46,522 nucleotides of DNA from Cytophagales bacterium (GTDB taxonomy: Bacteria; Bacteroidota; Bacteroidia; Cytophagales; CCMP332): contig JANQSY010000044.1 of NCBI GenBank assembly GCA_028279065.1, positions 1 to 46,522 of the forward strand, given 5' to 3'. The translations under genes were made by a program, and so were the position numbers. Positions 1-46,522 of this stretch are shown piece by piece (position 1 is the first letter of the stretch; every line of letters begins with the position of its first letter). The notes beneath the pieces were generated by a model. The model had not been told where the DNA came from. It searched no databases and saw only the letters and a list, made by a program, of their open reading frames with translations.

Positions 1-1135
1 AGTAGGTCGGAAATGGAAATTCAATCCTTTGCGATGATCTCGATTCCTTCTGCTTGCATTGATCGCATAACAAACGTATCAGTCTTTGTGCGACCAGGAG
101 GTTTAAGGTTGACGAGAGTAGATATTTTGGGATTCCAAGGTCTATCAACCTTTCAATTATTCCCCAGGCGGAATTGGTATGCACTGTGGAAAGGACGATA
201 TGTCCGGTCAGGGCGGCCCTAACGCAGATCTCTGCGGTTTGTTTGTCTCTGATCTCCCCGACCATGATCACGTCCGGATCCTGTCTAAGGAAACTTCTCA
301 ATGCGGTCGAAAAATCTAGTCCTAATTTCGCCTCTACCTGTACCTGTGAAACTCCAGCGATTGTGGATTCGATAGGATCCTCTACTGTCAGGATATTCAT
401 TTCCGGAGTGGCAAGATGTTTTAATGCGGAATATAGGGTTGTGGATTTCCCTGATCCTGTTGGGCCGGAGACCAGTACCAAACCATATGAATGAGAAATG
501 CTCTTTTTCATTTGCTCTACCTGAGAATCGTCCATTCCCAGATCTGAAAACCTGTCAAGGCCTGCTTCCTTTTTTAGTATTCTGATGACCAGTTTTTCTC
601 CGTTTGATGTTGGAATAGATGAGACCCTGAGATCTGCTTCCTGTTGCTCACCACTGATCCTGCCATCCTGTGGAAGTCGCTTTTGGGTGATATCAAGACC
701 AGCGAGGATCTTTATTCTATTGACTAAGCCTGGGTAGTCCTCTTGACGTACCTTATGGCGATTGAACAGTTTCCCGTCGATCCGATACCTAACGATGCCC
801 CCATTTTGAATTGGCTCCAGGTGAATATCTGACGCTTTTAGATCGATAGCATCAGTGACCATTCCATCTAATTTTTGAGGAAGGTCGCTCTTAATGTTCA
901 GTGATGAATTAGGAGACCGGAATCGATTTACCAACTCTTCCCTGAGGATCTCTTTCGAAATGATCTTAAAGTGGATCGAATATCCGGTCAGGATCTCGAG
1001 TTCTCTTATTTCTTTGCCCCCAAGGGTATGATCGGTAAGGACTTCTAACTTGCCCTGATCGATTTTTTTGGGTAGAACCTTATACTCAAATGCAAGGTCA
1101 GAATCAAAATCTATATCGGCATCAATCCCCAACAT
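1..1135 (-). CDS. GspE/PilB family secretion or pilus assembly ATPase (C-terminus cut by window edge)
   Basis: Cytoplasmic hexameric ATPase that powers assembly of type IV pilus or type II secretion pseudopilus fibres. I translated it directly: an open frame of 378 codons runs off the left edge, starting at ATG 1135. The first ~70 residues look like the N-terminal T2SSE domain. Walker A (GPTGSGKSTT) lies near residues 222-232 and the Walker B region (DPDVIMVGEIRD) near 285-297. A CxxC pair (CDQC) follows close to the edge, as in the zinc-binding C-terminal part of GspE and PilB. The start lies one base after the stop of the prepilin peptidase gene, so the two are surely co-transcribed. GspE and PilB cannot be told apart from this fragment. 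Confidence 0.93.
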   Translation of the reverse strand, partial: MLGIDADIDFDSDLAFEYKVLPKKIDQGKLEVLTDHTLGGKEIRELEILTGYSIHFKIISKEILREELVNRFRSPNSSLNIKSDLPQKLDGMVTDAIDLKASDIHLEPIQNGGIVRYRIDGKLFNRHKVRQEDYPGLVNRIKILAGLDITQKRLPQDGRISGEQQEADLRVSSIPTSNGEKLVIRILKKEAGLDRFSDLGMDDSQVEQMKKSISHSYGLVLVSGPTGSGKSTTLYSALKHLATPEMNILTVEDPIESTIAGVSQVQVEAKLGLDFSTALRSFLRQDPDVIMVGEIRDKQTAEICVRAALTGHIVLSTVHTNSAWGIIERLIDLGIPKYLLSSTLNLLVAQRLIRLLCDQCKQKESRSSQRIEFPFPTY

Positions 1136-1136
1136 G

Positions 1137-1631
1137 TCAAAATGGGATAAGGAAAAATGAGGAATCAGAAATGAACCTTGAAAAAAGAACAAGGACCGCG
1201 CCCAGGCTCAGAAGCCCAGCGAAAGGAATTTTGTTTTTGAAGATTGATATCCAATACAGGCTTAATCCCCATACACTTGTGAAAACGACAAGCACCAGGA
1301 ATTCAGGCAGAGAAAAGAAAGGGGTTAGAACGAAGGAAACAACTACGTCTCCAAGCCCAAATCTGGATGTTAAGGCCTCACTGAAGCCTATTTTTTTTAA
1401 TCTAAGCCAGAGAAGAGTAATACAAAAGGTAATAGTCAGATACCCGGAATTTTGAAAAAGGGTAATGAGATTTGCCGGGCGAGGATTAATGACCCAGGAT
1501 ATCGCAGCTATCACTATTATAATTATTGGCCAGACAATGGAAATTGACCTTGATCTGAGATCCTCAAAGAAGATAGCCAGACAGCACCCTATCAATAGAA
1601 GGAAGATCAACAACCGTGGATCCAGATTCAC
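1137..1631 (-). CDS. Short A24-family (GxGD) prepilin peptidase
   Basis: Inner-membrane aspartyl protease that removes the leader of type IV prepilin-like proteins. The 164-residue protein is strongly hydrophobic with about six membrane segments. Both catalytic aspartates of the A24 family are visible: D24 in EDLRSRSIS and D95 in FGLGDVVVSF, the GxGD signature. It lacks the N-terminal methyltransferase/zinc domain of full PilD/GspO enzymes, so it probably only cleaves. The start codon is GTG, one base after the pilin stop; the stop is one base before the ATPase start. Its substrate is presumably the neighbouring pilin-like protein. Confidence 0.85.
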   Translation of the reverse strand: MNLDPRLLIFLLLIGCCLAIFFEDLRSRSISIVWPIIIIVIAAISWVINPRPANLITLFQNSGYLTITFCITLLWLRLKKIGFSEALTSRFGLGDVVVSFVLTPFFSLPEFLVLVVFTSVWGLSLYWISIFKNKIPFAGLLSLGAVLVLFSRFISDSSFFLIPF

Positions 1632-1632
1632 T

Positions 1633-2040
1633 TTAGTCCTGTGTGATTTCCCTGAGATTGAAGTTTTGATCTATCTCCCAGATGTTATAACTCCCATCTC
1701 CATCAAAGTCCACTACTGATGTAGCCCTTGCCTTGAATCCCTTGGCATCAGCATGTAATATCTCAATCTGGTAGTTGGCCCGGCCGAATTCCGATTGTGT
1801 AACCAGTTCTTCCTGCTGAAAGGCCAGTTGAGAGAATTCCTCACTGTATTTTGAATTCTCAAGGAAGTAGTTCTTCTCTAATTGGGCCAGATGTTCCAAC
1901 TGGAGTTTTGCCTCAGTGCTTTTTGCCTTAGTTATTAAGGGTAAAAAATTTGGAAGTGCGAGGAGCATTAAAATTCCCATGATCACCAATACGATCAAAA
2001 GCTCCTGTAATGTGAAAGCGGGTAACTTTTTCATGGTCAT
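1633..2040 (-). CDS. Type IV pilin/GspG-like pseudopilin
   Basis: Fibre subunit with a class III-type N-terminal signal: a short basic leader (MTMKKLPA) followed by FTLQELLIVLVIMGILMLLA. Cleavage is expected between A8 and F9, with the conserved Glu at +5 of the mature protein. The -1 residue is Ala instead of the usual Gly. The hydrophobic helix is followed by an amphipathic helix and a globular domain. Residues 111-122 form a DxDxDGxxxxxE loop, identical in pattern to an EF-hand calcium loop; GspG-type major pseudopilins also bind calcium near the C-terminus. I chose ATG 2040; ATG 2034 is equally possible. An in-frame TTG at 2088 would add 16 residues that do not fit a leader. It is first in an operon with peptidase and ATPase. 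Confidence 0.85.
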   Translation of the reverse strand: MTMKKLPAFTLQELLIVLVIMGILMLLALPNFLPLITKAKSTEAKLQLEHLAQLEKNYFLENSKYSEEFSQLAFQQEELVTQSEFGRANYQIEILHADAKGFKARATSVVDFDGDGSYNIWEIDQNFNLREITQD

Positions 2041-2110
2041 ACATTTTAAAAGACAATTGAATTTGCGAACTGTGAATCTTTGTTCCAAGTACAGCCGTAT
2101 GTATTCACAT

Positions 2111-2130
2111 AAAGATTTTTTGGAATCTTT
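2111..2130 (-). terminator. AT-rich hairpin after the T9SS cargo gene
   Basis: Perfect 7-bp inverted repeat AAAGATT/AATCTTT around a 6-base loop, 34 bases past the stop of the giant minus-strand gene and upstream of the pilin operon. No clear T-run follows, so termination is only a suggestion. Confidence 0.25.
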
Positions 2131-2163
2131 AAGATGGCATGTTAGGCCTGTCAGGAAAGAGAT

Positions 2164-5100
2164 CTAATCCTCCTTAATAAATGGAAATACCCTGCGAATA
2201 TTCTTCCCTTCAAGCAATATTAGGTACCCACCTGAGGGGAGATTTGAAATTTGGAGGTATTCATTAAGAGTTTCTCTCTGGTAGGCTGCTTTTTCCTCTC
2301 CCTTTTGAGAAATCACCTTGAGGCTCTCAAAGTGCAATTCCAAAAGTTGAGAAATATTTATTTCTTCTCTTGCCGGGTTTGGGAAAAGATTTGGAGAATT
2401 CCTTTCATAGGTCTTTCCAAGAAAATCAATTACAAATGGAATGCAGGAACTTGTGTCGGCACATCCACTCCTTTGAACCACAACAGAATAGACCCCTGTG
2501 TTTGGCGGGGCAAAGAACCTGGAATTCTCACCGGGTATGACTGAAAAACCAGTTGAACAATCCAGCCATTGGTAATTAGCGTTTTCCTGAAAGCACAGTA
2601 AACCAGAATCCAATACTAATATGGAAGTATCAATTTGGATTTTCCTTAATTCCAATTGAACCAGGCTGTCACAACCATCGGAGCTCAAGAATGTTTGAGA
2701 GTAGTTGCCCGAATCTGTAAGTGCCAAACTGCCAAACTGATAGAGCTCACCCTGGCAAAAAGAATCGCTGATATTTTGAATTTTTGATAGGTTAACAACT
2801 AACTGCATCTCAATAATGCTATCGCAACCATATTGATCTTGAAAACTTGCTCTGTACAATCCGGAAGAAAAAAGTGTGGTATCCAAGATGCCCCAATAAA
2901 AGCTATCACATGTTGTCTGGTTCATGAGGTTTACGGAGCTGAAGTGGAGGGTCAGATCCAGTTGCATTATGCTATCACATCCATTGGAGGACATCATAAC
3001 AGTTGAATAGGTGCCTGAGGAATAAAATGTAGAATCCAGTATCGGCCAATAGAAACTATCACAGTTTATTTGGTTTTGAATCGTGAGACTGCTTGAAAAA
3101 ATGTCAAGGTCGATCTCTAGAACGCTATCACAACCATTGCTGCCTTGCAAGGTGTCGAAATAGATTCCTGAATTTACCCAGGTGTTCATGCCGCTGGGTG
3201 AAACCAAGCTGTCGCAGGCCGAAATACTTTGATTGATCTTTTGGCTGTATTCAATTTGAAGGTCCAATGAGATAATCGAATCGCATCCCCTATTGTTGAT
3301 CAGGAGACCTTCATAAACGCCGGAGCTTCCATAGTACTGGTTAGTGACGGACCAGAAGAAGCTATCGCAGGCCGAGACTACCTGGTCCGAACTATCCCTT
3401 CCAATGCTCAATTCCAAATAGATCGTTGAATCACATCCATTGGAATTGATGAGTGATCCGGTATAAGCCCCGGATTGGAAATAGGTTTGGTTTGTTACAG
3501 ACCAATAGAAAGTATCGCAGACCGAGACCGTATCAAACGCGAGGTTATTGCCGAGGGTAAGATCAAGGTAGAGGGAGGAGTCACAACCATTTTGGTTAGT
3601 CAGGATTGCGGTGCTTAGTCCGGAATTGAAATAGGTTTGACCAGAAGCATCCCAATAAAAACTGTCGCAGGCCAGCACATTTATATAGATTGAATCTTCA
3701 GAGTTTACCGTAAGATTGAGGATCAATGTAGAATCGCAACCATTTTCGTCCAAAAAGGAGGCCAGATACACACCGCTCGAATCGTATTCAGAATTTGTAG
3801 AAGACCAGTAATAAGGACCGCAGCTGGTTGTTGAATCCGAATAAGATTGGGCCTGGTGGATGGTCAGGTCCAGTTCTAATACTGAATCGCATCCCTGGGC
3901 ATTTGTAAGTGTATCATAATAGAATCCTGAAGAAAGGTAATGCCGGTTGGTTTGATTCCAAAAGAAGCTATCACAGGAAGTGATTGGAGTGGAAAGGAAA
4001 TCATTGGCTATGGTCAGGTCTATCTGGATCATACTATCGCAGTTGGCCTTGTTCGTGAAAGTTTCAAAATAGGTGCCGGTTGAATAATAAACCTGGCCTG
4101 AGCCGCTTATGAACGAATCACAGCTTGAAACAATTTGCGCTGGGCCGGAATTATTGCAATCCTCAAATTTCAATAAGGCATCCGATAGCCAGCTATTTCG
4201 AACCCCAAGGGTGTCAAAATCAAATTTTAATGTATAGGTCCTGGATTGAATATCATATTCGAATAGGGTACCAGAAATGGTACCAGGCCCATCCTCTGTC
4301 GTTGTCCCGTATAATTTTAAAGGCGTTCCTTCATTCAGGGTAGATTGGGGGAGAATTCCTCCATTGTTAAATGTGAAAAGGTGCAGTACACTTAAGCTGT
4401 CATTTGTAAGATCAAAATCAAATAGAACACCCTGGCTCCCACTTCCTCCATTCCAGGTTGTTCCATATAGCTTTCCGTTTGAAGCTTTAAATAAACTTGC
4501 ATAGGGATGTGCACCATCAGAAATGGAAAAATGGTGGCTGACTGAAACCTGGTTGGTTTGTGGGTCAAATTCAAAAATGGCTCCAACTCCAGAAAATCCG
4601 CCTGATACATCCAGACCATATAGTTTTCCATTTCCACCGTCTATCATTCGCCCAAAGGGGCTTGACAGAGTCCAGGGGAATTGAAGAACAGCAAAGAAGC
4701 TGTCGATAGTCGGGTTATAGGCGAAGATCTCCCCACCCCCATGGTTTGCTGAAAGGGTGGTTGTTCCATAGATCAAGCCATTTGAATGCTCTACCAGGCC
4801 ACCGTAGGGTTCTGAAGAATCGACAAACCAATCGAATTCATGAAGTTTTTTGAATGTTCTTGACTCCGGCTCAAATTCGAAAACCACGCCTTCATTTGCT
4901 GAACCGCCAAGTTCTGTGGTTCCGTAGATCTTTCCATTGCTTGCTTTCAGGAGTCTTCCGGTAGGATTTTCTCCATTCACTGGACCATCGAAATGGTACA
5001 ATACCCTTACAATATCATGGTTGAAATCATAGGAATAAATTGTTCCCTTATTGAAGATTCCGCCATCTAGAGTGGTTCCAAGCAAAATGTTATCTGAATA

Positions 5101-6483
5101 TTTAATCACACTTCCTATGGGGCTTCTGGCTATAGACCTTTCATAGAAATCAAATTGCTTTTCCGCAGTCCCATTATCTAGATCGAAACTGTAAATGGTG
5201 CCGTTATCATCATTTCCCCCAAATACTGTGGTACTCCAAAGCTCATTGGAACTTGATTCTACGAAATAACCGCTTGGACCAAAAAGGGATGAATCTCCGG
5301 TAAAGTTGAAAATCGGGAAAATGGCGGTGTTACCTGGATCAAATGAATAGATTACCCCATTCACCGGGCCAGCTTTACGGGTGTTGCAGCCGTACCATAT
5401 CGTGTCCCCGACAGAAAATAATTCCCCACTCGGACTGTATCCGGTGACCACGGAATCAAAGGAGGATACAAGAGAAATATCGCGGATTACCGGGTCATAC
5501 TTAAAGATCCCGCCCAGACCATTTGCCCCCCCTGTTTTAACCGTTCCATAGAATTTTCCATTTGGTGGATAATAGAATATTTTTCCGCTTGGGGATCCTC
5601 CCATGAAAGTGCCATTAAAGAAAACGGAATCGAGATAACTTGTGTTGAAATCGTAACTGCAAAGGGAGCCAAATCCATCTTTTCCTCCTCTAGCATTCAA
5701 AAACCATAATTTTCCGTTTCTCTCCAATAATCCTCCTGAGGGCAAGCCTCCATAACTACTTACACCCCATGACTTAACCAATGAAAGAGAATTGGACTGG
5801 TAATTGTAAACAGCTAAAGAACCTCCCCCGAAGCTACCCCCGCTTTGGGTCAGAATATAAAGGGCTCCACTTGCTGCTTTGAAAAAGACCCCGACAGGTT
5901 TTTTGATGTTAGTAGCAAAATCCTTCCTTTTTGAAATGGAGTCCTTGGCAATATCATAATCGAAAACCGTTCCCCCTCCAGTTGTTCCGCCATATTTTGT
6001 TGTACCCAAAAGGACTCCGGGAGAAACCTCGATCAGTCCGTTTGGATCGCTTCCCAATGCAGCGTCGCCAAATTCATATAGGATGGTAAATTTTTTGGTT
6101 GAAGCATCGTATTCGAACAATATCCACTTCTCGGTATAGCTGGACGGCCCAATTTGATAAAGTGCCCCTCCAGGACAGGTGCCGTAAAATTTTCCATTTG
6201 AAGCAAGACAAAGCTTATTGGAAGGATTATGTCCATAATCTTCGGGAAATCTTGCCACAATAGCAGGGTCCTCACCGATACTGTCTGTTTTATATAGAAC
6301 GCCGCCATTTGCAGGGCCACCGTTTAGTGCGGTACCGAAAAATTCAAATCCCTGCGACCAACCAGAATTAAAAAGGAAAAAAGCAGGAAAGAGGCATAAT
6401 AGGTTCCTAATCAAAAACCTGAAAAATATCTTCTTCCAATACTTGGAAGGAATAATGAATGAGCCAAAGGGAACGGATTTCAT
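2164..6483 (-). CDS. Giant T9SS-secreted protein with GloVer and Cys-rich GCDS tandem repeats
   Basis: Predicted cell-surface or secreted protein of 1439 residues. A hydrophobic signal segment lies at about residues 20-44, ending in SGWSQ. Residues ~45-775 hold about 14 copies of the GloVer-type repeat (pattern like LYGTTxxGGxxxxGxIFxFDP, ~50 residues each), which should fold as a beta-propeller or solenoid. Residues ~780-1280 hold ten copies of a ~50-residue repeat with two cysteines each (CDSFxW ... SGxY ... NGCDSxxxLxLTI). A short Ig/PKD-like stretch with further cysteines follows. The last ~75 residues (SPNLFPNPAREEI ... SGGYLILLEG) form a type A T9SS C-terminal sorting domain. Function is unknown; adhesion or surface-layer roles are guesses. 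It is a single-gene unit with its own likely promoter. Confidence 0.88.
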   Translation of the reverse strand: MKSVPFGSFIIPSKYWKKIFFRFLIRNLLCLFPAFFLFNSGWSQGFEFFGTALNGGPANGGVLYKTDSIGEDPAIVARFPEDYGHNPSNKLCLASNGKFYGTCPGGALYQIGPSSYTEKWILFEYDASTKKFTILYEFGDAALGSDPNGLIEVSPGVLLGTTKYGGTTGGGTVFDYDIAKDSISKRKDFATNIKKPVGVFFKAASGALYILTQSGGSFGGGSLAVYNYQSNSLSLVKSWGVSSYGGLPSGGLLERNGKLWFLNARGGKDGFGSLCSYDFNTSYLDSVFFNGTFMGGSPSGKIFYYPPNGKFYGTVKTGGANGLGGIFKYDPVIRDISLVSSFDSVVTGYSPSGELFSVGDTIWYGCNTRKAGPVNGVIYSFDPGNTAIFPIFNFTGDSSLFGPSGYFVESSSNELWSTTVFGGNDDNGTIYSFDLDNGTAEKQFDFYERSIARSPIGSVIKYSDNILLGTTLDGGIFNKGTIYSYDFNHDIVRVLYHFDGPVNGENPTGRLLKASNGKIYGTTELGGSANEGVVFEFEPESRTFKKLHEFDWFVDSSEPYGGLVEHSNGLIYGTTTLSANHGGGEIFAYNPTIDSFFAVLQFPWTLSSPFGRMIDGGNGKLYGLDVSGGFSGVGAIFEFDPQTNQVSVSHHFSISDGAHPYASLFKASNGKLYGTTWNGGSGSQGVLFDFDLTNDSLSVLHLFTFNNGGILPQSTLNEGTPLKLYGTTTEDGPGTISGTLFEYDIQSRTYTLKFDFDTLGVRNSWLSDALLKFEDCNNSGPAQIVSSCDSFISGSGQVYYSTGTYFETFTNKANCDSMIQIDLTIANDFLSTPITSCDSFFWNQTNRHYLSSGFYYDTLTNAQGCDSVLELDLTIHQAQSYSDSTTSCGPYYWSSTNSEYDSSGVYLASFLDENGCDSTLILNLTVNSEDSIYINVLACDSFYWDASGQTYFNSGLSTAILTNQNGCDSSLYLDLTLGNNLAFDTVSVCDTFYWSVTNQTYFQSGAYTGSLINSNGCDSTIYLELSIGRDSSDQVVSACDSFFWSVTNQYYGSSGVYEGLLINNRGCDSIISLDLQIEYSQKINQSISACDSLVSPSGMNTWVNSGIYFDTLQGSNGCDSVLEIDLDIFSSSLTIQNQINCDSFYWPILDSTFYSSGTYSTVMMSSNGCDSIMQLDLTLHFSSVNLMNQTTCDSFYWGILDTTLFSSGLYRASFQDQYGCDSIIEMQLVVNLSKIQNISDSFCQGELYQFGSLALTDSGNYSQTFLSSDGCDSLVQLELRKIQIDTSILVLDSGLLCFQENANYQWLDCSTGFSVIPGENSRFFAPPNTGVYSVVVQRSGCADTSSCIPFVIDFLGKTYERNSPNLFPNPAREEINISQLLELHFESLKVISQKGEEKAAYQRETLNEYLQISNLPSGGYLILLEGKNIRRVFPFIKED

Positions 6484-6526
6484 GCCTGGTGTCGAAAGGT
6501 GTCCAACAAGGTTAATTCCTCTTAGT

Positions 6527-6534
6527 CAAAAATA
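6527..6534 (-). promoter_or_regulatory. Bacteroidota -7 box for the giant T9SS cargo gene
   Basis: The minus strand reads TATTTTTG, an exact TAnnTTTG match, 43 bases before the ATG at 6483 in the divergent gap 6484-6651. No TTG at the usual -33 spacing was found. Confidence 0.45.
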
Positions 6535-6651
6535 AAGGAATTCGCTTTGAGAAGGGATAACCAAGTTGAATTATTTTGGGGTTTGAATAATATGGTATTT
6601 TGTGCTTCGAATTAAACCTTTGGTCGCTTTTTTGGGTATAATCTCCTAGTT

Positions 6652-7791
6652 ATGAATGTCTGGATCAAACGTATAGTCATTCCCCTGTTGATGATCTTCG
6701 TCTTCTTTGCCGGCCTGGCCCTGTTGGCGAGGATGCGCTATGGGGGAGGGGAGTATTATCCCGATCTCAGCACTGAGCCGTTAAAGCATCCCAGAGACCT
6801 GGAGATAGCGTTTCAATATGATGAACCCCTGGGGAATGTGGCTGTATCAAAGGATAACAGGATCTTTTTTACGGTACACCCTGAGTCCAGGCCAGAGAAC
6901 CACAAGGTATTGGAGGTAAAAGATGGTGAGGCTGTTCCCTATCCGAATCAAAAATTCCAGGATACCCATTTTGGTGAGGTCCTGGGGATAGTGATCGATC
7001 CCATGAATCGCCTTTGGGTTATAGATCATGGATTTCATGGCTTTGACGAAGTAAAGGTCAGCGCCTTTGATCTGGAAACCGATGAAATGGTCTATGAGCA
7101 TGTTTTTTCACAGCGTATAGCGGAGAAGGGGTCGTATTTCAATGATCTCCAGGTAACCAATGACGGAAGGTATGTCTTCATTGCCGATGTCAGTTTTTTT
7201 GGAAAGAATCCAGCATTGGTGATCCTGGATACAAAAACTGGACGTTCAACAAGACTGCTTGAAGGAGATCCTTCTGTCACTCCTCAGGACTGGATCATTA
7301 GAAATCCTGAAAAGGATATGAAGTTCGTCGGGGGGCTGATCGCTTTGAAACCTGGGATAGATGGGATCGCGCTGGACCCAAAAGGCGAGTGGTTGTATTA
7401 TGGAGCCATGGCCCATGACGGGCTATTCAAGGTCCAGGTTCATGCCTGTATAAATGGCCTGGATGGAGAGACCGAGCCCAAGGTCCATTACATAGGAAAA
7501 AAGCCTCTTAGCGATGGATTGAGTGTCGATACGGCAGGAAGGATCTACATCACCGATGTTGAGCATAGGGGCATAGCAGTAATGGAACCGGATGGAAAAC
7601 TCTGGACCCTTGTCAAGGATGATAGGATCATTTGGGCAGATGGCTTAAGTTTTGGAGGCGATGGATGGCTTTACATGACCGACTCAGAAATCCCGAACCA
7701 GATGTTACGCTCAAGGGATCATATGGAGTTCCACGCTCCCTACCAGATCTTCAGGACCAAGCCGGAGCATTCCGGAATGGCTGGGAGGTAA
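6652..7791 (+). CDS. Major royal jelly protein (MRJP/yellow)-like beta-propeller protein
   Basis: 379 residues with one N-terminal membrane anchor (about residues 7-27, IVIPLLMIFVFFAGLALLA), so the propeller should sit in the periplasm, anchored to the inner membrane or exported. The body has NHL/SGL-like strands with motifs seen in the MRJP family: NRLWVIDHG, YVFIADVS, GIDGIALDPKGEWLYYGAM, LSDGLSVDTAGRIYITD and ADGLSFGGDGWLYMTDS. Insect relatives include yellow and royal jelly proteins; bacterial members are mostly uncharacterised, so a substrate cannot be given. It is a lone gene divergent from the T9SS cargo gene. The ATG follows an AT-rich gap that contains TATTTTG, one base short of the usual -7 consensus. 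Confidence 0.75.
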   Translation: MNVWIKRIVIPLLMIFVFFAGLALLARMRYGGGEYYPDLSTEPLKHPRDLEIAFQYDEPLGNVAVSKDNRIFFTVHPESRPENHKVLEVKDGEAVPYPNQKFQDTHFGEVLGIVIDPMNRLWVIDHGFHGFDEVKVSAFDLETDEMVYEHVFSQRIAEKGSYFNDLQVTNDGRYVFIADVSFFGKNPALVILDTKTGRSTRLLEGDPSVTPQDWIIRNPEKDMKFVGGLIALKPGIDGIALDPKGEWLYYGAMAHDGLFKVQVHACINGLDGETEPKVHYIGKKPLSDGLSVDTAGRIYITDVEHRGIAVMEPDGKLWTLVKDDRIIWADGLSFGGDGWLYMTDSEIPNQMLRSRDHMEFHAPYQIFRTKPEHSGMAGR

Positions 7792-7868
7792 TCTTAAATC
7801 GTGAGTGATAATTAGTTAATCGTAACGGATTTATAATCAATAATTTACAATTCTCCAGTCACAATTTT

Positions 7869-8450
7869 TTATTCCTCTTTGATACAGCGGACAGACTTCA
7901 CATATTCCTTATGATATTCATAGCCCTTGCTCTGATCCAGGACCTTGAATACTATCAATGCCCAGGCGACTTCGGTCCCCGTTGAAGTACTGCTCCAAAA
8001 GTGGGTTTCGGAACGCGCAACGCGGAAGGAGCCATCGGAAAACCTTCGACCGGGGATCTTGACTTCCATTTTTGAGGCTCCCCCTTCCTTCAATTCTCTT
8101 CCTGCGATCTTTTCACCTCCCAAATGTTCAACCAGGCTCTTCCAATCCTCTTTTGTCGGCAGTCTCCAACCTTCAGGGCATACGCCCCTAGCTCCTTCTA
8201 CCTTTTGTCCCTGCATGGCAGCGAACCAGGTGTATTTTCTTCCTTCCTCCTCGAGTTCAATACAGCGCCAATCATAAAGGTAGGTTCCTTCACCAGCGTC
8301 AAAGGCAAGATTTTCAGCCATCCACCAGGTATCACCCAGCTTAACGGTTTTATAATGATGGCCATCCCTGGCATCCACAAATTCCCCTGTATCCTGTGCG
8401 TAGCTTAAGGCGGTTGCGAAAAGAAAAAATAAAAATAGTAGAACCTTCAT
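7869..8450 (-). CDS. Secreted FISUMP-domain protein
   Basis: 193 residues with a clear signal peptide (MKVLLFLFFLFATALSYAQ, cleavage near residue 19). The remainder matches the Fibrobacter succinogenes major paralogous domain pattern: DGHHYKTVKLGDTWWMAENL near the start, GVCPEGWRLPTKEDW in the middle, FWSSTSTGTEVAWAL and VRCIKEE at the end. The fold is related to the formylglycine-generating/C-type lectin group, but members have no established activity. It lacks a T9SS sorting domain, so it is probably periplasmic or released. It stands alone between a convergent MRJP gene and the ABC exporter gene. Confidence 0.82.
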   Translation of the reverse strand: MKVLLFLFFLFATALSYAQDTGEFVDARDGHHYKTVKLGDTWWMAENLAFDAGEGTYLYDWRCIELEEEGRKYTWFAAMQGQKVEGARGVCPEGWRLPTKEDWKSLVEHLGGEKIAGRELKEGGASKMEVKIPGRRFSDGSFRVARSETHFWSSTSTGTEVAWALIVFKVLDQSKGYEYHKEYVKSVRCIKEE

Positions 8451-8547
8451 GAGGTTAAAACTCTTGAATTTTTTTCCCCAAGGTTATGACTATCATCAAG
8501 ATAAGGATTGAGTATGCTCAGGAGATAAAGGGCTTAAAAGACCAAAG

Positions 8548-8590
8548 GGTAAATGGTATAGACCAAATAATTGATCATACACAATTTACC
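8548..8590. repeat. Long imperfect stem-loop beyond the ABC exporter gene
   Basis: GGTAAAT (8548-8554) pairs with ATTTACC (8584-8590). Inside it GTAT (8556-8559) pairs with ATAC (8577-8580), and GACC (8561-8564) can pair with GATC (8573-8576) allowing one G-U pair, around an 8-base loop. It lies 12-54 bases past the stop of the ABC gene on the minus strand and may end that transcript or protect its 3' end. No strong T-run is attached, so I call it a structure and not a terminator. Confidence 0.5.
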
Positions 8591-8601
8591 ATTCTTCGTT
8601 T

Positions 8602-10404
8602 TTAAGCTATCATTCCTTCCTGCTGCATCCGGATTAGGTTGGAATACACCCCTTCTGAATTAAGAGTGAGTTCTTCATGTTTTCCTGATTCTACGATCTC
8701 TCCGTTTCGAAGAACAAGGATCTGGTCCGCCTTTCTGATCGTTCCAAGCCTATGAGCGATGATCAAGGTCGTCCTACCTTTCATAAGGTTATCCAATGCC
8801 AGTTGTACAAGATGTTCTGAGGCCGCATCAAGGGATGAGGTGGCTTCATCCAGGATCAATATCCTTGGATCCCTCAATATTGCTCTAGCTATGGCAACCC
8901 TTTGTCTTTGGCCTCCGCTCAATTTAATTCCCCTATCACCGACTATGGTATCCCAACCCTCTGGAAAGGTTTCTATGAATTCCCAGGCCTGAGCTTTCTC
9001 AGCCGCATCCCTGATCTCTTCATCACTTGCATCGGGTTTTCCATATTCGATGTTCTCTTTTATGGTTCCTCCGAAAAGAATGATCTCTTGGGGAACCAAG
9101 CCTATGTTCGCTCTGTACCCCTGAAGGTCCAACATTGCAATCTCCTGTTCATCCACCAGGATCTTTCCCTTGTCAGGCTGATAAAATCTGAGCAATAGCT
9201 GGATAATGGTAGATTTTCCTGCACCACTATGTCCCACCAGGGCAATTCGTTTTCCAGGATCAAGGCTGAAATCAATGTCCTTCAGAACCTGTACCTCTTT
9301 CCTGGATGGATAAGAGAAATCCACACACCTGAATTCGATCTTTCCTTCGATATTTTCCTTTTTGCCATTTGAACTTTCGCTTTCCGGGCTTTCCTCAAGG
9401 ATTTCCAGGATCCGTTCTGAGGAACCAATGGCCTTTTGAAGTTGACCATAAAGATCCCCCAATCCGCCAACTGAAGCCCCGATAAACATGGTGTAAATAA
9501 TGAAGGAGGTCAGGGCACCGATGGTCATTTCTCCTTCTGCTACCAATCCGGCCCCGTACCAAAGGACCAGGACGATTGCCCCGAACAATCCGAAGATCAC
9601 AAACGAGAAAAATGCTCCCCGGAACTTGGCGGTCCTTAATGCAAATGCAACGACTTTCTCCAAAGCGGAAGAGTACCTTTTATACTCGAATTCTTCGTTT
9701 GTATACGATTTAACCACATTGATCGCCTGCAATGATTCCTCAACCACGATATTGGTATCCGCCAATTGATCCTGAGTTGAGCGTGAAAGTTTCCTTATGA
9801 ACCGCCCGAAGGTCAGGGCTCCGATCACGATCAATGGAAATACCGAGATCATCACCAGGGTAAGTTGGGTCGATTCCCACAGAATGATCCCCATCCCAAT
9901 AAGGAAGGTGGTGATCTGACGAAAGAACTCAGCCAGGGTCAAGGACAAGGCCTCCTTCAGAAAAGCCACATCATTCGTAATCCTGCTTAGGAGTTCTCCG
10001 ATCCTTTTTCTGTCATAGAAAGCGAAAGGAAGGGAGAGCAGTTTGGAGAACAGAGATTTCCGGATATCGGCCATGCTTCTTTCGCTTACCTGGGCGAAGA
10101 AATAGACCCTTGCATAGGAAAAAAATGCCTGAATGACTAGGATCCCGATCAGTGAAAGGGCGATCTCATCGATATCTTCCAAAACCCATTCCGCCTTTCC
10201 GGTGGCCGCATCAACCAATTTTCCAGTGATGTACGGAAAGGACATGACCAGGGCAGAAGAGAGGAACAATGTGGTCAAACCGGCGAAAAAATACCAGCGG
10301 TAGGGAAGCATGAACCTGAAGATCCCAAAGATCATTTTCAGATTTTCCCTGTTGAAATTCCTTTTATCCTCAGGGATGAGGTCGGCCGCTCTTTCCCTTG
10401 CCAT
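8602..10404 (-). CDS. MsbA-like ABC exporter, fused permease and ATPase
   Basis: 600-residue half-transporter that should work as a homodimer in the inner membrane, exporting a lipid or drug-like substrate. About six membrane helices occupy residues ~35-320. The ATPase domain has Walker A (GHSGAGKST, near 390), the Q-loop (LVPQEIILFGGT), signature LSGGQRQRVA near 495, Walker B (ILILDEATSSLD) and the H-loop (IIAHRL). I start it at ATG 10404, which overlaps the uvrB stop by one base (TAATG). A longer frame from 10440 would run inside uvrB. Being last in the aroE-uvrB run, it is likely translated by coupling. The substrate is not evident. Confidence 0.92.
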   Translation of the reverse strand: MARERAADLIPEDKRNFNRENLKMIFGIFRFMLPYRWYFFAGLTTLFLSSALVMSFPYITGKLVDAATGKAEWVLEDIDEIALSLIGILVIQAFFSYARVYFFAQVSERSMADIRKSLFSKLLSLPFAFYDRKRIGELLSRITNDVAFLKEALSLTLAEFFRQITTFLIGMGIILWESTQLTLVMISVFPLIVIGALTFGRFIRKLSRSTQDQLADTNIVVEESLQAINVVKSYTNEEFEYKRYSSALEKVVAFALRTAKFRGAFFSFVIFGLFGAIVLVLWYGAGLVAEGEMTIGALTSFIIYTMFIGASVGGLGDLYGQLQKAIGSSERILEILEESPESESSNGKKENIEGKIEFRCVDFSYPSRKEVQVLKDIDFSLDPGKRIALVGHSGAGKSTIIQLLLRFYQPDKGKILVDEQEIAMLDLQGYRANIGLVPQEIILFGGTIKENIEYGKPDASDEEIRDAAEKAQAWEFIETFPEGWDTIVGDRGIKLSGGQRQRVAIARAILRDPRILILDEATSSLDAASEHLVQLALDNLMKGRTTLIIAHRLGTIRKADQILVLRNGEIVESGKHEELTLNSEGVYSNLIRMQQEGMIA

Positions 10405-12422
10405 TATGCTTTGTTGATGAGATCCTTCAGCTCGTACCATTCGTCCCGAAGACGGGCTGCCTCAATGAAATCAAGTTTGGAGGAGGCTTCTTCCATTTCC
10501 TTCCTCGTTTTTTCAGCTAGTTTTTCCAGTTCATCCTTGGGCATGAATTTTACAACAGGGTCTGCGGCCAAGCTGGGCTTGTCATTCTCCCGGTAGATCT
10601 TGATAATTTTCTTTTTGTCCGCAACGGAGGTTTGCTCCATTATGGCCTCCTTTGATTTTTCGACTGATTTAGGGGTGATCCCGTGTTCCTGATTATAGCC
10701 TTCCTGCTTCTTTCTTCTCCTGTTGGTTTCCTCTATTGCCGAACTCATCGAGTCGGTTACCTTGTCGGCATACATCAAAACCTTCCCCTTTACATTTCTG
10801 GCAGCCCTACCGATGGTTTGTATCAATGAACGTTGGTTTCTCAGAAATCCCTCTTTGTCTGCATCCATGATCGCCACAAGGGAAACTTCGGGTAGGTCAA
10901 GCCCTTCCCTGAGCAAATTTACCCCCACCAGAACATCGATCTCACCAATCCTCAACTCTCTCAGGATCTCGGTCCGGTCAAGGACCTTTACTTCCGAATG
11001 AATATACCGGGCCTTGATATCCAGTCGGGAAAGGAACTTGAACATTTCCTCTGCCATTCTCTTTGTTAGGGTTGTGACAAGTACACGGTCTCCTTGCTCT
11101 ATTCGCAGTCTTATTTCCTCCAACAAGTCATCGATCTGCCCTTTCGAAGGTCTTACCTCGATCTCAGGGTCAAGAAGACCTGTTGGCCTAATGATCTGCT
11201 CTACGATCACACCTTCTGATGTCCTCAGCTCATAATCTCCAGGAGTGGCAGAGACATAGATCACTTGGCTGATCATGGACTCAAATTCATTGAAGCTCAA
11301 TGGCCTGTTATCAAGCGCAGAGGGAAGTCTGAACCCATAATCCACAAGAGCTTCTTTTCGGCTTCTGTCTCCTCCCCACATCGCCCTTACCTGTGGAAGA
11401 GTAGCATGGCTTTCGTCGATCATCATGAGGAAATCATCAGGGAAATAGTCCAAAAGGCAAAATGGTCTTTGACCGGCACTTCTCCTATCGAAGTACCTGG
11501 AGTAGTTCTCAATTCCTGAGCAATAACCCAATTCATTGATCATCTCCATGTCGAACTCAGTCCTTTCCTTGATGCGCTTTGCTTCCATGAATCTTCTTTC
11601 TGATTCAAAGAGGGCAACCTGTGTACCGAGGTCATTTTCCATTTCATGAAGTGCGTAATCAACTGTTTCTCTGCTGGTTACAAATAGGTTTGCAGGAAAG
11701 ATCGTGATCTTATCCTCATCCGAGATCTTCTTTCCTGATTCCGGGTCAATTCTTTGAATGGTCTCTATTTCGTCACCCCAAAAGATGAGGCGATATGCGA
11801 AATCCGCGTATGCAACATAAATATCGATGGTGTCACCCTGGACCCTAAAACTTCCTCTTTTCAGCTCTCCATGTGATCTTGAATAAAGGATCTCTACCAG
11901 GCTCAGCAAAACCTCTTTTTGTGAAAAAAGCTGGCCGACCTCCAGAGGGAGAACATTTTTTCCAAACTCATCCGGATTTCCTATACCATAGATACAGGAT
12001 ACCGAAGCAACCACGATCACGTCCCTTCTTCCGGAAAGAAGTGAGCTGGTGGCGCTAAGTCGGAGCTTTTCGATCTCCTCATTTATGCTCAGGTCCTTTT
12101 CTATGTATAGGTTGTTCACCGCCAAATAAGCCTCCGGTTGGTAATAGTCGTAATAGGAGATAAAATATTCTACGGCATTGTCTGGAAAGAAAGATTTGAA
12201 TTCCCCGTAAAGCTGGGCGGCAAGGGTTTTATTATGACTCAAAACCAGGGTAGGCTTGTCGTTTTGGGCAATGACATTGGCCATGGTGAAAGTCTTTCCG
12301 GTTCCAGTTGCACCAAGAAGAACCTGAGCCGGTTCATTGGCCTTTAGTCCGTTTACCAGCTGTTTTATAGCCTCGGGCTGATCCCCGGTAGGGTCGAAAT
12401 CAGAATTAAGTTTGAATCCCAC
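10404..12422 (-). CDS. uvrB: Excinuclease ABC subunit B
   Basis: DNA-damage recognition helicase of nucleotide excision repair; loads damaged DNA from UvrA and recruits UvrC. Full length at 672 residues. It has the UvrB N-terminus (FDPTGDQPEAI), Walker A LLGATGTGKT near residue 39, the beta-hairpin YYDYYQPEAY, the DESH helicase box (MMIDESHATLPQ), motif VI region (QTIGRAARN) and a C-terminal UVR domain (SKLDFIEAARLRDEW) that binds UvrC. The start is GTG, one base after the aroE stop. The stop overlaps the ABC exporter ATG as TAATG. No SOS-type operator is recognisable because the gene has no free upstream region. Confidence 0.98.
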   Translation of the reverse strand: MGFKLNSDFDPTGDQPEAIKQLVNGLKANEPAQVLLGATGTGKTFTMANVIAQNDKPTLVLSHNKTLAAQLYGEFKSFFPDNAVEYFISYYDYYQPEAYLAVNNLYIEKDLSINEEIEKLRLSATSSLLSGRRDVIVVASVSCIYGIGNPDEFGKNVLPLEVGQLFSQKEVLLSLVEILYSRSHGELKRGSFRVQGDTIDIYVAYADFAYRLIFWGDEIETIQRIDPESGKKISDEDKITIFPANLFVTSRETVDYALHEMENDLGTQVALFESERRFMEAKRIKERTEFDMEMINELGYCSGIENYSRYFDRRSAGQRPFCLLDYFPDDFLMMIDESHATLPQVRAMWGGDRSRKEALVDYGFRLPSALDNRPLSFNEFESMISQVIYVSATPGDYELRTSEGVIVEQIIRPTGLLDPEIEVRPSKGQIDDLLEEIRLRIEQGDRVLVTTLTKRMAEEMFKFLSRLDIKARYIHSEVKVLDRTEILRELRIGEIDVLVGVNLLREGLDLPEVSLVAIMDADKEGFLRNQRSLIQTIGRAARNVKGKVLMYADKVTDSMSSAIEETNRRRKKQEGYNQEHGITPKSVEKSKEAIMEQTSVADKKKIIKIYRENDKPSLAADPVVKFMPKDELEKLAEKTRKEMEEASSKLDFIEAARLRDEWYELKDLINKA

Positions 12423-12423
12423 G

Positions 12424-13146
12424 TTATGCTTTCCAGATCTCCCAGGATTCCTGGGCCTGCAAAATTAACATCTCCAGACCGTTCTTCGTCCGCAGCCCGA
12501 ATTCTTCTCCCTTTTTTAGAAATGTTGTGATCTCAGGATTGTACACCAGATCATAGAGAAGTGTGTCGGGGCTTAATCTCTGAAAAGGGATCTCAGGATA
12601 AGTCTTGATCTCCGGATGCATTCCCAGTGGTGTACAATTAACGACCAGGGATATATCGTCCAACTCGACCTCAGGGAGTTCTGAATAGTTAAAATTTCCC
12701 TCGGTACCCATTCTCGATACGATCTTAAATTCCCAATCCATTTCCTTAAGGGCATAAGCCACAGCCTTACTGCTGCCTCCACTTCCCAGGATCAATGCTT
12801 TCCGTGATTGGAATTCGATACCCGACAGGGACCTGGAAAAGCCAATATGATCGGTATTGAATCCTTTGGCTTTCCCATTCCTGATCTTAACCGTATTGAC
12901 CGCATTAAGTGATCTTGCTGCATCATCAAGTTCATCGAGGAATGGGATTATCTGGGTTTTATGAGGGATAGTGACATTAAAGCCCTGAAGCTGATTATTA
13001 AGGGCTTCGGCCATGATCGTTGAAGGATCTTCAATGGGGAATAGCTGATATGAACCCGCTTCTATTCCATTGATCTCAAAAATTTTTTTGAATATCCCTT
13101 GGGAGAAGGAATGCCCAAGTGGGAAGCCGAAGAGGCCAAGTTTCAT
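12424..13146 (-). CDS. aroE: Shikimate dehydrogenase
   Basis: NADPH-dependent reduction of 3-dehydroshikimate to shikimate in aromatic amino acid synthesis. The 240-residue protein has the substrate-binding N-terminus (GFPLGHSFSQ), the catalytic lysine motif NVTIPHKTQ, LNAVNTVK, the NADP loop GSGGSSKAV, NCTPLGMHP, and the C-terminal NGLEMLILQA. ATG 13146 was chosen because the family starts with M-x-LGLFG; the frame is open to 13224, but that would add 26 residues unlike AroE. The chosen ATG overlaps the upstream DUF368 stop as ATGA. Next is uvrB. Confidence 0.96.
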   Translation of the reverse strand: MKLGLFGFPLGHSFSQGIFKKIFEINGIEAGSYQLFPIEDPSTIMAEALNNQLQGFNVTIPHKTQIIPFLDELDDAARSLNAVNTVKIRNGKAKGFNTDHIGFSRSLSGIEFQSRKALILGSGGSSKAVAYALKEMDWEFKIVSRMGTEGNFNYSELPEVELDDISLVVNCTPLGMHPEIKTYPEIPFQRLSPDTLLYDLVYNPEITTFLKKGEEFGLRTKNGLEMLILQAQESWEIWKA

Positions 13147-14087
13147 CCTTCCTGGTTTGAATTCCCAAAGGTCTCCAGCAACCATACCAGAACCACTCCA
13201 ATGATCATAAGAGCCAATGCCCATCCAAACTCTGCTGGTTGACCGGTAAGCGACTCAAAGGTTTGGGGTAATAGGTTCTTTTGGATCAATGGGATCTCTT
13301 CCCCGTGGCGATTCAAGGTTGTTTCAACCGTTTGCTTCCATGGCCATACCTTATTCAGTGAACCGATCATAAAACCTGTTAGCGCGGCTATGGTCTGATC
13401 ATGGGCTTTTTTGAAAACGAAATTCAAGATCCTGACGAAGGATAGCAGCCCGATGATCGCCCCAACCGCGAATACACCAATGGTGATCAGGGCATTCACT
13501 GGGTCCTCCGCCAACCCTCCAACAGCTCCAAGCACCATGGAATATGAACCCAGCAATAAGAGGATAAAGCTTCCCGAAATCCCAGGAAGGATCATCGCAC
13601 AAATTGCGATCATTCCTGAAATGAAAATATACCAAAGTCCCTCAGGTCCTTGTGCTGGGGATACTGTGGTGATAAAATAGGCGATTGCCGCCCCAGCGAT
13701 CAGGCTTATAACGATCCCTCCATTCCACTGTGGAATACTCCGTCCTACAAAGAACGAAGAACTCATGATCAATCCGAAAAAGAAGGACCAGATCAGAATG
13801 GGTTTGTTTTCCAGCAGCCATGTCAGGCCCTTGGCCAGACTCACAATACTGATCAAAATCCCTATGAAAAGGGCGAGAAGGAAGTTCCCATCAACTTTAT
13901 CCCAGAATTCCCTGATCTTTCCTTTCAGGATAAGGTTCAAGGCCCCAAGGTCTATGCTACTCAATGCTGCAAGCAAGCGTTCGTAGATACCGGTAATAAA
14001 TGCAATGGTTCCACCACTTACCCCGGGCACCACATCTGCAGCACCCATGGCCATGCCTTTAAGAAGGATCTTAAGATGTTCTTTCAA
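13143..14087 (-). CDS. DUF368 family polyprenyl-phosphate transporter (PopT-type)
   Basis: Polytopic inner-membrane protein of 314 residues with about eight to nine helices. The DUF368 signature is present twice as an internal pseudo-repeat: VVPGVSGGTIAFITG near the N-terminus and ILPGISGSFILLLLG in the middle. DUF368 (PopT) proteins are known to return undecaprenyl phosphate across the cytoplasmic membrane for reuse in envelope polymer synthesis. The start is TTG 14087, four bases past the comA stop. The stop overlaps aroE as ATGA. Its place downstream of a large exopolysaccharide gene set fits a role in recycling the lipid carrier; that link is inferred. Confidence 0.88.
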   Translation of the reverse strand: MKEHLKILLKGMAMGAADVVPGVSGGTIAFITGIYERLLAALSSIDLGALNLILKGKIREFWDKVDGNFLLALFIGILISIVSLAKGLTWLLENKPILIWSFFFGLIMSSSFFVGRSIPQWNGGIVISLIAGAAIAYFITTVSPAQGPEGLWYIFISGMIAICAMILPGISGSFILLLLGSYSMVLGAVGGLAEDPVNALITIGVFAVGAIIGLLSFVRILNFVFKKAHDQTIAALTGFMIGSLNKVWPWKQTVETTLNRHGEEIPLIQKNLLPQTFESLTGQPAEFGWALALMIIGVVLVWLLETFGNSNQEG

Positions 14088-14090
14088 GGA

Positions 14091-14858
14091 TCAGTTTTGA
14101 TCTTTTAGGAATTCATTGAATGTGTCCCCCCTTAGTCCCAGCCTTATGGTTTCGAGAGGTATGATCTCCTGAGGGGCGATGTTTCCAAGGTTCACATTTG
14201 GACCAATAAGCTTTATGAACCAGACCTGTTGAGCTTTTTGGGGAGCTTCCCAGATTATCTTTTCAAATGGAATTTTGGTCAGGATCTCCTGAACCAGTCC
14301 TGAACGAACCTCACCGGTGGACCTGAAAAGACCCACATTTCCACTCTCCCTGGCTTCTCCTATGACCTTCCAGGCTCCTGCGTCAAGCTCTTCCTGCATG
14401 AGTTGTATCCAGCGGTAGGGGGGAATGATCTTTTCGGCGTCCTTTGATCCCACCTCTGAAAGTACGGTCACATACTTTGAAAGGTCTTCAATGTATTTGC
14501 ACTTTTCATCATGGGGCAGGTCGATCGAACCGTCCGAAACCTCGCAATATTTGAGGTTGTATTTCTCCAGGACCTTTTTATAGTCATCGATCTGGTTCCT
14601 GATGGCAAATGCCTCGAATAGGGTTCCGCCAAAATAAACCGGGATATCGAAACGGTCGTATACCTCAAGTTTCTCCTTGAGTTTTGGAGTTACATATGAA
14701 GTAGCCCATCCAAGCTTCACAATGTCTACATGCTCAGCGCTTACGTCCAGGAAGTTTTCAACTTCTCTGGGGCTTAGACCTTTGTCCATGGCCATGGTGA
14801 AGCCATGCTGCCTTGGCTTTTTGGTCCGTTCAGGGATATTGTTCAGACTATAGTTCAT
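14091..14858 (-). CDS. comA: Phosphosulfolactate synthase
   Basis: ComA family enzyme (255 residues, usual length) that adds sulfite to phosphoenolpyruvate to give (R)-2-phospho-3-sulfolactate. The TIM-barrel protein has family-like stretches: GFTMAMDKGLSPREVE, HVDIVKLGWATSYV, PVYFGGTLFEAF, LKYCEVSDGSIDLP, TVLSEVGSKD and KVIGEARESGNVGLF. In methanogens ComA starts coenzyme M synthesis; in bacteria the product can lead to sulfolactate, sulfopyruvate and cysteate. In Bacteroidota a link with cysteate-based sulfonolipids (capnines) is attractive but not shown here, since no ComB/ComC-like or cysteate-acyltransferase gene lies in the window. The start ATG overlaps the TPR gene stop as ATGA. Confidence 0.88.
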   Translation of the reverse strand: MNYSLNNIPERTKKPRQHGFTMAMDKGLSPREVENFLDVSAEHVDIVKLGWATSYVTPKLKEKLEVYDRFDIPVYFGGTLFEAFAIRNQIDDYKKVLEKYNLKYCEVSDGSIDLPHDEKCKYIEDLSKYVTVLSEVGSKDAEKIIPPYRWIQLMQEELDAGAWKVIGEARESGNVGLFRSTGEVRSGLVQEILTKIPFEKIIWEAPQKAQQVWFIKLIGPNVNLGNIAPQEIIPLETIRLGLRGDTFNEFLKDQN

Positions 14859-16261
14859 CCTTGTTTTCTATAATTCTTTATCAATTCGCTTAGCGCTCTG
14901 TTCTCATCCAGATCAGGAAAGTATTTGAAGAGGATCTTATGACCTTGGTAGTCAAGTTCCAATGCGCTTTCCAGGTTCAATAAGGCCTCTTTTGCCTCTC
15001 CGGCGTTGTATTGGGCTATCACCAATTCGTAATGGAGGATCGATTCCTCTGGAAATTCCCAGGTTCCTTTCTTTAGAACATCGATGGCTTCCTTATAAAG
15101 TCCCTGATCCAAATAGAACTCCCCAAAATGTCTGTAGATATCGGGTGACTCTGGATTAAGTATCAATGCCTGTTCATATGCGTCTTGAGCAGCGTTGAAA
15201 TTCCCCAGATGATGTTCAGCTGCAGCCAAATGGGAAAAATAATGGTCCTTATCGGATTCCATCTGAGAGGCCTTTCTGAAAAAGTGTGCTGCTTCCAGCC
15301 ATTTTTCCTGGGCTTCCATGATCTTCCCTATGAAGAACCATGGATCTCCCTGCCCCTGATCCATCGCATGGGCTTTTTTGTAATTGCTTATGGCCTTGTT
15401 GAACTCAAACAATTGCAAGTGGCAGTGCCCGATGTTCAGGTATGCATCGTAATCACCTTCTTCAGCTTCCAAAACCATGTGGAAACAGTCCAAAGCTTTT
15501 TCATGTAGTGCGAGGGTCATCATTACCTCTCCAAGTTGGAAGAGGGCCTCTGTATTGTCCGGGTCAAGGTGATAAGCATATTCGAATGCTTGTCTTGCCT
15601 TAAGAGGCCGCTCCATTTTCTTGAAGACCAGCCCCAGGTTGAACCATGCTGAACCCAGGTAAGGATTTTCCTCTACGAATTTTTCAAAGTATGGGAATTC
15701 CTCCTTTAGTTTTTGATGCACCTCCAGATTATAAAGTAATTCGTCAAGTGCATCCTCATGTTCGGGGTTCTCGTTCAGTGAACGCTTATAAAACTCTATT
15801 GCTTTGTCAGGATACCCATTGATCTGATAAGAGAAACCGATATTAAAAAGGGTTTCGTCCGGTTCATCAGTGACCCTTTCCAGGGTTTCAAAGTATTCGC
15901 TTGCCTTTTCGAGTTTTTTACTTTGTAAATAGATCGAACCAAAGACAAAAAGAAGGTCGGAGTCATTGGGATAAAGGCTTTCTGCTTTTTCAAGGATATC
16001 AAGGGCTTTTACTGACTCTCCGGCGCTCACCAACATTTGGGCATTAGAGAGCATCAGATCAAGAGAAAATGGGTGTTGTTCTATCCCGATCTGTCCTGCC
16101 TTTATGGCCTTCTTCAGTTTCCCAAGTCCCTGGTAATACGAAATGATAGATTCGAATTCTGAGACATCAAAGAATGGTACTGTGCCACTCCCTAACTCCT
16201 TTTCATAAAGCTCAACTATAAGCTTCTGATCGCGACTATTTTCAGGACCTTCAAATTCCAT
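14855..16261 (-). CDS. Tetratricopeptide repeat protein
   Basis: 468 residues made almost wholly of TPR units of 34 residues (for example GSAWFNLGLVFKKMERPLKARQ, DPDNTEALFQLGEV, YLNIGHCHLQLFEFNKAI). About ten to twelve repeats span residues ~50-450. No signal peptide, lipobox or membrane helix is seen, so it is probably a cytoplasmic scaffold. A 44-base gap separates it from the SDR gene upstream, the largest break in the 22878-to-8602 run, so it may have its own promoter; TTATTTTG there matches the -7 consensus at five of six fixed positions. Its stop overlaps comA. The partner protein cannot be told from sequence. Confidence 0.9.
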   Translation of the reverse strand: MEFEGPENSRDQKLIVELYEKELGSGTVPFFDVSEFESIISYYQGLGKLKKAIKAGQIGIEQHPFSLDLMLSNAQMLVSAGESVKALDILEKAESLYPNDSDLLFVFGSIYLQSKKLEKASEYFETLERVTDEPDETLFNIGFSYQINGYPDKAIEFYKRSLNENPEHEDALDELLYNLEVHQKLKEEFPYFEKFVEENPYLGSAWFNLGLVFKKMERPLKARQAFEYAYHLDPDNTEALFQLGEVMMTLALHEKALDCFHMVLEAEEGDYDAYLNIGHCHLQLFEFNKAISNYKKAHAMDQGQGDPWFFIGKIMEAQEKWLEAAHFFRKASQMESDKDHYFSHLAAAEHHLGNFNAAQDAYEQALILNPESPDIYRHFGEFYLDQGLYKEAIDVLKKGTWEFPEESILHYELVIAQYNAGEAKEALLNLESALELDYQGHKILFKYFPDLDENRALSELIKNYRKQG

Positions 16262-16305
16262 ATCCCACGGTTCTTTCTATGCAAAATAATTATTACCGAA
16301 AAGGG

Positions 16306-17310
16306 CTATTGTTTTGGCAATGCTTTTTTATCCACATTAAGATCAAGCATTTCCTTGCATACCCAATCGATCGAATCCTCTACCGAAATAAACGAAAAAC
16401 CCAATTGATTCTTGATCTTACCGGAAGAAAATTCGTGCGAAGAAAATGAATTATTTATCATTTCTCTTGTCAAAAGAGGGTCTTTTCCTATCAAAAAGGT
16501 CAAGGCATTTTCCGGCCACTTCGCCAGCCACGCGAGGGTCTTTCCAATTTTGAATCTGGGAGCGCTTCGGTTCAGACATTTTGCAACCCTTCCAAAGAAT
16601 TTATCATATGAAAAATGTGCTGCGCTCAAGATATACCTTTCTGCATGTATCCTTTTCTCGATCATTATAAGTGCCGCCTTTGAAACATCCCTTACATCCA
16701 CAAGGTTCAGGAACCCACCGGAGTAAAATTTTTTCCCTTTCCACACATATCCGATGATCCGGGCGCTGGATCTATCCCATCCAGCAGGGCCCAATACAAC
16801 GGAGGGATTTAAGATCGCTCCCCTAAGACCCTCAGAGAATCCCCTCCAAACCTCCTTTTCACTTTGATATTTGGACCTTGAGTAGTGTGAGGTCAGCTTA
16901 TTGTCTTCCCAGGGGCTTTCCTCGGTCATCAAGCTCGAATTCAATGACCTTCCTACAGCTGCTACCGAGCTGATATGTAGAAAGTATTCTATCCCCTTTT
17001 CCAATGCAAGGTCGACCAGGATTTCCGTTCCCGTCATGTTGGTCTCATACATGGCCTCTCTTTCGGATTTCTTAAACGACACAATGGCTCCGGCATGGAC
17101 AACGAGCTCTTTCCCTTCCACCACTTTTTCCATCTGAAGAGGATCCAGAAGATCAGCTTCCTGCCAGTCTATGTCCAGCTCCTTAAGCAGGGAGGGGATT
17201 ACACTCGATCCCCTTTTTATTGCTGTAACATTGTAGCCATTCTCCACAAGATCTTTTGCTAACCAGGACCCAACCAGGCCTGTTGCTCCTGTGATCAATG
17301 CTGATCTCAT
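16306..17310 (-). CDS. NAD-dependent epimerase/dehydratase (extended SDR)
   Basis: 334-residue Rossmann enzyme. It has the cofactor motif GATGLVGS (residues ~8-15), the acidic region DWQEADLLD, a catalytic Ser region (LHISSVAAVG) and YxxxK (YSRSKYQSEK), plus NPSVVLGP, typical of nucleotide-sugar epimerases and dihydroflavonol-reductase-like enzymes. The exact substrate is unclear. The ATG overlaps the stop of the phosphatase gene by four bases (ATGA), tying it to exopolysaccharide synthesis and suggesting a sugar-nucleotide role. NAD(P) preference cannot be read with confidence. Confidence 0.85.
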   Translation of the reverse strand: MRSALITGATGLVGSWLAKDLVENGYNVTAIKRGSSVIPSLLKELDIDWQEADLLDPLQMEKVVEGKELVVHAGAIVSFKKSEREAMYETNMTGTEILVDLALEKGIEYFLHISSVAAVGRSLNSSLMTEESPWEDNKLTSHYSRSKYQSEKEVWRGFSEGLRGAILNPSVVLGPAGWDRSSARIIGYVWKGKKFYSGGFLNLVDVRDVSKAALIMIEKRIHAERYILSAAHFSYDKFFGRVAKCLNRSAPRFKIGKTLAWLAKWPENALTFLIGKDPLLTREMINNSFSSHEFSSGKIKNQLGFSFISVEDSIDWVCKEMLDLNVDKKALPKQ

Positions 17311-18044
17311 TTCAAAGAAGGATTTAGGAAGCTTGCCTCTGACAATAAATCCAGCGTTTTCTTTGGCAGCGGCGAACTCAGAAGCTCAGCTTGCAAAGGT
17401 TTATGGCAATCAGAGCCAATAAAGGAGTAGCTTCCGGCTTTAAGGAATTTGATGGCTACATCCCTCACCCTCTCGGAGTAATAACCCAGCAGAGATAAAT
17501 AATTCAATTGGAACACCAGGCCTTTTTTCAGAAACTCACCTGCCATATCAGGTCTGGCCTGAAGATAGGCATACCTCTCAGGGTGAGCGAAGATCGGTGT
17601 TATCTGGCGACTCTTTAAAAGGAATATGACTTCATCAAAGATCATTGGAGGCTCATGAAAGGCTGTTTCCAATAGGAGGTAGTTTTTGCCAAAAGTCAAA
17701 AGCTCCTGATCCTCCTTCAGATTATTCAAGAATACCTCATCAACATAATATTCAGCAGCCACCGAGAATTTAATATTCAGATCATTCTTCTGATAAAAAT
17801 TCACTACCTGCTCAAATCCATTTTTTATGATTTGGGGATCATTATTGTAAACACCTGGGTAAATGTGAGGAGTAGTAATGATATGCTCAAAACCTAGGTC
17901 ACTAAATTTTTTTGCGATCTCAAGAGATTCTTCCATGGAGGTGACCCCGTCATCAATTCCAGGGATGAGGTGTGAATGAAAATCTGTTTTCAGGGTTTTT
18001 AGAAAAGCCAGGGGGGAAGCTTTTTTCTTTATTAAACCGAACAT
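17307..18044 (-). CDS. CpsB/YwqE-type PHP protein-tyrosine phosphatase
   Basis: 245-residue metal-dependent phosphatase of the PHP superfamily. It carries the metal motif FHSHLIPGIDDG (H23, H25), ITTPHIYPG, HPERYAYLQ and IGSDCHKP near the C-terminus. Family members (CpsB, Wzb-like YwqE) dephosphorylate the tyrosine-rich tail of the bacterial tyrosine kinase that controls polysaccharide chain length. The kinase gene lies directly upstream with a gap of three bases, and the SDR gene overlaps its end. Location is cytoplasmic. Confidence 0.92.
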   Translation of the reverse strand: MFGLIKKKASPLAFLKTLKTDFHSHLIPGIDDGVTSMEESLEIAKKFSDLGFEHIITTPHIYPGVYNNDPQIIKNGFEQVVNFYQKNDLNIKFSVAAEYYVDEVFLNNLKEDQELLTFGKNYLLLETAFHEPPMIFDEVIFLLKSRQITPIFAHPERYAYLQARPDMAGEFLKKGLVFQLNYLSLLGYYSERVRDVAIKFLKAGSYSFIGSDCHKPLQAELLSSPLPKKTLDLLSEASFLNPSLK

Positions 18045-18047
18045 CCT

Positions 18048-20426
18048 TTAGCTAAAAAACCCCAGGAAACCCTTACTCTCCTTCTCTTCATAGTACCCTG
18101 ACCCATAACCATATCCATAGCCATATTTAGCGCCTTTTCGTGGAAGCTGGCCATTGAATATTATTGAGAGATTGCGGATCTGATTCTGTTGTGTCAAGGT
18201 CTCCAGGACCTTGTGGAAGCCTTTTCGCGTAAACTGAGCCCTGACCACATACATGGGAATATGGGCCCTTTTCATCAATAGTACCCCATCGGTAACCAAT
18301 CCAACGGGAGGAGAGTCCATTATGATAACGTCAAATTCCTTCGCAAGGTCATCCAGAAGTTGATCGAAGGATTTCAATAGGATAAGTTCCGACGGATTAG
18401 GAGGGATTGGCCCTGAAGGAATATAGAACAGATTTTCAAGTTCAGTGGTCTTCAGGCAATCCTGAAAGGTATTCTTCCCGATCAGGATATTGCTCATTCC
18501 AAGTTCGTTTTTACCGTCAAATACCAAGTGGACCTTCGGTTTTCTCATGTCCAGATCCAGAATGATTACTTTCTTATTGGACATAGAAATAATACCTCCA
18601 AGGTTTGCAGCAACAAAGGTTTTACCTTCACCTGAAACAGTCGAAGAAATGGATATCAATTTGTTTTCCCCATTTGGAGAAATGAACTCCATGTTGGTTC
18701 TGATCGTCCTAAAAGCCTCAGATATCCCAGATTTTGGATTTTCATGAACTATGAGCTTTGAATGCCCCCCTTCCATTTTCTTTTTGACAGGAACAGAACC
18801 AATAATAGGTGTACTGGTGATGTTCTCTATCTCCTCAATGGTATCGAAGGTATTATGAGTTAGGAACCTCAGAAACACAAAGATCAGGCTTAGTGCAAAG
18901 GCTCCACCAAAACCGGCAAGGTAGGCATTGATCGCATTTGGAGAAATCGGCTGAGATGGAAGGTTCGCGCCCGAGAGGATCTGGAATTCCGGAACTGTTC
19001 CAGCCTCTGAGATCCCATACTCCGCTTTTTTGTCCATCAGAAGGAGGTAGAATTTTTCGTTCAGGTCATAATACCTTTTCAATCTGTTGTATTCGGTTCT
19101 CCTTTCAGGCAGGCTTGCCAGCTGGGCCTCCAATGCCCGCGACTTTTCGTTCAGTTTTTTCAGTTTGTCCAGCTGTTGATCTTTTTCTTCAAGGACTATG
19201 GTTGAGATCGCCGATTGAGCATTTTCATACTTTTCTTTTTTCAGTTGATAAACCAGCGTGGTATTTTTTGAAGAATAACGGACCCTGTTAAAATCCTGGG
19301 CAGCATCATAAAGATCATTTGAAGCTTTTCTGAGACCTTCTGAAGGGAAGATCCCAACGTCCACATATACCCCTAGAGTATCGATGTCATTCATTTTTGA
19401 TTCGAAACTCTGGATCCATTTGATCTCCATTCTTGTAGCCTCGATCTCGGCATTGAGTTGCTCGATCTCGATGTTTGTCTGGTCAACCTCCTCAAGGATA
19501 TTTATTGTCCGGTGGCTCCGGATGAAGTCCTCCATTTCCTTTTCAGAATTGGCCAACAGGCTGTCGGTCCGTTGGAGTTGCTGATTTAAGAAATTGATGG
19601 TTTGCGAAGAGGCCTTGTTCTTTTGGGCCAGGGTCTCGCTAAGGTATACACCATTAATGGTCCTGACGATCTCCTTTGCCTTGGAACGATTGGGATCTAC
19701 AAAAGAGATTCGGATTGTGTTTGCATTGGGATTCAGGATCTCCACATTCAGATTTTCTCTCAGATATTTCAAAAGGGCATTCCTGCTATTCAATATGAAA
19801 TAATAGCCCTCAGAGTTGAACTCCTCCTGGTTTACATCTTTAATGTTGATCCTGAAATCGGCATTTTCCCCATGGATCAATTCTCCAAACCTGAACCTGT
19901 TCTCACCAGAGGATCTCCCCTCAAGCTCAAGTTCAAATGTGGTTTTATCGATAATAGTGATATAAATAGGCACATCATAGGGAGGGTTTTTTAGGTTTGA
20001 AACCTCCACTCTGAATGGTGAAGCCCTGAATTTTTCCTCGTCCTTTATCTTACCCTTGGCGTAATAAGAAATATGAAGATCATCCAGGGAATCGATTACC
20101 AGATTGTGGATCAGATCTGACTTGATCAACTCCACTTCTCCACTAAGAACATTAGAGCTGGTCCCCTGGCCTGAAACCTTATCCAGACCCAAAACCCCCG
20201 AATCGCTTTTGATATCAAGCTTGAGAATTGAAAAGGATTCATAAAGGGGCACAGTATACCTGAGAAAAACCCATGCTCCTCCAATTCCAAGTGAAAGGAA
20301 AACCAAAATGAACAGCCAACTTTTTAGGAGAATCTGCCAGAATTTGGGAAAATCCAAGTCACCTACCAGGCCTTTGTTCGGCAATCCTGATTGGAGCAAT
20401 TGGCGTTCTGATTTCCCGGATTCCAT
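18048..20426 (-). CDS. Wzc-like polysaccharide co-polymerase and tyrosine autokinase
   Basis: 792-residue inner-membrane protein. A Wzz-type chain-length domain has membrane helices at ~35-57 and ~495-520, with a long periplasmic coiled-coil region between them (~270-440). The cytoplasmic BY-kinase domain has Walker A (SGEGKTF, near 600), Walker A' (VIILDLDMRKP) and Walker B (DVIIMDSPP). The C-terminal tail, KYGYGYGYGSGYYEE, holds six tyrosines, the expected autophosphorylation cluster. Kinase and co-polymerase are fused, as in proteobacterial Wzc. The gene lies one base after the Wza-type gene and just before its probable phosphatase. Confidence 0.95.
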   Translation of the reverse strand: MESGKSERQLLQSGLPNKGLVGDLDFPKFWQILLKSWLFILVFLSLGIGGAWVFLRYTVPLYESFSILKLDIKSDSGVLGLDKVSGQGTSSNVLSGEVELIKSDLIHNLVIDSLDDLHISYYAKGKIKDEEKFRASPFRVEVSNLKNPPYDVPIYITIIDKTTFELELEGRSSGENRFRFGELIHGENADFRINIKDVNQEEFNSEGYYFILNSRNALLKYLRENLNVEILNPNANTIRISFVDPNRSKAKEIVRTINGVYLSETLAQKNKASSQTINFLNQQLQRTDSLLANSEKEMEDFIRSHRTINILEEVDQTNIEIEQLNAEIEATRMEIKWIQSFESKMNDIDTLGVYVDVGIFPSEGLRKASNDLYDAAQDFNRVRYSSKNTTLVYQLKKEKYENAQSAISTIVLEEKDQQLDKLKKLNEKSRALEAQLASLPERRTEYNRLKRYYDLNEKFYLLLMDKKAEYGISEAGTVPEFQILSGANLPSQPISPNAINAYLAGFGGAFALSLIFVFLRFLTHNTFDTIEEIENITSTPIIGSVPVKKKMEGGHSKLIVHENPKSGISEAFRTIRTNMEFISPNGENKLISISSTVSGEGKTFVAANLGGIISMSNKKVIILDLDMRKPKVHLVFDGKNELGMSNILIGKNTFQDCLKTTELENLFYIPSGPIPPNPSELILLKSFDQLLDDLAKEFDVIIMDSPPVGLVTDGVLLMKRAHIPMYVVRAQFTRKGFHKVLETLTQQNQIRNLSIIFNGQLPRKGAKYGYGYGYGSGYYEEKESKGFLGFFS

Positions 20427-20427
20427 T

Positions 20428-21222
20428 TTACTGGTTTATGCTTGCAATTAATAAAGCAATTGCTAATAAGCTGGTTGCAAAAGTCAATAGCGGAGTAACA
20501 TCCCTAATGGCTTCATTTGCAACCCTTCTCACAGGTTCTACATATATGATATCCTCAGACCGAACCTGCATGGTGGCGGTTTGGTAACCCTGAATGGTCG
20601 TAAGATCAATAACCTCGACATATGGATTAGAATGATCGCCCCTGATCAGCCTGACTTTCTCTGCTTTGGTATCATCATTCATTCCCCCTGCTCTGGCTAT
20701 GGCCTCGATAATCGTCATATCCTCGTTATCAAGAGGGACTACCGTTGCCACCTGCCCAAGGAAAACAAAGACCCTTCGGTTGACAACAGTGGTTTTTACA
20801 AAAGGCTTTTCATAAAACTTTTCATACTCTTTAACAAGGGCAGAGTCCAGTTCTCTAACGGTAAGCCCTTCCACTTTCACGAATCCAACCATCGGGAAGT
20901 TCACCCTGCCGTCCTTTTGGACAAGGTAGAAAAGATCTTGTTGCTGTTGTGCCCCCTGATTTCCTACTCCACCCGCCATCTCTATTCTCATCTGTCTATT
21001 GGGATCAATCAGGGCTTCGCCTCCATTTGTTTCAACGATGAGGTCGATCTTGTCATTGACCTTCATCCTGTAATTCTTTTCAGCTTGCTTAAGCTGTTCC
21101 GCGATCTTTGGATCATTTTCAAAGTCTTTGACCCTGAACATGACATTAGACTTGTAGGTCTTGCATCCGGTGATGAGACCAAAAATGAATAGTGTCAGGT
21201 ATATTCTTTGGACTGGATTCAT
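20428..21222 (-). CDS. Wza-like polysaccharide export lipoprotein
   Basis: 264-residue outer-membrane export protein. A lipoprotein signal ends in LFIFGLITGC (Cys at residue 20). A Poly_export domain (residues ~50-140: YRMKVNDKIDLIV ... DGRVNFPMVGFVKVEGLTVREL) is followed by an SLBB-type domain (RRVFVFLGQVATVVPLDNEDMTIIEAIARAGG). The C-terminus ends with a hydrophobic helix, LLTFATSLLAIALLIASI, common in Bacteroidota versions and perhaps the pore helix. The ATG overlaps the rfbC stop by one base (TGATG). Confidence 0.93.
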   Translation of the reverse strand: MNPVQRIYLTLFIFGLITGCKTYKSNVMFRVKDFENDPKIAEQLKQAEKNYRMKVNDKIDLIVETNGGEALIDPNRQMRIEMAGGVGNQGAQQQQDLFYLVQKDGRVNFPMVGFVKVEGLTVRELDSALVKEYEKFYEKPFVKTTVVNRRVFVFLGQVATVVPLDNEDMTIIEAIARAGGMNDDTKAEKVRLIRGDHSNPYVEVIDLTTIQGYQTATMQVRSEDIIYVEPVRRVANEAIRDVTPLLTFATSLLAIALLIASINQ

Positions 21223-21761
21223 CAGAATTGACTGTTAAATTCTGAAAACTTCGGCAAAATTGAATCCTTTTCAGATACAATGGGGTTTTCTATGCCCCAA
21301 TCTATGTTGAGGTCGGGGTCATTCCATATGATGCCGGATTCCGATTCTTTGTTATAAAAATTTGTGCATTTATAGGTGAGGTTTGTCTCTTCATAAGTGA
21401 CAAACCCATGGGCAAACCCGGGGGGTATATAGACCATATTCCCCCTTTCGCCTTCAAGAATAAATCTCTCATGCTGACCGTAAGTAGGTGAGCCCTTCCT
21501 AATATCCACAGCAATATCCAATGCTTTGCCCCTGATCACAAAAACAAGTTTTCCCTGTTTATGGGGTGGATTCTGAAAATGTAAGCCTCTCAAAACCTCT
21601 TTTTTTGAATAGCTATGGTTGTCCTGGACGAAATCCAGATCCAAACCTGCCTTTTTGAAACGTTCTGTATTCCATGCTTCAAAAAATCTTCCCCTCTCAT
21701 CGGGGAATACCCTAGGGTGGATCTCGATCAACCCTTCAATTCCGGTTTCAATTATCTCCAT
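21222..21761 (-). CDS. rfbC: dTDP-4-dehydrorhamnose 3,5-epimerase
   Basis: Cupin enzyme that epimerises C3 and C5 of dTDP-4-keto-6-deoxyglucose on the way to dTDP-L-rhamnose. Length 179, usual for the family. Motifs: IHPRVFPDERGRFFE, QDNHSYSKKEVLRGLHFQ (catalytic His 61), ALDIAVDIRKGSPTYGQ, IPPGFAHGF and YKCTNFYN. The other rhamnose genes (rfbA, rfbB, rfbD) are not in this window, so the enzyme depends on distant genes or makes another dTDP sugar. It lies seven bases after the glycosyltransferase gene and overlaps the export gene. Confidence 0.95.
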   Translation of the reverse strand: MEIIETGIEGLIEIHPRVFPDERGRFFEAWNTERFKKAGLDLDFVQDNHSYSKKEVLRGLHFQNPPHKQGKLVFVIRGKALDIAVDIRKGSPTYGQHERFILEGERGNMVYIPPGFAHGFVTYEETNLTYKCTNFYNKESESGIIWNDPDLNIDWGIENPIVSEKDSILPKFSEFNSQF

Positions 21762-21768
21762 TTGGAAC

Positions 21769-22878
21769 TTAGCAGATGGCCTTTATTGCCTCCTTGTACT
21801 TTTTGATAACTATTTCCTTTGAAAAATTCCTGCCCACAATTTCTCTTGACCTATGGCCCATGGCCTCCAATTCACTTCGATCCAGGCTCAATAGCTTTTT
21901 CATCTTCTCAGCCAGGCTCCCTGCGTCCATGGGACTGCAAAGGAAACCATTTGAGCCATCTTTTACCACCTCTCTACAACCTGGAACATCACAGCTGATC
22001 AGGGGCTTGGCCATAGCCCCTCCCTCCAATAGGCTTTTGGGCAGCCCCTCCCTGTAGCTGGGAAGCACTACACAATCCGAGCTAGCAATTAATTCCCTGA
22101 CCTCCTTTGAAAATTCCATTAGGACGATCCCGGAATCCTTGGCCATTTTTTCAAGTTCATCTTTATCAGGACCAAGTTTGGAATCATTCTCGATCTTTCC
22201 ACAAAGGATGGCATCAAAACCCAGTCCTTGCTCTCTCATTTTTTTTACCGCCTCCATGTATTCCCTTATTCCCTTGTCATATATAATTCGGGATAGCATA
22301 AGGAAGGTAAACCCCTCATTATGAACCTTTTCTACAACTTGTGGATCAAAATATGCAAGATCGATACCAGATCCGGGGACCAGGTCTATGTTTTCGGTAT
22401 TTACCAGTCCCAATTCCTGGAATAACTCCAAATCATCAACATTCTGGAAAAAGACCCTTTTTGACCTTTTTAGGGATACTCTGTACAGTTTTTTGGCAAA
22501 AAAGGAGGTTAGATTATTCCTGATAAAGGTTGTGCCCAGCCCTGATATGTTCGCGATGATGGGAACCTGATGCCTTGAAAAGAAAAGACTTGAATAAATG
22601 TTGGGTTTTATGGTATAGCTCAACAATACATCCGCTTTAATGGAAATAAGGATGGAGCTAAGGTCCATTGCGAATTTGAGATCTTTGAAGGGATTGCTGC
22701 TTTTGGCGCTTAGTTCGATTGGATGAAAATGACAGCCCAAATCTTTTAGATCCTTCTCAAATCCATCTGGCGGGGCTATGCAATGAACCTCATCCCCATT
22801 GGAAAGGAACTCCAGGATCAGGTCTTTCCGGAAATTATAGATGTTCCAGGCAGTATTGATGCAAAATGCGATCTTCAA
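21769..22878 (-). CDS. GT4 family glycosyltransferase
   Basis: 369-residue GT-B enzyme that moves a sugar from a nucleotide donor to a lipid-linked glycan. N-terminal half: AFCINTAWNIYNFRKDLI, LLSYTIKPNIYSS, ISGLGTTF. C-terminal GT4 half: LVPGSGIDLAYFDP, FLMLSRIIYDKGIREY, and the donor site SYREGLPKSLLEGGAMAKPLI with its EGxxxxxxEGxAxxxP pattern. It resembles enzymes that add a sugar early in capsule or O-antigen synthesis; the donor is unknown. The start is TTG 22878, set by the family N-terminus; no ATG is in frame nearby. It is the first gene of the minus-strand exopolysaccharide run, and its promoter must lie in the 63-base divergent gap. Confidence 0.92.
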   Translation of the reverse strand: MKIAFCINTAWNIYNFRKDLILEFLSNGDEVHCIAPPDGFEKDLKDLGCHFHPIELSAKSSNPFKDLKFAMDLSSILISIKADVLLSYTIKPNIYSSLFFSRHQVPIIANISGLGTTFIRNNLTSFFAKKLYRVSLKRSKRVFFQNVDDLELFQELGLVNTENIDLVPGSGIDLAYFDPQVVEKVHNEGFTFLMLSRIIYDKGIREYMEAVKKMREQGLGFDAILCGKIENDSKLGPDKDELEKMAKDSGIVLMEFSKEVRELIASSDCVVLPSYREGLPKSLLEGGAMAKPLISCDVPGCREVVKDGSNGFLCSPMDAGSLAEKMKKLLSLDRSELEAMGHRSREIVGRNFSKEIVIKKYKEAIKAIC

Positions 22879-22941
22879 ATATTTTTATTCTTTTGGGTGG
22901 CCATTTTTGGCAAAATAAGCCTAATCTAAGCACTGAGAAAC

Positions 22942-24717
22942 ATGAAGTCCTTTTTTATTGCAATTACTATGGGCATGATCTCCGCTGTTCCATCCATGGT
23001 TCTGGGGCAGATGTATTTCGAGACCAAGTTCAAGACCCCTTTTGAACTTTCCGATGGTAAGAATACCGCTACCTACCAGGAGATCATAAATCATTACAAA
23101 ACCCTGGATGAGAAGTATAGCCAGGCAAAATTGTTGGATCTGGGACTCTCAGATGCCGGGGATCCTCTCCATGCCTTTATCGTTTCCCAGGACCTGACCT
23201 TTGATCCCAGACATCCAAGCAGAAAAGATAAAATTGTCGTGATGATCATGAATGGGATCCATCCGGGAGAGCCGGACGGGATCGATGCCGGCATGATGTT
23301 TTTTGATGTCATTTTGGGTTCCCAGGAGGGTATGAAGGAATACAAGGACCTGATCTTTGTGGTTATTCCTGTTTATAATGTCGGGGGTTGCAAAAACCAG
23401 TCACCCTTTAGAAGGGCTAATCAAAATGGACCGAGCTCTTATGGGTCCAGAGGAAACGGAAGAAACCTGGACTTGAACCGGGATTTTATCAAGGCAGACT
23501 CAAGGAACACAAGATTATTCCATAAGCTGTTCAAAGATTGGGATCCGGATCTGTTTCTGGACACCCATGTCAGCAATGGAGCCGATTACACCTATACCAA
23601 TACTCTCCTTGCGACAACCTCAGATAAGCTTCCTCCCCCTCAGAAGGAATTGTTGGAGGAATCTCTGGAACCTTTCCTTTACCAAAGAATGAAAAAGGCA
23701 GGTCATGAAATGATCCCCTATGTCAATGTCTTCAGGGGGGATCCCAAGGATGGATATTCGCAGTTTTATGATAGTCCCAGGTATTCCACGGGATATGCGG
23801 CCTTACATGGGTGCATAGGGTTCATGCTGGAGAATCACATGCTCAAGGATTTCAAGGAAAGGGTTTATTCCACGTTTGAGTTCCTCCTTGACTTTGGGAC
23901 TATGGCCCTCAAATACCGTAAGGAGATCAAAGAAGCCAGATCTGGATCCGCCTCACTAATCCAAGGCAAAAAGAGCTTTCCCATCCAATGGACCCTGGAT
24001 AAGGATCAACAGGGCAGTCTTGAATTCAAAGGATACGAGAAAGTTCCTACGATAAGTCAGGTTACAGGAGATACGGTCTGGGTATATGATAGAGAAAAGC
24101 CTTGGGAGGAAGAGATACCTTATTGGAAAAGATACAAGGTGGTTGATTCGGTAAGCAAGCCCTTCGCATACCTGATCCCTTTTGCTTGGAGTGAGCTTGC
24201 GGAGGAGTTGAAAAGAAATGGGGTGGAAGTAAAGAAATTGAAAACCGATCTTTCGGTAGATCAGGTGACCCACTACAAGATCTCGAAAATTGAAACCTCA
24301 AGGAGGATCAGCGGTGGACATTATTACCATTGGCAAGTAGAGACCGAAGAATTGGTTGCCAGGGGAAAATTTGAAAAAGAGGACCTATTGGTGCTTTGCG
24401 ATCAGGAAAAGGTTCGTTTCATCATCGAAACCCTGGAGCCCCGGGCTACAGATTCATACTTCAGGTGGAATTATTTTGATCAGGTACTTCAACGCCAAGA
24501 ATGGTTCAGCACCTACGTTTTTGACTCTTATGCAGAGAAGTTTCTAGAGGAAAACCCAGAAGTCAGAGCTAAATTTGACAAGAAGATGAAAGAAGATGAG
24601 GAATTTGCTGGCAACCCCACACTACAATACATTTTCATCTTCGACGAAAGTCCCTATTCGGAACCAGAGTATATGCTTTATCCTATATCGAGGATTGAGA
24701 ATCCCATTGATTTTTAA
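22942..24717 (+). CDS. Secreted M14 family zinc carboxypeptidase-like protein
   Basis: 591 residues with a signal peptide (about residues 1-22, ending SMVLGQ). The M14 zinc site is seen as H107xxE110 in NGIHPGEPDG and a third ligand near H208 in DTHVSNGADY. The substrate Arg/Asn region appears as GRNLDLNRDF, and the general base Glu near 297 in GFMLENHML. Residues ~345-591 form a C-terminal region typical of large Bacteroidota M14 members. It should be periplasmic or outer-membrane facing and trim peptides. It is divergent from the exopolysaccharide run, with a 63-base gap; GCCATTTTTGGC there is a small palindrome. Confidence 0.88.
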   Translation: MKSFFIAITMGMISAVPSMVLGQMYFETKFKTPFELSDGKNTATYQEIINHYKTLDEKYSQAKLLDLGLSDAGDPLHAFIVSQDLTFDPRHPSRKDKIVVMIMNGIHPGEPDGIDAGMMFFDVILGSQEGMKEYKDLIFVVIPVYNVGGCKNQSPFRRANQNGPSSYGSRGNGRNLDLNRDFIKADSRNTRLFHKLFKDWDPDLFLDTHVSNGADYTYTNTLLATTSDKLPPPQKELLEESLEPFLYQRMKKAGHEMIPYVNVFRGDPKDGYSQFYDSPRYSTGYAALHGCIGFMLENHMLKDFKERVYSTFEFLLDFGTMALKYRKEIKEARSGSASLIQGKKSFPIQWTLDKDQQGSLEFKGYEKVPTISQVTGDTVWVYDREKPWEEEIPYWKRYKVVDSVSKPFAYLIPFAWSELAEELKRNGVEVKKLKTDLSVDQVTHYKISKIETSRRISGGHYYHWQVETEELVARGKFEKEDLLVLCDQEKVRFIIETLEPRATDSYFRWNYFDQVLQRQEWFSTYVFDSYAEKFLEENPEVRAKFDKKMKEDEEFAGNPTLQYIFIFDESPYSEPEYMLYPISRIENPIDF

Positions 24718-24729
24718 AATTAGGATATT

Positions 24730-25623
24730 TCAGCGCCTGCTGATGAAATAGACCCCCAAAAGGATGAGGGCCATTGAAACAAAGTAGAAAAAGAACATAG
24801 CCTCTCCATCGGCCACACCCCAAATCAAAGCCACGATAGGGATCAGATAGGTGACGGAACTACCGAAAATGGGATTGGAAAGCTGCAGGAGTTTATAGAA
24901 CAAAAGGAGCGCGATACCCGTAGAGAAAAACCCCAAGAAAAGGATCGCCATGAGGGAGGGCATGGCTTCGGGGTTTCCCATGATCGTTTGCGGAACCTCT
25001 GAACAAAGTCCAAGAACTATTGCAAAGGGAGCAACAGACAATAGGGTCACCGAGGAGGTGACCTTTGCAGGATATTCCCTAAAGTAGCGATTGACCACAT
25101 TTACACTGGTTCCGTAGCAAAGGGTTGACAGGACGATCAAAAGGGCATAAAAATTAAATTCTCCGAGCTGGCCATCAGACCTGAGAAAGATCAAAAATCC
25201 GCAGCCTATGAACCCAAGCAGTATCCCAAATAGCCTATTCTTCTGAAATCCCTGGTTGAAAAAAAGCCCACCAACAACCAATGCAAAAACCGCCGTCAAT
25301 CCATTTAATATGCCCGCCATTGAACTTGGGATCTGGGATTGAGCTGTTGCGAAGAGAAAGGCGGGAAATAGACTTCCCAATGCTCCCACTACCAGCATTG
25401 GTGGCCAGAGCCTCGTCTTGATCTTTCCAATTGCTGGAATAGAAAGAGGGGAAAGGAGCAAGGCGGCTGCAAAGATCCTTATGGATGCCACCTGCACAGG
25501 GGAGAAATGGTCAAGCCCTCTTTTTATCATTATAAAGGATGATCCCCAAATGATCGCCAAGAAGATCAGTAAGAACCAGGCTTTCCAGCCTATAGTACTT
25601 TGTGAGTTAGGTTTTTCAGACAA
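24730..25623 (-). CDS. EamA/DMT superfamily membrane transporter
   Basis: 297 residues with ten predicted membrane helices in two EamA halves (GSSFIMIKRG near the N-terminus, second half from ~150). It belongs to the drug/metabolite transporter group, whose members export amino acids or metabolites; the substrate cannot be read. The start is TTG 25623 in TTGTCTGA, overlapping the dusB stop by eight bases, so it is probably coupled to dusB. Its stop faces the M14 gene with 12 bases between them. Confidence 0.9.
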   Translation of the reverse strand: MSEKPNSQSTIGWKAWFLLIFLAIIWGSSFIMIKRGLDHFSPVQVASIRIFAAALLLSPLSIPAIGKIKTRLWPPMLVVGALGSLFPAFLFATAQSQIPSSMAGILNGLTAVFALVVGGLFFNQGFQKNRLFGILLGFIGCGFLIFLRSDGQLGEFNFYALLIVLSTLCYGTSVNVVNRYFREYPAKVTSSVTLLSVAPFAIVLGLCSEVPQTIMGNPEAMPSLMAILFLGFFSTGIALLLFYKLLQLSNPIFGSSVTYLIPIVALIWGVADGEAMFFFYFVSMALILLGVYFISRR

Positions 25624-26611
25624 GGATCTCTTCCTCCGTGAAGGTTTCTGAGATCATCTGAAGTTTTTCGCGAATTGCATTAGGGTCAACCAGCTCAACC
25701 AACTCAGTCCTGACCGGTTTGAAATGGGGGATACCTCTGAAATATTGGGAATAATGCCTTCTCATTTCCAGAACCCCGAGTTTTTCTCCCTTCCATTCGA
25801 TGGAAAAATCAAAATGCTTCAGGCAAACTCTTACACGTTCCTTGATGGTAGGCGGGGGAGGAGTGGTCCCCTCTTTCAGGTACTGCTTGATCTCATTGAA
25901 GATCCAGGGATATCCTATGGATGCGCGGCCGATCATAATTCCATCCACATCATATTTCGCCCTGTATTCCTTTGCTTTTTGGGGGCTGTCGATGTCACCG
26001 TTCCCGAAAATGGGAATGCGGATCTCGTGATTGTTTTTCACCTCAGAGATAGGGTTCCAATCCGCTTCTCCCTTATACATCTGTTTCCTGGTCCTGCCGT
26101 GGATGGTCAGGGCTTGTATTCCGACATCCTGAAGTCTTTTTGCTGATTCCTGGATGTTGATATTGCTGTGATCCCATCCAAGTCGGGTTTTCACAGTAAC
26201 AGGCAGATTGCAATTTTTCACGATCTCCTCTGTCATTCTTTGCATTTTGGGCAGGTCCAGAAGTATCCCAGCGCCAGCTCCCTTGCAAACAACCTTTTTT
26301 ACCGGGCAGCCATAGTTGATATCGATAAGGTCCGGGCCGGCGGCTTCGGCCAGCGCAGCGGCTTCCCTCATCACATCGATCTTGTCCCCAAAGATCTGGA
26401 TCCCGATAGGCCTCTCGTATTCAAAAATGTCGAGCTTTTGAACGCTTTTGGCCGCATCTCTGATCAAGCCTTCGGATGAAATGAACTCCGTGTACATCAG
26501 ATCAGCACCCTCTTCTTTGCATACCGCCCTGAATGGGGGATCGCTAACATCCTCCATGGGAGCAAGAAGGAGCGGGAAGTCTCCAAGTTCTATGGTACCG
26601 ATCTTAACCAA
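25616..26611 (-). CDS. dusB: tRNA-dihydrouridine synthase
   Basis: FMN-dependent enzyme that reduces uridine to dihydrouridine in the tRNA D-loop. 331 residues. Motifs: LLLAPMEDVSDPPFR (FMN/active site), DINYGCPVKKVVCKGAGAG with the catalytic Cys, PVTVKTRLGWD, IHGRTRKQMYKG, GNGDIDSPQKA and GIMIGRASIGYPWIF. The start is TTG 26611; the family N-terminus (VKIGxIELG) fits this start. It overlaps the EamA gene at its 3' end. A -7 box at 26628-26635 lies 16 bases upstream. Confidence 0.96.
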   Translation of the reverse strand: MVKIGTIELGDFPLLLAPMEDVSDPPFRAVCKEEGADLMYTEFISSEGLIRDAAKSVQKLDIFEYERPIGIQIFGDKIDVMREAAALAEAAGPDLIDINYGCPVKKVVCKGAGAGILLDLPKMQRMTEEIVKNCNLPVTVKTRLGWDHSNINIQESAKRLQDVGIQALTIHGRTRKQMYKGEADWNPISEVKNNHEIRIPIFGNGDIDSPQKAKEYRAKYDVDGIMIGRASIGYPWIFNEIKQYLKEGTTPPPPTIKERVRVCLKHFDFSIEWKGEKLGVLEMRRHYSQYFRGIPHFKPVRTELVELVDPNAIREKLQMISETFTEEEILV

Positions 26612-26618
26612 ATGCTTT

Positions 26619-26633
26619 ATTTTGCCGCAAAAT
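26619..26633. repeat. 15-bp palindrome in the dusB/CPBP divergent gap
   Basis: ATTTTGC-C-GCAAAAT is a perfect odd palindrome lying in the 41-base gap and covering six bases of the dusB -7 box. It could be an operator, or just two back-to-back promoter cores. Confidence 0.5.
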
Positions 26634-26635
26634 TA
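26628..26635 (-). promoter_or_regulatory. Bacteroidota -7 box for dusB
   Basis: The minus strand reads TAATTTTG (exact TAnnTTTG), 16 bases before the TTG start of dusB. A TTG lies 24 bases further upstream, slightly longer than the usual -33 spacing. Confidence 0.5.
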
Positions 26636-26652
26636 CTCCTTAATCCAATTTA

Positions 26653-27603
26653 ATGGAAGCAACTCCGGAAAAGGAAACCATAAACTGGACAAGTCTGCTT
26701 GTATTTACAGGAATGCTTCTTGCTGGAATGTTCATTGGGAACTTCATTGCATTCCTGTTTGCTTTACCCTTTACAGGGTTTGATTTTGATATCTTGGTCA
26801 GGATCATTGAATCTCCTCAGTTGGTTGAAGGGAGCCGTTCCATCATGATGCTAATGCAGGGGGTGATTGCCATAATCACCTTTATTATTACTCCCTATTT
26901 CTTCTCAAAATACTTCGATCCTACCAGGCCTTCAGACCTTGTCAATTTTCCGGGTGGGGGACCGGTTATTTTATTGGCCCTTAGCCTACTGGTAATTGTC
27001 TTGATGCCATTCAATGCGGGGACAGTGGAATTATTCAATCCTGAGGTCTGGCCAGAATCACTGAAGGGTTTGGCTGAAAGCATCTCCGCATTGGATAGCC
27101 AGTATGATGAAATGGCGGCTTTTTTTATCGATTTTGACTCGATCTCTGAGTTTTTGCTGGCCATAATTATTATGTCCATTCTACCTGCCATAGGAGAAGA
27201 GTTGGTTTTTCGTGGCTACTTCCAACCCTACCTGATCAAACTTACCGGTGGGGCTTTTGCTGGCATATTCATTAGCTCGTTGATTTTTGCGGCCTTTCAT
27301 TTTCAGATTTCAGGCTTGCTGCCACGCCTGATCCTCGGCATGGTCTTCGGATACCTTTATCATTGGTCGGGAAATCTTTTTATCCCCATCTTTGGCCATT
27401 TTGTTAATAACGCTTTTAGCCTTGTTTTGGCCGGCCTCTATAAGTTAGGTTATATTGATCTCGACATTGCCGGAGAGATCGACATCACTTTTTTTGAAGC
27501 TCTGAGTTCACTTGTTCTTGCAGGCTTCTTGTTCTTTGTATTGCGGAAACAAATTTTGCAAAAAGACCCAGGTCAAAATGAAGAACTGGCAGGCGGTATA
27601 TAA
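26653..27603 (+). CDS. CPBP family intramembrane glutamic protease
   Basis: 316-residue polytopic protein with about eight membrane helices. The CAAX-protease/bacteriocin-processing (CPBP, Abi) motifs are complete: GEELVFRGYF (EExxxR, near residue 182), FAAFHFQ (His near 216) and HFVNNAF near 250. Such proteases act within the membrane, and some give bacteriocin immunity or process prenylated or signal peptides. Its substrate here is unknown. The end overlaps the DUF2007 gene by 26 bases, starting a plus-strand run that leads into cdsA. Confidence 0.92.
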   Translation: MEATPEKETINWTSLLVFTGMLLAGMFIGNFIAFLFALPFTGFDFDILVRIIESPQLVEGSRSIMMLMQGVIAIITFIITPYFFSKYFDPTRPSDLVNFPGGGPVILLALSLLVIVLMPFNAGTVELFNPEVWPESLKGLAESISALDSQYDEMAAFFIDFDSISEFLLAIIIMSILPAIGEELVFRGYFQPYLIKLTGGAFAGIFISSLIFAAFHFQISGLLPRLILGMVFGYLYHWSGNLFIPIFGHFVNNAFSLVLAGLYKLGYIDLDIAGEIDITFFEALSSLVLAGFLFFVLRKQILQKDPGQNEELAGGI

Positions 27604-27784
27604 ATCAAGCGACCCCTACAGGGCTGAGATCGTCAGGGCTAAGTTGGAAGAAAACTCGCTCAGCCCGGTCCTGATAAATAAAAAGGATTCCAACTATCAT
27701 TTTGGGAATTATGAGGTCCATGTTTCCCCTGACAGGGTTTTGGTAGCGATAAAACTTATTGAAAAGGAGATAAAGTTTGAATAA
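27578..27784 (+). CDS. DUF2007 domain small protein
   Basis: 68 residues from ATG 27578 (MKNWQAVYKSSDPYRAEIV). This matches the DUF2007 pattern: an N-terminal strand with the phrase DPYRAEIVRAKLEENSLSPVLINKKDS, a V-x-V strand, and a final helix (LVAIKLIEKE). The family is small and soluble, sometimes called putative signal-transducing, without a known role. An open frame reaches up to 27512, but the extra residues do not fit. It begins inside the protease gene and its stop overlaps the cdsA TTG start by eight bases. Confidence 0.85.
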   Translation: MKNWQAVYKSSDPYRAEIVRAKLEENSLSPVLINKKDSNYHFGNYEVHVSPDRVLVAIKLIEKEIKFE

Positions 27785-28592
27785 GCTAAACAATCTTCAA
27801 CAGAGGCTCCTGGTCGGGATACTGGGCTCCGCTCTTATGATCACCCTGATCTACTGGAGTTCCTGGAGTTTCCTGGTCGTAATCCTTTTTCTCTCCACAG
27901 CGACCCAAGTCGAATTTTATCTACTGGCAGGTGTGGATGGGAAATTCCCCCTGAAGACCTACGGAACAATTATTGGAAATATTCTGATCCTTTTGACTTT
28001 CCTTATTCGGATGGGTTTAATTCCCACAGAGTTTTTTCTTGTTCTTTTTCCTTTGATCAGTCTGATCTTCATAATAAAGCTATACCAAAAAGAGCTGAAG
28101 CCATTTACCAATATCGCATATACAATACTAGGCGTTGTATATGTGGCATTACCATTTGCCCTATTGACGTGGGTGGCATTTCTGGACAACGAATACCATT
28201 GGAAAATAATGGTGGGGACCTTCTTGTTGCTTTGGGCCAGTGATACAGGGGCTTACTTCGCCGGTAAAGTATTTGGGAACCGAAAGTTATTTGAGAGGAT
28301 CTCACCAAAGAAGACCTGGGAGGGATTCCTTGGAGGTCTTGTTCTCGCGATGTTAATGGCCTATGCTTTGTCGGTGTTCATGCTTCAATTTGAGTTGTGG
28401 AAATGGATGGTGATAGCTGTGATCCTGGTCATAATGGGTAGTTATGGTGACCTTGTGGAGTCGCTTTTTAAGAGAAGCCTGAAGATCAAAGATTCCGGAA
28501 CCGGACTTCCCGGTCATGGAGGTTTTCTGGATCGCTTTGACGGATTGTTGGTCTCTGCACCCTTTTTGACATTTTTTATTGAGTTTGTTTAA
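27777..28592 (+). CDS. cdsA: Phosphatidate cytidylyltransferase
   Basis: Inner-membrane enzyme that makes CDP-diacylglycerol from phosphatidic acid and CTP, the branch point of phospholipid synthesis. 271 residues and about eight helices. The C-terminal CDS signature is complete: SLFKRSLKIKDSGTGLPGHG followed by GFLDRFDG; WASDTGAYFAGKVFG lies before it. The start is TTG in TTGAATAA, overlapping the DUF2007 stop by eight bases. psd, a later enzyme of the same pathway, lies one gene downstream. Confidence 0.95.
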   Translation: MNKLNNLQQRLLVGILGSALMITLIYWSSWSFLVVILFLSTATQVEFYLLAGVDGKFPLKTYGTIIGNILILLTFLIRMGLIPTEFFLVLFPLISLIFIIKLYQKELKPFTNIAYTILGVVYVALPFALLTWVAFLDNEYHWKIMVGTFLLLWASDTGAYFAGKVFGNRKLFERISPKKTWEGFLGGLVLAMLMAYALSVFMLQFELWKWMVIAVILVIMGSYGDLVESLFKRSLKIKDSGTGLPGHGGFLDRFDGLLVSAPFLTFFIEFV

Positions 28593-28613
28593 TCTCAAAG
28601 TTCAAAATAGAAT

Positions 28614-28621
28614 TAATTTTG
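28614..28621 (+). promoter_or_regulatory. Bacteroidota -7 box for the dehydrogenase gene
   Basis: TAATTTTG (exact TAnnTTTG) in the 51-base gap, 22 bases before the ATG at 28644. The nearest upstream TTG is 26 bases away, so the -33 element is weak or absent. Confidence 0.45.
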
Positions 28622-28643
28622 AGGCCAGGAATCTGGAAAATAA

Positions 28644-29921
28644 ATGGCTGCATATATAGAACCTGCTCCAATTAAGGATGTAAAAAATCCCTTCGAATCC
28701 ATGATGTCAAGATTCTCGGTTGCGGCCCAGATCCTTGGACTTGAAGAGGAGATATACAATGTTTTAAAAAGCCCAACAAAACAGGTTTCGGTGCATCTGC
28801 CCGTGACCATGGATGACGGAAGCCTTAAGGTTTTCGAAGGTCATAGGGTGGTTCATTCAAGCATACTGGGCCCATCCAAGGGTGGGGTTAGATTTGATCC
28901 CGGTGTCAATATCGATGAGGTAAAGGCTCTTGCAGCCTGGATGACCTGGAAATGTGCCGTCGTAGATATTCCCTATGGAGGAGCGAAGGGTGGTGTGAAA
29001 TGCAATCCAAGAGAGATGTCCTCAGGAGAGGTTGAACGATTGGTTAGGGCCTATACCGCTGCCATGTTGGATGTATTTGGCCCGGATAGGGATATCCCCG
29101 CTCCCGATATGGGCACGGGACCAAGAGAAATGGCCTGGATGATGGACCAGTATTCAAGAGCGCAGGGTATGACAGTCAATGCTGTTGTCACAGGAAAACC
29201 ACTGGTTTTGGGTGGCTCCCTTGGAAGGGTCGCCGCCACAGGTCGTGGTGTGATGGTATCTGCCCTGGCCGCTATGGAAAAACTCAATATGGTTCCCACC
29301 AAGGCCACCTGTGTGGTTCAGGGTTTTGGCAATGTAGGAGCAAATGCGGCCCTCCTCCTTTCGGAAAGGGGGGTTACCGTAAAAGGGATCTCAGACATAT
29401 CAGGAACCTACTGGAACGACAATGGGATAGATATCCTTGATGCGATCAAGTACAAGGATTCCAATTCTCAATCCCTCGAAGGCTATTCCAATGCAGAGTA
29501 TTCTCCTGACCGAGATCTTTTAGTTGCGGATGTAGACGTTCTTGTCCCCGCAGCCAAAGAGGATGTGATCACAATCGATAATGCAGATAAGATCAAGGCT
29601 AAACTGATCGTAGAGGGTGCCAATGGCCCTACTTCAGCTGATGCTGATGCCAAGATCCATGAAAAGGGTATTACCGTCGTGCCAGATATCCTTGCCAATG
29701 CAGGAGGGGTGAGTGTTTCCTATTTCGAATGGGTTCAAAACCGGCTGGGGTATAAATGGTCCGCCGAGAGGGTTCAGAGAAGATCAGATAGGATCATGAA
29801 GGAAGCTTTTGACAGGGTTTATCACAAATCCATTGAGCATAAAGCTTCCCTAAGGATCGCGGCCTATATTGTTGCCATTAAGAAGGTTGCCGATACATTT
29901 AGGCTGAGGGGAAGTTTTTAA
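28644..29921 (+). CDS. Glu/Leu/Phe/Val dehydrogenase
   Basis: 425-residue enzyme that interconverts an amino acid (most likely glutamate) and its 2-oxo acid with NAD(P). Motifs: GPSKGGVRFDP, the catalytic lysine region VVDIPYGGAKGGVKCNP near residue 112, PAPDMGTG, the cofactor site VVQGFGNVGANAA and VEGANGPTSADAD. Length and sequence fit the 420-residue hexameric GdhA/RocG group. The stop overlaps the psd ATG as TAATG, so nitrogen metabolism and phospholipid synthesis are translationally joined here. The cofactor cannot be told safely. Confidence 0.93.
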   Translation: MAAYIEPAPIKDVKNPFESMMSRFSVAAQILGLEEEIYNVLKSPTKQVSVHLPVTMDDGSLKVFEGHRVVHSSILGPSKGGVRFDPGVNIDEVKALAAWMTWKCAVVDIPYGGAKGGVKCNPREMSSGEVERLVRAYTAAMLDVFGPDRDIPAPDMGTGPREMAWMMDQYSRAQGMTVNAVVTGKPLVLGGSLGRVAATGRGVMVSALAAMEKLNMVPTKATCVVQGFGNVGANAALLLSERGVTVKGISDISGTYWNDNGIDILDAIKYKDSNSQSLEGYSNAEYSPDRDLLVADVDVLVPAAKEDVITIDNADKIKAKLIVEGANGPTSADADAKIHEKGITVVPDILANAGGVSVSYFEWVQNRLGYKWSAERVQRRSDRIMKEAFDRVYHKSIEHKASLRIAAYIVAIKKVADTFRLRGSF

Positions 29922-30574
29922 TGATCCATCGAGAAGGACATACCTTTTTGATCCTGATCGGGACTAAGCTGATCATACTAAACCTGGCTATCTGGTGGCT
30001 GTGGCCAGATTTTGGATTGATCCACTATTTTTTTCTGGGGATTTCCCTTTTGGTTTTTGTTTTCTTCCTGCAGTTCTTCAGGAACCCAAAGCGAACGGTT
30101 TTGACTGATGATGGAATGGTGCTGGCTCCGGCCGATGGAAAGGTTGTTGTGATCGAAAAAACTGTGGAAAGTGAGTTTCTGAATTCTGAAAGAGTTCAGA
30201 TCTCGATATTCATGTCACCGCTAAATGTTCATGTCAATCGAAATCCTGTTTCAGGGCAGGTAAATAACTATCGATACCATAAAGGAAAGTACCTGGTTGC
30301 CTGGCATCCAAAAAGCAGCACTGAGAATGAAAGAACCACCGTGGTTTATCAATTGGCCAATGGTGTAGAGATCCTGTGCAGACAGATCGCTGGTATGGCG
30401 GCCAGGAGGATCAAATGCTATCTGGAGGAAGGCCAGAGAGTTGAACAGGGGAAGGAATTCGGCTTCATTAAGTTCGGTTCCAGAGTTGACCTTTTTCTTC
30501 CTACAGATTCGAAGATCAATGTTAAGATCGGAGACAAGACCGTGGGTGGTAAAACTGTAATTGCCAGTTTATAG
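29921..30574 (+). CDS. psd: Phosphatidylserine decarboxylase, short type
   Basis: Pyruvoyl-dependent membrane enzyme converting phosphatidylserine to phosphatidylethanolamine. 217 residues. Two N-terminal hydrophobic segments (residues ~10-48) precede QFFRNPKR. LAPADGKVVVIE and SIFMSPLNVHVNRNPVSG are typical of the family. The self-cleavage site is G186-S187 in KFGSRVDLFLP, so Ser187 becomes the pyruvoyl group. This is the short PSD-A form common in Bacteroidota. It starts at the overlapping TAATG after the dehydrogenase gene, and its last six bases overlap the end of the convergent msrC gene. Confidence 0.95.
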   Translation: MIHREGHTFLILIGTKLIILNLAIWWLWPDFGLIHYFFLGISLLVFVFFLQFFRNPKRTVLTDDGMVLAPADGKVVVIEKTVESEFLNSERVQISIFMSPLNVHVNRNPVSGQVNNYRYHKGKYLVAWHPKSSTENERTTVVYQLANGVEILCRQIAGMAARRIKCYLEEGQRVEQGKEFGFIKFGSRVDLFLPTDSKINVKIGDKTVGGKTVIASL

Positions 30575-31054
30575 CCAGCCTGTTACCAGGTCTGCTATCT
30601 TCTCAAGATACTTTTTGTCGGTTTCATCAAAATGGTCAGGTTTTTCGCTGTCGATGTCCAGGACCATTCGAATGTCTTTTTGAACGTCAAAAATAGGAAC
30701 TACAATTTCAGACTTGGATAAAGGACTACATGCGATATGTCCTGAAAAAGCATTTACATCAGGAACAAGCAGGGTTTCTTGCTTTGAGAAAGCCGTGCCA
30801 CAGACCCCTTTACCTTTTTGTATCCTGGCACAGGCAACCGGTCCCTGAAATGGGCCAAGAACCAGGTCTTCCCCTCTTTGGATATAGAATCCAACCCACA
30901 GAAACTTAAACTCGGCCATCAATGCAGCTGTAAGATTGGATAGATTGGCGATCAGATCAGGTTCGCCCTGAGCCAAAGCTTTTATTTGGGGGATTAGAGA
31001 TCGGTATTGCTCTTCCCTTTCTTCTTTTCCGGATGTTCTGAATTCGTCGGCCAT
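30569..31054 (-). CDS. msrC: Free methionine-(R)-sulfoxide reductase (GAF domain)
   Basis: 161-residue cytoplasmic GAF-fold enzyme that reduces free methionine-R-sulfoxide. The three cysteines of the fRMsr family are present: C75 (GPVACARI), C85 (GKGVCGTAF) and C109 (GHIACSPLS). NWVGFY-like (FLWVGFYI) and LDIDSEKPDHFDE also fit. The ATG at 31054 follows directly after the seven-T tract of a strong hairpin terminator, so no normal leader is available; no other ATG lies near. Confidence 0.93.
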   Translation of the reverse strand: MADEFRTSGKEEREEQYRSLIPQIKALAQGEPDLIANLSNLTAALMAEFKFLWVGFYIQRGEDLVLGPFQGPVACARIQKGKGVCGTAFSKQETLLVPDVNAFSGHIACSPLSKSEIVVPIFDVQKDIRMVLDIDSEKPDHFDETDKKYLEKIADLVTGWL

Positions 31055-31083
31055 AAAAAAACCCCAGGAAGTTAATCCTGGGG
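31055..31083 (-). terminator. Strong intrinsic terminator for the lipoprotein gene, touching the msrC start
   Basis: Read on the minus strand, CCCCAGGA/TCCTGGGG forms a perfect 8-bp stem around a 6-base loop (31062-31083), followed at once by seven T (31061-31055) and then the msrC ATG. It begins 27 bases after the lipoprotein stop. Confidence 0.9.
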
Positions 31084-31110
31084 AATTTTATTGAAATTTT
31101 TCCTAAATAC

Positions 31111-31965
31111 TTAGTCTACCTTCTGAAAAGCCTGCAAATCTCCCAGGTGGTAAGTAGAACCGGGGATCAGGTTCAAAGGAATTCCTTGACTGTTATCAAT
31201 GGGTTGAATGTTGAACAAGAAAACCTTGTTACTACCAGGAGTTGGGTCGGGGATCACATTATCTTCCATGAAAAAGCTTGCAGAAAGAACTCCTTCAATT
31301 GTTCCGGGAAGCTCAATCATATCTACAACTCCGTCAGATGCAGTTTCCTGCTTGAATGTGGTATATTCCATGGTGACATTGGTAAGCTTTCCGTTTCCTT
31401 CCCCCATGGGGTAATCCTCTTCAACGGCGTATACAACGTAAACACTTGTTCTTGTTGTGAACTCACTTGTGATGGTCGGAGGATCAACTCCCAAGAATAT
31501 GTAATCACCCCAGATCCTACCATCAACACCAGCATTTCTTTGGAAAATGGTAACAGTTGAAGAAGAATAAGCGATCTGCTCAACATCGGTATTGATCGGG
31601 CCGGCATCAATAACCGCAGTAAAGTCCGCGTTGATGAAGCCGTCCAGAATGACAGTACCACTCACGGTACCATTTTTCATTCCTTCAAAATTTGCGATAC
31701 CCGCTTGATCAGTTACCGCTGTGGTAGTCTCGTTGTTTTGAGTAAGGATAACCGTTGCATTTGCAAGACCTGCCGCCCTTTCCTCATCAAAAAGATTACC
31801 GGGAACAACCTGAACAGTGTAATTAACATTTATGGTTCCATCAGGAACATTGTTTTCGTAGGTGATGGTCGTGTTAGAAGCAGGAGTTTCATCATCGCTG
31901 CAAGAGTAAAATCCGAAGGCTGCAATGATCAGCAGTGAAGATAGGTAGTGAGAAAATCTTTTCAT
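31111..31965 (-). CDS. Lipoprotein of unknown function
   Basis: 284 residues with a lipoprotein signal ending in FGFYSC (Cys 22), followed by SDDETPAS, a flexible acidic stretch. The rest is beta-rich; residues ~45-115 look like a carboxypeptidase-regulatory or Ig-like module (LANATVILTQNNETTTAVTD, ANFEGMKNGTVSGTV), where a protein carries a short conserved-like strand pattern. No enzyme motif is visible. It probably sits on the outer-membrane or periplasmic side. I use ATG 31965; an upstream in-frame start at 32013 would overlap ribD and spoil the signal. A -7 box lies just upstream and a strong terminator follows, so it looks like a single-gene unit. Confidence 0.8.
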   Translation of the reverse strand: MKRFSHYLSSLLIIAAFGFYSCSDDETPASNTTITYENNVPDGTINVNYTVQVVPGNLFDEERAAGLANATVILTQNNETTTAVTDQAGIANFEGMKNGTVSGTVILDGFINADFTAVIDAGPINTDVEQIAYSSSTVTIFQRNAGVDGRIWGDYIFLGVDPPTITSEFTTRTSVYVVYAVEEDYPMGEGNGKLTNVTMEYTTFKQETASDGVVDMIELPGTIEGVLSASFFMEDNVIPDPTPGSNKVFLFNIQPIDNSQGIPLNLIPGSTYHLGDLQAFQKVD

Positions 31966-31993
31966 TCTTGAATTCTTTTTGAAAAACTGGCGC

Positions 31994-32001
31994 CAAATAT
32001 A
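31994..32001 (-). promoter_or_regulatory. Bacteroidota -7 box for the unknown lipoprotein
   Basis: The minus strand reads TATATTTG followed by GCGCC, an exact TAnnTTTG match 28 bases before ATG 31965, mostly in the gap after ribD and overlapping its final bases. Confidence 0.5.
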
Positions 32002-32009
32002 CAATGATT

Positions 32010-33032
32010 TCAATTCGATAATGTATTCTCAATTATGAAAAGTTGATTATTCCTTACATTTCGAGTCATTTTTTTCCCTTTAGGTGGATTTGGGGCTAAA
32101 ATCCCCTTACCAATCCCTTTTTCCCCCTCAAAGATCCAGCACTCGTTCCAAAGGCCCTGTTGGATAAAGCTTTCCAATGTTTTGGTTCCGCCCTCTATCA
32201 AAATTCGCTCAATTCCTTGCCCATTCAACCAGATCATGGCCCCATTCAACCCCCCTTCACTCAAATCATAACCTGGTCGACCATTGACCTTCCTATTTTC
32301 CGAGATCAAAATCGTTCTCTTATCCTGTAATGCTTTTGACCTTGAAGGCAGGTCACCGGAACACGTAAGTATTATCCTTGTCGCGGATCTTCCAACCCAT
32401 TCTCTGGTGGTCAACAGGGGGTCATCATTCCTTATTGTGTTTGCTCCGACAAGGATGCCATCAACCTCAGCTCTCATTTTATGGACTAGGGTATCGGAAA
32501 CAGGGTTTGTGATCTTAACCGGGATTCCACCTTCCTTGGCGATGAATCCATCGAGGGTCTGAGCCCATTTCAAAATAATATATGGTGTCCCTTCTTTGAA
32601 TTTGCTGAAAAATACCTGGTTTAGGTCCAAGCATTCACTTTCCAAAACCCCTGAAGTAACTTTTATCCCAGCTTTTTCCAAGGCTTCAATTCCCTTTCCG
32701 GAAACCTTGGGATTTTGATCCTTGCAACCTACAACCACTTCCCTGATCCTGTTGCTGATGATCAATTCTGTGCAGGGGGGTGTTTTGCCATGGAAGCAGC
32801 AAGGCTCAAGGTTTACATATAGTGTGGAGCCTTCAATTAGCCTTTTGTCATGGATAGAATTAACCGCATTGACCTCTGCATGTTCCTTGCCAAATTCCCT
32901 GTGCCAACCTTCTCCAATGATCTTGTCCTCCATAACGATCACACTACCTACCATCGGGTTGGGACTAACACTTCCCCTACCCCTTGAAGCCAGTTCCACA
33001 CATCTCCGCATGAATTGTTCATGCTTGCTCAT
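32010..33032 (-). CDS. ribD: Bifunctional riboflavin biosynthesis deaminase/reductase
   Basis: 340-residue enzyme for the second and third steps of riboflavin synthesis. The deaminase half carries the zinc site HAEVNAV and PCCFHGKTPPC, preceded by GSVSPNPMVGSVIV. The reductase half (from ~145) has LKWAQTLDGFIA, GILVGANTIRNDDPLLT and ILIEGGTKTLESF. Both halves are present, so it is truly bifunctional. It is divergent from prmC with a 27-base gap; no other rib gene is near. Confidence 0.96.
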   Translation of the reverse strand: MSKHEQFMRRCVELASRGRGSVSPNPMVGSVIVMEDKIIGEGWHREFGKEHAEVNAVNSIHDKRLIEGSTLYVNLEPCCFHGKTPPCTELIISNRIREVVVGCKDQNPKVSGKGIEALEKAGIKVTSGVLESECLDLNQVFFSKFKEGTPYIILKWAQTLDGFIAKEGGIPVKITNPVSDTLVHKMRAEVDGILVGANTIRNDDPLLTTREWVGRSATRIILTCSGDLPSRSKALQDKRTILISENRKVNGRPGYDLSEGGLNGAMIWLNGQGIERILIEGGTKTLESFIQQGLWNECWIFEGEKGIGKGILAPNPPKGKKMTRNVRNNQLFIIENTLSN

Positions 33033-33059
33033 AAAATATCATTTGGCATTTTTGAAAAA

Positions 33060-33914
33060 ATGAGTCTGGTTCCAAAAGTAATATTTGAGAATGCATTGGT
33101 CCATATCCCTGATTTTTATGAAAAGGGTGAGAAAAGGGTAATTGCCATTGAGCTGATGACAAGTCATCTTAATATTGATGCTAACGAACTGTTGAAGAAT
33201 ACAATGGAAATCGACGATAGTTCGGTTTATTACCAGAATTTTTTAGCAGATCTAAACAGGATTGAAAAAGGTGAGCCTTTTCAATATGTGGAAGGAGAGG
33301 TGAAGTTCAATGGCCTCAGCTTTAATGTTGAACAGGGTGTCTTGATCCCAAGACCCGAAACGGAGGAATTGGCTCTTTGGGTGGAGGAAGAGCTTAATGG
33401 GAAAGTGGGGAAGGGCTTAGATATAGGAACGGGCAGTGGTTGCCTCGGGATCTACCTTGGTAAAAAACTCCCTGGATTAAATTTTATATGCCTGGATGTG
33501 TCTGGCCAAGCCCTTAAGATCGCGGAAAAGAACGCTGATCTAAATGCGGTACCCATTGATTTCCTACAACATGATTTTTTGGATTCTTTTCCAAGTGTTG
33601 ATCAACTGTCAGTAATAGTCAGCAACCCTCCGTATGTGACTTTAGCAGAAAAAGACAGCATTCGGCCCAATGTCTTGGAATTCGAGCCTTCGATCGCTCT
33701 TTTTCCACCAGGGCCTGATCCATTTATTTTTTACAGAAGGATAGAGGAGTTTGGAAGAGAACATCTTGAACCCGGTGGAAAGGTTTATCTGGAATTACCT
33801 GAAAATTCTTCAGGGACCATTTTTAAAATCTTCAATTCAAATAAATGGACAAATAAGAAATTGAAAAAGGACCTTTTTGGAAAGGAGAGAATGTTCAGAG
33901 CCCAATTGGCCTGA
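33060..33914 (+). CDS. prmC: Peptide chain release factor N5-glutamine methyltransferase
   Basis: Methylates the GGQ glutamine of RF1 and RF2 using SAM. 284 residues. An N-terminal helical domain recognises release factors. The SAM site GLDIGTGSGCLGIYLGK and the catalytic/substrate motif VSNPPYVT are clear, with RPETEELALWV before them. ATG 33060 was chosen (MSLVPKVIF); the frame opens from 33015, but the extra 15 residues do not match the family. It lies tail to tail with the unknown gene at 33915. Confidence 0.95.
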   Translation: MSLVPKVIFENALVHIPDFYEKGEKRVIAIELMTSHLNIDANELLKNTMEIDDSSVYYQNFLADLNRIEKGEPFQYVEGEVKFNGLSFNVEQGVLIPRPETEELALWVEEELNGKVGKGLDIGTGSGCLGIYLGKKLPGLNFICLDVSGQALKIAEKNADLNAVPIDFLQHDFLDSFPSVDQLSVIVSNPPYVTLAEKDSIRPNVLEFEPSIALFPPGPDPFIFYRRIEEFGREHLEPGGKVYLELPENSSGTIFKIFNSNKWTNKKLKKDLFGKERMFRAQLA

Positions 33915-34466
33915 TCAGATACCAATACTCAGCCATGTAGGATCAGAGCTCCTGAACTCGAATAGACCCTCGTTGGAAACCCATTGCCATTTCCCTTTTA
34001 CCTGTGTTTGCGATTCGGGATTGATGTTACCCTCGAACTTGAACTTTAAACCTTCGGGCATCCATTTTTTGAGTTTATCATGGACCAGCATTTCTCTTGT
34101 TCCGTCTCCCACGATCTCTATGCTTTTTCCGCTTAGATCAAATTCAAGGATCTTTTCCTTTAGGCCTTTGGGACTATTTACCAGGAAGAAAAGTGAGTTG
34201 TTGGGATGTTTTTGCAAAATGTATTCTAAAAAAGAACCCTCATTCGGAAAAGACATATCTTTTTCTGATTTGACCTGACCGTTCCCTGCAAAAGAAAAGA
34301 CAGCATCGTGGTCGATCTTATGGATCCTGGTTTCCGGAGTTTTTTCATCAAGAACCATAACATAAGGTTGCCAGGCAAGGATGCCTTTCCAAAACTCATT
34401 GCTGGGAATGCTCATGATGATCAACGAATACTCCTGATGTTCCTTAACAAAATAATGCGAGGACAT
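33915..34466 (-). CDS. Conserved-looking protein of unknown function
   Basis: 183 residues that I do not recognise. The protein has no signal peptide or membrane segment and a mixed alpha/beta composition. Notable stretches are SNEFWKGILAWQPYVMVLDE near the start and a C-terminal WLSIGI. Coding is supported by a full-length frame that fits exactly between prmC (adjacent stops) and the glyS promoter. ATG 34466 may be leaderless; ATG 34415 (MSIPSNEF) would give a leader of about 50 bases and a 166-residue protein. Divergent from glyS. Confidence 0.65.
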   Translation of the reverse strand: MSSHYFVKEHQEYSLIIMSIPSNEFWKGILAWQPYVMVLDEKTPETRIHKIDHDAVFSFAGNGQVKSEKDMSFPNEGSFLEYILQKHPNNSLFFLVNSPKGLKEKILEFDLSGKSIEIVGDGTREMLVHDKLKKWMPEGLKFKFEGNINPESQTQVKGKWQWVSNEGLFEFRSSDPTWLSIGI

Positions 34467-34470
34467 AGAC

Positions 34471-34478
34471 CAAATTTA
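34471..34478 (-). promoter_or_regulatory. -7 box of the unknown gene divergent from glyS
   Basis: The minus strand reads TAAATTTG (exact TAnnTTTG), ending only four bases before ATG 34466. No TTG is found at -33 spacing. Confidence 0.45.
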
Positions 34479-34507
34479 GTGCTGGATAATGAATATGGTC
34501 GTTTTGC

Positions 34508-34539
34508 TTGGTGGCCTCAACAAGTCGGAACTATCTTTG
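34508..34539 (+). promoter_or_regulatory. glyS promoter with -33 TTG and -7 TATCTTTG
   Basis: TTG (34508-34510), 21 bases, then TATCTTTG (34532-34539) followed by CAGCC and the ATG at 34545. This is a full match to the Bacteroidota consensus TTG-N(17-23)-TAnnTTTG. The start of transcription would fall at or next to the ATG. Confidence 0.7.
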
Positions 34540-34544
34540 CAGCC

Positions 34545-36026
34545 ATGACGGCAAACCCCCAGAAAACCCGGGAAACAGATCCCCTCAAGAGTATCGTAGC
34601 CCATGCCAAGGAATACGGCTTCATCTTTCCCTCAAGCGAGGTATATGATGGGCTTCAGGCGGTTTACGATTATGGGCAAAATGGTGTGGAATTAAAGAAC
34701 AATATCAAAAGACTTTGGTGGAAGACCATGGTCCAGATGAATGAGAATGTTGTTGGTCTTGATTCTGCGATTTTCATGCATCCTACCATCTGGAAGGCAT
34801 CTGGTCATGTGGATAGCTTCAACGATCCTATGATCGATAATAAGGATTCCAAAAAAAGGTACCGTGCAGATGAGCTTATTGAAGCCAGGGCTGAAGAGAT
34901 GAGAGAATCCGGGGATGAAAATGGAGCCGATGAACTTTTGTCCAAGGCAAATGGACTGCTTGACAGGGAAGATCTGGATGGACTGAGAGATCTTATTGTT
35001 GAGCAAGAGATCAAGTGCCCAACTTCAGGAACTGCGAACTGGACGGATGTACGTCAATTCAATTTGATGTTCTCCACCCATATGGGTTCGGTTTCTGATG
35101 ATTCCGATAAGGTCTATCTGAGGCCTGAAACCGCCCAGGGGATATTTGTCAATTACCTGAACGTTCAAAAATCCGGGAGGAAAAAGATCCCTTTCGGGAT
35201 CGCTCAAATCGGAAAGGCCTTCAGAAATGAGATTGTAGCCCGGCAATTCATTTTTAGAATGAGGGAGTTTGAGCAGATGGAGATGCAGTTCTTTGTGCGC
35301 CCCGGAACAGAAATGGGATGGTATGAGGAGTGGATGCAAAAAAGAATGGGCTGGCATAAAGCATTGGGAATTTCAGAGGACTCCCTAAGGTTCCATAAAC
35401 ATGAAAAGCTTGCTCATTATGCCAATGCAGCCAGTGATATTGAATTCAAATTCCCCTTTGGTTTTAAAGAGGTAGAAGGGATCCATTCTAGGACCGACTT
35501 CGATCTTAAGAACCATCAGGAATTTTCAAGGAAGAAGATCTCCTATCACGATCCTGAAACCAACCAATCCTATACCCCATATGTAGTTGAGACCTCCGCA
35601 GGGCTTGACCGACTTTTTCTGATGATGCTTTGTTCATCATTTGTGCAGGAAGAGGTAAAAGATGGGGATAATGTAAAGGAAAGGTTATACCTGAAGTTCC
35701 CTGCTTTCCTAGCACCCAACAAGGCAGCTGTCTTTCCTTTGGTTAAGAAGGATGGACTACCTGAATTGGCCAGGAAACTCTTTGATGAGCTAAAAATGGA
35801 ACATCAGGCTATATACGAGGAACAAGCGGCAATTGGAAAACGCTATACAAGGCAGGATCTAATCGGAACTCCTTATTGCATTACAGTTGATCATGAAAGC
35901 CTTGAAAATCAAACTGTTACTATAAGAGAAAGAGATAGCACAAATCAGGAAAGGATCGCTATTGACAAGGTTCTGGCGTATATCTCGGAAAAGGTTTCAG
36001 ATCAGCAGGTATTGGCTAAGGTCTGA
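34545..36026 (+). CDS. glyS: Glycyl-tRNA synthetase, dimeric alpha2 type
   Basis: Class II synthetase charging tRNA-Gly. 493 residues from ATG 34545, where the family N-terminus (KSIVAHAKEYGFIFPSSEVYDG) begins. The frame is open back to GTG 34308, but that stretch lies across a promoter and an opposing gene. Motifs: GLQAVYDYGQNGVELKNNIKR, LRPETAQGIFVNYLNV (motif 2 region), GIAQIGKAFRNEI, MEMQFFVRPG and VETSAGLDRLFLMML (motif 3 region). The type is the alpha2 form shared with archaea, eukaryotes and Bacteroidota, not the alpha2beta2 GlyQ/GlyS form. rsmI follows after two bases. Confidence 0.97.
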   Translation: MTANPQKTRETDPLKSIVAHAKEYGFIFPSSEVYDGLQAVYDYGQNGVELKNNIKRLWWKTMVQMNENVVGLDSAIFMHPTIWKASGHVDSFNDPMIDNKDSKKRYRADELIEARAEEMRESGDENGADELLSKANGLLDREDLDGLRDLIVEQEIKCPTSGTANWTDVRQFNLMFSTHMGSVSDDSDKVYLRPETAQGIFVNYLNVQKSGRKKIPFGIAQIGKAFRNEIVARQFIFRMREFEQMEMQFFVRPGTEMGWYEEWMQKRMGWHKALGISEDSLRFHKHEKLAHYANAASDIEFKFPFGFKEVEGIHSRTDFDLKNHQEFSRKKISYHDPETNQSYTPYVVETSAGLDRLFLMMLCSSFVQEEVKDGDNVKERLYLKFPAFLAPNKAAVFPLVKKDGLPELARKLFDELKMEHQAIYEEQAAIGKRYTRQDLIGTPYCITVDHESLENQTVTIRERDSTNQERIAIDKVLAYISEKVSDQQVLAKV

Positions 36027-36028
36027 TC

Positions 36029-36703
36029 ATGCTTTTCGTTGTACCCACCCCCATAGGAAATATTGAAGATCTGAGCCCAAGGGCGATCAAGGTCCTGAAC
36101 TCATCAGACCTGATCCTCGCTGAAGACACCCGAACCAGTGGCCAGCTGTTCAAGAGGGTTGGTGTTTCGGTTCCAATGAAAAGCTTTCATATTCATAACG
36201 AGCACAAAAAACTTGATGAGATCATTTCACTTTTGGAATCCGGAAAAAGACTCTCACTTGTTTCGGATGCCGGGACCCCCGGGATCTCAGATCCGGGGTA
36301 CCTGTTGGTGAGGGAATGTGTCGAAAAGGGAATTAAGGTGGACTGCCTTCCCGGGCCCACTTCTTTTGTTCCGGCTTTGGTTGAGTCCGGATTCCCAACG
36401 GACTCCTTCGTATTTGAAGGTTTTCTTCCCAAAAAGAAGGGAAGAAAAACCAGAATAAGCGAGATCCTGGAAGAAAAACGGACTGTGGTTTTTTTTGAAT
36501 CTCCCCACAGGGTGGTCAAGGTCCTCAAAGAAATTCAGGATGCCGGGGGAGGAGAAAGAGAGATCTCCATATCAAGAGAATTGAGCAAGAAGTTTGGAGA
36601 GAGCATTAGAGGAACGGTGCAGGACCTGATCAGTCATTTTGAAGAAAATGAACCAAGAGGTGAGTTCGTCCTGGTCCTGAAAGGATTGGGGAGAAAGGCC
36701 TAG
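36029..36703 (+). CDS. rsmI: 16S rRNA (cytidine-1402-2'-O)-methyltransferase
   Basis: Ribose methyltransferase acting at C1402 in the decoding centre of 16S rRNA. 224 residues, shorter than the ~280 of E. coli because the C-terminal extension is missing, as is common. Family motifs: VVPTPIGNIEDLSPRAI, LAEDTRTSGQL, SDAGTPGISDPGYLL, CLPGPTSFVPALVESGFP and VFFESPHRV. It follows glyS by two bases and ends in a CTAG that is also the stop of polA on the other strand, so the convergent stops overlap by four bases. Confidence 0.96.
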   Translation: MLFVVPTPIGNIEDLSPRAIKVLNSSDLILAEDTRTSGQLFKRVGVSVPMKSFHIHNEHKKLDEIISLLESGKRLSLVSDAGTPGISDPGYLLVRECVEKGIKVDCLPGPTSFVPALVESGFPTDSFVFEGFLPKKKGRKTRISEILEEKRTVVFFESPHRVVKVLKEIQDAGGGEREISISRELSKKFGESIRGTVQDLISHFEENEPRGEFVLVLKGLGRKA

Positions 36704-39504
36704 TGAGCCTCAAGCCAGTTTTTTCCAACTCCCGTACCCACCTCTAAGGGCACCTTGAGTTTCATCGCATTTGACATCAGTTCAGAGACTTTTTTCACCA
36801 ACTTCTTTTCTTCTGATTTCACCATATCGAAAACCAGTTCATCATGAACCTGAAGGATCATCCTTGACCTCAATTTTTCCTTTATCATCCAATCATGAAT
36901 ATTGATCATTGCGATCTTGATCAAGTCCGCTGCACTTCCCTGAATAGGTGCGTTGATGGCGTTTCTTTCTGCAAAACCCCGCTGGGTTTGATTTCTTGAA
37001 TTGATCTCGGGTAAGGTCCTTCTTCTACCCAAAATGGTTTCAACATATTCCTGGTCCCTGGCCTTGGCTATCACATCGTCCATGTACTTTTTCACCAAAG
37101 GGAATTGTTTGAAATACTCATCGATCAGGGCTGATGCTTCTTTTCTTGGGATATTCAGTCTCTGGGATAATCCAAATGCGGAAATACCATATATGATCCC
37201 AAAGTTCGCCACCTTAGCCCTTCGCCGCATTTCCGGAGTAACTTCATCGATCTTCACATGGTTGATCTTACTTGCCGTCATTGAATGGATGTCCAGACCT
37301 TCGGCAAATGATTTGATCATGGTCTTGTCCCCGGAGAAATCTGCCATGATCCGCAGTTCGATCTGGGAGTAATCAGCAGAAAGGATCTGATGATCATCGG
37401 AACTAGGGATAAATGCCTTTCTTATTTCCCTGCCTTTCTCCGTTCGGATTGGAATGTTCTGAAGATTTGGGTTTGTGGAGCTTAATCGGCCTGTAGCAGC
37501 TACTGTTTGATTATAGGAGGTATGGATCTTGCCATCCCTTTTTGAGATCAAAGTGGGCAAGGCATCCACATAGGTGGATTTGAGTTTTTGTACCTCCCGG
37601 AAGGTAAGGATGTCGGCCACTATCTCATGCTCACCGGCCAACCTGATTAGAACATCTTCCCCAGTAGCATATTGTCCTGTCTTGGTCTTTTTCGGATCCT
37701 TTAGGATCTTCATTTGGCCAAAAAGGATGTCTCCCATTTGCCTTGGCGAATTGATATTGAATTCCTGACCCGCTGCCTTGTGTATCCTCTTTTGCATTTC
37801 CAGGGCCTCGGTCTCCAATTCCTTGCTCATGATGGCCAGTGCATCGGTATCGATCCTTACACCGGTATTTTCCATATCGGCAAGGACCCTGACCAGGGGG
37901 ACTTCAACCTCCTCAAACAGCTTTTTCAACTTTTCATCCTGAAGCTGGGGTTCGATCTTTTGCTTTAATCTTAGCGTGATATCCGCATCTTCAGCAGCAT
38001 ATTCCTTGATCTTTTGTACGGGGACATCCCGCATGCTTCCCTGGGTTCCGGATTTCTTCCCGATCAGCTCTTCTATTGAAATGGGTTTGTAATTCAGAAA
38101 TTTTTCTGAGAGGATGTCCATGTTATGCCGACCCTCGGGCTGGATCAGGTAGTGGGCAAGCATGGTATCAAACAAGGGCCCTTTTACCTCGATCCCATAA
38201 TTGCTGAGTACGAGGATATCATACTTAATATTCTGACCAATCTTTCTGATGCTTTCGTTAGTCAAAGAGGGGATCAACGGATCCAGGATCTTTTTTGCTT
38301 TTTTGGGATCCTCAGGTAACGGGATGTAATACGCTTCCCCCACGAGGTAACTGAACGAGATCCCAACCAACTCAGCTTCGGTTGGGTTGATCGAAGTTGT
38401 TTCAGTATCGAAGGCGAACTCGGATTGAAGATCCAGGTACCTACCCAGTTCTTTTATGTCTTCAGGTTCGGTCACCGCCCTGTAATCATGAATGTAATCA
38501 TTGATGGTTTCAAGGGAGGATGTTTCAGCCTCTTCTTCGCTATGTTCTTTTTCAGCCGAAAAAATCCCAAGTTGCTGGTCATCCGACTTAGGCGGAGCTG
38601 ATTTGGCAGGGCTGGCTGAAGCTGGTTGCTCTCCGAACAAACGTCTGGCAATGGTCCGGAATTCGAGTTCTTCGAAGATCTTTTGGAGTTCTTCCTTATT
38701 CGGTTCCTGTTTCAGGAGTTCCTCTGCTTCAAAATTTACAGGAGACTCAATATTGATGGTTGCAAGGCTTTTTGATAAGACAGCCATATCCTTGTTGTCC
38801 CTGAGTTTTTCTCCCAATTTTCCCTGGATCTCATCAGCATGCACGACCAGGTTTTCAACTGTATCATATTCGGCGATCAACTTTTGGGCAGTCTTTTCAC
38901 CCACACCAGGAACACCTGGAATATTGTCAACGGCGTCTCCCTGTAAGCCAAGTATATCGGTGACCTGATCAATTCTCTTGATATTCCATTTTGCCAGGAC
39001 CTCGTTTACTCCTAGAACGTCAACACCTCTACCTGCAAATGCGGGTTTATACAGGTAAACATTCTCCCTTACAAGCTGGCTGTAGTCCTTGTCCGAAGTC
39101 ATCATATAAACCTCGAAATCATCGGTTGCCTTTGATGCCAGAGTTCCTATCAGATCATCCGCCTCGAAGCCTTCAACTCCGTAAAGAGGAATATTGAATG
39201 CCTTTACGATCTTAAAAATCCAGGGGATGTTCTGCTCGATCTCCTCCGGAGGAGCATCCCTGTTAGCCTTGTAATCGGGGAATTCCTTATGCCTGAAGGT
39301 AGGTCCCTTCATATCCGTTGCTACCCCTATATGAGAAGGTTTCTGATTCAAGAGGATATCCAAAAGGGAATTTGTAAACCCGAAGGTAGCCCCTGTGTTC
39401 ATACCCTTGGAATTGATCCTGGGGTTCTTTGAAAATGCAAAATGAGCCCTGAAGATCAGAGCCATGGCATCCAATAAAAAAAGCTTGTGTTTACCTTCGG
39501 GCAT
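36700..39504 (-). CDS. polA: DNA polymerase I
   Basis: Repair and Okazaki-fragment polymerase of 934 residues with all three activities. Residues ~1-295 form the 5'-3' exonuclease (GVATDMKGPTFRHKEFPDYK, TSDKDYSQL, GDAVDNIPGVPGVGEKTA). The 3'-5' proofreading domain is intact: DTET near 366, GQNIKYD near 421 and the YxxxD motif in EYAAEDADITL near 505. The polymerase part has motif A DYSQIELRIMADFSG near 710, motif B RRAKVANFGIIYGIS near 763 and motif C VHDELVFD near 886. It stands alone; the 49-base gap to the next gene carries TAAATTTA, one base off the -7 consensus. Confidence 0.97.
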   Translation of the reverse strand: MPEGKHKLFLLDAMALIFRAHFAFSKNPRINSKGMNTGATFGFTNSLLDILLNQKPSHIGVATDMKGPTFRHKEFPDYKANRDAPPEEIEQNIPWIFKIVKAFNIPLYGVEGFEADDLIGTLASKATDDFEVYMMTSDKDYSQLVRENVYLYKPAFAGRGVDVLGVNEVLAKWNIKRIDQVTDILGLQGDAVDNIPGVPGVGEKTAQKLIAEYDTVENLVVHADEIQGKLGEKLRDNKDMAVLSKSLATINIESPVNFEAEELLKQEPNKEELQKIFEELEFRTIARRLFGEQPASASPAKSAPPKSDDQQLGIFSAEKEHSEEEAETSSLETINDYIHDYRAVTEPEDIKELGRYLDLQSEFAFDTETTSINPTEAELVGISFSYLVGEAYYIPLPEDPKKAKKILDPLIPSLTNESIRKIGQNIKYDILVLSNYGIEVKGPLFDTMLAHYLIQPEGRHNMDILSEKFLNYKPISIEELIGKKSGTQGSMRDVPVQKIKEYAAEDADITLRLKQKIEPQLQDEKLKKLFEEVEVPLVRVLADMENTGVRIDTDALAIMSKELETEALEMQKRIHKAAGQEFNINSPRQMGDILFGQMKILKDPKKTKTGQYATGEDVLIRLAGEHEIVADILTFREVQKLKSTYVDALPTLISKRDGKIHTSYNQTVAATGRLSSTNPNLQNIPIRTEKGREIRKAFIPSSDDHQILSADYSQIELRIMADFSGDKTMIKSFAEGLDIHSMTASKINHVKIDEVTPEMRRRAKVANFGIIYGISAFGLSQRLNIPRKEASALIDEYFKQFPLVKKYMDDVIAKARDQEYVETILGRRRTLPEINSRNQTQRGFAERNAINAPIQGSAADLIKIAMINIHDWMIKEKLRSRMILQVHDELVFDMVKSEEKKLVKKVSELMSNAMKLKVPLEVGTGVGKNWLEAH

Positions 39505-39553
39505 GTCTGGCTGAAATGTGGAGTTTTAAATTTAGTATTATTGGATTAGCGGC

Positions 39554-40798
39554 GTGACGACTATCGATAATTTTCGAAAAATGCTTTTGGCCCGGCTTGG
39601 AGTTCTTTCAAAGCACAAGAGCTTTCTCTGGATCTTTCTTGGTTTATTTCTCGTTCTTGGACTGATTTTTACCCAGTTCTTTTCAATCTCCGCCTACCAT
39701 GATGAAAGGCATTTTCTTGAAAACATAATCTACTTTTCACAGACTCCCTTCCTGACCGCCATCAAGGACTACCCCGAAGTAACCCCCCCCTTGTTTTATT
39801 CCTCTTATGCCATTTGGGGGAAGATCGGTGAGTTGAATCTGCCATGGTTGAGGTCATTATCTCTGCTTTTTTCAATTTCTTCGATCCTTATCCTGACCCG
39901 GATCTTTAAATGGGAATTCTCAGATTCAGGATCCTGGAAGTTCTTCTTACTGATACTTCTTTTTAATCCATATTTTCTCGGGTCCTCATTCCTGGTCTAT
40001 ACCGATATCCTGGCATTTTTCTTCCTGGTTTTGCTTATCTATGGGATCAACAGGAAGATTCTCTGGCTGATCCTCATTGCCTCAATGGGCGGACTGCTAA
40101 CCCGCCAATATCTGGTTTTCGCATCTCTTGCTGCAGGAATTTGGATGATGATAAATTACTATAGGTCGCGGGATAGCTTTTATCTGATCGGTTCACTCGT
40201 TACACTGATCTCAACCTTCCCAATACTTTGGCTTTTCAAGATCTGGGGCGGTTTTGCCCCGGTCTCGGGTTTGGAAAAATGGAACCCGGGAGACGGATTT
40301 GCATTTCATCCGGGATACTTTTCAGGCTACATCGCCGTCCTTCCCATTTATCTTTGCCCTCTTTTTCTTTTCAAACCACTGGTACTCAAGCGAAGGCAAG
40401 TTTTCATCTTAATTCCTGCGTTGGTTTGGTATCTGATTTTTCCTGTTCAGGCTTCAGACGTAGCCAAAGAACAGTTGGGAATAGAAACTATAGGTTGGAT
40501 GCATAAAGTTTTGAAAATGGGCTTGGGAGATGGTTTAATGCTTGAAATAGTTTTGGGAACACTCTTTTGTCTGGGGGCGATCTGGATTTCTCAGATCATT
40601 TGGGTATCCGGAAAGGATACAGGCTTTGGTTTGTTCTTAAAACTCGCGATCCTGGCATTCCTATTTATTATGCCCTTCTCTTATCAGGTTTGGGAGAAAT
40701 ACCTGATTTCATTGATTCCATTGATATTGCTCCTTGCAGCTTATTCAGCTACTGAAAGATCACCTCGATCGAGTATTGCTCAGGGTCAAGGAGAATGA
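39554..40798 (+). CDS. Polytopic membrane protein, probably GT-C-type glycosyltransferase
   Basis: 414 residues with about ten membrane helices. The first luminal/periplasmic loop after helix 1 carries acidic residues (SAYHDERHFLEN), followed by YPEVTPPLFYSSYAIW. This layout is that of GT-C fold enzymes using polyprenyl-phosphate sugars, and the loop is weakly like DIE2/ALG10. Exact family is uncertain. Start: GTG 39554, or ATG 39581 which begins nine residues later, just before the first helix. Its last 50 bases overlap the convergent lipoprotein gene. It would act at the inner membrane on a lipid-linked or protein acceptor. Confidence 0.75.
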   Translation: MTTIDNFRKMLLARLGVLSKHKSFLWIFLGLFLVLGLIFTQFFSISAYHDERHFLENIIYFSQTPFLTAIKDYPEVTPPLFYSSYAIWGKIGELNLPWLRSLSLLFSISSILILTRIFKWEFSDSGSWKFFLLILLFNPYFLGSSFLVYTDILAFFFLVLLIYGINRKILWLILIASMGGLLTRQYLVFASLAAGIWMMINYYRSRDSFYLIGSLVTLISTFPILWLFKIWGGFAPVSGLEKWNPGDGFAFHPGYFSGYIAVLPIYLCPLFLFKPLVLKRRQVFILIPALVWYLIFPVQASDVAKEQLGIETIGWMHKVLKMGLGDGLMLEIVLGTLFCLGAIWISQIIWVSGKDTGFGLFLKLAILAFLFIMPFSYQVWEKYLISLIPLILLLAAYSATERSPRSSIAQGQGE

Positions 40799-41297
40799 CC
40801 TTCTTGTCGAAGTTCAATTTATAACTTCGGATCATTTGCCTGGGTCCCAGATTGACCTCCAATGTGGATCTGGATCGGTAGAGCCAGTTTTTCCTTTCCT
40901 TAAGGGTGTAGATTGCTTTGACATCGCCTGATCCTGAGTACAATACCTTTTGTTCCTTAATGTCCAATCTGGTATTCTCCGCCCTCAAAGAATAAACAAG
41001 CATCCCTTCAGAGGAGTCCTTAACGTACTCTCCCTGGTTTACATTTTTGTCAAGTTCATATTCCAAAAGGATTTCCAATTCGGCCGCCCATTTCGGATCC
41101 TCAATGGTTCTTTCCTCTTTTCTGTTTTGGTCTGTCAATATCTTTTTGAGGAACCCATTCTTTAAAGTCAGAAGTGAATCCTGATCATGAACAAAGGCTT
41201 CCATGCTGAAGAACTTCATTCTTTCACCTGAAATTGGTTTTTCCTGGCAACCTATAATAAGAAGAACCAGAAGGCAAGAAAGTATTCGGATCTTCAA
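40749..41297 (-). CDS. Small lipoprotein of unknown function
   Basis: 182 residues. A lipoprotein signal (LKIRILSCLLVLLIIGC) ends in a lipobox Cys at residue 17, followed by QEKPISGE. The mature part has mixed strands and helices, resembling LptC-like beta-jellyroll proteins only in general composition (SMEAFVHDQDSLLTLK, YSGSGDVKAIYTLKER). I do not assign it. The start is taken as TTG 41297, one base after the gpmA stop; a further TTG at 41321 lies inside gpmA. Its last 50 bases overlap the end of the convergent membrane-protein gene. Confidence 0.65.
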   Translation of the reverse strand: MKIRILSCLLVLLIIGCQEKPISGERMKFFSMEAFVHDQDSLLTLKNGFLKKILTDQNRKEERTIEDPKWAAELEILLEYELDKNVNQGEYVKDSSEGMLVYSLRAENTRLDIKEQKVLYSGSGDVKAIYTLKERKNWLYRSRSTLEVNLGPRQMIRSYKLNFDKKVILLDPEQYSIEVIFQ

Positions 41298-41298
41298 A

Positions 41299-42042
41299 TC
41301 AAGCTTTTCCCTGCTGGGCAACTTTTTCCATTGCCTTTTTGATCGCGTCCTGGTCTCCCAGATAATAACTCTTTATGGGCTTTAAATTCTCATCTAGTTC
41401 GTATACCAGGGGTACACCTGTTGGGATGTTGACCTTTAGTATCTCTTCAGGGCTAAGTCCATCAAGGTATTGAACCAGAGCCCTCAGACTGTTACCATGT
41501 GCAGAAATAATGATCCTTTTGCCAGCCTTGAGATCTGGAATAAGGCTTTTTTCAATAAAAGGCATCATCCTTTTCACCGTTAGCAAAAGGCTTTCGGTCA
41601 ATGGAAGTTCTTCTTCGCTGAGCTGTTCGTACCTGGGATCATTGCCCGGAAAACGTTCATCGGTCCTTTCAAGTGAAGGAGGAGGAACATCATAACTTCT
41701 TCTCCAGATCAAAACCTGATCTTCGCCGTATTCCTTTGCGGTTTCAGCCTTGTTCAATCCTTGCAAGGCTCCGTAATGCCTTTCATTCAACCTCCAAAGC
41801 TTTGAAACAGGGATCCATAACTGGTCCATTTCTTCCAGGGCAAAATTCAGGGTCCTTATAGCCCTTTTTAGTACCGAGGTATAAGCCAGGTCAAAGACAA
41901 AACCATCCTCTCGAAGCAATTTTCCTGAATTTTTTGCCTGCTCAACCCCGAGTTCCGTAAGATCCACATCCTTCCATCCTGTGAATCTGTTTTCTTTATT
42001 CCATTGGCTTTCGCCGTGCCTCAGAAGTACTAGCTTTTGCAT
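41299..42042 (-). CDS. gpmA: 2,3-bisphosphoglycerate-dependent phosphoglycerate mutase
   Basis: Glycolytic enzyme interconverting 3- and 2-phosphoglycerate via a phosphohistidine. 247 residues. The active site is [18 protein letters not shown] (His 9), with [29 protein letters not shown], and the second His in [16 protein letters not shown]. It is the cofactor-dependent dPGM type. A -7 box lies 14 bases upstream, and the lipoprotein gene follows after one base. Confidence 0.97.
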
Positions 42043-42056
42043 AGGTGAATTTTCGG

Positions 42057-42064
42057 CAAAAATA
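42057..42064 (-). promoter_or_regulatory. Bacteroidota -7 box for gpmA
   Basis: The minus strand reads TATTTTTG then CCG (exact TAnnTTTG), ending 14 bases before the gpmA ATG in the 39-base gap after chrA. Confidence 0.5.
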
Positions 42065-42081
42065 CAGAAATGGAGGTGGCC

Positions 42082-43254
42082 CTACAGGACTATTCCCAAA
42101 ACAATTCCACCGATAATTATATACGGAGCGGGGATCTTGGAAAAGGCAAGAAGAATATAGGTGAGGACAATGATGCCGATGTTCAAAGGCGATATTGGAA
42201 TAGGATCAAAAAGACTGATGGCAGCAGCAATGACCATCCCTGATGCTGCTGCATTAATCCCCTCCAGGGAGGCCCGGATGATCCGGTATTTTTTCAATTG
42301 CTCCCAAACCCCGGTGGCAAAGAAGATCATAAAGGTCCCGGGTAGAAAGATCCCTGTAGAAGCCAAGAAAGCCGTAAGGATCTCCCCTGGAAGTCCAAAT
42401 TCCCTTACCGAAAGTGCTCCAATAAATGAGGAAAAAGAAAAGACCGGTCCTGGTACGGCCTGGACAAACCCCCATCCTGTCAAAAACTCAGAAGAACTCA
42501 GATATTCCTTGTATTCCACGAATTCCGTATAGAGGTATGGGATGAGAACCTGCCCTCCGCCAAAGATTATGGTGCCATTTCTGTAAAAATTCTCGAAAAG
42601 TAAGATGAATCGGGATTTTGTTACCGCTCCAAGGGTAGCTGCAGCGATCAGAATGAAAAAGAAAAGAAACAGATTCCCCCACCTGAACCTAAGTTTTTCC
42701 TTTTCCTCTACCGGATGTTGTTTGTATTTCCAGGCTGTGGCGAAGCCCCCGGCAATGATCAGTATTGGAAAGACCCAGGGATTATTCACGAAATAGGAGA
42801 CGATGGCGGAAATGACCATCAATGCACCTCCCCAATTGCTTTGAACCACCTTGGAACTGATCCTGATGGCAGCAAATGCTACAAAACCTACTGCTATGGG
42901 AAGCACGTATTTTGTGAACTCCATGCTTCCACCCATTTCTCCCCAATAAGAAATAAACACTCCTGCAGCCGTCATGATCATAACGGCGGGCAATGCCCAT
43001 ACGATCAGGGTCAGGTAGGCCAGGTTTGGGCCTCCCTTTTGATACCCCACCGCTGTGATAGTCTGGGTTGAGGTTGGTCCGGGTAGCACCTGGCAAAGTG
43101 CCAGTAATTCGATCAGCTCTTCTTCAGATAAATAAGCCCTCTTTTTGACAAGGACATCCAGAAAAAGACCAATATGAGCCTGAGGTCCCCCAAAAGCAGT
43201 GAGGGATAAAAGAAAAACGTCTTTAAGGAAAATTGTATTCCTGGTCTTTCTCAA
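42082..43254 (-). CDS. chrA: Chromate transporter family protein
   Basis: 390-residue inner-membrane protein made of two homologous ChrA halves, about ten helices. First half: LTAFGGPQAHIGLF and ALCQVLPGPTSTQTITAVGYQKGGP. Second half: FGGGQVLIPYLYTEFV and WGFVQAVPGPVFSFSSFIGA. The family exports chromate by proton-driven exchange, but many members have unknown anion substrates. The start codon is TTG 43254; an in-frame TAG lies two codons upstream, so no longer start is possible. It sits 11 bases after the oxygenase gene. Confidence 0.93.
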   Translation of the reverse strand: MRKTRNTIFLKDVFLLSLTAFGGPQAHIGLFLDVLVKKRAYLSEEELIELLALCQVLPGPTSTQTITAVGYQKGGPNLAYLTLIVWALPAVMIMTAAGVFISYWGEMGGSMEFTKYVLPIAVGFVAFAAIRISSKVVQSNWGGALMVISAIVSYFVNNPWVFPILIIAGGFATAWKYKQHPVEEKEKLRFRWGNLFLFFFILIAAATLGAVTKSRFILLFENFYRNGTIIFGGGQVLIPYLYTEFVEYKEYLSSSEFLTGWGFVQAVPGPVFSFSSFIGALSVREFGLPGEILTAFLASTGIFLPGTFMIFFATGVWEQLKKYRIIRASLEGINAAASGMVIAAAISLFDPIPISPLNIGIIVLTYILLAFSKIPAPYIIIGGIVLGIVL

Positions 43255-43265
43255 ATCCTATTTAT

Positions 43266-44246
43266 TCATTTCAAGCCTATTTCTTTTAGCCTTTGGTCAA
43301 GGAACTCTCCGGCCGAAATATCCGGGTATGCCTTTGGATGTTCAGGGTCTATGCAGTTTTCAAGGCAGCTCAGGTCCATTTCTGACCTTGGGTGCATGAA
43401 AAATGGCATTGAATACCTGGGAAGATGTAGTTTCTCTTTTGGGGGATTCACAACCCTATGCCTGGTGGAGGTGAGTTTATTGTTGGTCAGGCGTTCCAAC
43501 ATATCTCCAACATTGATCACAATATGTTCAGGAAGTGCCGTAATGGGTATCCAGGCACCATCTTTCCTCAAAACCTCAAGCCCTTCCGCACTTGCACCCA
43601 TCAACAAGGTTATCAGGTTAATGTCTCCGTGTTCTGCAGCCCTTACAGCCCCTTCTTCTATTTTGGAGTTATCCTGAATCGGGAAATAATGGATGGCCCT
43701 TAGTATGCTGTTCCCATTGCTGACCTTATCGAAAAAGTATTCGGGCTCAAGATTAAGGAAGATAGCTATGGCCTGTAATATAGATTTACCGGTTGACTCA
43801 AAGGTTTCGTACACCTTTTCAGAAATCTCCTGGATCCCATCCACCTCCCGTGGCCAGATGTTGTTGGGGTATTCCCGGAAGATGCTGTCATCCCCTTTTT
43901 TAAGCTGCCCAATCTGAAAAAACTCCTTCAAATCCCCTACAGTACGGCCTTTGGCATGTTCAACTCCCTTTCCGGTGTAGCCCCGTTGGCCTGCCAGCCC
44001 TTCCTCACAGTATTGCATTTTGGTTTGGCTATTTAGGGCAAAGAATTCTTTCCATGCTCCGTATAATTTCTCTCTGGTTTCCTCCTCCAGACCATGATTC
44101 TTTACGGCAACAAAACCAATCTCGGTGAATGCCTTACCAAGTTTCTTTACAAACTCGGATTTTTCATTCGAAGATCCCGTGGTGAATTTTTGCAGGTCAA
44201 CCGTAGCAATCTCTGTAAACAAACTATGGCCGGTATTTTCATCCAT
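43266..44246 (-). CDS. 2-oxoglutarate/Fe(II)-dependent oxygenase of the isopenicillin N synthase family
   Basis: 326-residue cytoplasmic enzyme. The N-terminal DIOX_N part reads EIATVDLQKFT and FTEIGFVAVKNHGLE. The core carries the iron ligands HxD (HGDINLITLL, near residue 206) and a distal His (TSTRHRVVNP, near 261), with the 2OG-binding Arg in RYSMPFF near 276. Substrate is unknown; bacterial relatives oxidise small molecules and only a few make antibiotics. It lies 24 bases after recO and 11 bases before chrA. Confidence 0.92.
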   Translation of the reverse strand: MDENTGHSLFTEIATVDLQKFTTGSSNEKSEFVKKLGKAFTEIGFVAVKNHGLEEETREKLYGAWKEFFALNSQTKMQYCEEGLAGQRGYTGKGVEHAKGRTVGDLKEFFQIGQLKKGDDSIFREYPNNIWPREVDGIQEISEKVYETFESTGKSILQAIAIFLNLEPEYFFDKVSNGNSILRAIHYFPIQDNSKIEEGAVRAAEHGDINLITLLMGASAEGLEVLRKDGAWIPITALPEHIVINVGDMLERLTNNKLTSTRHRVVNPPKEKLHLPRYSMPFFMHPRSEMDLSCLENCIDPEHPKAYPDISAGEFLDQRLKEIGLK

Positions 44247-44270
44247 TTCTCAACGATATTTTATTGGTAA

Positions 44271-44945
44271 TTACGCCAATACCTCATGCAAAATATAAAG
44301 GGATTTAATATCTCTGAAATTTTCGATGTGTTTCTGATAGAAATTTAGAATGATCTTTATAAAGCCAAGCCTTTCATTTCCAGAGGAAAATGACGGGTAC
44401 TCATTTTCTTTTAGCATATCGCGGATAAGGGAATTAAACAATTTGGGATCGGAGCTTTGATCTATTCCTTCCTGTAGGTCTTCAATGGATTGAGGACCAA
44501 AACCAAGATAATGTGTCAATTTGAAGAGGAACTGGCCTGGGAAATCCTTAAATGGGAAATCAGGTTCATCAAACTCCAATAATGCCTTTGAAATAAAATC
44601 AAATTTCTGGGTATTTCCCGGTTCATGCCTAAGGGCCTGGCTCAAGACTTCGGAAAGAAAGATCGCAATAGAGGTTCGAACGGTTTGAAAAGGGATGCTT
44701 TGGTAGGCCTTAAAAAACTTAACTTCTGAGATGCTGTCAAGATCCCTTTCGGGTTTGTGGTAAATGACCAGATCAAGAAGCGATAAGGGTAGGAAGTAAG
44801 CGCTTTTGCTTTTCTTGGAGTTTGATTTTGCAGCCCTTTGGATTATTCCCCTGGTACCTAGTTCCTCGGTATAAATTTTTATGATGAGAGAACTTTCCTT
44901 GAATGGTATCTGGCCCAGAACAATTCCCCTCGTTTTAAGGATCAT
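44271..44945 (-). CDS. recO: DNA repair protein RecO
   Basis: Recombination mediator that helps RecA onto SSB-coated DNA in the RecFOR pathway. 224 residues. It opens with the OB-fold typical of RecO (MILKTRGIVLGQIPFKESSLIIKIYTEELG) and follows with an all-helical domain. The zinc-finger cysteines of some RecO proteins are absent, as usual in this phylum. The ATG overlaps the porZ stop as TAATG, so its translation is linked to that gene. Confidence 0.93.
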   Translation of the reverse strand: MILKTRGIVLGQIPFKESSLIIKIYTEELGTRGIIQRAAKSNSKKSKSAYFLPLSLLDLVIYHKPERDLDSISEVKFFKAYQSIPFQTVRTSIAIFLSEVLSQALRHEPGNTQKFDFISKALLEFDEPDFPFKDFPGQFLFKLTHYLGFGPQSIEDLQEGIDQSSDPKLFNSLIRDMLKENEYPSFSSGNERLGFIKIILNFYQKHIENFRDIKSLYILHEVLA

Positions 44946-46522
44946 TATTCCAAATAAGCAATTTTGGCAACATAGGTTTCATTCCCTTCATCATCGGAAC
45001 TGAAAACAAGATATACTCCTGACTTCGGTCTGTCACCATTATAATCCCTGCCATTCCAGGCTGCTGTTCCTCCTTCCGCTGTCATTTCATAGAACAATCT
45101 TCCATTGATATCGGTGATCTTCACATTTGCATCAGAGGAAAGCCCTGAAATCGTGATATATCCTTGATAATCCGGGGGTACTGGATTCGGAAAGACTTCA
45201 ACCCCTGAGTTGGTCTCTCCTCCCTCAGTAGCAGTACCTCGATAGGAAACCACCCCTTTTTCCGTCACAAAGAACACCTCTCCGGAATTTGGGTCTACTC
45301 CTACATTTATGATCTTGTCAGAGGGAAGAGGACTGTTGTTTTCACGGAAGTTTTCTATCACCTCTGATCCGTCGGGATTGAATAACCAAACTCCATTTTC
45401 TGTTCCTATCCATTTTCGGTTGCCACCATCAACCGTTATTGAAGTTACTTTTTCAAAACGCAGAAGAGGCCTTTGCTGAAAGATGGGGGTTACGGCATCG
45501 CTTGGATTGTTTGAAAAGATATTCTCCGGAGAGAAAAAAACCGCAACACCGTCATCAGTCCCAACCCATATGTCTCCCAAAAGATCTTTTTCGATCGCAT
45601 TCACCCTGTTACTAGGAAGATCCCCATTACCTGGATTGGTACCAAGCTTCTTTTGTTGGGCAGGTTCATCCTCATTGAAGACAATGATCCCCTGACTACG
45701 ATTGGGAAGGCCACGTATCCATTTTGAACCAACATCGTCGATAACAAAATTTGCAGGATCTCCATTTAGGGTGAATGCTGTCCATCCAGTCTCAGGATTG
45801 TATCTATGGAAATTTGTTGGGACAAGAGCATTGCTAACCCAAACATTGCCTTCATCGTCCACCTCAGCATCCAACACCCTTACAGCCCGGAAATTATTGG
45901 TTGGATCCTGATTACGAAGGGTGCTGTTGGTCTCATCAAAAAGAGTCCATACGTCATTAATGTCCCGGCAAATCAATCCATAACCGTTGGAGGAATAGTA
46001 TTTGTTACCAGTTGTTCTATCATAAGCTGAGGCCACTATGTCCTTAACAGTGAATGGGATCTTCTCGCTATTAGCATTATCCAGGGAATTGTAGTTGATC
46101 CATTCACCGCCTTTGAATTCAAAAAACCCGGTCAATCTGGAACCCTGCCTGGCGTTATCGGGATTATAAAAGCCACCAGATATAACCATTCGATCCTTAA
46201 TATACCTTGCTTCCTGTGCAAGATTTGAAAAGGGGCCGTCCGGGGAAAACCTTTCAAATCCCCCTTGAATATTTGACATTAAACCCAACTGAAAACTTCC
46301 AACCCAATCCTTACCGTTCCGGTCCAGGGTGTGGGATTGTGGATTCACAATTTCAGGATCGGAGACGGTCCGGACAAGAACGTCATTCTCCCAGATCTCT
46401 ACTACGTTGCCAGTAACGATATTTAGTTGGTTGCCCTGGGTTTTCAATTGTTTGATCCTAAAGCTTCCATAATCATTAAGCTCTTCCCATTTTCCATTGT
46501 ATTTAAGCAGGGTAGTCCTACC
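44945..46522 (-). CDS. porZ: Probable T9SS component PorZ (N-terminus cut by window edge)
   Basis: 525 residues in the window; the frame remains open to the right edge, so the start is missing. It has two-component-regulator-type propeller strands (GDIWVGTDDGVAVF, RKWIGTENGVWLF, GNVWVSNALVP) and a C-terminal domain with VFPNPVPPDYQGYITISGL, NVKITDINGRLFYEM and KSGVYLVFSSDDEGNE. This closely follows the layout of PorZ, the surface T9SS subunit that presents A-LPS to the sortase; PorZ itself carries a C-terminal sorting-type domain. The gene next door, recO, is joined by TAATG. A general propeller cargo protein is the alternative. Confidence 0.75.
   Translation of the reverse strand, partial: GRTTLLKYNGKWEELNDYGSFRIKQLKTQGNQLNIVTGNVVEIWENDVLVRTVSDPEIVNPQSHTLDRNGKDWVGSFQLGLMSNIQGGFERFSPDGPFSNLAQEARYIKDRMVISGGFYNPDNARQGSRLTGFFEFKGGEWINYNSLDNANSEKIPFTVKDIVASAYDRTTGNKYYSSNGYGLICRDINDVWTLFDETNSTLRNQDPTNNFRAVRVLDAEVDDEGNVWVSNALVPTNFHRYNPETGWTAFTLNGDPANFVIDDVGSKWIRGLPNRSQGIIVFNEDEPAQQKKLGTNPGNGDLPSNRVNAIEKDLLGDIWVGTDDGVAVFFSPENIFSNNPSDAVTPIFQQRPLLRFEKVTSITVDGGNRKWIGTENGVWLFNPDGSEVIENFRENNSPLPSDKIINVGVDPNSGEVFFVTEKGVVSYRGTATEGGETNSGVEVFPNPVPPDYQGYITISGLSSDANVKITDINGRLFYEMTAEGGTAAWNGRDYNGDRPKSGVYLVFSSDDEGNETYVAKIAYLE

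Follow-up and report, generated by a model that had tools for sequence, protein, structure and literature searches.

A GloVer-headed T9SS cargo protein whose ten two-cysteine repeats may be joined by disulfides between neighbouring domains

In RTX adhesins, the linkers between extender domains are stiffened by calcium (PMC7493085), and in a giant adhesin of Mobiluncus the reported cross-links lie inside each domain (PMC10619420). T9SS cargo often consists of many small domains in a long row, without family models, and a cysteine-bonding rule would account for the extended shape of such proteins under shear. Here, we analyzed one such protein encoded in a 46,522-nucleotide stretch of DNA (hereafter the window) from a Cytophagales bacterium (assembly GCA_028279065.1, contig JANQSY010000044.1). 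Judged from sequence, it probably carries two GloVer propellers on a ten-domain stalk with one inter-unit disulfide per domain boundary, and would be exported by T9SS as a surface or secreted protein. The observations behind this reading are the architecture, the array sizes, the co-loss of cysteines and the strand couplings.

The preliminary description of this locus had proposed a single 1439-residue protein, and the gene is real and lies on the minus strand; the plus strand across the same interval is full of stops (Table 1). The repeat counts also held: about 14 GloVer repeats had been noted, and 14 units were found over residues 37-759, both with a profile built from the protein's own units and with an iterated one, while the GCDS units number exactly ten (Cys 788/815 in the first to 1243/1271 in the last, with a period of 49-51 residues). 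All ten GCDS units score i-E≤7e-20 against a profile built from themselves, which is circular, and we regard them as far beyond chance because this profile also finds the same unit type in many other genomes. The proposed sorting domain is recognized by PF18962 (E=7.2e-7, 29.9 bits against a cut-off of 27, residues 1366-1428), and a second model, TIGR04183, scores 22.0 bits, just below its cut-off of 23. The signal region is probably cleaved near GWSQ. Two further features were added in this study. A four-cysteine Ig-like stretch ('YQWLDC...GCADTSSC') separates the GCDS array from the tail, and a lone cysteine, Cys776, precedes the first array cysteine.

Table 1. Coordinates of the gene and of the features of its product in the window
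Feature	Coordinates	Strand	Residues	Remarks
Whole gene P0001	2164..6483	(-)	1439 aa	ATG start
N-terminal signal region	6352..6483	(-)	1-44	Read from sequence
GloVer units 1-7	5287..6375	(-)	37-399	Predicted first seven-bladed propeller
GloVer units 8-14	4207..5286	(-)	400-759	Predicted second seven-bladed propeller
Docking cysteine	4156..4158	(-)	Cys776	12 residues ahead of the first array cysteine; proposed partner Cys815
Ten two-cysteine GCDS units	2620..4137	(-)	783-1288	
Ig-like tail domain	2404..2610	(-)	1292-1360	Cys 1297, 1309, 1341, 1347
T9SS type A sorting domain	2173..2388	(-)	1366-1437	PF18962 above cut-off, TIGR04183 just below

The head matches the GloVer model TIGR03803 in 11 stretches (E=1.7e-81, 267.8 bits against a cut-off of 44). 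Of 295 genomes sampled from the class, 57 have GloVer proteins, and the units were counted in 23 proteins with the iterated profile: 15 have 14 units, five have seven, and the rest have 12, 6 and 6. Thus 20 of the 23, the present protein with its 14 among them, have a multiple of seven units, and such quanta fit one or two seven-bladed propellers. Together with a match of the head profile to designed Kelch propellers in the PDB, these array sizes support the propeller reading offered earlier, and the 7+7 split is inferred from them. The head would then consist of two seven-bladed beta-propellers and is proposed to be the binding part of the protein; our guess is that it binds polysaccharide or another cell. 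Among the 23 counted proteins, only this one and two others (L069 and L077) have a GCDS array of at least two units. A literature search for GloVer or GCDS repeats found no papers.

No Pfam or NCBIfam model covers the GCDS unit. Using the profile from this protein, the unit was found in 154 of the 295 sampled genomes of the class and, with a stricter E limit, in 14 of 396 genomes of a phylum-wide sample, in arrays of 1 to 36 units. The 74 head regions preceding such arrays include 19 with SBBP propeller repeats, 11 with LamG, seven with FG-GAP and three with LRR domains. The combination of GloVer head and GCDS array recurs in two other genomes, in L069 (14+3 units, with the same tail domain as here) and L077 (7+2 units), while L080, in the same genome, joins 14 FG-GAP repeats to nine GCDS units and L078, in the same genus, joins SBBP repeats to ten. 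Seen beside these layouts, the present architecture is a single example of a modular scheme in common use, and the propeller, GCDS and T9SS combination is itself common. The architecture had been thought undescribed; this holds for the GCDS repeat, as a unit without a family model, but not for the arrangement. The earlier idea of a modular stalk agrees with arrays of such different size standing between varied heads and an anchor. Two sets of matches were discounted as reflecting composition or the head: the LRR matches of one head and, in the PDB, antibody light chains matched by the GCDS profile (E 0.001-0.5). A contig scan found one locus, matched in its tail region only, and scans of viral contigs turned up GCDS units at only three loci. 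Two or three units each occur in L098, L161 and L162, IMG/VR contigs labelled viral. In addition, a 635 kb 'uncultured phage' record (LR745206.1) contains a locus (L240, 3639-7259, plus strand) with about nine GCDS units followed by an apparent gliding/T9SS type B C-terminal domain; either the phage carries a T9SS-type protein or the record includes DNA of a host.

The preliminary description had predicted that the two cysteines of each unit (C1 and C2) bond with each other, which would make the array a flexible string of ten independent knots. Ig-like domains often have internal disulfides, which counts for such a scheme. Each unit has two nearly invariant cysteines, and a Mobiluncus adhesin domain with an internal disulfide has been described (PMC10619420). 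However, cysteine losses among 857 GCDS units from 144 reading frames follow another pattern. Within the same unit, both cysteines are present in 821 cases, C2 is missing in 8 and C1 in 17; 25 units lack one cysteine, yet none lacks both. Between neighbours, the pair C1(i) and C2(i+1) is complete in 673 cases, C2 alone is missing in none, C1 alone in three and both in one (p=0.006, an internal signal that rests on a single protein, L219, which has lost C1 of unit 3 together with C2 of unit 4). This p value and those below assume independent arrays, which is not fully the case; even so, the losses are spread over about a dozen genomes in several families. Related proteins, such as four of one family, account for some of the terminal losses.

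The decisive evidence comes from the ends of the arrays, where losses track cysteines outside the unit. Of 149 arrays with a cysteine no more than 90 residues downstream, 146 retain C1 of the last unit, whereas all ten arrays without such a cysteine lack it (p=1.3e-13). C2 of the first unit is missing from 5 of 13 arrays lacking a cysteine within 110 residues upstream, compared with 2 of 140 arrays that have one (p=3.8e-5); eight first units retain C2 despite having no such upstream cysteine. As a control, C1 of the first unit has no link to an upstream cysteine (p=1). Losses in first units concern C2 in seven cases and C1 in three, and those in last units C1 in 13 cases and C2 in one (p=0.002). 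The upstream docking cysteine stands at a fixed distance that differs with the kind of domain ahead of the array: it precedes C1 by 12 residues behind a propeller, by 71-72 behind a LamG head and by about 23 behind an Ig-like domain. Ten LamG heads (such as those of L082, L083, L089, L106, L107 and L126) have a cysteine exactly 71-72 residues ahead of the first array cysteine, and L119, apparently with another LamG-like head, has none at this position. In the tail domains, the WLDC cysteine and the last cysteine co-occur or go missing together; in L123, C1 of the last unit and the GC cysteine of the tail are both missing, while the WLDC and last tail cysteines are retained. The Ig-like tail of the present protein has one extra cysteine, 1297. 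Bonding within units would also leave the docking and tail cysteines unpaired.

A mean-field coupling analysis of 806 unique GCDS units addressed the geometry. Around C2 it revealed an F/G hairpin, and the C1 strand runs parallel to the C2 strand at an offset of 11-13 residues (mean 1.26 SD versus a shuffled maximum of -0.34); when adjacent units were analyzed jointly, this pairing fell inside one unit rather than across to the next, and no direct couplings were seen between the neighbourhoods of C1(i) and C2(i+1). Position C1-9 is coupled with C2-4 at 6.7 SD, and both coupling signals vanish when C1 segments are shuffled among units. The parallel offset places C1 beside C2+12, and therefore at the opposite end of the domain from C2, where the unit borders on the one that follows; the coupling of C1-9 with C2-4 places C2 of that following unit at this same boundary. 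The two cysteines of one unit would thus lie far apart, so that bonding within units is unlikely, and the losses and couplings together favour bonds between neighbouring modules. An AF2 model of two units from eight sequences is confident and all beta (pLDDT 84.4, pTM 0.50), with strands that agree with the couplings; a three-unit model from four sequences reached a pLDDT of only 40 and was discarded. As in an Ig-like beta-sandwich, the unit is all-beta, contains an F/G hairpin and has its first strand parallel to its last, according to AF2 and the couplings. Its match to solved Ig-like domains is weak (best E 4.6e-3, TM 0.37), as are all PDB fold matches (Rib and other Ig-like tandems as well as the GhpA neck; best TM 0.26-0.38). 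A better match (TM 0.68) is to a predicted protein of a marine phage. RemZ (8GL8), of which only the C-terminal domain is resolved in the structure, was a weak PDB match and was not retained.

Pairing of C2(i) with C1(i+1), which would close a hairpin with a fixed 22-residue loop, served as an intermediate hypothesis. The spacing between these two cysteines is 23 in 410 of 447 cases, and AF2 places two strands there, three residues apart. Nevertheless, antiparallel couplings between these strands are absent (all sums ≤0.31 SD), the C2(i) by C1(i+1) table reads 657/13/7/0, and C1 of the first unit is retained where the docking cysteine is missing. On the co-loss tables and couplings, this highly improbable pairing was dropped in favour of bonds from C1 of one unit to C2 of the next.

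With these neighbour bonds, Cys776 after the head would bond C2 of unit 1 (776-815), and C1 of each unit would bond C2 of the following one, probably stiffening the ten small, Ig-like beta domains of the stalk at each of their boundaries. We infer the staples 788-865, 837-916, 888-967, 939-1017, 989-1067, 1039-1118, 1090-1169, 1141-1220 and 1192-1271, with C1 of unit 10 joined to the GC cysteine of the Ig-like tail (1243-1341). Inside the tail, a bond 1309-1347 would leave 1297 over. The result would be a rod-shaped, surface-displayed protein with a covalent ladder from head to anchor, in which load is carried past the linkers.

Export and anchoring would most likely proceed through the type A sorting domain. 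The genome encodes SprA (TIGR04189, 2348 bits) and 141 sorting-domain matches, and therefore T9SS is present, in line with the earlier assignment of the protein as T9SS cargo. Gliding and secretion in Flavobacterium make use of disulfides that join envelope proteins (PMC12635249), by which oxidation in the Bacteroidota periplasm is established. A search of the whole genome gave no match to Thioredoxin_4 (DsbA-like) or VKOR, although cysteine pairs abound in many of its exported proteins. The lack of DsbA-like and VKOR matches, as well as extra unpaired cysteines in some proteins (1297 here included), could suggest that the cysteines bind metal or cross-link separate molecules instead of forming staples. 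Co-loss at specific positions of one chain is the pattern of intramolecular partners, however, and we give this explanation very little credence.

Several neighbouring genes were also recorded. Downstream on the same strand (2-2088, minus), a GspE/PilB-type ATPase with the Walker A motif GPTGSGKST is cut by the window edge and is accompanied by a weak A24 prepilin peptidase match and a pilin-like protein (N_methyl, ComP_DUS); as a set, these genes are of the type II secretion or type IV pilus-like kind, in a genome of Bacteroidota. The divergent neighbour (6652-7791, plus) matches Major royal jelly protein/SGL, which is a propeller family too. Capsular or exopolysaccharide genes are located at 16306-22878 (minus), including AAA_31/GNVR (tyrosine kinase type), CpsB, Poly_export, an epimerase and a glycosyltransferase.

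Beyond this protein, it is likely that Bacteroidota rods share an unnamed, interchangeable covalent coupling standard, used in about half of the sampled class genomes, in which Ig-like modules are disulfide-joined at each boundary, unrelated heads (propeller, LamG, Ig-like) carry a docking cysteine and the anchor domain carries a receiving one. Such a bonding rule would define a widespread domain family absent from databases and predict docking positions on unrelated heads.

Compared with known systems, most GloVer repeat proteins end in other C-terminal domains, unlike this one. The SprB repeat (PF13573) and Ig_7 (PF19081) of Bacteroidota T9SS cargo have an ending similar to that of the GCDS unit ('G-Y...NGC'), and arrays behind Ig-like domains have a cysteine 22-25 residues upstream of C1; however, neither family is among those matched by 55 two-unit GCDS segments. 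In the PDB, sequence similarity to the GCDS units is significant for grappling hook protein A (GhpA) of Aureispira alone (9FLP and others), with a whole-sequence E of 1.3e-7 over 25 weak stretches, none significant singly and all over the GxY...NGCxS (F/G) motif. The GhpA neck is also a fold match to the GCDS model, but GhpA is 5898 aa long and its matches are about 80-85 residues apart versus 50 in GCDS. Rib domain tandems (PDB 8YKE, 6S5Y) are the top fold matches (probability 0.72-0.99, TM only 0.29-0.37) and, unlike this protein, belong to surface proteins of Gram-positive bacteria. The Mobiluncus adhesin shares tandem Ig-like domains with covalent cross-links, which there lie within domains. 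Finally, RTX adhesin extender domains share tandem beta-sandwich stalks stiffened at every linker, but they use calcium without disulfides and are not T9SS proteins; in the protein described here, disulfides would do the job that calcium does at those linkers.
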